A stretch of 64,000 nt of DNA, from NCBI RefSeq assembly GCF_036711975.1, contig NC_091970.1, positions 3,727,501 through 3,791,500 on the forward strand. Direction: 5' to 3'. Source of the stretch: Onthophagus taurus (taxonomy: Eukaryota; Arthropoda; Insecta; Coleoptera; Scarabaeidae). This document shows positions 1 to 64,000 of this stretch, piece after piece (within the stretch, counting starts at the first letter, position 1; each line of letters begins with the position of its first letter). A program made the position numbers and the translations under genes. The notes beneath the pieces were generated by a model. That model had not been told where the DNA came from, did no database searches, and saw nothing but the letters and a program-made list of their open reading frames with translations.

Positions 1-666
1 TTTTGTACATATATACATATTTAAATTTTCTTTAATTCGAGCTCTCTTAATATAAAACATAAGATTTTTCATTTTAATCAAATTTTTTTTGCATTTTTTT
101 AAGCGTCGTTAAAACTATGTAATAGGGTACTTTTTTTTTAGTTTAAGATTGCGTTAATTACGATATTTTTATTGAACGTGATAACGATCATGGCTTGGCG
201 AAGTTGCTTCATAAAAACGATGAATTATTTTTAAGGATCAAAATCAAAATGTTTATGAGGCAATATTTTACTATGATTGCTGTGTTTAAAATTATAATAC
301 GGTGTGAATGTGTTAATTTGTAAACTAAATATAAACTAAAACATTAAAATAATAATTTATTTTCATTGACTAGTATTTCACAGAGAGAATAAACAAATTT
401 TATTTTAATACGGAAAACATTATTCTAATTGTATTCATCTAAATAAAATAGATGATATTTAAGTATTTAGGGAATGTGTGATATGTTTTTTTAAACAAAG
501 AGCAAAAAAACTGGCCACTAGAATATCACAATTAAGGAATACAATTATAATAATTAATTATTGGAGCCAAATTGGAGAACTTTGGCTACGTTCGAGACTA
601 GCTTCTCACATCAAAATACACTCGCATTGAAAATCTTTAATTCGAAATAATAGTAACCGTTTTTAA
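1..666. other. AT-rich 3' flank
   Basis: This is AT-rich sequence downstream of the minus-strand C1GALT1 paralogue. I see no coding frame or repeat boundary. It presumably holds that gene's 3' UTR and poly(A) site. Confidence 0.5.
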
Positions 667-2340
667 TTATGATGTAGGTTCTTTCGTTGAAGAATCAATC
701 GGTGGTGGTGGTGGTGACGATATCACTTTATCAATTGGATTCACTTTGTAATTGATTCCGTAAGGTCTTAAATGATATATTAAGTACTCCAACACGTACA
801 TTTGATTGGGGCTCACGTAATGAAACGAAACTGCGTTATCGGAGCAACAATCCATACCCTAAATCAAAAATATTTAATTTTTAGGTTATGTTTTAACTGT
901 CAAATTTTAATTATAACTTACCTCAGTGGTTTCGTAATACACATACTTCCAATACCAAAACGATTTAGGGCTATGCCCCGGAATTAAGTGATGTTCGGGA
1001 ACGAACGGGAAAAATCTTCCACGACCCAAAGAATCCCGAGTATCCCCAGCCTCAACCCCAACCCCTTCCAAACATTTCCCCATTTCAACATCTTCGGCTC
1101 CACTACTCGATGGGCTACACACCGTTTCATTACGTAATCCATACTACAAAAAATTTTTTAATTTGTTTTAGCTATAAAATATTTTTTTTTACTTCAACGA
1201 ATCTTCTCAACGCTTCCTTGCTTAACACATAACCAGCCCCTCCGCTCATATAACCTTGTTTCACGTACGGTTTAAATCTGCACCCAAAATACAAAGGATC
1301 CCTTGATTTATAAGGATAAAGCATGTATCGTAGATTCTCCAAAACCACATAAGTATCATCGTCCGCCTTTAAGAACCACTCAGCCTCGTTAAAATGGAAG
1401 TTGTATATGTATTTAAAAGCAGCCTTTGTTTTAGCCCATAAATTATCTCTTCCTTCCTCTACGTCCAAACCAATCGCAGGTAAACCAGGTTCTAAAGATA
1501 AAATAACCTCAAAAAATTAAATGTCAATTTGAAGTCTCAATTTAAATTTCTAACCTGATTCTGAGCTCATGAATAAAATTTTGTTGCATCTTTTCCCCCA
1601 AGTATTTTTAACGTGGCGAGCTTTTTTTTCGTGATTATCCGGCCCGGTCATAACCCAACATAAAATTGGTACTTTTTTGGTTAAATCGCGCGCGACCGAG
1701 TCGTCTTCGTCTTTGTGGAACTCCTCCTCGGGGCTATGTTGTCCCGGATCGATTAATGGTCCTTCCGCCGCATGGATGTCTCTGTAAGAATGGGGATCGT
1801 CGGAAATCGAGTGCGGAATCCAATAGAAAGTGAACGTAAATCCGACCACGAATCCAATTATCAATGTGAAAATTAGTTGCTTGTTTACTGGAACGCTAAA
1901 AAAACAATTTAGCAGGGCTTGATTTAAATGAAATAAAACAAAATTTTTTGACATTGATAAAAATGAGCGTATTAAAAAAGTCTTTATTGAGATTTACAAG
2001 GTGTTATTCGAAAAGTTGCAAGATTGGCGGTGATAAAGGGAGTTCGGGGAATCCGAAAAAACTGCAACATTTGAAAAAGGTCCAAATGCTCTTTCAGAAA
2101 GATAACGGACTTCCGGTTTATTTAAAAGCAGGCACCAAGGATAAGATATTGTATAACATAACAGTTCTTGGACTTTTAGTTGGATTCGGAATGAGTATGG
2201 AAACTTTTATCAAATTAACGATGAAATAAATTTCTAAAAAAAATTTTAATTAAATCAAAGTGTTACCTTGTTTTGTTATGATTTCTTCGGACATTATGGC
2301 CATTAAAGTCGTTAAAATGAAATGTTTTTGCTTTATACAT
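667..2340 (-). CDS. C1GALT1: Core 1 beta-1,3-galactosyltransferase, paralogue A
   Basis: Five exons on the minus strand: 2340-2267, 1895-1555, 1491-1193, 1143-922 and 858-667, 375 codons plus TAA. It is a type II Golgi glycosyltransferase of family GT31 that adds galactose to O-linked GalNAc to make core 1 (T antigen). Seen: a short cytoplasmic N-terminus, one TM anchor ([19 protein letters not shown]), the conserved [20 protein letters not shown] block, [10 protein letters not shown], the DxD metal/UDP-site motif in [33 protein letters not shown] and the tail [18 protein letters not shown]. The start was chosen because exon 1 (MYKAKTF) ends in the phase required by exon 2 and matches the first exon of the paralogue at 5.4 kb. 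The C-terminal proline run is specific to this copy. Intron 1 carries an antisense COX7A-like gene. Family assignment is firm; the exact substrate is inferred. Confidence 0.9.
1963..2229 (+). CDS. COX7A: Cytochrome c oxidase subunit 7A-like
   Basis: Single exon, 88 codons. Subunit VIIa is a small one-TM subunit of mitochondrial complex IV and of supercomplexes in the inner membrane. Seen: a basic, Ser-rich N-terminus without acids ([20 protein letters not shown]) that fits a mitochondrial presequence, the family signature [15 protein letters not shown], then [13 protein letters not shown] leading into one hydrophobic helix. The ATG at 1963 is used because the frame upstream has no other ATG. 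AATAAA overlaps the stop (ATGAAATAAAT). The gene lies wholly inside intron 1 (1896-2266) of the opposite-strand C1GALT1 paralogue. It has no intron in its CDS, so it could be a retrocopy or the ordinary gene; I cannot tell which. The frame is intact. Confidence 0.85.
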
Positions 2341-3620
2341 TTTAAGTTCGTAACTGGTGACTTGAAAACTTTGACACAAACTGCGGCGTGGTTAGTTATT
2401 TGAAAAATTATAAGTTAACCAAAAAAAAAAACCAATTCAATATCTTTGTTTACTTATATATATGTTTACTGATGTACTAAAGATAATAAATCAAAAAAAT
2501 TTATTGATTTTTAAATTGACGTTTTAGAAATGTCAAATAAAATTTTAATACCAACTTAAAATTTAAATGAAATTATATTAAATTTAGCTGAATCAAAAAT
2601 ACCTACATCTAAATAATTTTAAAACGTAGTTAGATTAAGTTTTATGGTTTTCTTAGTTTTTAAAATAATATAAATAACTTATTTTGAATAGATTCAAGGT
2701 TTTGACGCATTTATTTCCCCTAGAAACATCACAAAGACTTTAAATAAACGTGCTCAGAATATCAACTAGCTTTTAAACTTGATTTTAAAAGTAAACAATA
2801 AAGAGGTTGCTAAAAATCGATTTAAAATTGTACTAAAAAATAAATAGTTATTTGTATTTTAAGAATATTTAATTTTTTAAAGTTTTTTGACAGATTTTTT
2901 ATTATTACATTTTTGTAAAATTGTAATAATTTTAAAATGTTGCATAAAATTCCCCTTATCTTCTATTAAATGTGAATTTCTTAGAAAAAAAACTAACTAC
3001 GTAAATAGACAAGTTATGGAATACTTTGTTGAGAGTAATAAGTACTTTGCATAAAGAATTTTTGAAATATGTCTTGTTAATACCAAAAAAAATGGATTAA
3101 CTCAACTTGTGACCTAAATATTTAAGTTTTAACAAGCTTTGGGCATTTAATTGATTAAATTTATTTTAGTATATAATTAGGGTAAAAGGAATATTCTTAC
3201 CGTTGATACCACATTATAACAATTTCTGTGTTAACGGGTAACAGCTTTCTTATCAACTAACACTTCAATACTTTAACCTTCTTGCTTTATACCTAACTCT
3301 ACAACATGTTTTTATGTTCTTTTTATTCATAAAACCAATTGAATACTCAATAATTTGAAATAATCGATTAAAAATAAATTTAAAAATTGACATTTAAAAT
3401 TGTAATTTACTTGTTTCAAAAAATAATGTAAAGGTAATAGAATATGATAACCTCAATTTAAACCTGAATAATACACTCCAATAATATACAACCAATCAGA
3501 GGAATGATCGTTTAAAATTCCGACCAATAACGTGATTTTTTAAGTGGATAAAAGCTACCTAGGTTTTTCAACTGAATAACTCACTGATATTTTTTAACTG
3601 ATAAAAACGCGGGTAGCATA
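2341..3620. other. AT-rich intergenic region
   Basis: This is the upstream side of C1GALT1 paralogue A. I see no coding frame with convincing codon use and no clear repeat. Confidence 0.4.
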
Positions 3621-3784
3621 TACAGGGGTGTCCGGAAATGACGTGTACAACGGAAGACCATAAGTACCTTGATCAAAAATATTTTGATTTAACTGAACTT
3701 ATCTATATACAAAATTGCTTAGTTTAGTCGCTAGAGGGCTTTAAAAATTTATAATAATCATTCCGTCATTTCCGGACACCTGTA
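3621..3784. mobile_element. Mariner-like MITE, 164 bp
   Basis: It is bounded by inverted repeats: TACAGGGGTGTCCGGAAATG at the left end and its near complement, CATTTCCGGACACCTGTA, at the right. TA lies outside each end, the usual target of Tc1/mariner elements. The interior has no coding frame, so it is a non-autonomous remnant. Family assignment rests on the TIR style and the TA target only. Confidence 0.75.
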
Positions 3785-4784
3785 TATACTTTTGTTAACC
3801 TGTCACATTTTTGACAAGTATAATTGTTAAATAGTTAATCTCCCTAAAATACACTCGAGCTTGATTTTAAATCAAGATAATTTTATTTTTAATTCACTCA
3901 AGGTTTGTTGCCCTTTGGAAAAAACTCTCAATCAAAATCAAAAGATAAAATCGCGATTTTATCATGCTTTTGATTTTGAGTTATTATCATGGCAACAAAG
4001 CGTTCGTTTAAAAATAAAATTATTCGATAGTTACGCTCTTATGTATTTACCCCCGAAAAAACTACAAGAAACAGCAAACCACCAACATAACCTCAATAAT
4101 ATAAACTTACCCTGCACAAGATCGAATATGCCCCATTTTAAGTTTGCGTCGGATGACGCCCCAAATTCCGCCCCTTACACTTCCGTTCAGTTCGTTTACG
4201 AATCATTTTGGTTCTTTGTGTTAAACATTTTTGGGAGATCGGATTTTTTTGTGTACTGAAGAGCAGAAATTCATTAGAAATTCTTCGGGGTGATGGGAAG
4301 TGAAGTTGCAACATCTTCGCCACAGTTCAGGTGTGCATACGTCATACTTCTTTATTATTTGAAAGTGAAATGTTTTTCTTTTAATATTGAAAAAATTGAG
4401 TAATGTTTAAAATTAATAACGGTAATTACGTTCTTAAAGGTATTGTTAAAATGAGGTAAAACTAAAAATTAGAATTGGGTTATTTGGGTTGCCTATATTC
4501 ACAAATCAAATTAATATATTTTATTATCAATTTATTGTTAATAATTTATTTCGACGCTTTTTTTTACAATTAAAATTAATAAATTATTTTTGATTTTTAA
4601 TTTCATATCAAATGATTTATGATTATTGCAGGGATTAAACGATTTTATGGAGGTTACAGAATGTTCCATTATTTGACCCTTTTAAGACAATGTTTTTAGT
4701 GTTTACGATTATTAAAACCTAATTTTTTACTTTAACGATCGATTTAACCAACCAAGCCACTTATTTAATCTTGTTCAGCGTAAG
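3785..4784. other. Intergenic, no supported gene
   Basis: AT-rich sequence between the MITE and the C1GALT1 relics. A 132-codon open frame at 3861-4259 is present but has no recognisable domain, no splice partner and an overlapping open frame on the other strand. Confidence 0.4.
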
Positions 4785-4965
4785 ACTTATCTGCATCCAA
4801 AATAGGTAGCATCAGTTGATTTATATAAGTAACGTAAACTCTCCAATACGACATAAGCAGCATGTCATTATTTATACTTACCCAATTCAAAGTTATAACT
4901 AAAATTTTGTTGCATCGTTTTTTACTATAATATTGGGTAAGGAATTTTAATGTTTATACATTTCA
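4785..4965 (-). pseudogene. Decayed C1GALT1 fragment (minus)
   Basis: Nucleotide similarity to the C1GALT1 paralogue is visible by eye. ATCTGCATCCAAAATAG near 4790 parallels the exon-3 stretch for FGCRFKP. CAATACGACATAAG matches the VVLEN region. AAAATTTTGTTGCATC at about 4905 parallels the exon-2 stretch encoding RCNKILF. The blocks occur in the minus-strand order of paralogue A but with most intervening sequence gone and frames destroyed. It is a relic of a third gene copy. Confidence 0.65.
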
Positions 4966-5081
4966 GTGAAACATTGTTAACAAGTATGACGACAATATAT
5001 GATAACAATATATGAGTAATGTTTTTCAGTAAGCCAAGGTGGTATTAAATAAAATGTTTTGTTTTTAGTTGGATAATTATA

Positions 5082-5190
5082 TGAAAATGTATAAAGAAAA
5101 TAATTTAAATAATTTCATCCTTGAATCTATATTGATTTTTATTGTTTTCAGGTATTTTTCGAACCATTTTTCAATCATTTAAAATGGAAC
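5082..5190 (+). pseudogene. Decayed C1GALT1 5' fragment (plus)
   Basis: ATGTATAAAGAAAATAATTT near 5090 and the following bases parallel the first exon of the intact plus-strand paralogue ([11 protein letters not shown] versus MYKENNLNNFI). About 70 bases on, after a TTTTCAG, GTATTTTTCGAACCATTTTT resembles the paralogue's [11 protein letters not shown] segment. Nothing further is preserved. It looks like a duplicated, eroded 5' end just upstream of the working gene. Confidence 0.6.
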
Positions 5191-5451
5191 AAGAAGCTTT
5201 ATTAAAAAGGGCCATGTTGGTTCTGTACCAACAAGATTTGAAGAAGATTTGTGATTTGTGACAAAAGAAAAACAGAATTTTAGATTCAATTATGGAATTT
5301 TTTATTAAAAACGAAGATAGTTGTAGATAGTTGTATAAAAATTATTTTCTAATAATTTATTAAAAATATTTATTTAAACAAAAAACAATAGCGCCATCTC
5401 TTAACATCATAAAAAAAAATTGACATTTAATTTATTTATGATTATACGAAA

Positions 5452-6685
5452 ATGTACAAAGTAAAAAGTTTAAATGGTTTCATCACAAGGTAATTTTAAA
5501 ATTTTTTTCTATTTCAATTCTAATTAATCGTTGTTAGATCCCTCGTAAATAAACCACAGTTTTTTTCTTTAACAATTGGATTCATGCTCGGATTTATATT
5601 CACTTTGTATTGGTTTCCGGTATATTTTGAACCGTTCTCACACGATTCATTTCAAGGACCACAAACCGATCCTGGCACGCACAGCCCCGAAGAGGAATTT
5701 CACAAAAACCAGGACGATTCTCTCGCACAAGATTTAAAGAGAAAAGTACGAATTTTATGTTGGGTTATGACCAAACCAACTAACCACGAGAAAAGAGCCC
5801 GTCACGTTAAAAATACGTGGGGGAAACGGTGTAATAAAATTTTATTTATGAGTTCTAAACCCGGTAAAAATTAAAAATTTAAATGTCAAAGTAACATTTA
5901 AAGTGTCAACCTAAAATATAACCTAAAAAATAACATAACCTAAAACGCTTTATTTTCTTAGATTCTGATTTACCTGCGATTGGTTTACCCGTACAAGAGG
6001 GAAGAAATAAATTATGGGGAAAAACGAAAGAAGCTTTTTATTACATTTATCAATTTCATTTCAACGAAGCCGACTGGTTTTTAAAAGCGGACGATGATAC
6101 TTACGTTGTTTTAGAAAATTTGCGCTACATGCTTTATCCATATAAACCTACAGATCCTTTGTATTTCGGATGCAAATTTAAATATAACACTTACGTAAAA
6201 CAGGGCTACATGAGTGGTGGAGCCGGTTATGTTTTAAGCAAAGAAGCATTACAAAGATTTGTTGTTATCGGCTTGCATAATAATACATTGTGTAATCCGT
6301 TTGATGGTGGTAGCGAAGATTTACAATTAGGAAAATGCATGGAAAACGTTGGAGTTAAAGCTGGGGATAGCCGCGATTCTTTGGGCCGTGGACGATTTTT
6401 TCCATTCATTCCTGAACATCATTTAATTCCGGGGCATTGTCCAAAATCATTTTGGTATTGGAAGTACGTTTATTACAATACGACCGAAGTAAATATGTTT
6501 TAATTTAAATTATAGAGTGAAATAAAAAGCAATTTTAGGGCATGAATTGTTGCTCAGATAACGCGGTATCGTTTCATTACGTGAAACCAAATCAAATGTA
6601 TGTATTGGAATATTTGATTTATCATTTACGACCTTACGGAATCAATTATAATATGAATCTAACTAATATAAAGGAAGCCATTTAA
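5452..6685 (+). CDS. C1GALT1: Core 1 beta-1,3-galactosyltransferase, paralogue B
   Basis: Four exons, 5452-5489, 5538-5863, 5962-6488 and 6539-6685, 345 codons plus TAA. It has the same family and likely role as the divergent gene at 0.7-2.3 kb. Seen: N-terminal TM anchor ([17 protein letters not shown]), [33 protein letters not shown], DxD motif in [33 protein letters not shown] and [20 protein letters not shown] near the end. One intron present in paralogue A (within FVE/YGLRN) is absent here. The C-terminus is shorter and lacks the proline run. The two genes are divergent, with broken copies of both orientations between them, as expected after an inverted duplication. Confidence 0.9.
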
Positions 6686-7817
6686 TAACTTTTTTAAAGT
6701 TTGTGATATATTTATATATTATTTAAAATAAAAAAATAATTTTAGGGTTATGTTTTTTTATGGATCCATAGAGTACAATTAGAATATCTGGAGGGTTATT
6801 AAATTAAAAAATTGTTTATAAAAAGCGTTATTTATTTATAATAGAATACAAATATGGAAAATTGAAATACAATATAAGTGTACAAGGTTGCTTTTACACG
6901 TTATATATATATAGTAGTAAAGTTGTAATAGGGGAATTATTTTAAATTAATAATTAATATATAACCTATAATTTTTTTTTAAATTATAAAATTGAATAAA
7001 ATTTGATTGTCGCTAAAATAAATAAAATTAAATAATTTATTAATTTTTAATTAATTAACAGGAAGACAACTTAAAATTATTTTTATTACGCATATTAATT
7101 ATTTAACACTAAATAGACAGAGTAAATAGGGAGGTATTTACAGAATTGTTGTTTTTCCTTACAGCGAGTAAAACATTTAAAATAAACGTTTAAGATTGAG
7201 TAATTATCGATTAATTTTGTCGGGAAAGTTTAAGATTTGAAATTGAAGTAAATTCGAACACTTATTAACTATTTAACATTACATCATTTTCAAAAAAAAA
7301 TTTTTTATATATTTAAAATCGTTTTTTAATTCCGGACGAATTATAAAGACGAATTCAGAATTAGTTTCCTTTAATTTTAATTTAATTAATTTAATAATCC
7401 CGGTTTAAATTGAAGTTTACGTGTGTATAGACGTTAGCAAAAGTTTTTGTACAAAATGGTACAACGATATCGACAAGTATTTACAAAAATTACAAAATAT
7501 TTAGTGTAATAAATACGTTGTTATGTTATATTATATTATAAAAGCTACCGGTTAACGATGAATTTTAATTTTAATACTTGGTGCGGTTCTTTTTTGGTTT
7601 CTCGATGAACATTTACTGGGTACACAATTTTAAAGAAATTTAATTCGAAATCGCTACATACAACATTCATTCTCGTCTTTTAATCAGTCTTAATATCACA
7701 TTAATGAAATAAAATCTTTTTTTTTTTAAATTATTTTTGATACCAGGTATTTGTTCCATCGAGAAGTTAGTCTCAAGTGCAAAGTTTAATTTTTCTAATC
7801 AAATTTTAACTTTTAGT
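6686..7817. other. Convergent intergenic region
   Basis: AT-rich stretch between two genes that end toward each other. It holds poly(A)-like AATAAA runs on both sides, and no coding frame or repeat boundary that I can support. Confidence 0.45.
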
Positions 7818-8712
7818 TTATGTAACCGCTTTTTCGTAAGTGGGAGGTGGGGAATCCCGGCGGATAATCTGTAAAGATTCGTTAACATCTTGTGTTGGTA
7901 ACATAATGGCGATGTGGTACGGCGGTGGAGGCATTTCAGCTGGATTAACTAAGACGGGAACGTCGTTTGGCACATGGACTTGCGATGATTCCTCGTGGAT
8001 TTCGTTCTATAATTGAGTGATTAAGAAGAAATTTGCGTTTAAAAAGAAAATTACCTGTTCGTTAGAAACTTGCGCCGAATTTTGACCGTGTAAAGGACAC
8101 GAAGTGACAGCTTCATACAAAGAAACCAACCCCCCAACTAACAAAATAAAAACGAGGAGGGCGCAAAAAGCCAACGCTTCCATCCCCATATTCGCGCCGT
8201 GAAAATAAAACTTGGCCAAAGCTATAAAAAACGTGATGATCGCAAAAAACGCCCAAACCCCGCACTTAATCTTTGCAGTTGATGAAGTTTCGCGGGGTAA
8301 AGCTGAGCTGCTGTGCGACAAAACATCGTTTGATCTATTTAGGGCATTTCCTTGGGTTAAATTTTCCTCTATAACGGGGCAAGGATGGATTTCCCCGTTT
8401 GATGGGACATCAATTTGCTCCCCTCTAGTTCTTTCAATGAACCTGGCGTGGTAATAACCAGGTCCCCGATTTTGGTTACGTCTCCCCGCATTCGCTACAC
8501 TTTCAATTGACTGAAAACGATGCACTGGAGTTACCATTAGCTTCGGGTACACGCCGCTATACGACGCTCCTCTTCTAAATCCTGAAATTAATTCTTAATT
8601 AATTTGAGTCGTTTTCGCTGTTTATTTATTTACCTGCAATATATGGACGGATAATATGTCCCCCGTTAAACCGAACGCATCCTTGGCTCCTTTTATCAAT
8701 CCAAAAATGCAT
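7818..8712 (-). CDS. Two-TM protein with C-terminal PPxY motifs
   Basis: Three exons: 8712-8634, 8581-8055 and 8006-7818, 264 codons plus TAA. I do not recognise the family. Seen: a 110-residue polar N-terminal half rich in Ser, Asn and Arg, then two hydrophobic helices (CGVWAFFAIITFFIALAKFY and ALAFCALLVFILLVGGLVSL) separated by a short HGANMG loop, a short loop CPLHGQN, and an acidic-to-proline-rich tail. The tail contains PPPPYH and, at the extreme C-terminus, SPPPTYEKAVT; the last is a canonical PPxY, the ligand of Nedd4-type WW domains. Both ends would face the cytoplasm if the helices form a hairpin. A role as a ubiquitin-ligase adaptor or sorted membrane protein is inference from the PY motifs. 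The model is firm because all splice phases agree. Confidence 0.75.
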
Positions 8713-9873
8713 GTGTAAAGCAAACAAAGAAGCGTCACCAAAGCGTTTACATTTTTTAATACAAATTCATTTCATGATTTTTATCCCTTCTCCCTTAATT
8801 CGCGCTTTAACACTGAACGACAAGAAAAATCCGATAAAACACGTCACTTTTTCCTGTTTGCTTGCAGTGTTCGACATGAAAGCAGTTTCACGACGTCGAA
8901 TTGTATACATTCAGAAGCCCTCAACATTTATGCAATTCGTAAATGGGGAAAACGCATGAAAGGGGGTTCATGTTTGGGAAACGCTGAAAGACGCCGGCGC
9001 ATCGGCGTCGATATCTATGTTTACGATTGGTAAGGCGATTTAAAGACGCCTTTTTATTATTTCGATGTATAAAGTGCACTATTAACTACAAATACAACGA
9101 TTTTATGCCAAATTAGCATCTATCAAGTTAATTATTTGATATTACAAAAAATTTCATTACAAATGTATTATTAATGATGGGTCAATTACCTCGTCGAAAG
9201 AATTCGGCCAAACGTTAAATTAACCAAAAAATTAATTCTTCAATTTAAAATGCAATTTTTCCCGCTAAAATGTAATGGAGAATCTAGTCATTCCTATTGG
9301 TTCTTTACGGTCATAATGTCATATGTAACTAATAGCAACCAACTGACTTTTGAATTGTCAATTATCCGCCAAAAAAACGTTTGTTTCGCACTATTTTTCT
9401 AAATTAAAATTAAATATTATTAATAAATTAATTAATGAATCAAAACTACGAATATGTAATAAATTTAACGAAGAAGATGGTAAATATCGATTTAATTATT
9501 GTTATTGATTTTTAGATGAAGCCGATAAGAAGTGGCTCGATTTGATGTTTATATGGCGAAATCTAAAATAACTGTAATACTGAGTAAAAATTGTTGTAAT
9601 ATTTGTCTTTATTTATAATATTAATAATATATAAATAAGTAATAAATACAATCTTTTTAAGTTTTTTCTTTTTTATAATTATCTATGTAAGTTGGTAACA
9701 CTGTTTGTAGGTTATAATTTATTTTATAGGATTAATTCATTAATAAGAATTGATTAGTGATTAATTAGAATTAATTGGTGTCAAAATGAAGTTTTAAAGT
9801 CAAAAGCAACCTTAATAAATTATAAATATATCTTTATAAATAAAATTTTATTTACAAAAGAAAAATACATAAC
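8713..9873. other. Intergenic, upstream of the PPxY gene
   Basis: The likely promoter side of the PPxY gene. It is less AT-rich near 8950-9060, where a hairpin GACGCC...GGCGTC (about 8992-9010) occurs. No coding frame is supported. Confidence 0.4.
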
Positions 9874-12746
9874 CTATAAATCAAAAAACGCTGTAGAACC
9901 ACCTCTTCTTGTATCAAAAATCGCCTCTATTTCGTCATCTAACTTAGTGATAGCTGTAAGAGCAGCGAAACCATCCACAGCTGGCGTAACGGTATAATTA
10001 TGTCCAATTTCCTCCAAACCATCAATGATATTCTCATCGAATCCACTCTCAAATTCTATCGACATTGGGAATAACTGATGATGTAACCGTTTCATTAAAG
10101 TGGCTTCTTCCAGTGGAATATTGAACCATAAATTTCTTATTGCAACTAAAGCCGTTGATGTTGTTATTTTTGTACCACCAGCAGCTCCGATTACCATCCG
10201 AACATCACCGTTATCATCGATTATTACGGTTGGGCACATAGAAGATAAAGGACGTTTGCCTGGAACTATGTAATTAGCGGGGGATGGGGGAACTCCGAAT
10301 GAATTTGTTATGTTTGGAGCTGAAAAATCATCCATTTCGTCATTTAAGATTATTCCGGTGCTTGGTGATCTAACTTCAGAACCAAAACTAACATAATAAG
10401 TAAATAATAATTAAAGTTATAAATAAAATTGTAATAATATCTTACTATAAATTAATAGTTCCTGTGACAGAAACAGCATCACCCTCGGGAGAAAGTACTG
10501 AGATATGAGCCGTACCATGATCTTCTATTAAAGAAGTCTTAGCACCATAATGTTTTGGATCTTGATATGTAACATTATCAAATATGAGTTGTCTGATATC
10601 TTTGGCGTATTCCTCTGAAGTAATGTTGGATAATAGCTGCGAAAATCTACAGAATGAGATGATGAAGGTTAAGAAATGATTGTTTATGTACTTACGTATT
10701 CGATATCAATGTAATTGGTATCACCAAGTTCAGTTCGCTTTCCGTAACCATATTTAAAGCTCTCTACGATTCTTTGAAGGTTCCTCACCGATTCCCCTTC
10801 GGAAAGTTCTAAGTAATCTTTTAATATGTTTACAATAAAAGCCATAATCACTCCGGAACCAGGTAAAGGTGCCGTATAAAGTTTCTGATTAAACGGAAGA
10901 TCCACGATTATCGGTTCTTGCCACTCAGCCCTAAAATATCCCGATTAATTAAATTATTTTATTTAAAAATTATTAATATTTACGAATAATTAATCATATC
11001 TTCTTCCGTTATTATTCCGCCAACATCTTGAATATCTTTCACGAATTGTTTCGTTAAAGTTCCGTTATAAAGCGCGTCAGCACCTTCTTTAGCAATTATT
11101 TCGAGAGTTTCCGCTAGTTTTGGTCGCTTTAACATATGCCCAGCTGTGTAAGCTTCGTTCGTTTCAGGATCAATAAAAATCTCTCTCAACGATGGGTTAT
11201 CCAAGAACTTTGCTTCTCTCGATTTAAAAACTCTCGCTAAATAATCTGTTACTAAATGTCCGTTTTTACATAAATCTATCGTCGGTTGGAGGACTTTTTC
11301 CCATTCTAAAAGCCCAAAACGTTGATGTGCCATCCATAAACCACGTAATTCGCCTGGAACTGCGATTGCTAATCCGCCTAGAAAGAAAATTGTTGATTCG
11401 TTTTAGGTTAAAGTTGGTTGGGGTAACCTTTTGATGCTAAAGATGAGTTTCCTTCGAACATATCTGCGTAAGCGTCTCTTGGAGCCATTTCTCGAGCGTT
11501 TAATGAGTAAACTTTTCCTGTTGATTTTTTGTAAATAGTCATAAGAAATCCGCCCCCTAATCCGGTACTTTGAGGCATTGCAATTCCTTCGCAAAGCATT
11601 GCTGCTATTGCTGCATCAACCGCGGTTCCCCCATTTTCCATAATTGCCCTATTAACAAATTAATCCATATAATCAAAGAGATTTTAAGAAAATAAGAAAC
11701 AATGGGTTATTAAATTTATTATTAGACTTCCATATTTATTTCTATAATCTTCAAGGATGAAATTCAATTATTTTATGATCATTTAGTGTAAATAAACGAA
11801 TGGTATTTTATCATTTTTTGCTAAATATAGTCAATCTATTGAAAAGATAAAAAATATATCTGATTTATCACAAGTATTATTATTATTATAGGATTATGAG
11901 GGCATACTTAACATTTTATACTAATTTTAGAGTTTTAAAGTTTGAAAATGAGGTTATATAGCTGTTAATTTAATGATAATTAAATTTAAACTGTCAAGAT
12001 AATAAAAAATAAATTTAAAATAAAAAATAAGATAATTTTAAAATGGAAATAAAAAAAATAGATATTATTAAACAATATAAATAAAAGTAAAATAAGATAT
12101 TATTTTTAAAAAACTAATTTTTAAACGTCAATTTTGACAGTTTATTTGACACGGTTTATGGGGGGATAACAAATTGTATTTTGTGGTTCAAATTAAGCAA
12201 CAAAGACTTCTTTTATAGGGAGTGCGTCATTAATAATTCATGCGGGCGATTGTGATGAAAAGTTATTGCACACATTATATACATATAAAATGTTATCATA
12301 AATAGTTATAAATTTTATTGTCAGGTAATGTTTGATTTCTATAAAGATAAAGTATAATAGATTTATGTTAGATTATTTAATTGAAATGATTATATTCAAG
12401 GTAAACTTAATGTGTTTTTTTTTTTTATTTTTAGCGTAATTCGTAGAATTAAAAGGAAAATGCGAAAAATTGTTGGAATGTCAGCTAAACATCAAGGATA
12501 TCATTATTTTATTATAATACTCACTTTCCAATTTCTGCGCATTCATGCCCGTTTGTTACAACGGCTCCTCTATGAATAACTTTTTCTGTTCCCAAAAATA
12601 TTCCTAAACAAACTCCCAAAACGACGATTCCAGCTAATAAAATAGCACAAAGTACGGAAACTTGAACTTTTCTAAAGCAAAAAAGAAAAATGAGCTAAAT
12701 TAATGAAAAAGAAAGTTAAAACTTACGTTAACGTCCGTAACATCAT
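9874..12746 (-). CDS. GGT: Gamma-glutamyl transferase
   Basis: Seven exons: 12746-12727, 12671-12525, 11648-11428, 11377-10984, 10930-10696, 10636-10446 and 10387-9874, 573 codons plus TAG. It is a membrane-anchored ectoenzyme of the Ntn-hydrolase class that removes or transfers the gamma-glutamyl group of glutathione. Seen: short N-terminal tail, signal-anchor helix (VLCAILLAGIVVLGVCLGIF), CAEIGKAIMENGGTAVDAAI, the large-subunit core, then the self-cleavage site and nucleophile Thr in EDHGTAHISV. That Thr is codon 381 in my model, the same number as the human GGT1 nucleophile as I recall it. Also seen: TINLYFGS, MDDFS, PGKRPLSSMCPTVI and the GAAGGT loop of the small subunit. All known catalytic elements appear intact. 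The 870-base intron after exon 2 holds nothing that I recognise. Confidence 0.93.
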
Positions 12747-13991
12747 CTTGAAAGCGAATGGTTTCTGGGATTATTAAGAAATTAAAGTCGATTTATTATT
12801 TCGTACACGTGCTTCTATTGGTACACAAGAAAGAGGTCAGATTGAGCGATACCACAACCATTCCGTTTGAAGGTTTGGTGCTCACTCGCTAAATTCGCGG
12901 TGTATTGCGCATTTTATTGTTAAACTACACCTGGATAATAAATGTTGTAAAAATGCGGTTTAAAAAATGATTAAAAATCAAATTTATGCCAACGAAAAGT
13001 TCATAAAACGCAAAAATTATTACAAGGACATCCTTGTTTATATTTTATTCACAATGTTGATGTTTTAATTTCATTATAGCCTACACAAATTTATCTTTAT
13101 CAAATAGGAAAATACGTACTTTCGATTTCGCATCATTCGCGTGTTGTTTCGTCATTATTTTAGAGTTTGATAAGAATAATTGAAAATAATGTTGGTGAAA
13201 TTTATTAAAAAAAAACGTTGATTAAATTAACGGAAATCTTAAAACTATAAAGCAATATTTGTTGAACAAACTGGATCTTATTGGTCTATTCCAGTCGAAA
13301 ATTATGACCCGATAATTAAATATCTACAAAAATCCAGTTGACATAAACAAAACGGTCCCTATTTGGAAAATTTTAGCAAAATCTTTTTCGGGTAGATAAC
13401 AATAAATTATAATTGATGATAATCAAAAAGAAACAGATAATCGTGAAACGCCAATTTTTGAAATACGCTTTAATATTTAAAAATAATTTTTAAAATAAAC
13501 GTTTTTTTAAAGTTGTTAATAAATGAATAAATAAATTAAATTTAATTGTAACTAACATCAATCAATTCATTTTTAAATGACAAATTATTACACGTCAAAT
13601 ATGACGTTTAATTATCAAATATGAAAAACTTTCAATCAAAAATGCCGGTAATTAAATACGGTTTAATATTTAAAAATAATTTATAAAATAAACGTTTATT
13701 TAAAATTTAAAGTTATTAATAAATAAATAGTATTATTTAATTGTCATTTTAAAAATTTGTATAAATAGTGGCGCCATCTACATTCAAAATTTTAGTTTCC
13801 TACTATTTACGAATTATTTACTTTATTAACATTAAAGTTATTTATTCTTAATAAATCAATAGAATCATAAATAAATTAAATAAAACATTTAAAATTAATA
13901 ATTAAAATAATAAAAAACTAACTTCAATCAATTCAATTTGAAATGTCACAAATGTCAAATTATTAATTTTAATAAAAACTTCAAATCAAAA
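12747..13991. repeat. Intergenic with degenerate repeated blocks
   Basis: Between GGT and the SPATA22-like gene. Two blocks starting near 13465 and 13659 share TTTAATATTTAAAAATAATTT and AAAATAAACGTTT. A second motif (CATCAATCAATTCAT) near 13556 recurs near 13920 as CTTCAATCAATTCAA. The ATGC[CT]GGTAATTAA sequence containing the downstream gene's proposed start also occurs twice (near 13640 and 13992). It looks like an old tandem duplication of roughly 180-200 bases. Confidence 0.45.
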
Positions 13992-14594
13992 ATGCTGGTA
14001 ATTAACAAACTCATTAATAAAAATTAAAATAACATTATTTATAATTTCTCCAGACAAATAATAATAGTAATAACAACCAAGCATATAACCCAACTAATCC
14101 GGATGATCGAAATTTTCAAAAATGTGGTCGAGTTTTCACAGGAACCGTTGAACGCGTTATGAAATGGAATCGAATCTACTCCGATTTTTGTTATTACGAA
14201 GTTATAGGTAATAATATTAAAAGCATAAAGATAATTCAATAATCTTTTACTTAGCTTCAGTGATCGCATTTCAAGATGGTCCGAATAGATCACAACGAAC
14301 AATGTTGTTAAGAGATCGACAAGGCCCTATTTTGCAAGTTATATATTATTCAAATGATCGCATCAATATCAACGATTTCTTTGTAGGAGAAACATTAAGG
14401 TGATTCTTAATCATTTCTTTTTAATAATAAATTACTTAAAAATATTTTTTTAAAGATGTTTAGGGCATATGACATCGGCTAATACTCTTCATGCTTTAAG
14501 TATACGAGTGGCTACTAACGAAGAATTAACCACCTTACAAAGGATGGTTTATATATCAGAACATGCTATGATGTCATGTTTGGAAAAAAAATAA
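13992..14594 (+). CDS. SPATA22-like OB-fold protein (short)
   Basis: Four exons, 13992-13997, 14054-14207, 14255-14399 and 14456-14594, 147 codons plus TAA. Seen: an Asn-rich start (TNNNSNNNQAYNPTNPDD), then RVFTGTVERVMKWN, YYEVIASVIAF, the LLRDRQGPILQVIYYSNDR block, GETLRCLGHM and a final helix. Order and residues resemble my recollection of the C-terminal RPA2-like domain of vertebrate SPATA22 (R-V-x-T, MK-W, LLRD, RC-G), the partner of MEIOB in the meiotic RPA-like complex that loads on ssDNA. Vertebrate SPATA22 is more than twice as long, so this is either a short form or is missing 5' exons. The two-codon first exon is the weakest part of the model. Another RPA2-like OB protein is the alternative. 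Confidence 0.55.
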
Positions 14595-14763
14595 TTTACA
14601 AAGTTAATCGTTTATTAATAGTTATTTAAGTAATTAAAATTATATAAAAAATACAATAAATAATACAAATGAGTTTATTTATACATAATGATCCTTATTA
14701 TTAAAAAAAATGATACAAAAAAGTAATGTAACCAGTGGTTTTTGTCGTATCAATAAATTTACC

Positions 14764-15424
14764 TTAATTATCTGTTGTAACTTCTTTAGTTTCTTCACCT
14801 TCCTCCAACATTTCCTATTATACAAAATATTAAATTCATTTCTTAGTATTATATCGTTTGTTACCTGTAACACTTCAACGAGCGATTTAGATTCATCCAA
14901 CATCTCTTTACATATTCGATTCTCTTCCTTAAGATTTTCAATGTGATCTTTAAGGTGTTCAATTTCTTGCAAGCTTTCGTTGAGTGCTTCCCCACGTTTC
15001 TCGGCCAATTTTCTCCAATATATATCGGAAGGTTCTGCTCCTGTAAGATCCGCTTCCGTAACCGCTGCTTCTTCAGTTTGTACACTTTTATGTAATAATT
15101 TTCGCTTTTTCACTTCTTGATCTCTACAATAAAACAATTAAATTTAATCATTAAAAAACAACAAACACTTACACTGCCATTTTTGCATCTTTCACAGCTG
15201 ATCTACCAGTTAAATTCTCTTTATCAGTAGCGGAATGTTGAAGAATTCGCAATCCTTTACGATTACTTTTATAATTTTCCTAGAATCAAACGAGTTTTGG
15301 TGATTTCTTGAACGATTTTTTGCCCGCTTTTTTTTTGGGCAATATAACCTAAAAAATTGGAAGTACTCACGTGTTCTTGAACGGCTGCTTTAACAGGACC
15401 TTTTGTTACACCTTCCGTTTTCAT
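14764..15424 (-). CDS. geminin: Geminin
   Basis: Four exons: 15424-15371, 15279-15173, 15123-14865 and 14814-14764, 156 codons plus TAA. Geminin binds CDT1 to block re-licensing of replication origins and is destroyed by APC/C at mitotic exit. Seen: a destruction-box region, RKGLRILQHSATDKEN, near residue 25, which parallels the RRTLKxIQ box of vertebrate geminin; SDIYWRKLAEKRGEALNESL, the CDT1-binding start of the coiled coil; a continuing heptad-rich helix to LVEVLQ; and a short acidic tail (MLEEGEETKEV). It ends 170 bases from the plus-strand SPATA22-like gene, tail to tail. Confidence 0.88.
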
Positions 15425-15539
15425 TTTAGTTATTTTTGATTGGAAATAAATCGAACGTTGTATTTAAAATCGCGATCAAAACTAACCTAAACACTTTAGA
15501 CATTAAACACAATTAAATAACCGTTAGTCGAATCGTTGA

Positions 15540-16110
15540 TTTTTCAAGATGATAGATGTCGCCACTTAAAATTATTATTTTTTTTTAAATTTTTAATTTT
15601 ATACTTTTACTTTTAAGATTTAATTTTACGTAATTATTAATTTATTAAGTATTACTAATTTGTAGTATGAAATTACATTAAATATTTATTATTATTAATG
15701 TAAATTAATATGTATTTTTGGCATTTAACTAAAGGTGTCGCGATATATTTTTTTGTTTAAATCTTTTTATTAATAAATTAAACTAATTATTTATTTTGAA
15801 AGGTTTACTTCTAGAATTAATTTTCTTTATTGTATGAATATTAATTGTTATTTTATTTAATAAAATAATAAAAAATTTTTCCTCTAAGTTGACGACAGAT
15901 GTCGCCTCTTAAAAATTATTAATTTATATTAATGATGTTAATTTTAATATTATTAATTGTAATATATTCTAATTTTATTTAATTATTAATTTAAAATTTG
16001 ATTTAGGCCCTTTTGCGTTGCTACATTTTAGAGTATTTATAATAATTAACTTAATTTTGCGTTTATTATTTTCAACGAAAGATGTCGTTGATTTCGTTTT
16101 ATTAATAAAT
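15540..16110. repeat. Degenerate ~175-bp tandem repeat
   Basis: The string GATGTCGCC or a near variant recurs at about 15551, 15734 (GGTGTCGCG), 15898 and 16080 (GATGTCGTT), spaced 164-183 bases and each followed by AT-rich sequence. It looks like four eroded units of a short satellite in the promoter region between divergent geminin and HFM1. The unit boundaries are uncertain. Confidence 0.4.
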
Positions 16111-16342
16111 TAAAATATTTAATTTAAAAGTGATTACTAATAGATTCAGTTTTCTATATTATTATGTTATATTATAAATTATTTATTAAATTAATTAAAA
16201 AATTAGAATAAAAAGTTAATTGTTAAATTACCCACAATACATTTCGGTTACAAACAATCACAACTCACAACAAATAATTTGACGTCAAATTAAGAATCGT
16301 CGCTTGTATTTCGATAAAAAAGCGTTTTATAATATAATTACG

Positions 16343-19300
16343 ATGAATTACGATAATTCTGCTGGGTTTTCTAAGCTTATCGTTGATACGTAAGTTATTT
16401 ATGGTACTTTTAATTTGTTTTAAATAAAAATTATTTTTTTAGGTTTGAAAATGTTGTTGGGTCCTCCTCCGAATTGAAACTTCCAGTGCCTATTTCCAGC
16501 ATTCCAGCGCCTTATAATAGTGTTTTCTCACAATACACTTCATTTAATACCATCCAATCAAGCATTTTTCAAGATGCGTTATATTCGGGTATTTAGCCCG
16601 CGCATGCGCACATCTTTTCATTAAAAAATTTAATCATTTTAGATAATTCTTTGGCTGTATCGGCACCTACAGGTTCAGGAAAAACTGTTATATTCGAATT
16701 TGGAATCGTAAAATTCCTTTTAAATAATGATCTAGCTAATAATTATAAAATAATTTATAGTAAGTTACGATTTTGTGAAATTTATCGTTTTATATCGTTT
16801 TTATTCTTAGTTGCCCCTATGAAGGCGATATGCGAAGAAAGATTGGTTGATTGGCATAATAAATTTAGTAATTTTGGAATTAATTGTATTTCCGTAACTG
16901 GCGATTCTGAAAATGTTGATTTTCAAAGTTTAAGTAGACATAATTTGGTAATTACGACCCCCGAAAAATGGGATGGGATCACTAGAAGATGGCGAGACAA
17001 CGATAATTTGATTAAATCTGTTAAACTGTTTTTAATCGATGAGATTCATTTGCTTAACGATGAAAAACGTGGGGCTACTTTGGAAGCTATTGTAAAAATA
17101 AATTAATTGAAAAGCATTTTAATTAATTACGAAATTTTTTTAGGTGACAAGAATGAAAACTCTTTATAATTTGGTTAGTAACGAACCAAAACCGTTGCGG
17201 TTTATAGGAGTTTCGGCTACAATCTCGAATATAATCGATATAGCCCAATGGTTTAATACCCCGCAATCCCCAGGAAAACATTTTCGATTTAAAGATGAGG
17301 TCCGGCCGGTCAAATTAAATAAAATCGTCATCGGTTATCCTTTCAATTCGGCAATGTCATCCCCATTTAAATTTGACATGATGCTCAGCTACAAATTGCA
17401 TCATATCATTTTGCAATATTCCTGCGGAAAACCAACTTTAGTTTTTTGCTCGACCAGAAAAAGCGTCGAGATGACCTCAAAACAACTAATTCAAAATTTA
17501 ACAATCACATTAAACGACGATCAAAAGAAAATACTTGTCGAGGTCGCAAAGAGCATTAATAACCCCAAAGTAACGGAAGTTTTAATTCACGGAGTTGGTT
17601 GCCACCACGCCGGGATGTTACCCGAACACCGCAGATTGATCGAGAATTTGTTCCGAGATTCTTATTTACCCGTTCTTATCACGACGAGTACTTTAGCGAT
17701 GGGAGTTAATTTACCGGCTCATTTAGTGGTGGTCAAATCGACGAAATATTACACTAACAGCGAGTACAAAAGTTACGAAGAGAGTATGATTTACCAAATG
17801 ATTGGAAGAGCTGGGAGACCACAGTTTGATAATTCCGGAACAGCAGTAATTATGACGACGAATATTGAAAAGGTTTCTTTTTTAAATTTTCTTTTTTTTT
17901 TTTTCTCGGTAACCATGGAAACACAAATCACATAATTATAAACGTCATATTTATTAGGTTAAGATTGGTTAAGATAAAAACGATTATTTTTAGGTTTTTT
18001 ATTAGAAAAGAAAGCGAAGGATGTGTTTTTATTAAGCGGGCGTTATTTTATAATTTTAATCAAAAAGATCTTCCAGGTGATGAGCCGGAAAATGAAATTT
18101 TCGGCACAAATCCCGTTGCATCAGCTCGATAATCAACGGTCATCGTTCTTCCGTCCGGTAAAAGAACGTAATACGATCCCGTTTTGGTGTTTGCTTGATC
18201 GCCGCTTTCATTTTGGCCGAAAAACGTGTTTGTGGGTGGATTCTCAACTTTATATTGGAAATTATACTGCAAAAAAACGATTTTTGGCGATTTTGATAGT
18301 TTTGATTTTTTGTACTTACTGGTTCGGCTGGTTCATCTTGATATCTCCCAATTTGCGGCTTTGCCAAAGCAACGCCGATTATGAAGATGAAGATACAAAG
18401 GATTTTCATCATTTTGAGCTGAAACTTGAGAACGAATTAAGTTCTAATTACGGTTTCAATGCGATCGTAAATTACAAGATCGCGAGGTGTCGTTGTCAGT
18501 GGGGCTCGACGATCCGGAAAATAATGAATGGTACTTACGATGCGTGCAATTTTCTATCCGGTGATGTTATTTTGAACTCGAATTCTCTTCTCGATGGTTT
18601 AAAGATTTAAGGCGAATCTTATATACTTCTTCAAAACCAAACAAGAAAAGTGGGGATGATTTATAATGGAAATAAAGAAATTTTTGAAGTGGGGGTTTTT
18701 TGTAATAAAAATTTTTTTTGAAAACACCTCCAAATAAGATCGTCTTTAATAATTATTTATTTTAAGTTTTTTAACTTATTTATTTTATTTTTTTTGTAGT
18801 CTATGAGAAAATTTGTTGCGTCTTCCCACGGTTTACGCCTAATTGGCCGTTTTGCAAGGTCTCAGGGACGTTACTAACCTTGTTCAATGCATTTTGTAAT
18901 CTAGGTGGGATTTTTTCCTATTTCGTAAATAAAAATGGATTATGGGAGAATCAGAGAATTAGTTAATGTGGATAAATCGACTTTAAAAAGAATTTAGTGG
19001 ATATGATAATCATTTTGGGTTGATCCAACAACCGAATTCTTCGATATTCGCAAATTACGACACCTTAACTTTACTATGCAGTTATTTTGAGTGGGTTTCG
19101 GAGGGCGTGCACTCTTCTTACACATCAATACCCTTGACATTTTAATTTTTTAGATCTTAATCATCTTTAAAAGAATTAATTTATTTCAATTTTCAATTTA
19201 GAACAAATACGAAAACATGATCAGCGGAGAAGAACCAATTGAATCTTATCTCCGCAAGAATTTGGTTGAATTTATAAACGCGGAAGTTGTTCTTCAAACC

Positions 19301-22300
19301 ATAACAGACACAACCGTAGCAATGCAATGGTTATCTTCGACGTTTTTGTATATCAGAGCAAGAAAGAACCCTAAACATTACGGATTACCACTTGGATTAT
19401 CTTTGGGGGAGTTGGATAAAAGACTTTTAGGTAATTAATTAACCTTAAAAATTAGTACATCATTTTTAATAAATTTATTTTTAATTTTTAGAGATGTGCC
19501 AAATCGAAATAAACAAATTAAGTAGATTCGGGATGTTAACAATCGACTCAAACGCCACGTTTATATCCACGGAGAGTGGCCGTTTAATGGCGAAGTATTG
19601 TGTATGTTTAGAAACGATGAAACTTTTTACAGAGATGACCGGAAACGAACGGCTTGAACAAATTTTGGGGCTAATTTCGAAATGTTACGAGTTCCAAGAG
19701 ATTCGCTTGAGATATACGGATAAATCGGCTCTAAATGTTTTAAATAAATGCCGCAATAAACAGACGATTCGGTATCCTTTGAGTGGAAAAATAAAAACTT
19801 TGGATATGAAAATTAATTGTATCGTCCAAGCGGTTTTAGGCTGCTTAGAAATTAAAGAATCAGGTCTTTTATTGGATGCCCAAAGAATTATGAGAATCGG
19901 AGAGAGATTATTAACTTGTAATTATTTTCTTTTTATTATATAAAGTTAAATTTGTAGATTTATTAATTTATTAGGTGTTGCTGAATATTTAAAAAGTAAA
20001 AGAAATTGTTATCAAGGCTTATTAAGTACAATAATTTTATGCAAATGTTTTCGAACTCGAATTTGGGAAAATTCTTCGTATGTAAGTCGGCAATTAGATG
20101 GAATTGGTTCTACTTTATCTAACGCTTTAGTAACCGCGGGAAAAACGACTTTTGATAACATCTTAGCAGCTAATCCAAGGGATTTAGAAAGGGTTTAATT
20201 TATTTCTAATTTTTTACTACTTAATACAAAAAATATTTTTAGATACTTAATAAAAAACCCCCTCTTGGAAACACACTTCAAGACCAAGTCAAATTAATTC
20301 CAAAATACTCCCTAAAAACTTCAAAATTAGAGGATGGGGTTTCCGGAAATATCAGAATCGAAATCACCTTGGAGAATGCGTCGAACTTTGACGACCAAAA
20401 GATGACCGTGAAACCTACAGCTTTTATGCATTTAATTGTTGGGGACGAGGAGAATTTATTATTATACAAAAAATACAGGTAAAATTTTTTTTTTATTAAA
20501 CTTCGTTTAACTCTGTTTTATAGCCACTTAATAATGACCCAAATTGTTACAATTTGCGAAAACGTGATCGTTTTTTTCGCTGGAAATGAAACCAACGTCT
20601 CAATTAATTGGATCAGTGAGGATTGGGGTAAGAATTTTTGTTAAAAATTAAAATAATTTATATTTATTAAGTCAAAGTGGCAGATTAATTAATTTTAACG
20701 GTTTTTATTTGGATTTTTTTAATGTTGACAGCTGGGTTTGATATCGTATCGCAATTAGCACTTTTCGAGGATAAAACTAAAAAAGTCGTTCCAAACGTGG
20801 TAAGAACTGTGATTTTAATTAAATAAATTAATTAATTTTAATTTTGTTTTAGAAAAAATCGAAGAAAAAGGCGATGCTTCTTCAACAATCGATGGATAAA
20901 TATTTTTCGAACGTTAAACCGATTAAAAGAAAGGTTCTATTGTTTAATTTTTATTTTTTAAATAATTAATTTTGGTTATGTAGAGAAGTGGAGAAAATAA
21001 TTTAAAACCTCGTAAAATTATAAATACAATTAAAGAAAACCAAGTCATTAAAACCAACAACCAAAACAATAACAACCAAGTCGATGATCCCGATATAATT
21101 TTATCCACCCAAAATCAAGTTAATTCTGATGATACAAAGAAATTGGGGCAAAAAATAATCTCGGATTCGATAGCTTCTTACATAAGAAGTGTTAACAAAA
21201 AGGTTTTATTGGAAAATGGAATAAAGGATGAATTAATGAAAAATGTTCAATCTAAAATTACTCCCGAAATGAACGATAAAACTGAAACGGTCTTAAAATC
21301 GATAGAAAATTATCAAGAACATAAAAAGACGCTAAATGTACAAAAACAAAGTGGAAAGTCTGAAAATCCCGTTAATAGATTAAAAAAGGAAATGATTGCA
21401 AATAGAAAGGAGTTTTTAAACTCAACTAAAACGTTAACGTTTGAAGCAGCTGCATTAAAAGTGAACCCAATTAATTTGGAGCAATTCTCGATGGAAAATA
21501 AAAAGAAATTATCCCCTGAAAGTAAAGAAATTGAATCCCAAAAAAGTATTACGTGGAAATCACCACTAATCGAATCAAAGATTCAAAAATATTCCCCGAA
21601 TTTAGATAAACCCAAACCCAATTTAGATTTGATAAGGAGAAAATTTAATTTTCCTCCAAAAGATAAAGGGAAATTGACTTATTCGTTGGCTGATAAAAAT
21701 TGGGACGATAATAATAAGAAAATAGAAGAATTCGTTTCGAAACCTTTCTTGGATTTATTATTTGGCGAAAAAAATTGCGATTTAGATTTAAATGGGTCAA
21801 TTTCTTCAAATACATCGATTACAAGATCGATTAAAACGACTGTGGCTGAATCGATTTCTTCTTACAATCAAATGGGTGTTAGTTATATCGCTGATAGAAT
21901 TAAATCTGCTATTCCTAAGATTAATAATGAAATTAATGTTAATAAAGAAACTGTAAATGAGGAAAATGTTAATAAAGAAAATGTTGAGGAGGAAATTATG
22001 AATCAAAGAAATATTAAGGAGGAAAAAAAATCTTCCGAAACAGATTTGTTTGAAAAATTAGAAATGGAAGATTTTTTTATAGAATCAGAACCAGATTTAG
22101 TCAACTTAGAAGCAAATCCCTTCGAAATTAATGAAGAATATATAAACAAATTTAATAATTTACCTCAAAAAGACGACGGTTTAACACTTAATAATTACGG
22201 TCTCCATCAAAATCACGATTTTGAATTTAATCTCGAAAATAACCACCAAGGAACCTTTTATAAAAACACTCATAATCACCACCCGAACGTTCTAACACCT

Positions 22301-22885
22301 TCACAACATTTAAACCTTTACGAACAAAGATCTTATAACCTACCAAATTGTGAAAGACAACATTTTCACCCACCACAAAACCAAAATGAACTTTACAATC
22401 ATTATCGTCATCAAAATTTTCCAATTAATCAACACCACCACCATCCCCCATCATCCTATTATCAAAACGGTTACAATAATCATTGTAGGTCATATCCCAC
22501 ATCTTATTTAGAATTACAAAGGCATTATTTTGAAAATCAACTAAATCGTTATCAATCGAGATACACTCATTATAAGTCACCATATTTCCAAGATATCGCT
22601 TCGCTTTCTTATCCGTGTACGAACGAAGGGTGCCGAATTAGAAATGAAATGGTGCGAAAACCGAGAATAAGCCAATTCGAGAATTTCGAAGGTTTTAATC
22701 AACAAGGTGAGTTAGATTATTTGATGCCGGAACATGAACCAGTTCAACGAAGTACGGATTATTTTGACGAGAGGAGGAGAATTCACGAGCAAACTCGTTT
22801 AATGAAGCCATATTTTGATTCACAACAATTAAATAATCAATTTGAACGGATGAAACGAAAATACGATCGATTTGATGATTTCTAA
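16343..22885 (+). CDS. HFM1: HFM1/MER3 meiotic DNA helicase
   Basis: Thirteen exons: 16343-16389, 16443-16588, 16643-16759, 16811-17091, 17144-17872, 19202-19430, 19492-19917, 19975-20192, 20243-20478, 20524-20627, 20732-20799, 20853-20933 and 20984-22885; 1527 codons plus TAA. It is a superfamily-2 Ski2-like helicase that stabilises recombination intermediates for meiotic crossovers. Seen: Q-like region, Walker A APTGSGKT (about 72-79), IAPMKAICEERLVDW, TTPEKWD, DEIH (about 180), CSTRKSVEM, GVGCHHAGM, TSTLAMGVNLPAH and QMIGRAGRPQFDN (about 415). A winged-helix and Sec63-type region follows (GEEPIES, LNKKPPLGN) with an FN3-like end. The last exon adds a 630-residue low-complexity tail rich in Asn, Lys, Glu and later His/Tyr, unusually long for the family. 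A QQSMDKYF sequence near 878-885 fits a PCNA-binding box. Intron 5 (17873-19201) contains an antisense cuticle gene. Confidence 0.88.
18060..18412 (-). CDS. Pro-resilin-like (CPR) cuticle protein
   Basis: Two coding exons, 18412-18320 and 18266-18060, 99 codons plus TGA. A probable 5' UTR exon (about 18592-18539) is joined by a GT-AG intron to 18418. Seen: signal peptide (MMKILCIFIFIIGVALA), a short linker, then a Rebers-Riddiford chitin-binding domain: NFQYKVENPP, GQNESGD, GSYYVLLPDGRTMTVDYRAD and GFVPKISF. The PP...FG...ES.D and LLPDGR spacing resembles pro-resilin-type RR domains. A secreted chitin-binding structural role follows from the family. The gene lies entirely inside intron 5 of HFM1 on the opposite strand. 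It has its own TATA box and start site, so it is an independent nested gene rather than an HFM1 exon. ATG at 18412 or 18409 could start translation. Confidence 0.88.
18618..18625 (-). promoter_or_regulatory. TATA box of the nested cuticle gene
   Basis: TATATAAG on the minus strand lies about 25-30 bases before the inferred 5' UTR exon of the cuticle gene. Strong TATA boxes are typical of insect cuticle genes. Confidence 0.65.
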
Positions 22886-23165
22886 ATTATTTTGAAGTTA
22901 AGTATATCTTTCAAATCGTTAAAAAAAATGTATTGTTACTAATTTATTATTTCTAAATCAAATTGTTTAAAGTTATTAATAAAAAAGAATTGTTTTTAAT
23001 TTATATTTAAATTTTAACCTCACATTTTGGCACATTTCTTTTCAATCCCGCTAGATGTCGCTATGTTTCCACACGTTTTCACCGTCGGTTAAATAATAAT
23101 TAAATATTGTTTCGGCGTTATTACCCAATTTATCCAATTAAAACGATACTTTTAAAGCTCGCAAA

Positions 23166-24415
23166 ATGAGCACGATCTTGGAAAAAATAGCAGCGATCGA
23201 GGCTGAGGTAAATTTAATCTTTCATTTTAACATAACCTAAAATAAATTTTTAGATGGCCCGAACTCAAAAAAATAAAGCGACCGCCGGACATTTGGGGTT
23301 ATTAAAAGCACGCTTAGCGAAATTGCGTCGCGAATTGATCACCCCAAAGGGCGGTGGAGGTGGTACAGGGGAAGGATTTGATGTTGCAAAAACTGGGGAT
23401 GCTCGAGTTGGTTTTGTGGGGTTCCCTTCTGTGGGGAAGTCCACGCTGCTTAGTAATTTAGCGGGGGTTTACTCTGAGGTTGCAGCGTATGAATTTACAA
23501 CTTTAACAACTGTACCGGGTTGTATTAAGTATAAAGGGGCTAAAATACAGTTGTTAGATTTGCCTGGAATTATCGAGGGTGCTAAGGACGGTAAAGGTAG
23601 AGGTCGACAGGTTATAGCTGTTGCAAGAACTTGCAGTCTTATTTTTATGTGTTTGGATGTGCTTAAACCGATTGGTCACAAAAAATTGATTGAGCATGAA
23701 TTGGAAGGGTTTGGATTACGGTTAAATAAGCAACCACCTAACATTCATTTTAGAAAGAAAGATAAAGGTGGCGTTAACTTAAATTCTATGGTACCTCAAT
23801 CAGAACTTGACTCGGATACGGTAAAATCAATTTTATCCGAATATAAAATACACAACGCTGATATAACTCTGCGATATGATGCAACGAGTGATGATTTAAT
23901 CGATGTTATTGAAGGAAATAGGATTTACGTTCCTTGCATTTACATCTTAAACAAAATCGATCAGATCAGTGTCGAAGAATTAGATATTATTTATAAAATA
24001 CCTCATTGTGTACCGATTTCTGCTCATCACCGATGGAATTTCGACGATTTATTAGAGAAAATGTGGGATTATTTAAAATTGGTTCGAATGTAAGAAATTA
24101 TACAGTTTTTTAAAATTGATTTGACATAAATTTGCGTTTAGTTACACGAAACCAAAGGGACAACTCCCCGATTATAACTCACCGATTGTTTTACACTCCG
24201 AAAAGACTACCGTTGAAGATTTTTGCAATAAATTACATCGAACAATCGCCAAAGAATTTAAATAGTAAGTTCGTACTTATTTTGAACAAAAATCGATTTG
24301 ATTATTTTTTAGCGCGTTGGTTTGGGGATCCTCCGTGAAACATCAACCTCAAAAAGTCGGGATTGAACACGTTTTAGCAGACGAAGATGTTGTGCAAATC
24401 GTGAAAAAAGTTTAA
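23166..24415 (+). CDS. DRG1: Developmentally regulated GTP-binding protein 1
   Basis: Four exons, 23166-23207, 23254-24089, 24142-24264 and 24313-24415, giving 367 codons plus TAA, the length of human DRG1 as I recall it. It is a ribosome-associated Obg-family GTPase. Seen: [15 protein letters not shown]-terminal helix, [20 protein letters not shown]1 [10 protein letters not shown]3 DLPGIIEGA with [16 protein letters not shown]4 NKID, G5-like ISAHH, and a C-terminal TGS domain ([11 protein letters not shown]...VWGSSVKH...[10 protein letters not shown]). Everything expected is intact and very conserved. It starts 280 bases after the end of HFM1 on the same strand. Confidence 0.96.
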
Positions 24416-24788
24416 AATTTTTTTTTTAGGTTAGGCTAATTTTTTTTTAGGTTAAGTTAATTTTTTTTGACGTTAATTTAATTTGTTTTAGGTTAGGTTT
24501 AAATGTGGTTTCTTTTTGAGTTGATATTAATTAATTTGGATAAGGAATAAACGTTTTTTAATTTTAGAGTCATTTTTATTTAAAATTTCAAGTTTTGCAA
24601 GGTTTAGCAAATTACGCAAACTTAGCTTTGACGTACGCATATTAAGGCCGGTAATATAGTTTTCGTTATTGAAATAACAGGATATAAATTGTTGCACTAT
24701 CTATCAACAGAACTTGCAACTATTTTAATTTGTTTAGGTTATTTGAAAACATATTTTTTTTGAGTTAATATTAATTAATTTATTTAAA
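24416..24788. other. Convergent intergenic with repeated motifs
   Basis: T-rich sequence with several TTAGGTTA motifs. The block TTTTTGAGTT.ATATTAATTAATTT occurs twice (near 24515 and 24760), a small local duplication. No gene is supported. Confidence 0.4.
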
Positions 24789-25785
24789 TCACTTTTTAAG
24801 TTGTTCAGATATCCAATCAACAAATCTGCTTACTTTCGTGTAAACAGAGGGCGCACCTCTAGTTGCACAATTATTAATACCGAATGAAACAATTCCTATT
24901 AAAGTGTTATTTTGCACTAAAGGACCCCCAGAATCACCACTACACGCAGTTTTTGGATCTCCTTTAACTAATGTGCATAAATTAGTTTCTCTTATTGTTG
25001 TCGGAAGAGATAAATTTTCCCAAGATTTGACGCAATCTAAAAAATTATTTTGATTTTGAAAGATGTCAAATTAAATGTCACTTACAGAAGTTACTTTCCA
25101 CTTACCTTCGTTGCTGATTATGGGCACATCGGCTTTCATTAACCACAGACTTGGTATCCGAAGGTACGGAAAGAACATCCCCCAGCCGGTTAATGTGGCA
25201 TTAATTGAATAATTTGGTTCTGAATTTGCAACGGGAAGATTAATCTTGTTTATATTTTTATCATTAAATGTTATTTTCGATTTTAGTTTTAAAATTGCTA
25301 TATCATTGTAAGCTACATTACTAAAAGTAAATAAAAATTAACGATAAATTAAAATCGTTCTTAAATCTTTATCTTACTCAACAGTGGTGTAGTTTGGGTG
25401 TTTGTAATATACATCAACAAATACAGTTTGTGCAAATACACTAATAATCGATGATGTGCCTATTCTTACTCTTGAATTCTTGAATATGCAATGCGCGGCG
25501 GTTAAAATGTGTTGTTCGCTGATTATGGACCCACCACAAGTGAATTTATAGAAAAAATCTTTAATTATTTCTCGTTCAATTGCTACTTGATACGGGTATT
25601 TCTTTATAGACGTGAATTCACCACCAACAATTCTTTTATCATGATTTCCGGTATGCTTTAAATGATGATTCTTTCCTATTATAATCAAATTAATAAATTT
25701 TTAATAAAAACAAATCAAATTTACCATTAACAACCAACAAAACACCAAAAAAGCTAACCCCAACTAAAATTTTAAAAGCACTCAT
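24789..25785 (-). CDS. S1 serine protease A
   Basis: Four exons: 25785-25725, 25675-25378, 25320-25106 and 25036-24789, 273 codons plus TGA. Seen: signal peptide ([20 protein letters not shown]), a short propeptide, activation site KRIVGGE, the triad His in LTAAHC, the Asp in [10 protein letters not shown], the Ser in SGDSGGPL, and a terminal helix [10 protein letters not shown]. The S1-pocket residue six before the Ser is Thr (TACSGDS) and the 226 position appears to be Ser, so classic trypsin specificity is not expected; chymotrypsin- or elastase-like is an inference. It is secreted and probably digestive. It is paired head to head with the related protease on the plus strand at 26.3 kb. 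Confidence 0.88.
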
Positions 25786-26322
25786 AGCAAATTAATTTAG
25801 TTTTAAACAACAAACTCACTTTGTTGCTCTATTTTATTATAACATGCATAACGAACATGCGCAAATCCTTAAAAACAATACTCCTATAAAAAATAAATTC
25901 CTTTCGAATTCATTTTCGTTCTGAAAGTCATTCGTTTCAATTATTAACCATAAAGAAAACGTGTATTCGCATTTTCAACGACATCGTCATCGCTAGTTGT
26001 CTTAAATAACCTCAACATTGTTATCATAGCTCGTTAATTCTTTATTGCCTCCGTTCTCGGTATCTTTTTAATAAAATTTTTAAAAAACTCAGTAATATTC
26101 AAGGTTTCTAAAAACGACATTGTTTTAACATGAGTACAAAATATAAAACCGTTTTGATTTAGTTAATTCGTATTTTACACTAATTGGATTTTAAATTTTA
26201 TGTTAAACGATAACAAAGTTGGGACCGTTAAACGTTATTTTTATATTTATTACTTTTTTTTTCATATATAGAAGCTTAAACATGTTAGTACTTACTGTTT
26301 AAAATCATTACACTTAAACACC
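25786..26322. promoter_or_regulatory. Shared promoter region of the divergent proteases
   Basis: This 537-base AT-rich gap separates two divergent, related protease genes. A TATATAG at 26265-26271 lies 52 bases before the plus-strand ATG. On the minus strand TTATAATAAAATAG near 25840 may serve the other gene. No other gene is seen. Confidence 0.5.
26265..26271 (+). promoter_or_regulatory. TATA box of protease B
   Basis: TATATAG, followed about 30 bases later by the probable start site and then by the ATG at 26323. Confidence 0.5.
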
Positions 26323-27236
26323 ATGATAATTTTCGGGGTTATATTGAGTCTATTAATTATCGTAGATGGTGAATTGATCCATTAGGATTAACCAGTAATA
26401 ATTTTTGGTTCATTTTCAGTCGAAACTACAAGTAATAAAAGAATTATCGGTGGAAAAACTACATCCATCAATCAATACAACCATCATGTAGCTATTAACG
26501 CAGATGGGACATACATCTGTGGCGGCTCCATAATAAGCGAAAGACACATTTTAACAGCGGCCCATTGTTATCGCTTATACACAACATATACAGTAAGATA
26601 CGGCAGTTCTTTTCACGATGATTTTGGAACCCTCGTCTATGTTACTCATTTCTATTTACATCCGTATTATTATATGGTAACTGCAAGCAATGGAAATGAA
26701 TAGTACGTAAATTTAGTTCCAATTCTATAAATAATTATTTCTATTTCAGCCCTAAAAATGATATTGCTATCTTCAAACTTAAAGATGTCATCAAATTTGG
26801 TAATCACGCCAATAAAATTGATCTGCCAGAACCGAATTATGAACCAACCGTCGGTTTTAGCGCCACATTAACTGGTTGGGGTAACGAATATTTTGCACCA
26901 ACTAATCAATTGAAAAGGGCCTATTTGCCAATAATGAGGAACGTTGGTAAATGTTCTATTAACTTTCTATCTTAATATTTTAAAATTTTTGAATCAGATT
27001 GTGCGAAGATATGGATTCCAGTAAACGTTTATGACACTAATATTTGTGCGTCAGTTAATGCGGAAGATTCGGCGTGTACTGGAGACTCCGGTGGCGGTCT
27101 TGTATTAAATGGAAAAGTTATTGGAATTGCTTCATGGACCATAGAAAATTGTGCAACCGGAACCAGCTCTAAACCGAACGTTTTTGCAAGGGTTAGCAAA
27201 TATTTTTGGTGGATTCAAGAACAACTTAAAAAATAA
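26323..27236 (+). CDS. S1 serine protease B
   Basis: Four exons, 26323-26368, 26420-26702, 26750-26946 and 26998-27236, 254 codons plus TAA. The intron positions match those of protease A, so the pair arose by inverted duplication. Seen: signal peptide (MIIFGVILSLLIIVD), activation site KRIIGGK, His in LTAAHC, Asp in KNDIAIFKL, Ser in CTGDSGGGL, and C-terminal FWWIQEQLKK. The usually strict GDSGGP reads GDSGGG, a small but rare change next to the catalytic Ser. The 189 position is Ser (DSACTGDS), as in chymotrypsins. An active secreted protease is likely. Confidence 0.86.
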
Positions 27237-27335
27237 AACTGTTTGTCAATAATTTCCTTAGTTAATGTTGTTGTATTTTGGAGAAATAACACATTAAACA
27301 ACCCTCTCAAATAACTAAATAAATTATATTACCAT

Positions 27336-27427
27336 ATAGTAAAGCCTCTATTAGATTACCTAAACTACTAAAGATTACTAAAGATACCTAATTATTATTA
27401 TTATTAGATAATCTAGGGACTTTACCA
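27336..27427. mobile_element. Small MITE with CCATA duplications
   Basis: The ends TAGTAAAGCCTCTATTAGAT and, as complement of the right end, TAAAGTCCCTAGATTATCT are imperfect inverted repeats. CCATA occurs immediately outside both ends, consistent with a 5-bp target duplication. About 90 bases, non-coding. Confidence 0.45.
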
Positions 27428-27459
27428 TAAACGCAAACGTTCCTAAAGCGCCGTCTCCA

Positions 27460-27720
27460 CAAGATTCGCAACAATTTAAATTTAATTTATTATAATCAAA
27501 TAAAAGTAAAGAAATTCATTTTAATTTTATTTGATAAGGGTTTCAATTTGAGATTTATCATAAAACAAATGTTTTAGATAAAATACTTAAAACGATTTTA
27601 ATTGATTATCACGTTTATACATTAATCAACAAAATTCGCAACAATTCAAATATAATTTATTATAAATAAATAAAAAGTAATAAATCATTTTAATACCATT
27701 TGATACTTAAAACGCATTAC
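27460..27720. repeat. Tandem duplication of ~170 bp
   Basis: TTCGCAACAATT.AAAT.TAAT near 27465 and 27637 start two similar blocks that both pass through a long AT run and end near ATACTTAAAACG. Confidence 0.5.
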
Positions 27721-27807
27721 AAAAGAAATATTTTTAAATTTTAATTCAATTTTTGCAAAAATAATATAATGTAAACAATAACGTCAACGTCAAAGTTGTT
27801 TAAAAAA

Positions 27808-29624
27808 ATGTACAACAAATTAATTCCGAAGCCGGTTTTCTTAAAAATTAAAGCCGGATCATTCGGGCAAAAAGATCTTTACGATTTCGATCATAAATGC
27901 GGATTACCGCCTCCCGATGATTTGGTGGAACGTTACATTTGCAGTGGAATTTTCGTTAAATGGAGAAGAAAATTAAAGAACCTTGTGATTTGTAGCGAAA
28001 GAAATGCCCGAACAAAGCTCTTTTTCAAGTCCAGCAATGCGATTTTCAACCAAAAATATAAACACTTGGAGTTCGATTTTAACATGATCCATCCGTTTAG
28101 TATCGGAAGGGCTTATTGGGAATTTTTCATGTTTTTCGTTTTTATTATAATGTTGAATTACATTCCTTTGCATATTTGTTTAACGCACAGTAGTGTTTAC
28201 ATATGCCCATATCGATTATTGATGGATATATTTTGCTATATAGATATGGGGATGAGTTTTTCCACTGGATATCAACATCCATTAACCAAGAAAGTTATTA
28301 TGAAAAGAAAATTGATTACGAAGCATTATTTTGGTTCTTGGTTCATGATAGATTTATTAAGTTCGATAAATCCTGATATAATCATCTATATTATCCATGC
28401 TTACACTGGTAAATTAGTTTGGCAGATCAAAATATTATCAATGTTTAAAATATTTAGGATCAGCACCGTTTTATTATATCTAACAAGATTAAAAGAGGTT
28501 TATAATTAAGACATTTAAAGCTTTATTTATTGATTTACTTTAATTTTTTAGTGGTTCCAAATCAATTGGTTCATCTATCAAATGGTTAAACTTGCCATTA
28601 TCATCCTAATAATGATTTTATGGCACGCCTCTGTTTTATTCTTAGCGGCGTATCATTTAAAGGAAGTTTGGATTGTGGAAGATTGTGTTTATCACAGCTT
28701 TAAAACGGTCATTTCAAGAACTATTGGTTGTATTTTAATAATTGGAGAAAAAGGCAATCCATCTACCTTAATGCTGATAATCATTTTAGAGGTTGCCTTC
28801 ACTGTAATCGGATGGATCTATCGAATCATCATAACGAGTGCTTTAATTAATGAGATACTTAGTACATTTATTAATTATTGTTTTAATACAGCTCAAATTA
28901 CTTTATTAGTATTAAAAGTGAATCCAATTGGTGCGAATCACGCCAAGTTAGTGCAAGAATTTGAGGAGTACGTAGTCACAAAGAAATTACCCAAACTTGT
29001 GAAAAAACGAGTTTTGAATTATTTGGAATTTAAGTTCCACGGAAAGTTTTATAGAGAAGTCGTTATTTGGAAGACTTTATCCAACAGTTTAAAACAAGAA
29101 ATTAATTTATTTATTTGTAGAAAACTTTTAAATTCGTTGTTTATATTCCAGTAAAATTTTTGGTTAAAAATTTAAATATACTTTAATAATTATTTCGTTA
29201 CAGCAATTTGCCCATGGAAATCGTCATGAAATTAAGTAACAACTTTAAACACGAAATCTATCTACACAACGATGTAATAATCCAAGCAAATACACCAGCA
29301 GAAGAGATTTTATTCATTGTTACTGGAATGGCAGCTATTTACAATGAATCACAAAAGGAAATCAATCATTTTTTAGCCGGCGATTGTTACGGCGATTTTA
29401 ATCTCTTCGTAAACGCACCAATTGCCGAAGAAACGATCGTTGCAATCGATTGTTGCGAAATTTATTCCATAAAGTACAACGATATCAAAAAAATTATGCT
29501 TCCGTATCCAGAGATTTGGGCGAAAATATGCAAGGTTGTTAGAACCGACATAATCGATCCGTTGCGGTTATTAGATTTGTCTGGTTCGCTTAAGAAACTT
29601 AGAGGAACTAGTGATATAACTTAA
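27808..29624 (+). CDS. Divergent CNBD (HCN/CNG-like) cation channel
   Basis: Three exons, 27808-28497, 28552-29150 and 29204-29624, 569 codons plus TAA. Seen: an N-terminal region ending in MIHPFSIGRAYWEFFM before S1, S2-S3 with FCYIDMGMSFSTGY, a weakly charged S4 (MFKIFRISTVLLYLTRLK), S5 (LAIIILIMILWHASVLFLAA), a pore helix, S6, a C-linker (FEEYVVTKKLPKLVKKRVLN) and a cyclic-nucleotide-binding domain (LPMEIVMKLS, LFIVTGMAAIY, GDCYGDFNLF). The filter region reads LIIGEKGNPST instead of the GYG of HCN and K channels, and S4 has few positive charges. The CNBD lacks a clear RTA/RSA-type arginine. It is a plasma-membrane channel by architecture; ion selectivity, voltage sensing and ligand are open. 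The ATG at 27808 is the first in frame. Confidence 0.82.
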
Positions 29625-30208
29625 TTTTTATTTAATAAAATTATACCAAATTAATGTGTTAATTTTTTTAATTTTGATTGGACAGGCAACCAATCCTACA
29701 TCAATGTCAAAATGGTTGCTTAAGTTAGAAATATTTTTAACAAATTTGTATATTTATTTAATTACACAAAATGTTAATTAAAAAAGGGTTGGTACATGAT
29801 GAAGAATACACAAAGAGTAAAAATTTAATTAATCAATATTCGGTGAAATATGTGATTGTTGTGAAATAAAAAGATTTTCTTTATATCTTGATGGATAAGA
29901 ATTAGTTAATTAGTTAATTAATGAATGAATTTAAATGAATCAATTCATTGAATTACTGTGTTATTCGACAAGGTTAAGAATTTCCACTCCTTACACACAA
30001 TTATCACAATTGGAAAATTGCCGAAGATAAGTTACAAGATCCTGCCCTAACCTAATTCTAGTTAGATGGAAATATCGGTCCCGATTTGTTTGCCATTCGT
30101 CCTTAAAACTTTCCATTAAAGGTTAACACAATAATACCGGCCATTAGGGCAATAAAGTGCTTCTAATAAAGCACTACCGTTCAATTTCAAGCAATAAAAC
30201 CGCAGCCG
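29625..30208. other. Intergenic region
   Basis: AT-rich, with no coding frame supported. It holds the 3' end of the channel gene and the upstream region of the esterase. Confidence 0.45.
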
Positions 30209-30217
30209 TATAAATAG
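30209..30217 (+). promoter_or_regulatory. TATA box of the esterase-like gene
   Basis: TATAAATAG, with an initiator-like GCAGTT about 28 bases downstream (near 30238) and a 70-base 5' UTR before the ATG at 30314. Confidence 0.7.
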
Positions 30218-30313
30218 GTCCGAAAGGGATTCTTTTGCAGTTACAACTTGATTTAACACCTAAAAACAACCAAAATCATCACTAAGAAGAAATTAACCCA
30301 AAAACGAAAAGCT

Positions 30314-32268
30314 ATGCTGAAGGAGATAGCTTTAACATTATCCATCGGTTTGGTTTTTGCTTTTGGAAGCGCCGAACCTATCAGTAAAACCACTAGTGCT
30401 CACAGCGTTCACCCACCGACCATAACAACACCGCTCGGTGATGTTAAAGGCACTATTTTAACATCGAGATTGGGGAAAACTATCTATTCATTTAGAGGTT
30501 TAAGATATGCTAAAGCTCCAATTAACGAATTAAGATTTCAGGTAATTTCTATTCTATTTTATTTAATTTAACTTTTATATAATTTATTTTTAAGCCTCCA
30601 ACACCAATTGAAAAATGGGACAGTATCTTTAATGCAACTCAAGATGGGGCTCCCTGTCCGCAATCAAATATAGAACAAACTTCCGAAGATTGCCTTTTCC
30701 TCAATATTTACACCACGAAACTCGTCAAAGGCAACGATAACCCTAAAAGACCCGTCATAGTTTTTCTTCATGATGGAAACTTCTACAGCTCGTCTAGTTC
30801 GAGCGCCGAAATGGGGCCACAATATCTTTTAGATCAAGAAATCGTTCTCGTCGTACCAAATTATCGATTGGGAGCTTTGGGATTTCTTAGTACGAGTGAA
30901 AAAGATTTCCCCGGAAATTACGGTTTGAAAGATCAGGTTCAAGTGTTGAAATGGGTCAAAGAAAATATTGCCGCGTTTGGAGGAAACCCCGAAAGTGTTA
31001 CGATCGCGGGATATGGTGCTGGAGGGGTTTCAGTATCGGTACATTTAGTTTCACCCCTTTCGAAAGGATTATTTCACAAAGCGATCGTTATGAGCGGATC
31101 TGTTTATGGAAATTGGCCCCTTGTTAATAATCAAATGGAATTGGCTAAGAAACAAGCTAAATTGGTGAATTGTCCTGTTGATACTGTCAAAAATATGATG
31201 CAGTGTATTAAGACTAAATCAGCTGACGATTTGGTGAAATCAACACCGGGATTTAAGGAATTAGGAGATGATCCTTTGTACTATTGGTCACCTGTTATTG
31301 AAGCTGATTTTCTCCCGTCACATCCGATCGAATTAATTAATAAAGGGGAGTTTAATAAAGTTCCTGTTTTAGCTGGAGTTACAGCCGATGAATTCGGAGG
31401 GAGAGCTTATAGTACGTATTCACATTTAACTAAATACAGTGTGTTAATTAATTATCGTACCCGACGTCATAATTGCAAGTATGCAACCAATATCGCAGTA
31501 TCGGTATTGCAATACGCGATTTGCGATATTGGTTGCATCGATATTAACACAGTGTATATTTATTTATTTAATTCGTTTTTAGCTTTAATAGCAAATGAAA
31601 CGGCTTTAAATGAACTCGCTAAAGATTTTGAGAAAAATTCTCCGATTTCTTTTCATTACGAGAAAAATCCCGAGGTTGCTAAAACTTTAAAAACAGTTTA
31701 TTTCGAGGATAAACCGATCGATAAATCCCAAATTCCCGGTTTTGCCCAATTATACACCGATTCCTTGGTGGGATTTAACATAAACAGAATGATGAAAGTT
31801 TTGGCAGAAAAAAACGACGATTTATTTTATTATCACTTTAATTTTAAAGGGAAATACAGTAACTGTTACTTACCAGATAGTAACAACACAGTTCCTTACG
31901 GGGCTTCTCATCAAGATGATCTCCTTTATTTATTTTCAAATTCCAATTTTGCTCAATTTAAAGAAGGAGAGGTTGAGTTATCGACCATTGAGAAAATGAC
32001 CAAGTTGTGGGCTAATTTTGCTATTCATGGGTAAGTAATTAAGTTAATCGAATAGAATTAGATAATTTATTGTTTTTTTAGAAACCCCATTCATGAACCA
32101 TGTGAAAAATTAGATAACGTAAAATGGGAAAAATTCAGTACAAAAAATCAAAAATTCATGGATATAGGAAACAAATTGGCGATGAGTGAAAATTTGCATG
32201 AGAAAAGATACAAAGAGTGGGAAAAATTGTATCCTCTATCAAAGTATAGTAACGCTCAAGTGGGTTAA
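30314..32268 (+). CDS. Carboxylesterase-like protein lacking catalytic Ser
   Basis: Four exons, 30314-30541, 30595-31411, 31583-32030 and 32082-32268, 559 codons plus TAA. Alpha/beta-hydrolase of the insect carboxylesterase (COE) group with an N-terminal signal peptide (ALTLSIGLVFAFGSA). Seen: FRGLRYAKAP, SEDCLFLNIY, PNYRLGALGFL, GNYGLKDQVQVLKWVKENI and FGGNPESVTIAG. The nucleophile elbow, normally GxSxG, reads GYGAG: codon 217 is Gly where Ser is required. The oxyanion loop, normally HGGGF, reads HDGNF. The acid (TADEFGG) and the His (GASHQDDLLYLF) persist. So it should be secreted but not hydrolytic, like the non-catalytic members of this fold used in adhesion or binding. The frame is intact, which argues against a simple dead gene. 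The third intron is unusual (separate entry). Confidence 0.88.
31412..31582 (+). repeat. Intron with nested inverted repeat (hairpin MITE)
   Basis: Intron 2 of the esterase-like gene, 171 bases: a multiple of three and free of stops in the coding frame, so retention would simply insert 57 residues. Inside, GCAACCAATATCGCA (about 31482) and TGCGATATTGGTTGC (about 31523) are perfect complements. An outer pair (TACAGTGTGTTAATT and ATTAACACAGTGTA) is nearly complementary. The int ron ends are GTACGT and TTTTTAG. It looks like a small foldback element. Confidence 0.65.
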
Positions 32269-34137
32269 AACGTTGTTACACTTAGTAGATTAGTCACGTT
32301 TTTTTGTACTGTGTATTTAAAGATCGTAAAGAAATAAATTATTTTATCACAAACCTTATTTAATTTTATTTATTTTAAAAAAAACAGGATTAAAATGCAG
32401 ATTTAATTTTAAAATTGTAGGCAACCAATTTTACAACATTGCTTACAATAAAAATTAAATTATTAAAAAACACGGCAGATATTTATAAATTGATACGAAA
32501 TATTAATCAAAAAATTAGTGTTTCTAAATTTGTAAGTATAGATGAATAAAAAGTAATTTTAATAAGTTGTTTAAATTTTTTCAAAATTCATAATAAATTC
32601 CAATGGTTTGCGCCATCCTGTGGCGCCATCTCAAGCTTTCAATCAGTATTATGGATTTATCTGTCATTTTTTTTAAAAACACTCTCGCGCAGCTCGCTCA
32701 TGTCTAATAATTAATGAATTTATTGATGGAAAATCGATTTAGTTTAATTCGATAATTCGAGAAGTTATTTTAAATTTTAATTCGTGATTTTAGGTTTCGA
32801 TGTGAACTGAAGGATTCAGTTTTGTTCGGTTCTATTCGGATGGAATCGGGCTTTGTTGAATAATGCAAATTATTTGCAAATTTTTGAGGTTAGTATTTTT
32901 GGGTTAAAAATGTTTATTTTTTTAATTTTTTTATTTCTTATGTGTACATAGCCGTGGTACAAATCTCGTTGCATACAATATTACAATAAATTTTCAAAAT
33001 TATTGGTCAGATGATAATAATAAATGTACAATAATAATAATTTAACAATATCATCTAATTAATAATTGGCTAATTACGTTTACTTTATCTTTAATATCCT
33101 TTAGGAAACATTTAGCGCTCATTTAATATTGATCCCACTATAATTTATTTTTTTTCTTTAATATTTATTACGGTAAACAGCGAAGTTTATTTATCTGTTA
33201 TTCGATAAGTCTTTCATGCATCTACAATCTATTTAAAAAAAAAACCTCAAAAAAGTTGTGATATAAAGATAGAAATAAAAATGTAGGAGGAAAAGATTTT
33301 TTTTAGGCCGTTGTATTTAATAATTTTTTAATTTAAAACGTTTCTTTTAAATCACTTAATTTATTTATGACTAAACTTTTGTTTAACGCTTCATTTAAAA
33401 TTCTATAATTTAACTTATAACGTTTGTATATTATAAAGTTATCATCAGTCTTATTATTATTTTCTTTTTAAATAGGATTTACTAGCAACATTGAAGCGAA
33501 ATTACTTCAATTTGGTTTATTTTAAACAACAGCCAAGAGTTTCAAAAGGAAAGGAAATACAGGAAGTACTCTAGTTACATATTTTAATTTTTTTTACAAT
33601 TCCTTGGCGAAAATTAAGATTTAAATAAGTAAATAAATAAAAAGGAATGTATTTAACAGTTACAATATGTTAAACATTTTGTTATTGCCTATTTTTTTTA
33701 ATTATAAATGATTCATTTAAAAAAACAGCAACTGTGTTCTATAGGCACCATATTTAGAGAGAGAAGGCCGGTTATTTGAAGAGATATGATAGAGATATAC
33801 AATTTATTAGTCTCTCAAAAGAGAAGTGAAATGATTTTTAATTTTTTTAAAATTAATTTTAATGTCATGAAGAGATCACAAGCGATTTTGAACGAACCTA
33901 AGCGTTCTTTTAAATTAAAAAACTTTTAAATTTTCTCGTTTAGCGTTCTAATGACAAAGGATTTTACAAATATCATACAATCTTAGTAATTGACATACTC
34001 AGTACACAGTCAGATATTAATATCTTAACTATTTCTTTTTTATTTTAGGTTAGGTCCTTATCAGCTAATTTTTTTGTGTTAACAAATTTTTTTTGAGTGT
34101 TAAAAGCAAAAATTGTTCATGATTCAAATTAATATCT
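32269..34137. other. Intergenic region
   Basis: AT-rich, with a degenerate AATAAT run near 33020. TAGGCAACCAATTTTACA at about 32420 recurs near 61219. No coding frame is supported. Confidence 0.45.
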
Positions 34138-35916
34138 TCACAACAACTCAAACTGATTACCCATATCGAGTATAACGCTGTTACACCCCAATTTTTGTTG
34201 TTGACTTGTCGGCGGTAAAGGGGGTGTTGGAATAGTCGGTAAATTTCCTAATTCCTCATCTTCGTCTTCGTTCTGAATCAATAATTGCTGCTGTTGCTTT
34301 CCGGATAACGCAATGTCTCCTACAATGACCGTAGTTGTCGATGAGTTGTGTTGTTGCCGGCACGCAGCGACAATGTGCATCGGAGACGTTCCCGTCATAA
34401 CGAAATTGGTGATTCCCGCCAAACCGGAAAGATCCGCCGTGCCGTTTGCCGTCGCCGGAACTAAAAGCGACGTGTCTTTTTTGCCCTCCAGCACGTGGAC
34501 GACTCCGCTGTCGAAAATGATGTCTTCCTCGACTGCGGAAACAACGTTGTTGTTCTCTGGGGATCCAACGTGTTGTTGTTGGTGCTGGGGGGCGTGACGT
34601 CAAAGGTTTGCGGTATCGCTTTCTGATGCTTCCACCAGTGGCCAATCGCTTTCCGGACTTGAATCTCCGTTTGATGAACTTGACGATTCGGTCTAAATTA
34701 AAACAAGAATCAAAAAGTTATTATAATTAAAACAGTTTAATTAATATAGTTATTTTCTTTTTAGTTTAAAAGGTTACCCCGAAATTCTTGAAATAGAGAC
34801 TACTCAGACTACTGATATCGATGTAATGTCTCGCCCGCAAGCGACCTCGGCTTACTTAATCTTGATATCGTTGAAATCTGGTTAGTTTTTGCATGCGATA
34901 TAGTATCAATATAACTAGGTCATCTTAGATTCCTGGGGATAATGTTTTGTCCGCGGAAATCGGTTGAATTAAATAATATTAATTTTATAATACTTACCAC
35001 ACTGACTGGAGTCAGAGATCTTAAAGGAGGTGTTGGTGGCCCCCTTTTGAGCTTTGGTCAGGCCACCGTTCCTCCAGTTTCTGGTTCGGGAGACCAACAA
35101 TTATCGGACAACCAGCATCCGATGACGACAGTTACTAATCCGATTAGTAAAGCTAACATTATGTACACCTCCGCGTTTCCTAAAAGATGAATTTTGAAAA
35201 AAAAATCAAATTTTTTTTCATCTTACCTAATTGTTTTCGTATACCATTTCCCATTTTGCTCCTCCACAAGCTATTAATTAACGTTGGGTCGGCTCGTCTC
35301 CATTCCCTCCAACCGGCCCAATTTCTGCGAACGACGCCAACTCCCCCACCGGAAGCCATCATCACACCTGGTGCTGGCGTGCTTAAGGTAGGATTCGATG
35401 GGCCGTGAGCGTTTCCTTGCGGTGACGGAAAACTTGTAACTTAAGAATTGAGTTAATGAGTATGGATCAATAAATAGGTTAGCTTTGGGATTTTAGCATC
35501 GTTAATTTTGGAATTGGAAACCATGTTATGTAACTGACAATTAGTGAAGTTGCATTGATCGGTACCCCTTTGGGTTTCGACCTCCCTACACTTTGTAAAC
35601 TCACGAACACGGTAACGTAAATGAATGCACGTAAATTGCATTATCTTAAGAGGAGTTGAAATGGGAAAACGAGTAATAAGAGAAAGAGATACAAGTTATG
35701 TTTTGGTGGTCGGGTCGTTTTGAAAGTTTTATGTTTCAATTGCTCGAAACACTACCGGAAAAGGGGTCAGTGAATTTTTTATTTTCCCCCGCCTGGAAAG
35801 AACTAACGAAGAACACTTATTCTTTCCTTGGATTGAAGTCAAAATGAACCTATATCTATCTTACCGATGATAATGATGAAGGTTAGTATTAAAAACAGCA
35901 AGAAAATCCAGCCCAT
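34138..35916 (-). CDS. Membrane protein with two in-frame TGA-C codons
   Basis: Four exons: 35916-35865, 35439-35227, 35179-34998 and 34692-34138, 1002 bases, one continuous frame of 334 codons ending in TGA. I do not recognise the family. Seen: signal peptide (MGWIFLLFLILTFIIII); a Pro/Ser/Gly-rich ectodomain; a Trp/Arg-rich stretch (RRNWAGWREWRRADPTLIN); a TM helix (VYIMLALLIGLVTVVIGCWL, about 94-113); then a cytoplasmic tail. Codon 129 (35060-35058) and codon 180 (34602-34600) are TGA, each followed by C. Sequence after each stop still looks coded: PKLKRGPPTPPLRSLTPVSV, TESSSSSNGDSSPESDW, then EEDIIFDSGVVHVLEGKKD and a Gln-rich, acidic end. Exon phases agree across the whole frame. Possible products are 128, 179 or 333 residues. 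Either this gene uses readthrough, or there are unseen splice forms, or the sequence has errors. Confidence 0.6.
34600..34602 (-). promoter_or_regulatory. Second internal TGA (TGA-C context)
   Basis: The stop is within the last exon, in the context CTT TGA CGT. Downstream the frame stays open for 153 further codons with acidic and Gln-rich content. Confidence 0.5.
34812..34870 (-). repeat. Isolated copy of the GGTCGC hairpin repeat
   Basis: On the minus strand it reads TTAAGTAAGCCGAGGTCGCT followed by TGCGGGCGAGACATTACATC, matching the core of the tandem units at 36.9-37.4 kb. It lies in the last intron of the membrane-protein gene. Confidence 0.6.
35058..35060 (-). promoter_or_regulatory. 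First internal TGA (TGA-C context)
   Basis: The context is GCC TGA CCA. It ends the 128-residue form. An exon junction follows 60 bases later, so termination here would place the stop upstream of a splice junction. Confidence 0.5.
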
Positions 35917-36169
35917 CCCTTTGCGTCAGCAACTCGGTCGTTCCTGCGCAGGTATCATATCTCGGTGGAAGAAATATTTGAGTAGATCTTTGAGAAATCC
36001 CTCCGTGACTGATGAATTATTGAGAGACGCTGCCGTTGAAGTATCTAAAAAAACCACAAAAAGATTTAATGATTTAAAGTTTGTTTTAGAAAGAATTCAA
36101 GTGGAAAATAACCGAAAAGAAAATAGAACATTACCAGGCGTAGATGAAATGATTTTCACGGAGAGATAA
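35867..36169 (+). CDS. Uncharacterised small basic protein, possible exon
   Basis: A 100-codon frame ending in TAA at 36169, with AATAAA about 75 bases later. Content from residue 29 on (IISRWKKYLSRSLRNPSV, DELLRDAAVEVSKKTTKRF, LKFVLERIQ) looks coding, with codon choice like the neighbours and a predicted amphipathic helix. A CAG/GT boundary at about 35952 could be a splice acceptor, in which case only the later part is real. It overlaps the first exon of the minus-strand membrane protein head to head. I do not recognise it. It may be a chance frame. Confidence 0.35.
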   Translation: MIMMKVSIKNSKKIQPIPLRQQLGRSCAGIISRWKKYLSRSLRNPSVTDELLRDAAVEVSKKTTKRFNDLKFVLERIQVENNRKENRTLPGVDEMIFTER

Positions 36170-36683
36170 GTGTAATTTAAAGGACGATTTGACCCTTTTT
36201 CTCCTGCAATTTTCTGTTTACGACTTGTTCCCCAAAATATCTCAATAAATTTTTCAAAATCGCTTTTACTACTTTTAAATATTGATTAATGCGATGTTTT
36301 TCGAACTCATTTTTATTGCCTGCTCAGGTAAACGTCCATAAATCGAACTAAAACTGAAATCTTTATGACACCGAAAACTCAATTTTAAATCAATATTATG
36401 TTTTTTTAGATTAAGTAATCTTAAGACGGATTTGATAGTTTCGTATCTCTTTGTTAAAGGTTACGTGCTACCGAGAAAATTAATGTACTGCGACTGACCG
36501 TTCGATCCAACGGAGCCAACAACTGCAAAGGGATTTAACACAATGCAGTAAGTTTTTAAATCATTCATTTTTACCCTAACACTAAATCATCTAAATGAAG
36601 TGTAAAGAGGTATCGCTTAATAATTTTTAATACAAAAAAAGATTCCTTTTATATTTCCATTCTTGAAGCTTTACGATCACCGT

Positions 36684-36870
36684 ATACGGGTTTCCCCTTG
36701 AAGTTATGAGCAACAATAAAGTTGACCATCAAACGTCGAACGCGAAACCATAAAATTGCACACGTCCAATTTCGTTTCGTTCTTTCGGGAAAACTCTTTA
36801 ACTTTAGGATGGGTGGCAAAGATTTCTCTAAGTTGAATGCGAGGACTATAAAATAATCGTTTATTAGCCA
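36684..36870. repeat. 187-bp direct repeat, left copy
   Basis: It matches 37652-37838 in the same orientation and at the same length with scattered differences. On the minus strand both copies can be read as ANKRL.Y.PR.QLREIFAT (about 19 residues) followed by PKVKEF, so the unit may derive from a coding fragment. I do not recognise the protein. Confidence 0.65.
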
Positions 36871-36899
36871 GTTGACACAACATTAATACAGTATCTGTT

Positions 36900-37415
36900 A
36901 AGATAATGAATTGCCTCAGTCGTAATTGCACTTTTCATCCACAATTAAGCCGAGGTCGCTTGAGACCGTTACCACAATATAGTATATGAAAAGATATTGC
37001 ACTGCCTCGTCTATAATTGCACACTTTTATGCACAGTTTTCGACTATAATTAAGCCGAGGTCGCTCGCGGCCGAGGCATTTCATTAGATACCACATTAAT
37101 ATTGTATCTAAAGAGATATTGCACTGCCTCGTCTATAATTGCACATTTTTCGGTTATAGTTAAGCCGGGGTCGCTTGCGGCCGAGGCATTTCATTTGATA
37201 CTACATTAATATAGTATCTGAAGGGATATTGCACTGCCTCGTCTATAATTACACACTTTTCATTTATAATTAAGCCGAGGTCGCTTGCGGCTGAGGTATT
37301 TCATTTGATACCACATTAATATAGTATCTGAACAGATATTGCACCGCATCGTCTATAATTGCATACTTTTATGCATATTTTTCGTCTATAAATAAGTAGA
37401 GGTCGCTTGTGGCAA
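36900..37415. repeat. Tandem array of ~110-bp units
   Basis: Five units start near 36943, 37048, 37159, 37268 and 37391, each with a version of TTAAGCCGAGGTCGCTTGCG. The core GGTCGC-TT-GCG(G/A)CC is a near-perfect hairpin, followed by GAGGCATTTCAT, GATACCACATTAATATAG and ATTGCACTGCCTCGTC. GATAC...GTATC gives a second short inverted pair. The array lies between two 187-bp direct repeats. Confidence 0.8.
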
Positions 37416-37651
37416 AGTTTTTTTTGTTTTTCCAATTATTATTATGGCGAAAAATTTATTTGGTAACCTAAAATGTAATTCTGTTTTTTATTTTGTTAAT
37501 TAGTTTTGCGATTTATGTTAGAAAATAATGTGGTGATCACCTTGTTGGTTTATATAAGTAATTTTATTTCATTTCTTCTTCAAGAGACTAATAGTGTGAG
37601 TTATATATTTGAATACGTCTCATGAGTGTACCGAGGCAATATCTTAAACCA

Positions 37652-37838
37652 CATACGAGTTTTCCCTTTAAGTTATAAGCAACAATAAAGTTGACCATCA
37701 AACGTCGAACGCAAAACCGTAAAATTGCACACGTCCAATTTCGTTTTGTTCTTGGGAAAAACTCTTTAACTTTAGGATTGGTGGCAAAGATTTCCCGAAG
37801 TTGAACGCGAGGACGATACAATAATCGCTTATTAGCCG
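37652..37838. repeat. 187-bp direct repeat, right copy
   Basis: Partner of 36684-36870. The two copies bracket the tandem array at a distance of 968 bases. Confidence 0.65.
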
Positions 37839-39130
37839 TATAATAGTAAAAGTTGTTATCGTCGAAAACTTTACTCGAAAGTTAGTTTTCGGCGAGATTT
37901 ATAGTTTTAGGAAGAAGAACCCCAGGTGAACGAAACGAGAATTTTAAAATTAATTTTTGAATGAATCATTTAAATCAAATTATTTTCATTGAATTTACCT
38001 GCACACACGAACACAACTCCCCACCACGCGGTTGATGCGAAACTGCATTATTTCAAAGCCGAAAATTAGAGGAACACAGACACGAATTATTGATAATAAC
38101 GCGTTGCGTTCAATTTGCCAATTCTATGTAGACATAAAGGATTCAATCCAATTAGCGGCGTTAATACGTAATATTGTTCGCACGATTAAATAATTATTTT
38201 ACACATCGATCGATGCACTCAACACATTCAAATCGATCTTCAATTAAAAACGAACAAGAAAAAAAAACTCGAATGAGTATCGATCTGAATATAGCGCAAC
38301 TCTTTGGAGCTTTTATCTTGTTCACGTTTGAAAAATTTTCAACAGAAAAAAATATTGATGATGTGCAATTAGTCAGTGTGGGTTTCAAACGTGGGATTTG
38401 AGCACATGGAATTGTTTCTGTGTGTGGAAATAAATCATACATTTTTTTTTGATTTTTGAGTAAATGGATATTTATTGGTTTATTAAAAACTCACTAAACC
38501 AAACCAAACCAGTTTTCTCATAATTACAAAAATATGAATTAAAATTTAAAATGGTTTCGACATACGTTTATATTTTATGGGGAGCCCAAAAACTCCCAAC
38601 TCCTCCCGGAGGTTTTAATGAAAATGTGATAAACGGCACGTTGGTGTGCAATTACACTTCAGTTCGGTAAACGCTTTGCCGCGTACCGAATATACACAGA
38701 TAGATAATGGTTAGTTAGGTGCATTCTAATTTTCTGCGTGCTCAACAAAACGCACCAGATAAAGCATGAGTTAAAACCCGATTGTGTGGAATGATCGTGT
38801 TTTTATTTCCCCATCCTAAGAATTCACTAATTAAACCCAAAAACGATTATCTTCATTAATCCAAATCGTTTCTCATTTCAAATGATCAATTTGAATAATT
38901 AAATCTAATTCCTTTTTCAATATCGCTTTATCACTATAATAATGTCTTTTCTTTAATATAATTGAATTAGTACACGTCTAGTTAGGGAAAAATTTATCTG
39001 TTCATGAAAAATGACTTTTCCTAAGGGAAAGGAGAGAGAAGAAAATAAAAAAATAAAATTTAAAGTGTCTCCTCTGAGTCGTTCTGTTCCCTTGTTCGTG
39101 TCCTATGTTAAAAAATTAGGTTTCAGATAG
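37839..39130. other. Intergenic, no supported gene
   Basis: Mixed AT-rich sequence with a hairpin TTCGGTA...TACCGAA near 38665. Two overlapping short frames at 38174-38442 on opposite strands have no domain content. Confidence 0.4.
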
Positions 39131-39375
39131 CGTCACGGTAAAGCGTCCTTCATAAAAATGAATAAAACAAACGGTGAAAAGCTGAAAATTTCAAGCGCGG
39201 TGAATCGCCTCGAATGTCCGACGAAAACCGTCCTCGGAGGGAATTTAAAATTTCGTCGCCCGATTTATATTTTAGAATGTGCGTGACTGGAAAGTTTCGA
39301 AAGGTACAACAACTATTTTTGTTTATTTACAAATTATGTTTCCAAAAATAATTTCAAAACAAGAATTTGCATTAG
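39131..39375. repeat. Direct duplication, left copy
   Basis: GTCACGGTAAAGCGTCCTTC (about 39133) and AAAGGTACAACAACTATTTT (about 39300) recur as GTCACGGTAAACCGTCCTTC (about 39657) and AAAGGTACATCAACAATATT (about 39720). The left copy is about 80 bases longer internally. Confidence 0.55.
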
Positions 39376-39469
39376 AATTAATATATTATATTGCTTCTTC
39401 AATATTGTCTCAACCTCATCTTAATCAAGCAAAAATATATAGTTTCCGTTCAAAATCAAGTAGAGATAT

Positions 39470-39625
39470 CAGTTGATATATCGTATGGAATGTTGCACTG
39501 CCTCAGCCGCAAGCAACCTCGGATAAATAAGGTAAAAATTAACGCTCTTCATTAATAATCAAACCGAGGTCGCTTGCGACCAAGGTAGTACAATGTCTCA
39601 TCAGATACTATATTAATGTGGTATC
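39470..39625. repeat. Dispersed GGTCGC hairpin repeat, two cores
   Basis: An inverted core (GCCGCAAGCAACCTCGG) and a direct core (CCGAGGTCGCTTGCGACC) occur within 80 bases and end at ATATTAATGTGGTATC, as in the tandem array. Confidence 0.65.
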
Positions 39626-39654
39626 AACTGGAACGCAAAAATTAAACTTCAAAT

Positions 39655-39795
39655 GTTGTCACGGTAAACCGTCCTTCATAAAAATAAATAGAACAAACTG
39701 TGAAAAATTGAAAATTTTTAAAGGTACATCAACAATATTTGTTTATTTACCAATTGTAAACATTTCCAAAAATAATTGCAAAGCTACAATCTGCT
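39655..39795. repeat. Direct duplication, right copy
   Basis: Partner of 39131-39375. It shares the two anchors listed there in the same order. Confidence 0.55.
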
Positions 39796-40669
39796 TTATT
39801 TAAAATTAATTGGTACATGAACTGCATTCAAATCTACATTTCTACGCGAACCATTATTTTACTGACTGTTTACAAACTCACGATTCCAAACCCCACTAAC
39901 AACTTGTACTTTGAATACCTTATTAAAGCAGCTCGAGGGGAAACTCTCAAATTAATTAATTAATTAACTTCAAATATGAAATAAATATTTAAAAATTTCA
40001 ACTTTTCCCAATAACAAGGTTTTTTTTCGATTTCAAAGTGTACCTTTAAACTCGGCGGTGGAGATTTTCCATCCCACTGGGATTTAGATATCTTTTGAAC
40101 CTTGAGGGCTTCTTATCGATTTAGCTGAAATGGTCGTTTTGCGTTAGATAGGGTAGAACGGGATCGGTTATTTTTGCTCGACCGTTTATGCAAGTGGCTC
40201 CATCACGTAGATGATGCATTTTAAAGTGCGAGATCAACTTCTTTTAAGACTACGTGATATCATCTTTCGGCAACGCTTTATCATCGTATTCTTTAAATTA
40301 AAATTTTAAAAAAAAATAGAAGTACCTTTTTGATTAGCTTTTAGGTGAGGTAGAACCGCGAAAAAACGATTTCACGTAGAGTTTCAGTAAAAGTCGTAAC
40401 CGCTTAAAAGTCGAAGAAAATAAAAAATAGAACTTTACTTAACTTTAAAACAAGTCGTTGAGTTTTTTTTCTTTTCATTGAAAATCGATGCTTTTAGATT
40501 AAATAAAATTAAATAAAATTTCGTTAAATTATAATTATTTTATTAAAAATCGTTTTAAATTGTTTAAGATTTTATTAAAATCATAAATTAGAACGAATTT
40601 TGCCTAATTAAGTCAAGGCACTTGTCTCCGAGGAGCTGCAATTAATACAATTATCATGTAGTATTCACT

Positions 40670-40930
40670 AGACATATTGCAGTCCCTCTTTTGATTAAGC
40701 CGAGGCCGCTTGCGACTGAGGCACTGGATTATTACCTCGGCCAAGCTAAGATACACACTCTCCGACCATAATTAAGCCGAGGTCGCTTGCGACCGAGGTA
40801 TAGCATCGGTACCATATCAACACAAAAAGTAACCAATTCACAACGGTATTAATATTAATAAAGCCGAGGTTGCTTACGGTCGAGGCACTGGATTATCTTA
40901 TTCCATATTATTTTAACGTGGTATCAACCC
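40670..40930. repeat. Dispersed GGTCGC hairpin repeat, three cores
   Basis: Cores AAGCCGAGGCCGCTTGCGAC, AAGCCGAGGTCGCTTGCGAC and AAGCCGAGGTTGCTTACGGT are spaced about 90 bases apart and end in ACGTGGTATCAAC. Confidence 0.65.
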
Positions 40931-42429
40931 AATTATACTGTATCTCTAATTTAAACAAAACTGAAACCTAAGCTCAAACTCAACCTCACAACTAAACCTA
41001 AATCTAAACTCAAACTTAAATTTAAAGAAAGACGAACATATTAACAAGGTGGCGCTTTTATAACAGCTCGCCCGACGACGTCAACACAGAATTCGTCACC
41101 AAACCTATAAGGCGATCAGCTGACCCTGGCATTCTCATTAATGGGATAAAAAAACAAAAAATCAAAACGCAAAAGTCTCGATGGCACGCGCAATACAATC
41201 AACCCAACCATCCCGGCACAGTCATATTTATTGTTAATTATCTTACAAAAACATGGTCGTCATTACAAGAGCGACGCTATTGGAAATCGTAAACTAGCAT
41301 ACATTGAGTTGTAATCTAGACACATCTGATTAGATTTAAAACATAATTACCTTAATAACCTTTTTTGTAGTGATTATTTGGATTCCAAACAGCTATTAGC
41401 TGAAAGTCGTTTATAATTATTTATAGGAAGATAAATTTGATAGTAAGCAGATTTCTTAAATTTTATTAACAAATTATTAGAAATGAGGAATTTTTGCAAC
41501 TTTGTGTAGAAGAAATACTATACATTATGGCAACAACAACCATATAATCCGCAAAACGTGCAGCTATCTCACTCGTCACCAAACACGCGACCCATCATAC
41601 TTTAACTCCTTCCTAGATAACTAGTATTATTTAAGACCGCAATCTCTACCATCGCCTATACAAACCCATAAATGAAATTGATTTATTAAAAATCTTCAAT
41701 TTTAAAATGAGTACATTATTAATTCGGTTACTTTTTCTTTTAATTTTTTTCGTCTTTGAGGTAACAAAAAGACGACACGTTTCTGTAATGGGACAAGGAA
41801 TATCCTAGAAATTGGAAAGGTACGGAAACGAACCAACCGGGAAAGGAACTAATTTTTGTGAGTAGAAGACGGGGGTTGAACCGGAATTCATACTCTATGC
41901 ATTGTTCTTTGAAAATAAGCCACGGTTGGGTTGGGTTGATTCCTTTCTTTCTCTTTCTATTCCTCTGCCTTTTTTTGCTGCGCATATATTGATTCAGATG
42001 CGTTAATTTTTAATTTTTTAATTTTTCGATTGAACAATTATTTCATTTCTGTCATCCATCACGTGTTTACATTGAAATGGCACAAAATAAAAATACGTTG
42101 GATATATTTTGTATGAAAACGACGATACATCCCATGGTATAAGTGAGAACGTGCTCGCAATAAGAAATATGCACCCGCGGGAATGCACAACTGTCATTTT
42201 TACGTGAAATAGTAAGGTGATAGCCGTGAATAATACTACCCGTTATGTTTGGACATCTTTTGCGTTTTACATTTTTCTTTATCAAGATTTTATTTTAATA
42301 ATTCATATGTTAATAGTCTAATATTCAAGTAAAAGTAAATAAGAGATAATGATGGTGTCAACACATCAAACTGTCAACGTGTTAATTAAATAGTAATTTT
42401 CGAGAAAGTGAATTAAATTAAATCTTCAT
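40931..42429. other. Intergenic, no supported gene
   Basis: No convincing coding frame or repeat. Open frames at 41740-42285 are short and without domains. Confidence 0.4.
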
Positions 42430-42720
42430 TTGGCTTTCGTGTGAAGGCGCAAATTGACCCCCTTTTGGAACATGATGAGGAGACGAACGAAAAGGGGGGT
42501 TGGCGGCGCTAAAAGGGGTCAAGTAAGTGCAAACCTCGACGAGAAACTGTCACTGTCACGACGTGAACCGTGTTGTTGTCGTCGTCGCCGATTTTAGAGT
42601 TGCCTGGTAACCGACAGAGACCACCCCAGACGACTCGACGTGGCGTCACGATGTTTTACCGCCCCCCAAAGCTTATAGATAACACCTCATGGTGTACGAG
42701 ATCTTCGGCTAAATTATGTT
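42430..42720. promoter_or_regulatory. GC-rich promoter-like block with X-box
   Basis: A locally GC- and CpG-rich stretch in AT-rich surroundings. It includes GTTGCCTGGTAAC at 42599-42611, which fits the RFX X-box pattern (two GTTRCC-like half sites), plus GTCGTCGTCGCCG and several CGACG motifs. It could be the promoter or first exon of a gene whose body lies elsewhere. No coding frame was found. Confidence 0.4.
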
Positions 42721-43437
42721 GGATGCGAAAGGGAAAAATTGAATGAAATAGAGGAAAACGTTTGAGATTGCAAAAATTTATAAATCGGTGGAGTTATACA
42801 TATAAAAAAAAAGATGGGACTAATTAAAAAGTTAAAAAAAAATTAAGGGTTGTTTACAGGAGTTAAAAGGATTTTTTTTAATTAAAAAATTTTAATTTTA
42901 TATCTTTTTTACCTTAATAATCGTTTTTTAAATTGGGTATTTGTAATAATAGATTAAAAAAAGTCATAAATATGCTGGAATTGAACCCGGTACCTCTTGA
43001 AAGTGCACTGTCATTTCTCTGTAAAAACAAATTGTTTATCACATTTGACATTACTAATAAGTTACAATATCTTCATATCTTTAAATTTTGCGATTGGCGA
43101 TAAAATGTTGTAGGCATCACGGCAGCAAATCTCAGACTTGTTCGATAAAGAATCACTTTGCTGGCTTGGTACATAAATAACTATTATTTTAAGAGTTTTT
43201 TTTATATGGTTCATGGGGCAAGGTGAAGAGGGGCGTCTTTGTCCGAACGAATAGTTTAGGATGAGACGTTAATAGAAAACGTTTCGTTTTGAAAGGAAGT
43301 AGGTTAAAAGCCTGAAGCCGGGGGATTTTCTATGCGGCTACTAATATTACGCGAGTATTCAAAATTAAAATTACATTTCATTTAAAATTTATACAGAAAT
43401 TTATCTAACGCAAAAGTTGTAAAGGATGATGAAAGTA
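42721..43437. other. Intergenic, no supported gene
   Basis: AT-rich. A short B-box-like string near 42970 was considered and rejected as a tRNA gene. Confidence 0.4.
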
Positions 43438-43477
43438 CAGTGAAATTCCCCTAATTTGAACTTCCATAATTCGAATT

Positions 43478-43738
43478 TAATCTGAAGATGCACGGTTAAA
43501 CCCGAAATTTTCTTGTTCTAAGTATAGTGTTAGTTCTAGTTTCACACATACACTGTCGCTGGAACTAACACTAAACCTAAAACTAGAATCATTCGGGTTT
43601 AGCCATCTTGAGAGACGTACGGCTAAACCCAAATGTTTCTAGTTCTATGTACAATGTTAATTCTAGTTACAGTGCAAGTGTAAAACTAGAACTCACACTA
43701 GCCCTAGAACTAGAAGGTTTTGGGTTTAGCTTAGTTTT
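43478..43738. mobile_element. Palindromic CTAGAACTAG MITE
   Basis: The arms GGTTAAACCCGAAAT and GGGTTTAGC enclose several copies of CTAGAACTAACACTA in both orientations. A central GAGAGACGTACGGCTAAACC suggests two copies side by side. The same family recurs near 51140, 52600-53075 and 54490-54675. Confidence 0.6.
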
Positions 43739-43845
43739 GGAGATTAAAAATTTCGATGAAAAAACTTTCAGTTTTGAAAACCGGAAGTACTAATTTTTCG
43801 TTATTTTTTTTGTTTTCAACGTTACCAATGTTTTAAGGGCGAAAA

Positions 43846-44016
43846 ATCCTTTAAAATGAACTCAAACACGACTTATTTATCTCTAAAAATACATTTTTAT
43901 TAAAATTAACCTAAAATGTCAAACGTGAACTGTCAAAATAGTTTTATTTTAACATTTTGTTTGTTGTTGGTGTTAATTTGGTCGTGTTTGGGTTTGTTTT
44001 AAAGGAAGTTTTTTTC
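43846..44016. mobile_element. AAACACGAC hairpin MITE
   Basis: The left arm ATCCTTTAAAATGAACTCAA then ACACGAC and the right arm GTCGTGTTTGGG then TTTGTTTTAAAGGAAG are inverted repeats. A copy lies in opposite orientation at about 51298-51460. Confidence 0.6.
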
Positions 44017-44623
44017 CGCTCCCTCAGCGATTCGAATTAGGGGAATTTTACTGTAATTGAGAAATTATTGACAGTTGGAGTTAAACAGTTTGTTGCTAAC
44101 TTTATGTTATATCAATGTAAAGACATCAAAGGTTTTGACATAACGTAATAAACATAACCTCAATTTTTTTTTTTAATAATTTTTTCTTTTGTGTTTGGTA
44201 AGATTTGGAAACTTTTAAAAACTTTGAAATTTAATATATCATTATATTCATTATAATTTATTTGATTGATTTGATTTATTTGATATTTTTTATAATAAAT
44301 ATAATGATGATTTTGTATTTATCGGATCAATATGAAATTTAAAGCGACGATATTTACATTATTCATTTTAACGAAAAAATTTAACGTTTTCAATTATTCA
44401 TGGGATGTCCCGCGGATTTGTACTGCAACTTCGTAATAACCGTTGGGTTAATTTTTTTTCAAAAACGATAATCTGAATTGTTCTGTAATTTTGTAGAAGA
44501 TATCCCCGCGAGGTCTTTACCCTTTACCCTTAAACCCGGGGCCGCGAGAGTAAGGCGCAACTGGTGTTCTAAATACACTATCATCCTTTGCTTAGGAGTC
44601 GCAATATCAAAATGAAAACTTAC

Positions 44624-44953
44624 CTTAATGGAAGATTATTAAAATTTTGTTTTCTCAATCGGCGAACAATAACTGTTTATTTCTTGGGCGATACACGTTT
44701 GTGTGTCGGAAAGATTTAAACTCGGAGTTTTTTTTAATTTTTTCGTCAAATAGTGAAGGGCGCGTAGTTCCTTGACCTGCTGCGAGCACACGGCACCCGG
44801 CAAAACTGGCCCCCCTATTCGAGGCACGGAGCCAGTATCCTCTGCTGGCAGGATCCAGGATCGCGCATGGCGAACACCGGCAAAAGCATTTCGTATCCTG
44901 GACGCTGCCAGCGTCGGGATAATAGACGAGAGGAAGGTCCAGGGTTCACTAAC
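44624..44953 (-). other. GC-rich exon-like block
   Basis: On the minus strand it has a strong acceptor (GCGTTTAG before 44953) and a strong donor (AAG-GTAAGTTTTC after 44624). The frame from the acceptor stays open for 104 codons (PWTFLSSIIPTLAASRIRNA, PRIGGPVLPGAVCSQQ, VKELRALHYLTKKLKK) and ends in TAA 15 bases before the donor. The acceptor-side part (about 44760-44950) is far more GC-rich than its surroundings, and all other minus frames close. It could be the end of a coding region followed by a 3' UTR intron, a 5' UTR exon, or an inserted sequence. I do not recognise the peptide. Confidence 0.35.
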
Positions 44954-45484
44954 CTAAACGCAAAATATTACAGTTTGATTCAAATTTGATAAAAAAATCC
45001 TTTTTGATTTGAAAAAATCCTTTCACAATATATTCAAACCCAACATTTTAAAGTTGACAATCTACTATATTATTTCTTTATTTTTAATAGAATTTGTAGA
45101 ATTTTGAATTGACAAAACGTGTTTCGCATCAATCTCTCAAATATTCTAGAACCCAAATTATCATGAACGATGTGTTCCAAGTTGGAACCTCGAAAACTAA
45201 CCGACCCCTGAAAAAGCTTTTAAGTTGTCAATAGGTGCCAAGAGATCCAAAAAGCAAACAACACGTTTCTAAAACTGTACGATAAAATATTGATTTTCTC
45301 GTAATAATTTATTGGGTCAAAACCAAAAATAAACACTTGTTTTTCGTATAAACACAAAATTCGATAACCGCAATCAAAGAAAATTTCTACGCCGACAACA
45401 ACCCAGAAAAAGTATCAAAGTTGTTCAAAGCAAGGTAATAAGTCCTCAAAGTAATCATCTCGAGAAAACGGTTGTGAGAAAAGT

Positions 45485-45830
45485 GCTTAATTGAGCAACA
45501 TTTTTTAATTCTAACCTCACTAATTGGATCAAAAATCAAAAATGCTTGAATTTAACTCCAAGCACGACTAAGTTATCTTAATTGATTCGCTAGTTATTTC
45601 ATTTTTCCTATAAATAACAAAGAGAGATAGAAAACAAAATGGCAGGCTGTCATTGTTGACATTTCAACGTAACTTTTTTATGTTTCCACCACCAAAACCA
45701 ACATTCTTGGGTATCAATTCGAATAAATCCGACCTCCTTTATCTAAATTTAGCATTACAAATTATAGTTAATTACTAAGAAAATCAAGATGGCTACCAAT
45801 ATGAATTTTTTTTTCGGAAATATGCTTTGT
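45485..45830 (+). repeat. Dispersed ~350-bp repeat, copy 1
   Basis: It runs from AACATTTTTTAATTCTAACC through GACATTTCAACGTAAC, ATTCTTGGGTATCAATTC and AAATCCGACCTCC to AAGATGGCTACCAATA. It matches an inverted copy at about 46960-47205 and a shorter direct copy at 53085-53245. Confidence 0.65.
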
Positions 45831-46126
45831 TTGGTATCATTTCGAATAATTTGATGGTGATCTTTTCGAATTTCACACTTAATTTTAATAAGCTAAAAAT
45901 CTAAGTAGGTCGCGATGATTTCCTAAAACTAGAAACATTCGGGTTGGATTGAGTTTTGTTTCGATTGCGTTTTAAGTTGAAATTGGGACGAAATTGTCGG
46001 AGTTTTATACGGAATTTTTCATTTGGTATTCATAATATTTAAATATTACATAACGTTATTTATTTATTATTTATTACGGTTATTTTTGAATAATTTTTTT
46101 AATAACACTTTAAAAACAATAAAAAA

Positions 46127-49100
46127 CTAACTAAAATTAAAAATAGCTTTAAATATTTTTTTCGCTCTAGATTCCCCAACTATCTCTTTCTCTTTTTGTA
46201 GTTTATACAGTTTCCAATTTTCGTAGTGTTCTGTTCTTTTCGGTCTCCATTTAACCGAAGAAAACGATTTCTTAATCATCTAAAAAATAATAAGATAATG
46301 AATTAACTCATTATAAAATGGAAGAAATGAAAAGAAAGAAACCTTTGAAAAACCTTCGTTTTTATTTTGGTAAAAGTAATATGTAGTCCACATTACAAAT
46401 TGCAACATACAAATGCCCAAAATGCCCCAACCACATCCTGAAGCTACTTCCGGATATTCTAAACCACCGTACGTTAATTTTTGATTCGTTATAACGAAGT
46501 AGAAGAAAATAATGATTAAAAAACCCGGGGTTAAAATGCCCCAAGTTAATCTCCAGTACCAATGAACTTGTTTTGATACCATAAAATAAATGTCGTCGCA
46601 AATTGAGTTTAAACCTAAAAGACGAATTTTTATTGTTTATTTTTGATATAATACAAAGAGAGAAATGAAAATCTTACCGTAAATCCAAAAGACGCAGATC
46701 ACTTCAAACACGACCAAAACGAAAATAATGAATGTTCCGCCATAAAAATCGACCAAGTTTAAAATAAATTGGCCACCCTGTATATAATTTTAATTATTAC
46801 TTTATGCAGTAAAACCTCGATATAACGGACCATGTAACTAACTGAATTATTATGTGATTTTAACGTTTAACAATGTTGAAATTAGGTAAATTGACATAAA
46901 AAATTAATTTAATGACAGCCGAAAATGTTAGATGAACTTAAAAAGTTTTCTTTCCTCAAATTATTCGAAATAATACCCAACAACGCATATTTTCAAAGAA
47001 AACTCATATTGAAACAAAAATTAGTTTTGGTGGAAAAATGAAAAAGTTACGTTGAAATGTCAACAATGACAGGCGGCCATTTTGTTTTCTATCTCTCTGT
47101 CAATTAAGTTAAGATAACTTAGTCATGTTTGGAGTTAAATTAAAACATTTTTAATTTTTGATCCAATTAGTGAGGTTAGAATTAAAAAATGTTGCATCGC
47201 AAGAAAAAATTTATCCGTTATATCGAAGTTTATACTTCTATCTAAATTAGGAAATAAAGTCTTACAGGTGTAACATAAACCAATCCTATTAAAAATCCAA
47301 TTGTAGCTGTAAGTCCGGATACTTGCCACGATTTTAAGTTGGTTAACGATTCTGAAATGACGGTGTTAACCATAATTTGAAGCGCAACATTGGTACCAAC
47401 GCCGAGGATAAAGAGCATTCCAAAAAATAGGATTGCAAATAACCACGGGACGACATCAAATTTCGCAATTGCGTCGGGATAAGAGATAAAAGCCAAACCG
47501 TTTCCCCCGGAATTTATTACCGAATCGACGTTAACGTTCATTTCATACGCCAAATTACCTAAAATACCGAAAATGGTCGTCCCCGCCAGTAAAGACGTGA
47601 AAGTGTCCAATGTCGTTATGATCATAGCGTCTCGGTTTATGTTATGATCAAAATTGTTATACGAGGAGTAAATTACTATCGTCCCGAAACCGACTCCCAA
47701 AGAAAAAAAGCATTGGGATACCGCCGCATACCAAACCTAAAAAAAGTTAAACAACAAAAAGTTATTTTAACCAAAAAGTCCTTTATAGGCGATAAATCAA
47801 GGAAGTTTATTCACCAAAAATGACACAACCTCCTTTTGAAATGCTGTACTGTTGTTGTCATTGTGCCAGAAAAGTTTTCCCGGTTATATTATAAATGATT
47901 TATTACGAAACTATCAATTTAATAAGAATTTTTTTAAACTTACACTAGCATCTAATAATTTATCCCATTGCGGCCTAATAAAAAATAAAATTCCTTCTCC
48001 GGCTCCCGGTAGAGTGACAGCTCTTATCAATAAAGCGAGCATAATAACGTAGGGAAATAAAGCTAAAAAATAAGCGGCCTTTCCGGAACTCGAAACACCT
48101 TTACAGCTAACCATAAAAGTGATTATCCAAGAAACGAATAAACAAATTGTTAATCGCCAATCCGGGGTTCCCAAACCATCCGAAATATCATCCTTTTCTT
48201 TCAAAACTTCCATCCTAAAAAAATTTAATTTCAAACTCGATTTTTATTAACGTTCATTTTGGTAACCTAAAATAAAGTTCTGAAGAACTTATTGCAACAG
48301 AACCGTGAGCTGGAAGTGTAACGCTTTCGTTACTTTTAAAAGTGGCTGGGATGCAGGTCATATTTGCTAAATCCCATTCTGGGCGACACGTCGCCCAAGG
48401 CAACTCTCCCGTGAAAGAATTCACGAAGTAAAAAAGAATTATCGCCATCAAAGCGCAATAATAAGTTGAGACGCATATTGAACCTAAAAATTGACCATAT
48501 CCTATACCTAAAATAAAATAAAAAAAAAATTTAATGGAAAATGTATTGTATTATGAATTGAGTGCACGCATAAAGTGGGAAAGTGCTCTTTCGGCAAGTA
48601 GAAAGACCGAACATTAATCCCTTCGAGTTTTCGCTTAATCGATTCCAACCACCCAAGTTTCGTTTTCACCTTGTTATCGAAGCTAGGTTTTGTATAAACA
48701 TCAAACGTTAAAAAGGCTGTTAAATTAACCCAAATGGATGCAATATGCACTTAATTTTTAATTAATATGAACCAAAAAATATTTAATTAAAAATAAATTC
48801 TACTTTGTCATTATAGTTTCCGAGATATTACGATTTTTTATTATTATTGTTATAGATCATTAAAAAATATGAAAAACGAGTCCAAACTCGACATATCTAT
48901 CGGTTATAACAACCAAGTTAGCTTTGTTTTTATAAAATCAATATGGCCGAAAACAATACAGTAACAAATTGCGCCATCTATGTTTTAAAAGTGATTTTTT
49001 GATAGATATATGGTGTTACAACAAATTAGGTTAAAATTTGTTGATCTTTATGAAAGTCTTATTTATGACGTCATCTAAGTCTTTTTGAAGCAAACTTAAA

Positions 49101-50398
49101 AAAAGCCCTCTTAATAGACATATAAAAGCCTTTAATTTGATACTCAACAACCCATGTTTCAAATATAAATTAATTTTTAAGAAATGAAAAATGACAGTTA
49201 ACAATTAAGTTGCTTTGAGGTTGAATTGTATTTGTTTCTTAATCTACGTAAAAAGAGCTTCAATTTGATACCCAACAACCCATATTTTGCAACAAATGTA
49301 ATTTTTAAGAAATGACAGTTGACAGTTAAGTTGGTGCGTTTTCGTATTCAATTGCAATTGTTTTTTTTAAATACGCAAATAAGGTTTCGATTTGATATCC
49401 AACATCTTTTATTTCAAAAATTATTTAATTTTGAATAAATGACAATTGACAGTTAATTTGACATCCATCAACCCATAACTTCAAATCAAAATAACTTTTG
49501 TAGTTTTTAACCGAAACTCATCGTGTTTAGTAGACACATTTTAAAGGACGTTTCATTTTCTTTCGATTTTTCTTATAAAATATCAAAATAAAATTAATCA
49601 TTTAGTACCTTTTAAAGCCGGAGCTAAATTTCCAAAAACTTTAACGACGGAAGTACTTGAAAATTGACCCAAAGACATTTCCAAATAATACATTGGTCTC
49701 CCAACTACCAATAAAACGATTAAATAAGGTATAAGAAAAGCTCCGCCACCGTTTTCGTAAGCGGTAAACGGAAATCTCCAAACGTTTCCCAATCCAACCG
49801 ACATCGCAATACAAGACATCAAAAACTCCCAGCTATTATCCCACACTTTTCTTTCCTTTTTAATCGGGGCATTTTCAATTTTCTAAAAATTAATTTAAAA
49901 AAAATTAGAATTGTTATAAAATCGGTTTGCTCGTTTTTGATTCTTCCTGGGCATATTCTCGTAGGCAACTTTCTGGCAACCGAAACGCGATAAATCTCGT
50001 CGAAATCCGTTTCTTGTTGGCATCGTTTTTTCGTTTCTTTTTTTCGCGTGCTCTCTCGAGCCCCGGAACGGTTTTGCACGCGAGATTTCTGATTTATCGG
50101 TCCAATTATGCAAAATAACCTATCCGAGTATAAACAAAAATTGTACGTTACATTTAAATTACGTATCTTTCTCTCAAATCTAAAACTATAAACGACCTTG
50201 TTTTAAAGTATCAAATTACTTTGCACATAATATCATATTAAAGAGAATAAACAAATTTTCTTTTGTTTAATTTAAAACTTACCGTTGTATTATTTTCAAC
50301 ATTTTCAAAAGATGGGTTATCGAAGGCGTAAGACTAAAAATAATAAATTCACTAAAATTAATTTATTTAATTAATTAACTAACTTTTTTTTTAAACAT
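46127..50398 (-). CDS. SLC6 Na+-coupled amino acid transporter 1
   Basis: Exons (minus): 50398-50384 (tentative start), 50333-50283, 49882-49609, 48507-48267, 48214-47944, 47736-47266, 46777-46678, 46614-46343 and 46279-46127; 615 codons plus TAG. It is a LeuT-fold symporter of the insect nutrient amino acid transporter (NAAT) branch. Seen: [20 protein letters not shown] in TM1 with the Na+/substrate motif, [27 protein letters not shown], a glycosylated extracellular loop 2 with Cys pair ([10 protein letters not shown]...NMTCIP), [46 protein letters not shown] and 12 helices overall. The first exon (five codons, MFKKK, donor GTTAGT) is a guess; all others agree in phase. It is the most 3' of three tandem copies. 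Intron 46778-47265 is filled almost entirely by a pogo-like element. Confidence 0.87.
46807..47237. mobile_element. Pogo-like element inside an SLC6 intron
   Basis: The left end CAGTAAAACCTCGATATAAC and the right end, whose complement reads AAACTTCGATATAACGGA, form an inverted repeat. The interior contains the dispersed repeat (inverted copy, about 46960-47205). It makes up nearly the whole intron 46778-47265. Confidence 0.65.
48510..49600. repeat. Large SLC6 intron with ~125-bp tandem repeat
   Basis: This intron holds three eroded units near 49138, 49265 and 49395. Each contains TTTGATA.CCAACAACCCAT or a variant, followed by AAGAAATGACAGTTGACAGT-like sequence. The rest is AT-rich with no coding frame. 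Confidence 0.5.
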
Positions 50399-51190
50399 TT
50401 TTTTTGATAATGTTATTTAGTTTGAGTTTGTTGGGTAACTGACAGTTTTAAGTGTAAGCTTAAGGTATAATTTGCGTTGATCTCTCCCTACTACTTTAGA
50501 ACAATTCGAATTGGAGGAGTTATTAAAAAAATCGGCTACCTAAGAAATGATAAAACATTATTATTACGATAAAACGTCGGATTTTATTTCTAATTTAAAG
50601 TTAAATTTAAATTTTTTAAATGTGAGGTGTTTTATTTTAATTAATCATGAGTGGATTATGATTAAAAGGAAATTATTTAATTTCGAAAGTTGCGAAAAAA
50701 TGTGTGTTATAAACCCATAACGCTTTAACAATCGCGATTCTGGGTTAAATTATGTTGTAAAACGTTGTAAAAGCCGTCTAAAGGTAATCAAGTTTCGTTT
50801 TCCAGACTGCGACGGATTTTTTTTAGATTTTTATCTAAGTCCTAGCTGTAAAAAATGATTGTGGGTGATGATACGAATTTGAGAAAGAAAGAAATAAATA
50901 TTTATGTTTCAAAGTGCAAACTAACTTCAATAAAATCTTTTCGATTATGAAACCTAAGATCAATTATTATTTCAATTCATCATGAAAATGACGATAATTA
51001 CAGAGTATTTTCTAGTAAACAAGTAATATCGTGTTATAACCGCATTGGTTATGTAACAAAAAAAAATTTTGCTCGTAGGATGAAACGATTAATTCAACTA
51101 AAACTTGCTCAAGTTCAATAAAAATATATCTAGCGCTAAATAACAATTAAAACTAGAACTAACACTAGACCTAGAACTACAAAGTTTCAG
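50399..51190. other. Upstream region of SLC6 copy 1
   Basis: AT-rich, probably promoter and 5' UTR sequence of the first transporter. No coding exon was recognised. Confidence 0.4.
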
Positions 51191-51475
51191 GTTGAGCCTT
51201 GCGTTTAAAGACAAAAAAAAATTAACGAAAAATGAGTACTTCCGGTTTTCAAAATTTAAAGTTTTTTCATAGAAATTCTTAATCTCCATCAAATTTTCTT
51301 TAATACAAACCCAAACACGACTAAATTATCACCAAAAACAACCAAAATGTTAAAATAAAATTATTTTGACTTTGACATTTTAGGTTAATTTTAATAAAAA
51401 AATTATTTTTAAAGATAAATACGTCGTGTTTGAGCTCATTTTAAAGGATTTTTCACTCTTAATGCATTTGTAACG
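51190..51475 (-). repeat. Dispersed repeat, inverted copy of the 43.7-44.0 kb block
   Basis: It contains CCGGTTTTCAAAATTTAAAG (about 51242) and the AAACACGAC hairpin (51298-51460), both in reverse orientation to 43745-44016. The order of the two parts is swapped relative to that copy. Confidence 0.55.
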
Positions 51476-51595
51476 ATGAAAAATGAAAATAATAAAAAAT
51501 GATTTCGGCATTTTGGGCCGCCATTAAATTATTCTTTTTATATCAATTTACCTAATTTAGATGACGTTTCCTTTTTAACACTAGACCTACAACTA

Positions 51596-51999
51596 TACTC
51601 TGTTTTGAAACCAGGAGGAGTAAACGCGAAAGTCAGATTTACACTAGGAAAAATCACCAGAAAATATCACTAGATATTTTGGCGGTATTTAAATTAATAA
51701 TTATTATTATTTATTTATTTACTTATTATTGTATTTATTTTCGTTTGTTATCGTCAACACTAAACATACAAATTAACATTGAAGTTATGAGTGTATTTAT
51801 TTCAAAATATAATAAAGAAGGGTTTAAGAACACAAAATTTACAATAATGACGCGAAACTGTCGAATTGTCAATAACCTAACCTTCAAATTCAAAATTCAA
51901 AATTGCCTGTGTGTGAACCTTCCTCGCATTCAACCAATTACGTGCAAGGTCAATCTGGTGACAAATTTAAAATACTCCTCCTGGTTTAAAAACAGAGTA
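51596..51999. mobile_element. 404-bp TIR element, copy 1
   Basis: The inverted ends are TACTCTGTTTTGAAACCAGG and, as complement of the right end, TACTCTGTTTTTAAACCAGG, extending to 27 bases (through AGGAGTA). TA is duplicated outside. Open frame 51679-52002 is shared with copy 2 but runs through the TIR, so it is probably not a gene. Confidence 0.85.
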
Positions 52000-52001
52000 T
52001 A

Positions 52002-52555
52002 ATTGCCAAAGAAAACTTCAAGGTATAATTAATGTTTGTAAACAAAACTAACCTTACCTAACATTCCTTCACGCTATAATTGACATTACAAAAGAAAACT
52101 TCACGCTATAATTGCCATTACTAATTGCCAAAGAAAACTTCATGGTATAATTAATGTTTGTAAACAAAACTAACCTTACCACACATTCCTTCACGCTATA
52201 ATTGACATTACAAAAGAAAACTTCACGCTATAATTGCCATTACAAATTGCCAAAGAATACTTCATGGTATAATTAATGTTTGTAAACAAAACTAACCTTA
52301 CCTCACATTCCTTCACGCTATAATTGACATTACAAAAGAAAACTTCACGCTATAATTGCCATTACTAATTGCCAAAGAATACTTCATGGTATAATTAATG
52401 TTTGTAAACAAAACTAACCTTACCGAACATTCCTTCACGCTATAATTGACATTACAAAAGAAAACTTCACGCTATAATTGCCATTACTAATTGCCAAAGA
52501 ATACTTCATGGTATAATTAATGTTTGTAAACAAAACTAACCTTACCTAACATTCA
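52002..52555. repeat. Tandem array of ~120-bp units
   Basis: About 4.5 near-identical units. The phrase AATTGCCAAAGAA(A/T)ACTTCA recurs near 52002, 52123, 52245, 52367 and 52490, each followed by GGTATAATTAATGTTTGTAA and ACAAAACTAACCTTACC. The high identity suggests recent expansion. It lies between the two copies of the 404-bp TIR element. Confidence 0.9.
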
Positions 52556-52561
52556 GCGTCT

Positions 52562-53075
52562 GAAGACACAGGGCTAAACCCGAAACTTAAAAATATACAA
52601 CTTAGCGCTGAATAACAATTAAAACTAGAACTAACACTTGCACTAGAACTATACTCTGTTTTTAAACCAGGAGGAGTAAACACGAAAGTCAGATTTACAC
52701 TGGAAAAAATCACCAGAAAATATCACTAGATATTTTGGCGGTAAATTTAAATTAATAATTATTATTTATTTATTTACTTATTATTGTATTTATTTTCGTT
52801 TGTTATCGTCAACACTATACATACAAATTAACATTGAAGTTATGAGTGTATTTATTTCAAAATATAATAAAAAAGGGTTTAAGAACACAAAATATACAAT
52901 AATGACACGAAACTGTCGAATTATCAATTACCTAACCTTCAAATTCAAAATTAAAATTCAAAATTGCCTGTGTGTGAACCTTCCTCACATTCAACCAATC
53001 ACGTGCAAGGTCAATCTGGTGACAAATTTAAAATACTCCTCCTGGTTTAAAAACAGAGTATAGAAAGTTTCGGTT
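52562..53075. mobile_element. CTAGAACTAG MITE split by a TIR element
   Basis: The left half (GGCTAAACCCGAAACTT to CACTAGAAC) and the right half (GAAAGTTTCGGTTAA) are parts of one MITE of the 43.5-kb family. They are separated exactly at a TA by the 409-bp element at 52652-53060, giving a readable order of insertion. Confidence 0.7.
52652..53060. mobile_element. 409-bp TIR element, copy 2
   Basis: Perfect 27-bp inverted ends beginning TACTCTGTTTTTAAACCAGG, with TA on both sides (52650-52651 and 53061-53062). It is highly similar to copy 1. It has no transposase and is non-autonomous. The superfamily is unclear; TA targets fit Tc1/mariner or pogo. Confidence 0.88.
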
Positions 53076-53084
53076 AAAAATAAA

Positions 53085-53245
53085 ATGGCCGCCTGTCATT
53101 ATTGACATTTCAACGTAACTTTTTCATTTTTCCACCAAAACTAACATTCTTGGGTATCAATTCAAATAAATCCGACCTCCTCAATCCAAATTTAGTACTA
53201 AAAATTATAATTAATTACTAAAAAAAATCAAGACGGCTACTAATA
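53085..53245 (+). repeat. Dispersed ~350-bp repeat, partial copy
   Basis: It shares GACATTTCAACGTAAC, ATTCTTGGGTATCAATTC, AAATCCGACCTCC and AAGACGGCTACTAATA with 45640-45830 in the same order. Confidence 0.65.
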
Positions 53246-53702
53246 GGCTTTACGTCGGATGTAATGATTAACTCAACTAAAACTTTATAAACCTGAAACA
53301 AAATGTTTTATAAATTACTAACTCTCCCTTTATTTACTACATCGGAAACCGTTTCAATGAAATATAGTTATTAGAGTCCCCCTCGAGAGAAAATACAACG
53401 ACATAAAACGTTCCAAGGAGAGAATACTCGATAATATACGTCCTTAAAATTTATTAGTAACCCATATACAGGATGATTATTTTTATGAAAAAATAAAAAG
53501 GAAGGTGTGAAAGGATAAAATATCGCCTAATTCATTGAATAGAAATGATCTGTTGAGTATAAAAGCGTAAAATGGAACTTGAAAAGGATGAACTTGAAGA
53601 AAGCTTTTAAGCGCACCTGGTTAAGGTTATAAAGATAAAAAGGTGTAATTAAAAAAATTTATTTCATCGAAAATAAATTAATTAATATTTAGATAAATGT
53701 AA
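53246..53702. other. Intergenic, no supported gene
   Basis: AT-rich 3' flank of the second transporter. Confidence 0.4.
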
Positions 53703-56190
53703 TTAATAATATTTAACGCCAATTAAAATAAAAAGTTTTCGTTTAAACCCAGATATACGCGATTCCTTTCGTTTTAAAGCTAATTCTTCTTTGTAAAGTT
53801 TCCATTCTTGAGATTTCGCCGAATTAGCCGGGCCCCATTTTTCGTGGGATAAAGATTTTTTTATCACCTAATAAGGATTTATAAGTTTAATTAAAAATTT
53901 TAACTGATTCAATTTTCGCTTTACCTCTTTATAATCGAAATCGGAATTTTTATTATGACAAATATAATAACCCCACCAAATCGGGATGAATAAAACTCCC
54001 ACCGCGATTATCACCCAACCGAATGCTAAAATTTAAAAACAAATTAATTAAATTTAAATAAATAAAGTTGTTTTTAAAATCCTACCTATTGCCGAATCGG
54101 GAAATTGCTTGTTTTCGTGCGTCAATCGTTCCATCGTGACTACGAAATAAAAAAAGACGACGATTAAAATGATGGGATTCACGATGCCCCAGCTTAATCG
54201 CCAATAAAATCCCACTTTTCGTTTTAACATGAATTCGATGTCGTCGCAGAAATTTTCAAGTCCTTCAAATTGAAAAGTCTTCTTTAAAAAGACGTTATTA
54301 ATGTAGGAAAAAATAAAATTATTTACCATACCACCAAAATACGGATGTTGTCTCGAAAATTGTTAATATTAAAAATATCATTGTTCCACCAAAGAAATCG
54401 ACCAATGTAAAAATAAATTGACCACCCTAAAATTTAAAAGAAAAAAAAACTTTTTAACTTTAATTGAAAAAGAATTAAATCGTAATATTTTATATTGAAT
54501 AATAATTAAAACTAGAACTAACACTATACCTAGAAGTTTAAAATAAATTCGAATGTTTCTAGTTCTAGTAGGTATAGTGTTAGTTCTACAGAGTAACAGT
54601 GCAAGTGTATAACTAGAACTAACACTATACCTACAACTAAAATCATTCGGGTTAGCCGTCTTTAGAGACGTGCGGCGAACTTTTTACATTTTACGAGATT
54701 CATATTCAAAAACAGATGGCGCCATTCAAAGTAACATGCAATGTGACGTCATCGCGTAACTAAGCAACGTAATATGCGTTGACTGTATACATTTTTTTAA
54801 TTAAAACGTCAAATTTTTTTACTTACATTGGTTACGTAAACCAGACTAAATAAGAATCCAACAGTTATTGTTCCTAACGAAACCATCCAAGTTTTTAAAT
54901 GAGGAAAACTATCCATAATCACAGTAACAGCGACTCCTTGTAAAGCCACCATGCTTCCAATTCCCAATACAAACAACATAAAGAAGAATAAGATTGCGAA
55001 TAACCACGGAACCGCGTCGAATTTAGCAATCGCTTCTGGATAAGAAATAAAAGCTAATCCAGTTCCACCCGCGTTTATAACTTTCGAAACGTCCACATTT
55101 AATTTAAAAGCTAAATGGCCAAGAATACCGAATATCGTGGTCCCGGAAAGTAACGAAGTGCAAGTATCTAATAATGAAACGATTAAACAATCTCTGTAAA
55201 TGTTTTGTTTGAAGTTATTGTAAGATGAAAACATGGTGATTGTCCCAAAACCGACATTTAACGAAAAAAAACATTGAGTTACGGCCGCGTACCAAACTTG
55301 GGCCTCTAATAGTTTCTCCCATTTCGGTTCGATGAAATATAACATTCCAGTTCCGGCCCCTTGCAAAGTTACGGCGCGACCCAGTAGCGCGAACATTACC
55401 ACGTACGGAAAAATTGCCAAGAAATACGCCGCCTTTCCGGAACTTTTAATTCCATTTCGTATAATTACAAATAACACAAAGTACGAAAATATTAAACATA
55501 ACGTGAGTCGCCATTCCGGGACTCCTAATCCGGTGTAAATTTCATCCTTTTCTTTCAACACTTCGATTCTAAAGTATAATTCTGACGAACTTTTCGCGCT
55601 TTCGTTAGCTGTTACGTTTCCGTTTGATGGTATACAATTAATTCCTTGATTTGATAAATGTTCTTGCCACTCTTCGCGACATTTCGACCAAGGTAAATCA
55701 CTTGTAAAGGAATTTATTAAGTAGAAAAGTGTTAACGCCACTAAAGAACAATAATAAGTTGCCACCGCCATTGAACCCAACATTTGTCCATAACCAATTC
55801 CTAAAAATTAATTAATCTTAATGTTGTGAGATAATGATTTAAAAATAAACCTTTTAATATTGGGGCCATTTTATAAAAAGTCCTAACGTTCCCAAAACTT
55901 GTAAATTGCCCCAAACACATCTCCAAATAATACATGGGGCGCCCGACAAGCAACAAAACAATTAAATACGGAATAAGAAAAGCCCCCCCTCCGTTTTGAT
56001 ACGCTGTAAACGGAAACCTCCAAATATTTCCCAACCCAACCGACATCGCAATACAAGACATCAAAAATTCGACTCCTTTCCCCCAAGTGTCTCTCGATGG
56101 AGCCTCAACATCGTCCTTTTTCTTCTCATCGCCATCGATTGTAATATTACCGTTACAATCGTTATTTTCGATTACCCTTAGCTCACTCAT
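53703..56190 (-). CDS. SLC6 Na+-coupled amino acid transporter 2
   Basis: Six exons: 56190-55851, 55800-54827, 54426-54327, 54262-54086, 54025-53925 and 53867-53703, 618 codons plus TAA. Seen: [47 protein letters not shown], loop 2 Cys pair with N-glycosylation sites (NVTANES), [60 protein letters not shown] in TM11 and a basic C-terminus. The insect NAAT-type SLC6 role, Na+-driven amino acid uptake in gut or other epithelia, is inferred from the family. The second exon (974 bases) equals the sum of the five corresponding exons of copy 3 (232+271+104+190+177), so this copy has lost the introns there. Confidence 0.92.
54490..54675. mobile_element. CTAGAACTAG palindromic MITE in an SLC6 intron
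   Basis: AACTAGAACTAACACTATAC occurs in direct and inverted orientation, ending in CATTCGGGTTAGCCG. Same family as 43478-43738. Confidence 0.65.
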
Positions 56191-57987
56191 CTAAAAGAAA
56201 AATTTATAATAAAGAAATTAAGAAAATCGAAAACTTACTTAAAATACAATAAAAACTGTTCTTGTTGACTTGTCAGTATGTTATTAACTGCGCCCAATTT
56301 AGATAACAAACACACGTAAATTCTTTAAAAGAAAAATTAGGTGGAAAAGATAAAATGTTACGAGCAACCGTGAAGTTGCGAAAGTGAGCGTAATAATAAT
56401 ATGAATCTCATTGTAAATAAACGGGGTACATTTATAGACGTTTTGAGGTGTACGAGGAGAAAAAAATGGAAAATTTCATTGTCAAACCGCAATATAACCG
56501 CAATAATACGCCGATTATACAATGCAATAAAAGAGAAAGACAGATGTTTATTTAATTTTATTATTACAAAATTATTTTTATTTTTTCGTTTATGTAAAGT
56601 GTTGTAATAGTGCAGAAATTGAATTCATTGAGTTAATAAGCACATTTTAAACACTGAAAATTCTTAGAATTAAGGTTGGGGTGTACTTAAACTGTGATTT
56701 TTTTCTGCTAAAGACAGACGTGCTCCCCGCCAGAGCAATTTTGTGCACTTCTTTCAATAGTATAGCTGCCTAAATCCCCAAAGAACATGCCTATTCATCA
56801 AATGATTGGTACCCGTGCCTTAATCGTCAATAACAATTCATTTAAATTCTATGATAGCAAAGTCCAAAACAAGAATAAATGCGAAATCAAAAAGAACTGA
56901 ATAGAAATAATTGTGAAGTCGATTATAAAAAGATATAACTGACTGATATTAGTTAGACCTAAATCACTATTTATACTTTTAATCCCTTTCCAGATCTAGT
57001 TGTGCAAAGGTCCTCCTAAAGGTCCTGAGAAAGTCGAGCCACTGGAAGTCTGGTCTGGCTCCCAGAAGAACTATCCTTCCATTAATTGTGTCATCTCGAT
57101 TTTAAAGTGTTGTTCCATTTATATAAGTCTTTGTCATTATCTTCTTTATAATAAGAAGCAGAATTAGAAGAAACTCTGTGACTGGGGAACGATATGAATG
57201 AAAGTTCGAATTCCATAACCCGAAGAAAACAACAATAGCCTCACTTTTTAACCTGTCAATTTTAAATTTTTTGGAGTTTTAAGAAAATCAAAGTAATTTT
57301 TAAAAATAAAAACGAAGATAGGTAAGTGGATTGATTCTATTAATTTTAAATCGTTCAATCATTCATTCATTTTTTAAATGAATTTTGATTTTTTAAAATC
57401 ATAAAAGAATTCGTTGACTTAAACTCGCCCCATCTAGCGTTAACCACCCGTAATAAATTAAGTTTGACGTTTCAAACCCTCCGCTTAAATTTTTTAATTT
57501 CCTAAAGAAAGGGTGAAAAGGAACCAGTTAAACACGTTTTTAAACACGCAACCCGTTTATTTAATGTTATTTTAGGTCCCACGAAAAGATTTTCCGAAAT
57601 TAATCGGTGTTTGAAGAATATAATCTAACTTTTTAAACCATGAAGATTTTAAGAATATCATAGACATTTCTCAAAATAAAAACGAGGTAAGTGAGAGATC
57701 TTATTTACATTACACAATGCATTCGATTTCTATAAAAATGATATTTACGCGTAATAAATTGTCGAAAGAATAATATTTTCTAAAAGGTGACTCGTTTATT
57801 ACATGATTCCCCTTTTGAAAGTTGCGCCGCGATTTATTGGGTCTATATATTTAAGTAATTTGTTTGTAACTATGAGTTTATTTAATTTTGGGTTATAAAA
57901 GTTTATTGGAGGATAAAGTTATCTTTTGGTTTATGAGGGGCGATAAAAAATGCATTTATTTAGAAATAATATATTGATTTATTAAAT
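56191..57987. other. Region between SLC6 copies 2 and 3
   Basis: Promoter side of copy 2 and 3' flank of copy 3. A slightly GC-richer part at 56690-57080 has no coding frame. No repeats were recognised. Confidence 0.4.
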
Positions 57988-60400
57988 TTATTTAATTTTT
58001 TTCCCCATCAATAAATGTAAAACATAAACTTTTCTCGTGACGCTTTTCAATTTTTGAAGTCGTTCTTGTTTGACATCGTCCCATTCTCGGTGAATTTCTT
58101 CATCGTTCGGCACGAAATCTTTATCGGAGAACGACTTCTTAACTGATTCGTTTAACCCCAAGTTTTTATTGATCCACAAATATCGTACCCACCATAAAAA
58201 TATTTGCAATAACGCCAAACCAACGATTAACCAACCGCATACTAAAGCGATCGTTGGAAATTCTTTTCCTTCGTGTTTTAACGTTTCCATCGTCGCCACG
58301 AAGTAGATAAAAATTGCTAATAAAACAGCCGGGGTTAACACCCCCCAACTTAACCTCCAATAAACCCCAACCCTCTTTTTTAACATAAATTCGATGTTTA
58401 TACAAAATTTTTCCAACCCTAAACGCAAAAGATTAAAACAAGAATTAATTATGCGTCATTTTTTACCGTAAAACCAAGAAACTATCGTGATGAGCATAAT
58501 ATTGGATAAAAATGTTATGAACGTTCCCCCGAAATGATCCACTAACGTCAAAATAAATTGGCCACCCTGTATAATTTAGGAAAAATTAATGAAAACATTT
58601 TTAATCAAAATTTATTTTTACCGGTGTAAGATAAACCAATCCAATTAGGAACCCGCAGATGGAAATTCCTAAAACAACTTTCCATCTGGTTAAATTGGGG
58701 AAATTTTCAACCACAGCCGTGTAAACGCAAGCTTGCATCGAAACAAGGCAACCCAAACCCACCAAAAACAACATGAAAAAGAATAGCAACGAAAATAACT
58801 AAAAAGAAGGATTAATTAATAATAATTATTATTATTATTGATAATAATTAAAATAGATTTCTTTTTAATTGACACCGGCTGTCAAATTGTTCTTACTTAT
58901 CATCGAGATATACTATAATTACGTATGTAAATTATATGTATCTCAATGTTACTTATACAGATTTCTTTATTACCGACTTTTTATTTGACGTTTATTGATT
59001 TAACCTCAAATATAAAATAAAAAATTGTTTACCCAAGGAACGGCATCAAATCGTGCGATCGCTTCCGGATACGATATAAAAGCCAATCCAGTTCCTCCCG
59101 TATTAATAACTTCGCTCACATCAACGTTTAATTTATTCGCCAAATTGCCTAAAATACCAAAAATCGTACTGCCAGCAATCAAAGAGGTAAAAGTGTCTAA
59201 AGTCGTTATAATGTTTACATCCCTAAAATAATCGTTTAAATTGCAAATTAAGCCAAATTAGATGAGTAACCTATAAATGTTGTGTCTAAAACCGTTATAT
59301 GAGGCATAAGCGGTTATTGTCCCAACTCCAACGTTCAACGAAAAGAAACATTGCGTGGCAGCTGCGTACCAAACCTTTAAAATAATAATAATAATAAGAG
59401 AGGGGAAATTAAAATAAGAATTTTCTACTTCAGGTTCAATTAATTTGTCCCAATTCGGTTTAAATAAATAAACCAAACCATCGGTTGCTCCCTCTAACGT
59501 CACCGATCGAATCAAAAGTGCTAAAATAACGACGTAGGGGAATAAAGCTAGGAAATACGAAGCTTTTCCGGTGCTTTGAATGCCGTTTCTTGAAATAATA
59601 AAGATACAACACCACACAAAAACTAAACAAAGCACTAATCGCCATTCGGGGAGACCGATTCCATCATCAATATTGATTTTTTCTTTTAAAACTTCCCTCC
59701 TACAAAATGATTTAATTTATTTTCTTAACCAAATCGAAATAAGTACCTACCTAAAATATAATTCCGAAGATGTGATTCCGTTTAGGGTTGAGTTTCCGTT
59801 AGAATTTGATGGAATACAAGTAACATTTTTTAAAAAATTCTCTGCCTCCCATTCATCCCTGCAGTAAGACCAAGGTAAATCGCCGGTGAATGAATTTATA
59901 AAATAGAAAAGGGACAAAGATAATAAGGAACAATAATAAGTCGCTATACAGATCGTTCCCGTTATTTGACTATATCCAATACCTTAAAATTAAAATGTAT
60001 AAATCTTTTTTTTTTATTGAAATATGAACCTCTTAATGCTGGGGCCATCGCTTCAAAAAGTTTAACATTTCCTTTCGCTGTAAATTGCCCCAAACACATT
60101 TCTAAATAATAAATCGGCCTTCCCACCAAAATCAAAACGATTAAGTACGGGATAAGAAAAGCTCCGCCGCCGTTTTGATACGCTGTAAACGGAAATCTCC
60201 AAATGTTTCCCAATCCCACCGACATCGCGATACAAGACATCAAAAATTGGAGCTCGTGACTCCATACTTCTTTGGTTAGAGCCGATTTCTTTAAATAAAA
60301 TCATCAAATACATGATTAAATGTTTATAAATACGTACTTTTAAAGATTTTTCATCGTTAACTTCATTATTATTAGAAATTGTGTAAATTTCTTTATTCAT
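57988..60400 (-). CDS. SLC6 Na+-coupled amino acid transporter 3
   Basis: Nine exons: 60400-60338, 60288-60030, 59982-59751, 59699-59429, 59374-59271, 59222-59033, 58798-58622, 58566-58467 and 58418-57988, 608 codons plus TAA. Seen: [47 protein letters not shown], loop 2 Cys pair ([10 protein letters not shown]...NVTCIP), [47 protein letters not shown] and [14 protein letters not shown]. It has the fullest set of introns in the core of the three copies but a single C-terminal exon where the others have two or three. The C-terminus is longer and more charged ([20 protein letters not shown]). The start ATG at 60400 has a clean phase-0 first exon. Confidence 0.92.
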
Positions 60401-62182
60401 ATTTTTTAATAGGAACAAAAATGTGTCAAACTATCATGAGAGCAGATTAAAAACTAAGTAAATAAGGTGCATTGTTGTAAGGCGACCTAAATTGCTTTAT
60501 TAATATATACTTCGTAAATCTTATCTCTTGCAAAAATCGACGTCACTTTGTGTATTTTTAGTGTTATTTATTTCGAAAGGTGTTGTAATTCATTTAAATG
60601 CTTAACACGGGGAAGGGAAAATTTTCTTTATCTCTTCATTAAGTGGAGATGTGATTTAATTTCTTCGACATCAACTTCAGATTATTGAGATAATAAATTG
60701 TTGCAATTACTCATGACATGAAAATAATCGATGTTTGATATCTGAGCGAGATCATGAATCATATCATTGAAATTTATGGCCTGCTGACGTTGAATCTGTC
60801 TACTCCGACGAATCTGTATACAGAATCGAGTTGAGGGAAAGAGCAAAGTTATCATAGCCGAATAGAGAATTAGGCCAAATCTACTTAATCCATTTGAGTA
60901 TGAATATAGAGTGAGGCTGAGATTCGATTAACTTTTGTAGGATAACGAACATTACACTTCACACATTCAATTAGCATTTGTGTAACACTTGCATCCATCA
61001 CGACACAATAATTCAGAAATTCACTCGGTGAAGTTGAAATTCAAATTAACCCCCATAAATTGTTTCAAATTTACATTTATCATCGTTATACAACTAGTTT
61101 AAAACATCAACTATGAATTATATCGAAATATAATTCATTAATTAATATAATAAATAAATAAACATAATGCTTCACAAACAGGGATGCGAAAGTAGAAGAA
61201 AAATAAACATTTAAATAGTGTAGGCAACCAATTTTACATCTAATAATACAATATATCAATATAATTTGATTTTCCAAAAATTTTGTGTAATAGTTCCACA
61301 CATGCTAGTAAAGATCGTCAGTTTGTGATAATATATATTTAATTACACATAATTTAACATAAACAATATAAAATTTTACATTTTAAAAATTCGTATTATG
61401 ATAAAAACCAAAAATCAATTCTCCGATAGACAACCTCACTTTTCGTTGACAGTTATTAAAATTTCAATATTTTCATCAATAAACCTACAAAAACTATATA
61501 TTTTAAAGATTAATTACAATTAAATAATATTTTTACTTGTTTGCTTTACATAAATAAGTTATTTCATTACAATTTATTTTCTTAAAACCCAAACAATCAA
61601 TACGGATAAACGGTTATGTTTAGAAAAATTGACAATCGATCTATGAACAACGTTCAAATGAACCAAACTTCGTTTTTGTTCTAAAGTCAAACGATCTAAA
61701 AGTAAAAAAAAAAAATATTTTTTGATTGAAAGTTATTTTTATTGATTTATTATTTATTTATTAATTTATTATTATTGTTATTCGCAATAATAACATTTTA
61801 CAAATTAATTATTCCATTTATGACGTATTCCAAAGTGACATCTCTCAATTTAAACTTATCTTTATTGAATTTATTATTTATTGTAATTTATACGCAAATC
61901 CTAAAAATTTATTTTCTTTCCAGGTGAACAAGATAAACATCTTATGGGTAAGTCTCTCCTAAATTTATTTATTTCTAGAATAACAAATAACCGATTTTTG
62001 ACATCTCAATTAGAATAGACATAACCATAGGACATAACCTCACTTATTTTTAGTGGAAAAACTTTTTTAATTTGCTTTAAATTTCTTAAATTGAATATTT
62101 AATTAAATTATTTAGGTTGGTGGAAAATAAAATTCCCTTGTAGCACTTGACGTTTAATTAATAATGCAGTTATTGTTATTAA
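60401..62182. other. Intergenic, no supported gene
   Basis: AT-rich. TAGGCAACCAATTTTACA near 61219 is shared with 32420. No coding frame is supported. Confidence 0.4.
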
Positions 62183-64000
62183 TTATTTTGGTCGCAACTC
62201 CCATAAAAACGCAATACAAGAAATAATAATCCCCAAAATCCATAACGCAAAAGCCCCCTCTAAATGCGTAAAAGATAATTTAATTAAACTTGATGAATGT
62301 GGTTGATGTCCGGAATTATGAACTGCTTCTTGTAGTTTCATGTCACTGTTTCTTACACTAACCTAAAAAAAAATTTACAACTTATAAATAAATTAATTTG
62401 TACCGTTACTTGATATTCCCAAAAGCTAGGTAAACCAGTTTGGGATATTTCCAAGATTAAATTATCAAACTTCGGGGTTAAAATGGAACTTTTCCTCAAC
62501 ATAACGATGCAATAATCCCAATAAATATCCTGGGACATTAATCGACGTTCTTGAATTCCCTCCTTTGTTATGTATTCACCAATTGCGTAATGACCTTTTT
62601 GGTTAAAACAAATGAATTAATTTTAAACAAATATTGGGAGAATTAACCTCCATGTAAACGTTCGATTGCAAAGGCGAACGATTCGTTGTTTCTTTTCCTT
62701 AAATCATCCGGTGATCCTTTATAAAAATTGTTGACGACTTCTTTATAAACATCCTAAAACAGAAACAAATTTAGTTTGTTTAATTCCTAAATAAGTACGA
62801 ATTACACTATTATCATCATACAACGAAGAAATCCAAGCATAAGAAGATGCACCCCATTTAACATCACTTTTAATCAAATCATAAACATCATCAATTGTTC
62901 CTTTGTACCTTAAATTAAAGTTAAGTCACTTTATTAAATAAAAACGTGTAATTTACCTCGGCACCGTCATAATGCTGGCTAAACCCGAGTTATACAAAGT
63001 AGCTGTCATTAAACTCAACAATAAAGACAAAGCGAAAATGATTCTCGAATTAGAGGGAAATTTCGGTATACTTTGTAACAAAAAAATCGATTGAGTTAAT
63101 ATAAACGATTTCATTAAATTCTCTTGTAAAAACGATCTAAAATAGATATGTAGTTTAAAATTTGTTGTGAAGTTATGCAACCCAATTTACTTTGACGTAT
63201 TAAACGTCAAAACATAAAAGATTGATGAAAAGATGATGATGATCGCGATAATTAACACGATCCATAATTTCCATGAAAATGCGAGGAATGGGGTAATCCA
63301 ACCCCCGATTATCTTGGGTTTGGGAGCTATGCAAGTAACCCCAGTTCGAATCGTTGGTTTGGTGAAGTCCAAAAAGTGAAAATCGTGTTCCCAAGTGTAT
63401 AAAGCGCCTTAAATTTCGATTTTAAAACGATTTTGTGATAAGTTAAGAAATTACCAATTCCAACGTCTCCTTTATCCATCGCTAAATTTCCTAAAATTCC
63501 AATTCCGGTCCAATTATCGTAAATTTCGCCCCACATCCCTACATCGTCAACAAGAAAAGTCGGGGTCATTTTGTATCTTTTCGCGAATTCTAGCACCACT
63601 AACATTTCAGTTCCATCTTTATTACCTAAAATTAAAAAAATAAATAAAGTACATGAATTGAATCAAGCGAAAAAATTAAAAAATTAACCAGGAATTGAGT
63701 AAGGTTCATAATTAAAAGTTGCAATTTTGAGCTCCCTCCCGTTTTGATCTTGTAATTTATCCAAATAAAGATTAAAATTGAACGAAAAACTTTGATTCTT
63801 TAAAAACCACTTATCAAGCAGCACAATTTCTCTCTGTGATTTCTCTCCAACGTATCTATGAGTGTACATTCCAAAAATGGAATCATATCCCAACCAGAAT
63901 TTATCGTCAAAATCAAATTCTTTCGAAACCATTACAACATCCGCAACGTAATTGATACTTTTCGACGAAAATATCTCAAAATTTCCACCAAAAATTAAAT
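62183..64000 (-). CDS. Ionotropic receptor (IR), C-terminal part
   Basis: Eight exons seen, the first open at the window end: 64000-63689, 63625-63455, 63407-63191, 63136-62957, 62908-62806, 62753-62648, 62594-62404 and 62362-62183, ending in TAA. It is a divergent relative of ionotropic glutamate receptors used by insects as chemo-, thermo- or hygrosensors. Seen: ligand-binding lobe S1 (LKIATFNYEPYSIPG, EMLVVLEFAKRY, NWTGIGILGNLAMDKGDVGI, LYTWEHDFHFLDFTKP, RTGVTCIAPKP), TM1 (WKLWIVLIIAIIIIFSSIFY), pore and TM2 with ATLYNSGLASIMTVPRY, S2 (KGTIDDVYDLI, RNNESFAFAIERLHGGHYAI), TM3 (GAFALWILGIIISCIAFLWE) and a very short cytoplasmic end. The iGluR SYTANLAAF motif is replaced, as in other IRs. The exact IR clade cannot be told here. 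The N-terminus lies beyond base 64000. Confidence 0.85.

Follow-up and report, generated by a model that had tools for sequence, protein, structure and literature searches.

The locus at positions 34138 to 35916 of the window, by which we mean the whole analysed stretch of 64,000 nucleotides of Onthophagus taurus DNA, holds a reading frame that is interrupted by two TGA codons and continues beyond both. This raises the question of whether ribosomes could read through the two stops in succession, or whether the stops are avoided by splicing, are marks of a decaying gene or an incorrectly joined model, or are recoded in another way. Double readthrough of two leaky UGA-C codons, as put forward in the initial annotation, is in our view the best explanation for this candidate single-pass membrane protein gene, and we hold it tentatively, at somewhat less than even chances.

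Gene model and splice sites

Reconstruction of the spliced frame joins four minus-strand exons into 334 codons (1002 nt). Their phases agree, and the only in-frame interruptions are TGA-C at codon 129 (TGA1) and codon 180 (TGA2); the final stop, codon 334, is a TGA. On re-reading the sequence, the annotated four-exon frame, its phases and both in-frame TGA-C codons were correct to the base. The annotated length of exon 4 and its openness before and after TGA2 were borne out by coordinates and frame, and a UGA-C context was present at both stops. The features of the model are as follows.

35916-35865, minus strand: exon 1 of the initial annotation, 52 nt, hydrophobic, 17 codons, ATG at 35916; doubtful
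35439-35227, minus strand: exon 2, 213 nt, coding-like, 5' boundary uncertain
35179-34998, minus strand: exon 3, 182 nt, with the transmembrane helix, TGA1 and a further 20 codons up to the donor
35060-35058, minus strand: TGA1, codon 129, TGACCA, 60 nt from the end of exon 3
34692-34138, minus strand: exon 4, 555 nt, open on either side of TGA2
34602-34600, minus strand: TGA2, codon 180, TGACGT, read from the sequence
34599-34141, minus strand: second extension, 153 codons, from codon scoring and shuffles

The first extension comprises the 50 codons from TGA1 to TGA2, of which 20 lie in exon 3 (codons 130-149) and 30 in exon 4 (codons 150-179). Splice sites were scored with approximate matrices that were written from the insect consensus and not trained on this genome. 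By these matrices, the donor of intron 3 (34997-34693; GTG/GTAAGT) scores 6.5 and its acceptor (TTTAATTTAG/ACC) 1.7, the 95th percentiles on the minus strand being 1.1 for all GT and 2.2 for all AG dinucleotides. Intron 3 appears well defined by good splice sites, with a strong donor and a usable acceptor, and the exon 3-4 junction is a predicted one.

Coding signal along the frame

Two codon models were used, a window model trained on 30 ORFs of the window and an independent model trained on 14,377 codons from 53 kinase and SH3 loci in other parts of the genome. The second extension (codons 181-333) scores 34.2 bits in frame with the window model and 30.6 bits with the independent model, compared to -36.6 and -17.9 (window model) and -46.6 and -3.1 (independent model) in the other frames. 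Among 3000 dinucleotide shuffles of this segment, 0.8% were open and none was both open and as high-scoring. Both values are at the lower end for coding sequence: 34.2 is below the coding mean of the window model (42.4), and 30.6 is low for coding windows of that length in the independent model (mean 58.9, 5th percentile 28.4). On the basis of codon usage, the second extension is taken as coding.

Three other readings of this region were tried. Coding on the opposite strand was dismissed since the best antisense frame over the second extension reaches 24.0 bits with 4 stops, against 34.2 bits in the window model. For a frameshift in place of TGA2, another frame nearby looks plausible by eye and scores no better, with values of 0.8, 0.2 and -1.7 for the three frames of codons 176-195, which speak neither for nor against such a shift. 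Joining exon 2 directly to exon 4 leads into an Arg-rich frame that scores -17.9 (window model) and -3.1 (independent model) over the second extension. This second frame of exon 4 (34256-34717, minus strand) is also open for 153 codons and is negative over the second extension.

For the first extension, the in-frame scores are 7.8 (window model) and 12.1 (independent model), and those of the other frames -1.5 and -2.6 (window model) and 1.0 and -10.5 (independent model). The window-model score is reached by 6.7% of shuffles, and 1.5% of shuffles are open and as high in the independent model. Among stop-free 50-codon windows outside the 33 long ORFs of the window, which overlap each other and may contain short exons, 15-20% match the score of the first extension. 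Its exon 4 part (codons 150-179) scores 7.2 in the independent model. The 20 codons from TGA1 to the exon 3 donor score 4.9 bits, which is above the 95th percentile of shifted-frame windows (3.9); 7.2% of shuffles are open and score as high, as do 16-17% of the stop-free windows. These 20 codons bear more directly on the crossing of TGA1 than any other part, since, as far as seen, they are readable in this frame only by that route. Judging from these scores, the first extension is probably coding.

Upstream of TGA1, the 40 codons 89-128 of exon 3 score 17.7 bits (window model) and 11.9 bits (independent model). In exon 2, codons 19-43 score 7.5 bits in the independent model, with 0.7% of shuffles open and as high. 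Codons 44-88 score 6.7 bits in frame in the same model, where frame 1 is higher (10.3); frame 1 of exon 2 holds 5 stops.

The 5' end

Exon 1 is not coding-like, with -1.6 bits in the window model and -4.7 bits in the independent model, where coding windows of 17 codons have a 5th percentile near 0. Its donor scores 3.0. The acceptor of exon 2 is poor, its score of -3.7 being close to the median for AG dinucleotides. The true 5' end of the gene probably differs from the initial annotation because exon 1 is not coding-like and is antisense to a more coding-like plus-strand frame. For this reason, the annotated products of 128, 179 and 333 residues are doubtful. With a start at the two Met codons 44-45, the three products would comprise about 85, 136 and 290 residues.

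The plus-strand frame (35837-36169) is open for 110 codons and scores 22.3 bits; 3.7% of shuffles reach this score and 0 of 2000 stay open. The score is uneven, with -6.4 across 35921-36000 (window model). An AATAAA starts 75 nt beyond its stop. In the genome the frame matches itself alone (one match), and the Pfam search gave DUF4110 at E 0.12, below the cut-off. It may be an exon of an unlisted plus-strand gene.

Predicted protein

A transmembrane helix was found in exon 3 at about codons 93-112, with a 19-residue hydropathy above 1.6. The region before the helix (codons 44-92) is basic, with 9 K/R against 3 D/E; an acidic stretch of 15 residues, with 0 K/R against 3 D/E, follows the helix. 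According to the positive-inside rule, the basic flank lies on the inner side of the membrane. Because of the basic N-terminal and the acidic C-terminal flank, the rule favours an orientation with the N-terminus inside and the C-terminus outside, in which the extensions would be lumenal or extracellular. The flanking charges thereby cast doubt on the cytoplasmic tails of the initial annotation. If exon 1 acted as a cleaved signal peptide, the opposite topology would result, contrary to the charge rule.

The second extension contains two possible N-glycosylation sites. FoldIndex values are -0.07 for the first and +0.09 for the second extension, so that disorder of the extensions is not established. 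An AlphaFold prediction of exon 4 from the single sequence was uninformative (mean pLDDT 36). The Pfam search yielded nothing above the cut-off (DUF3040 at E 0.009 and 0.086, LEA_3b at 0.27), and the PDB sequence search returned either no match or matches at chance level (best E 0.48). No relative or family was found in the collections searched, which by their descriptions consist of prokaryotes and viruses, and the missing relatives therefore say nothing on conservation.

Sequence features around the stops

A six-frame scan of the window identified 49 stops flanked by an open frame of at least 30 codons on the 5' side and at least 50 codons on the 3' side. When sorted by the lower of the two flank scores, TGA2 ranks about 13th of 49, level with the 12th to the number of digits given. 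Among the higher-ranked stops, some resemble, by eye, ordinary intron-exon boundaries, and a stop before a coding-like frame is thus by itself no sign of readthrough. Less usual are the twofold occurrence of TGA-C, which makes up 3.3% of the stop tetramers on both strands of the window, the phase-true junction between the two stops and the sole CAGCAGCA of the window; stop context, junction and 8-mer are all post hoc observations. Two features were located from TGA2 onwards.

34286-34293, minus strand: 8-mer CAGCAGCA in the second extension, its sole occurrence in 64 kb on either strand
34500-34602, minus strand: predicted RNA hairpin in the 3' half of the stretch from TGA2, -28.2 kcal/mol

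The stability from TGA2 corresponds to a z of -2.97, with 2 of 200 shuffles as stable, and that after TGA1 to a z of -0.65 (50 of 200 shuffles). Among insect readthrough genes, a stable RNA structure within 100 nt is found in a minority. In the fly and mosquito readthrough regions of PMC5100048 (section 12), no 8-mer is more common than CAGCAGCA; the region counted there runs only to the stop after the readthrough stop. As the 8-mer of this locus sits after TGA2, it is relevant to the second stop only.

Proposed double readthrough and alternative explanations

In a double readthrough, most ribosomes would terminate at TGA1. In a fraction of them, a near-cognate tRNA would place an amino acid at the UGA and decoding would run on through the exon 3-4 junction as far as TGA2; fewer ribosomes still would reach the final TGA. 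The expected products are a short form and forms that are 51 or 205 residues longer (UGA-inserted residues counted), with a Ser/Pro-rich, acidic tail behind the single transmembrane helix. We infer expression, the splice pattern, the crossing of either TGA and any function of the tail. This reading is supported by an in-frame coding signal that persists past both stops in two separately trained codon models, by TGA-C at both stops, by CAGCAGCA in the second extension, by the predicted hairpin after TGA2 and by the lack of a SECIS match. Against it, the evidence for coding in the first extension is modest, and 7.2% of shuffles equal the part in exon 3; the score of the second extension is low for coding sequence, and TGA2 is ordinary among the stops of the window with regard to its flanking open frame. 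Of the annotated double readthrough, frame, phases, stop contexts and the coding-like character after both TGAs have held up, firmly for the second extension and weakly for the first. It is a long shot that the two leaky UGA-C codons in different exons act as a three-tier readthrough switch on the membrane protein. In such a switch, readthrough would set both the length of the extracellular or lumenal tail and message stability, which could be affected because, with termination at TGA1, an exon junction would remain 60 nt further on.

Splicing offers a way around the stops and is the leading alternative, which we consider somewhat less likely than double readthrough. The second extension would then be normal coding sequence of a splice variant lacking one or both TGAs, and the form with the TGAs would be another isoform or not be made at all. 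The following sites could serve such forms.

34586-34585, minus strand: rival acceptor AG (exon from 34584), in frame, 15 nt past TGA2, score 2.6
35066-35065, minus strand: rival donor GT, starting six nt upstream of TGA1, in frame with the acceptors for 34692 and 34584
35005-34998, minus strand: rival 8-nt micro-exon (acceptor 0.7, donor 6.5), joining exon 2 to exon 4 in phase

The acceptor for 34584, located 108 nt past the start of exon 4, outscores that of exon 4 (2.6 versus 1.7), but its tract is C-rich and T-poor. Single-intron forms open to the final stop exist, for example from 35066 to 34584. However, the donor at 35066 is weak compared to the donor at 34997 (0.0 versus 6.5): it lacks the +4 A and +5 G, and among all GTs it ranks above the 90th but below the 95th percentile. 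As 78 combinations with a single intron stay open up to the final stop, some fair score is expected by chance, and none comes near intron 3 (best 2.9 versus 8.2). The route from exon 2 through the micro-exon to exon 4 is in phase and bypasses TGA1, yet it yields a form without the transmembrane helix. The bypass routes also lose all or most of the first extension, which is itself coding-like, if weakly. A normal stop 60 nt before an exon junction is unusual, and the position of TGA1 at this distance, atypical of a normal stop, speaks for splicing. The pipeline described in section 22 of PMC5100048 generally assigns a candidate to splicing if its second ORF contains an exon break or a good acceptor and the part before that point is non-coding. 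At the present locus, the stretch from TGA1 to the donor is weakly positive (4.9 bits over 20 codons), and the one from TGA2 to 34584, with 5 codons, is too short for a judgement.

The two TGAs could also be recent substitutions, an individual's allele or base errors of the assembly in a once-open frame, so that the gene would be nonsense-bearing or decaying. The single genome copy found and the position of the second extension near the low end of coding windows (30.6 at a 5th percentile of 28.4) are compatible with decay. We consider it unlikely, given that 334 codons with two stops contain not one frameshift, that both stops are TGA-C and that the splice sites of intron 3 are intact. Improbable, too, is a mis-joined model in which the second extension, perhaps along with codons 150-179 of the first, is part of a different transcript that has an upstream exon of its own, or in which translation ends normally at TGA1 and a 3' UTR with a chance open frame follows. 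The model is probably partly wrong already because exon 1 and the exon 2 acceptor are weak, and long open frames behind stops were found elsewhere in the window. A wrong join at intron 3 is at odds with its phase and good sites, and the score of the second extension is very unlikely in shuffles (0 of 3000). Moreover, a search for cassette exons in the interval from exon 2 to exon 4, with score minima of -2 for acceptors and -1 for donors, gave 24 combinations, of which 4 were in phase and open, all four of them consisting of exon 3 sequence.

Both selenocysteine insertion and A-to-I editing of UGA to UGG require the UGA codon seen here; as explanations they are unlikely, with a very small probability for this class of recoding as a whole. 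The neighbour least favoured by ADAR is a 5' G, and the target A is preceded by a G at both TGAs, which argues against editing. With respect to selenocysteine, an Rfam scan of 33000-36600 (E up to 1) gave no match to a SECIS element and a single unrelated weak match. In addition, PMC2500217 reports the loss of selenoproteins in the species it studied, a wasp, the honey bee, the silkworm and a beetle.

Comparison with known readthrough genes

Double readthrough is an established class, and its assignment to the present locus is plausible. PMC4528330 lists 22 FlyBase genes with double readthrough in Drosophila and two triple cases, PMC5100048 gives 35 double readthrough candidates in Anopheles, and PMC3840789 reports one predicted and one unpredicted double case from ribosome footprints. 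The double-readthrough literature found dealt with Drosophila, Anopheles or yeast only. In the single-genome test of PMC5100048, readthrough was abundant in most insects, with the exception of Tribolium castaneum and Apis mellifera. Section 11 of the same study gives TGA as the first stop in about 61-76% and a 3' C in about 49-63% across the fly and mosquito readthrough groups. The UGA-CUAG context, described there as triggering readthrough in four human genes, is found at neither TGA1 (TGACCA) nor TGA2 (TGACGT).

The locus shares several features with the conserved readthrough genes of Drosophila and Anopheles (PMC5100048), in particular with those read through twice: second and third ORFs that are in frame and coding-like, two stops of the TGA-C type, the 8-mer CAGCAGCA and the lack of a SECIS match. 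It differs from them in that its second ORF spans an intron and a rival acceptor follows TGA2; furthermore, those genes carry an evolutionary signature, whereas the present locus was read from a single genome. Drosophila Oamb, vvl and Ets65A (PMC4528330) are likewise modelled with more than one readthrough stop per locus. Unlike the present case, their annotations rest mainly on comparative analysis (PMC4528330). An in-frame UGA is shared with the Drosophila selenoproteins BthD, SelG and Sps2 (PMC4528330), from which the locus is set apart by its two UGAs and the lack of a SECIS match. In flies and mosquitoes, genes with conserved readthrough have been mapped individually; for other insects, PMC5100048 gives estimates based on single genomes. 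If confirmed, a double readthrough gene with an intron-spanning second ORF would be a good test case. If splicing proves to be true, the locus shows how easily a single-genome reading takes an alternative exon for readthrough.

Copy number and repeats

By its gene content, judged by eye, the window has the look of insect nuclear DNA. Searches of the own genome (assembly of 290.8 Mb, 33 contigs) with the exons detected no paralogue and pointed to a single copy. A match in C10 (E 0.18, 41% over 34 residues) was taken as chance, and nothing similar was seen in the sequence around it. On one contig, a pair of protein kinase matches of near-equal score was noted (C11:1357216-1357812 and C11:1308811-1309407), each with one in-frame TGA within the matched stretch, which could be due to an intron, a pseudogene or another readthrough lead.

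Intron 3 contains about 100 bp of a dispersed satellite (34813-34915) with over 300 matches across the genome; the DNA search gave 329 matches in all, and those listed, apart from the locus, all map to intron 3. At 37030-37370, a 110-bp unit is repeated in tandem about three times and is, by eye, related to this satellite.
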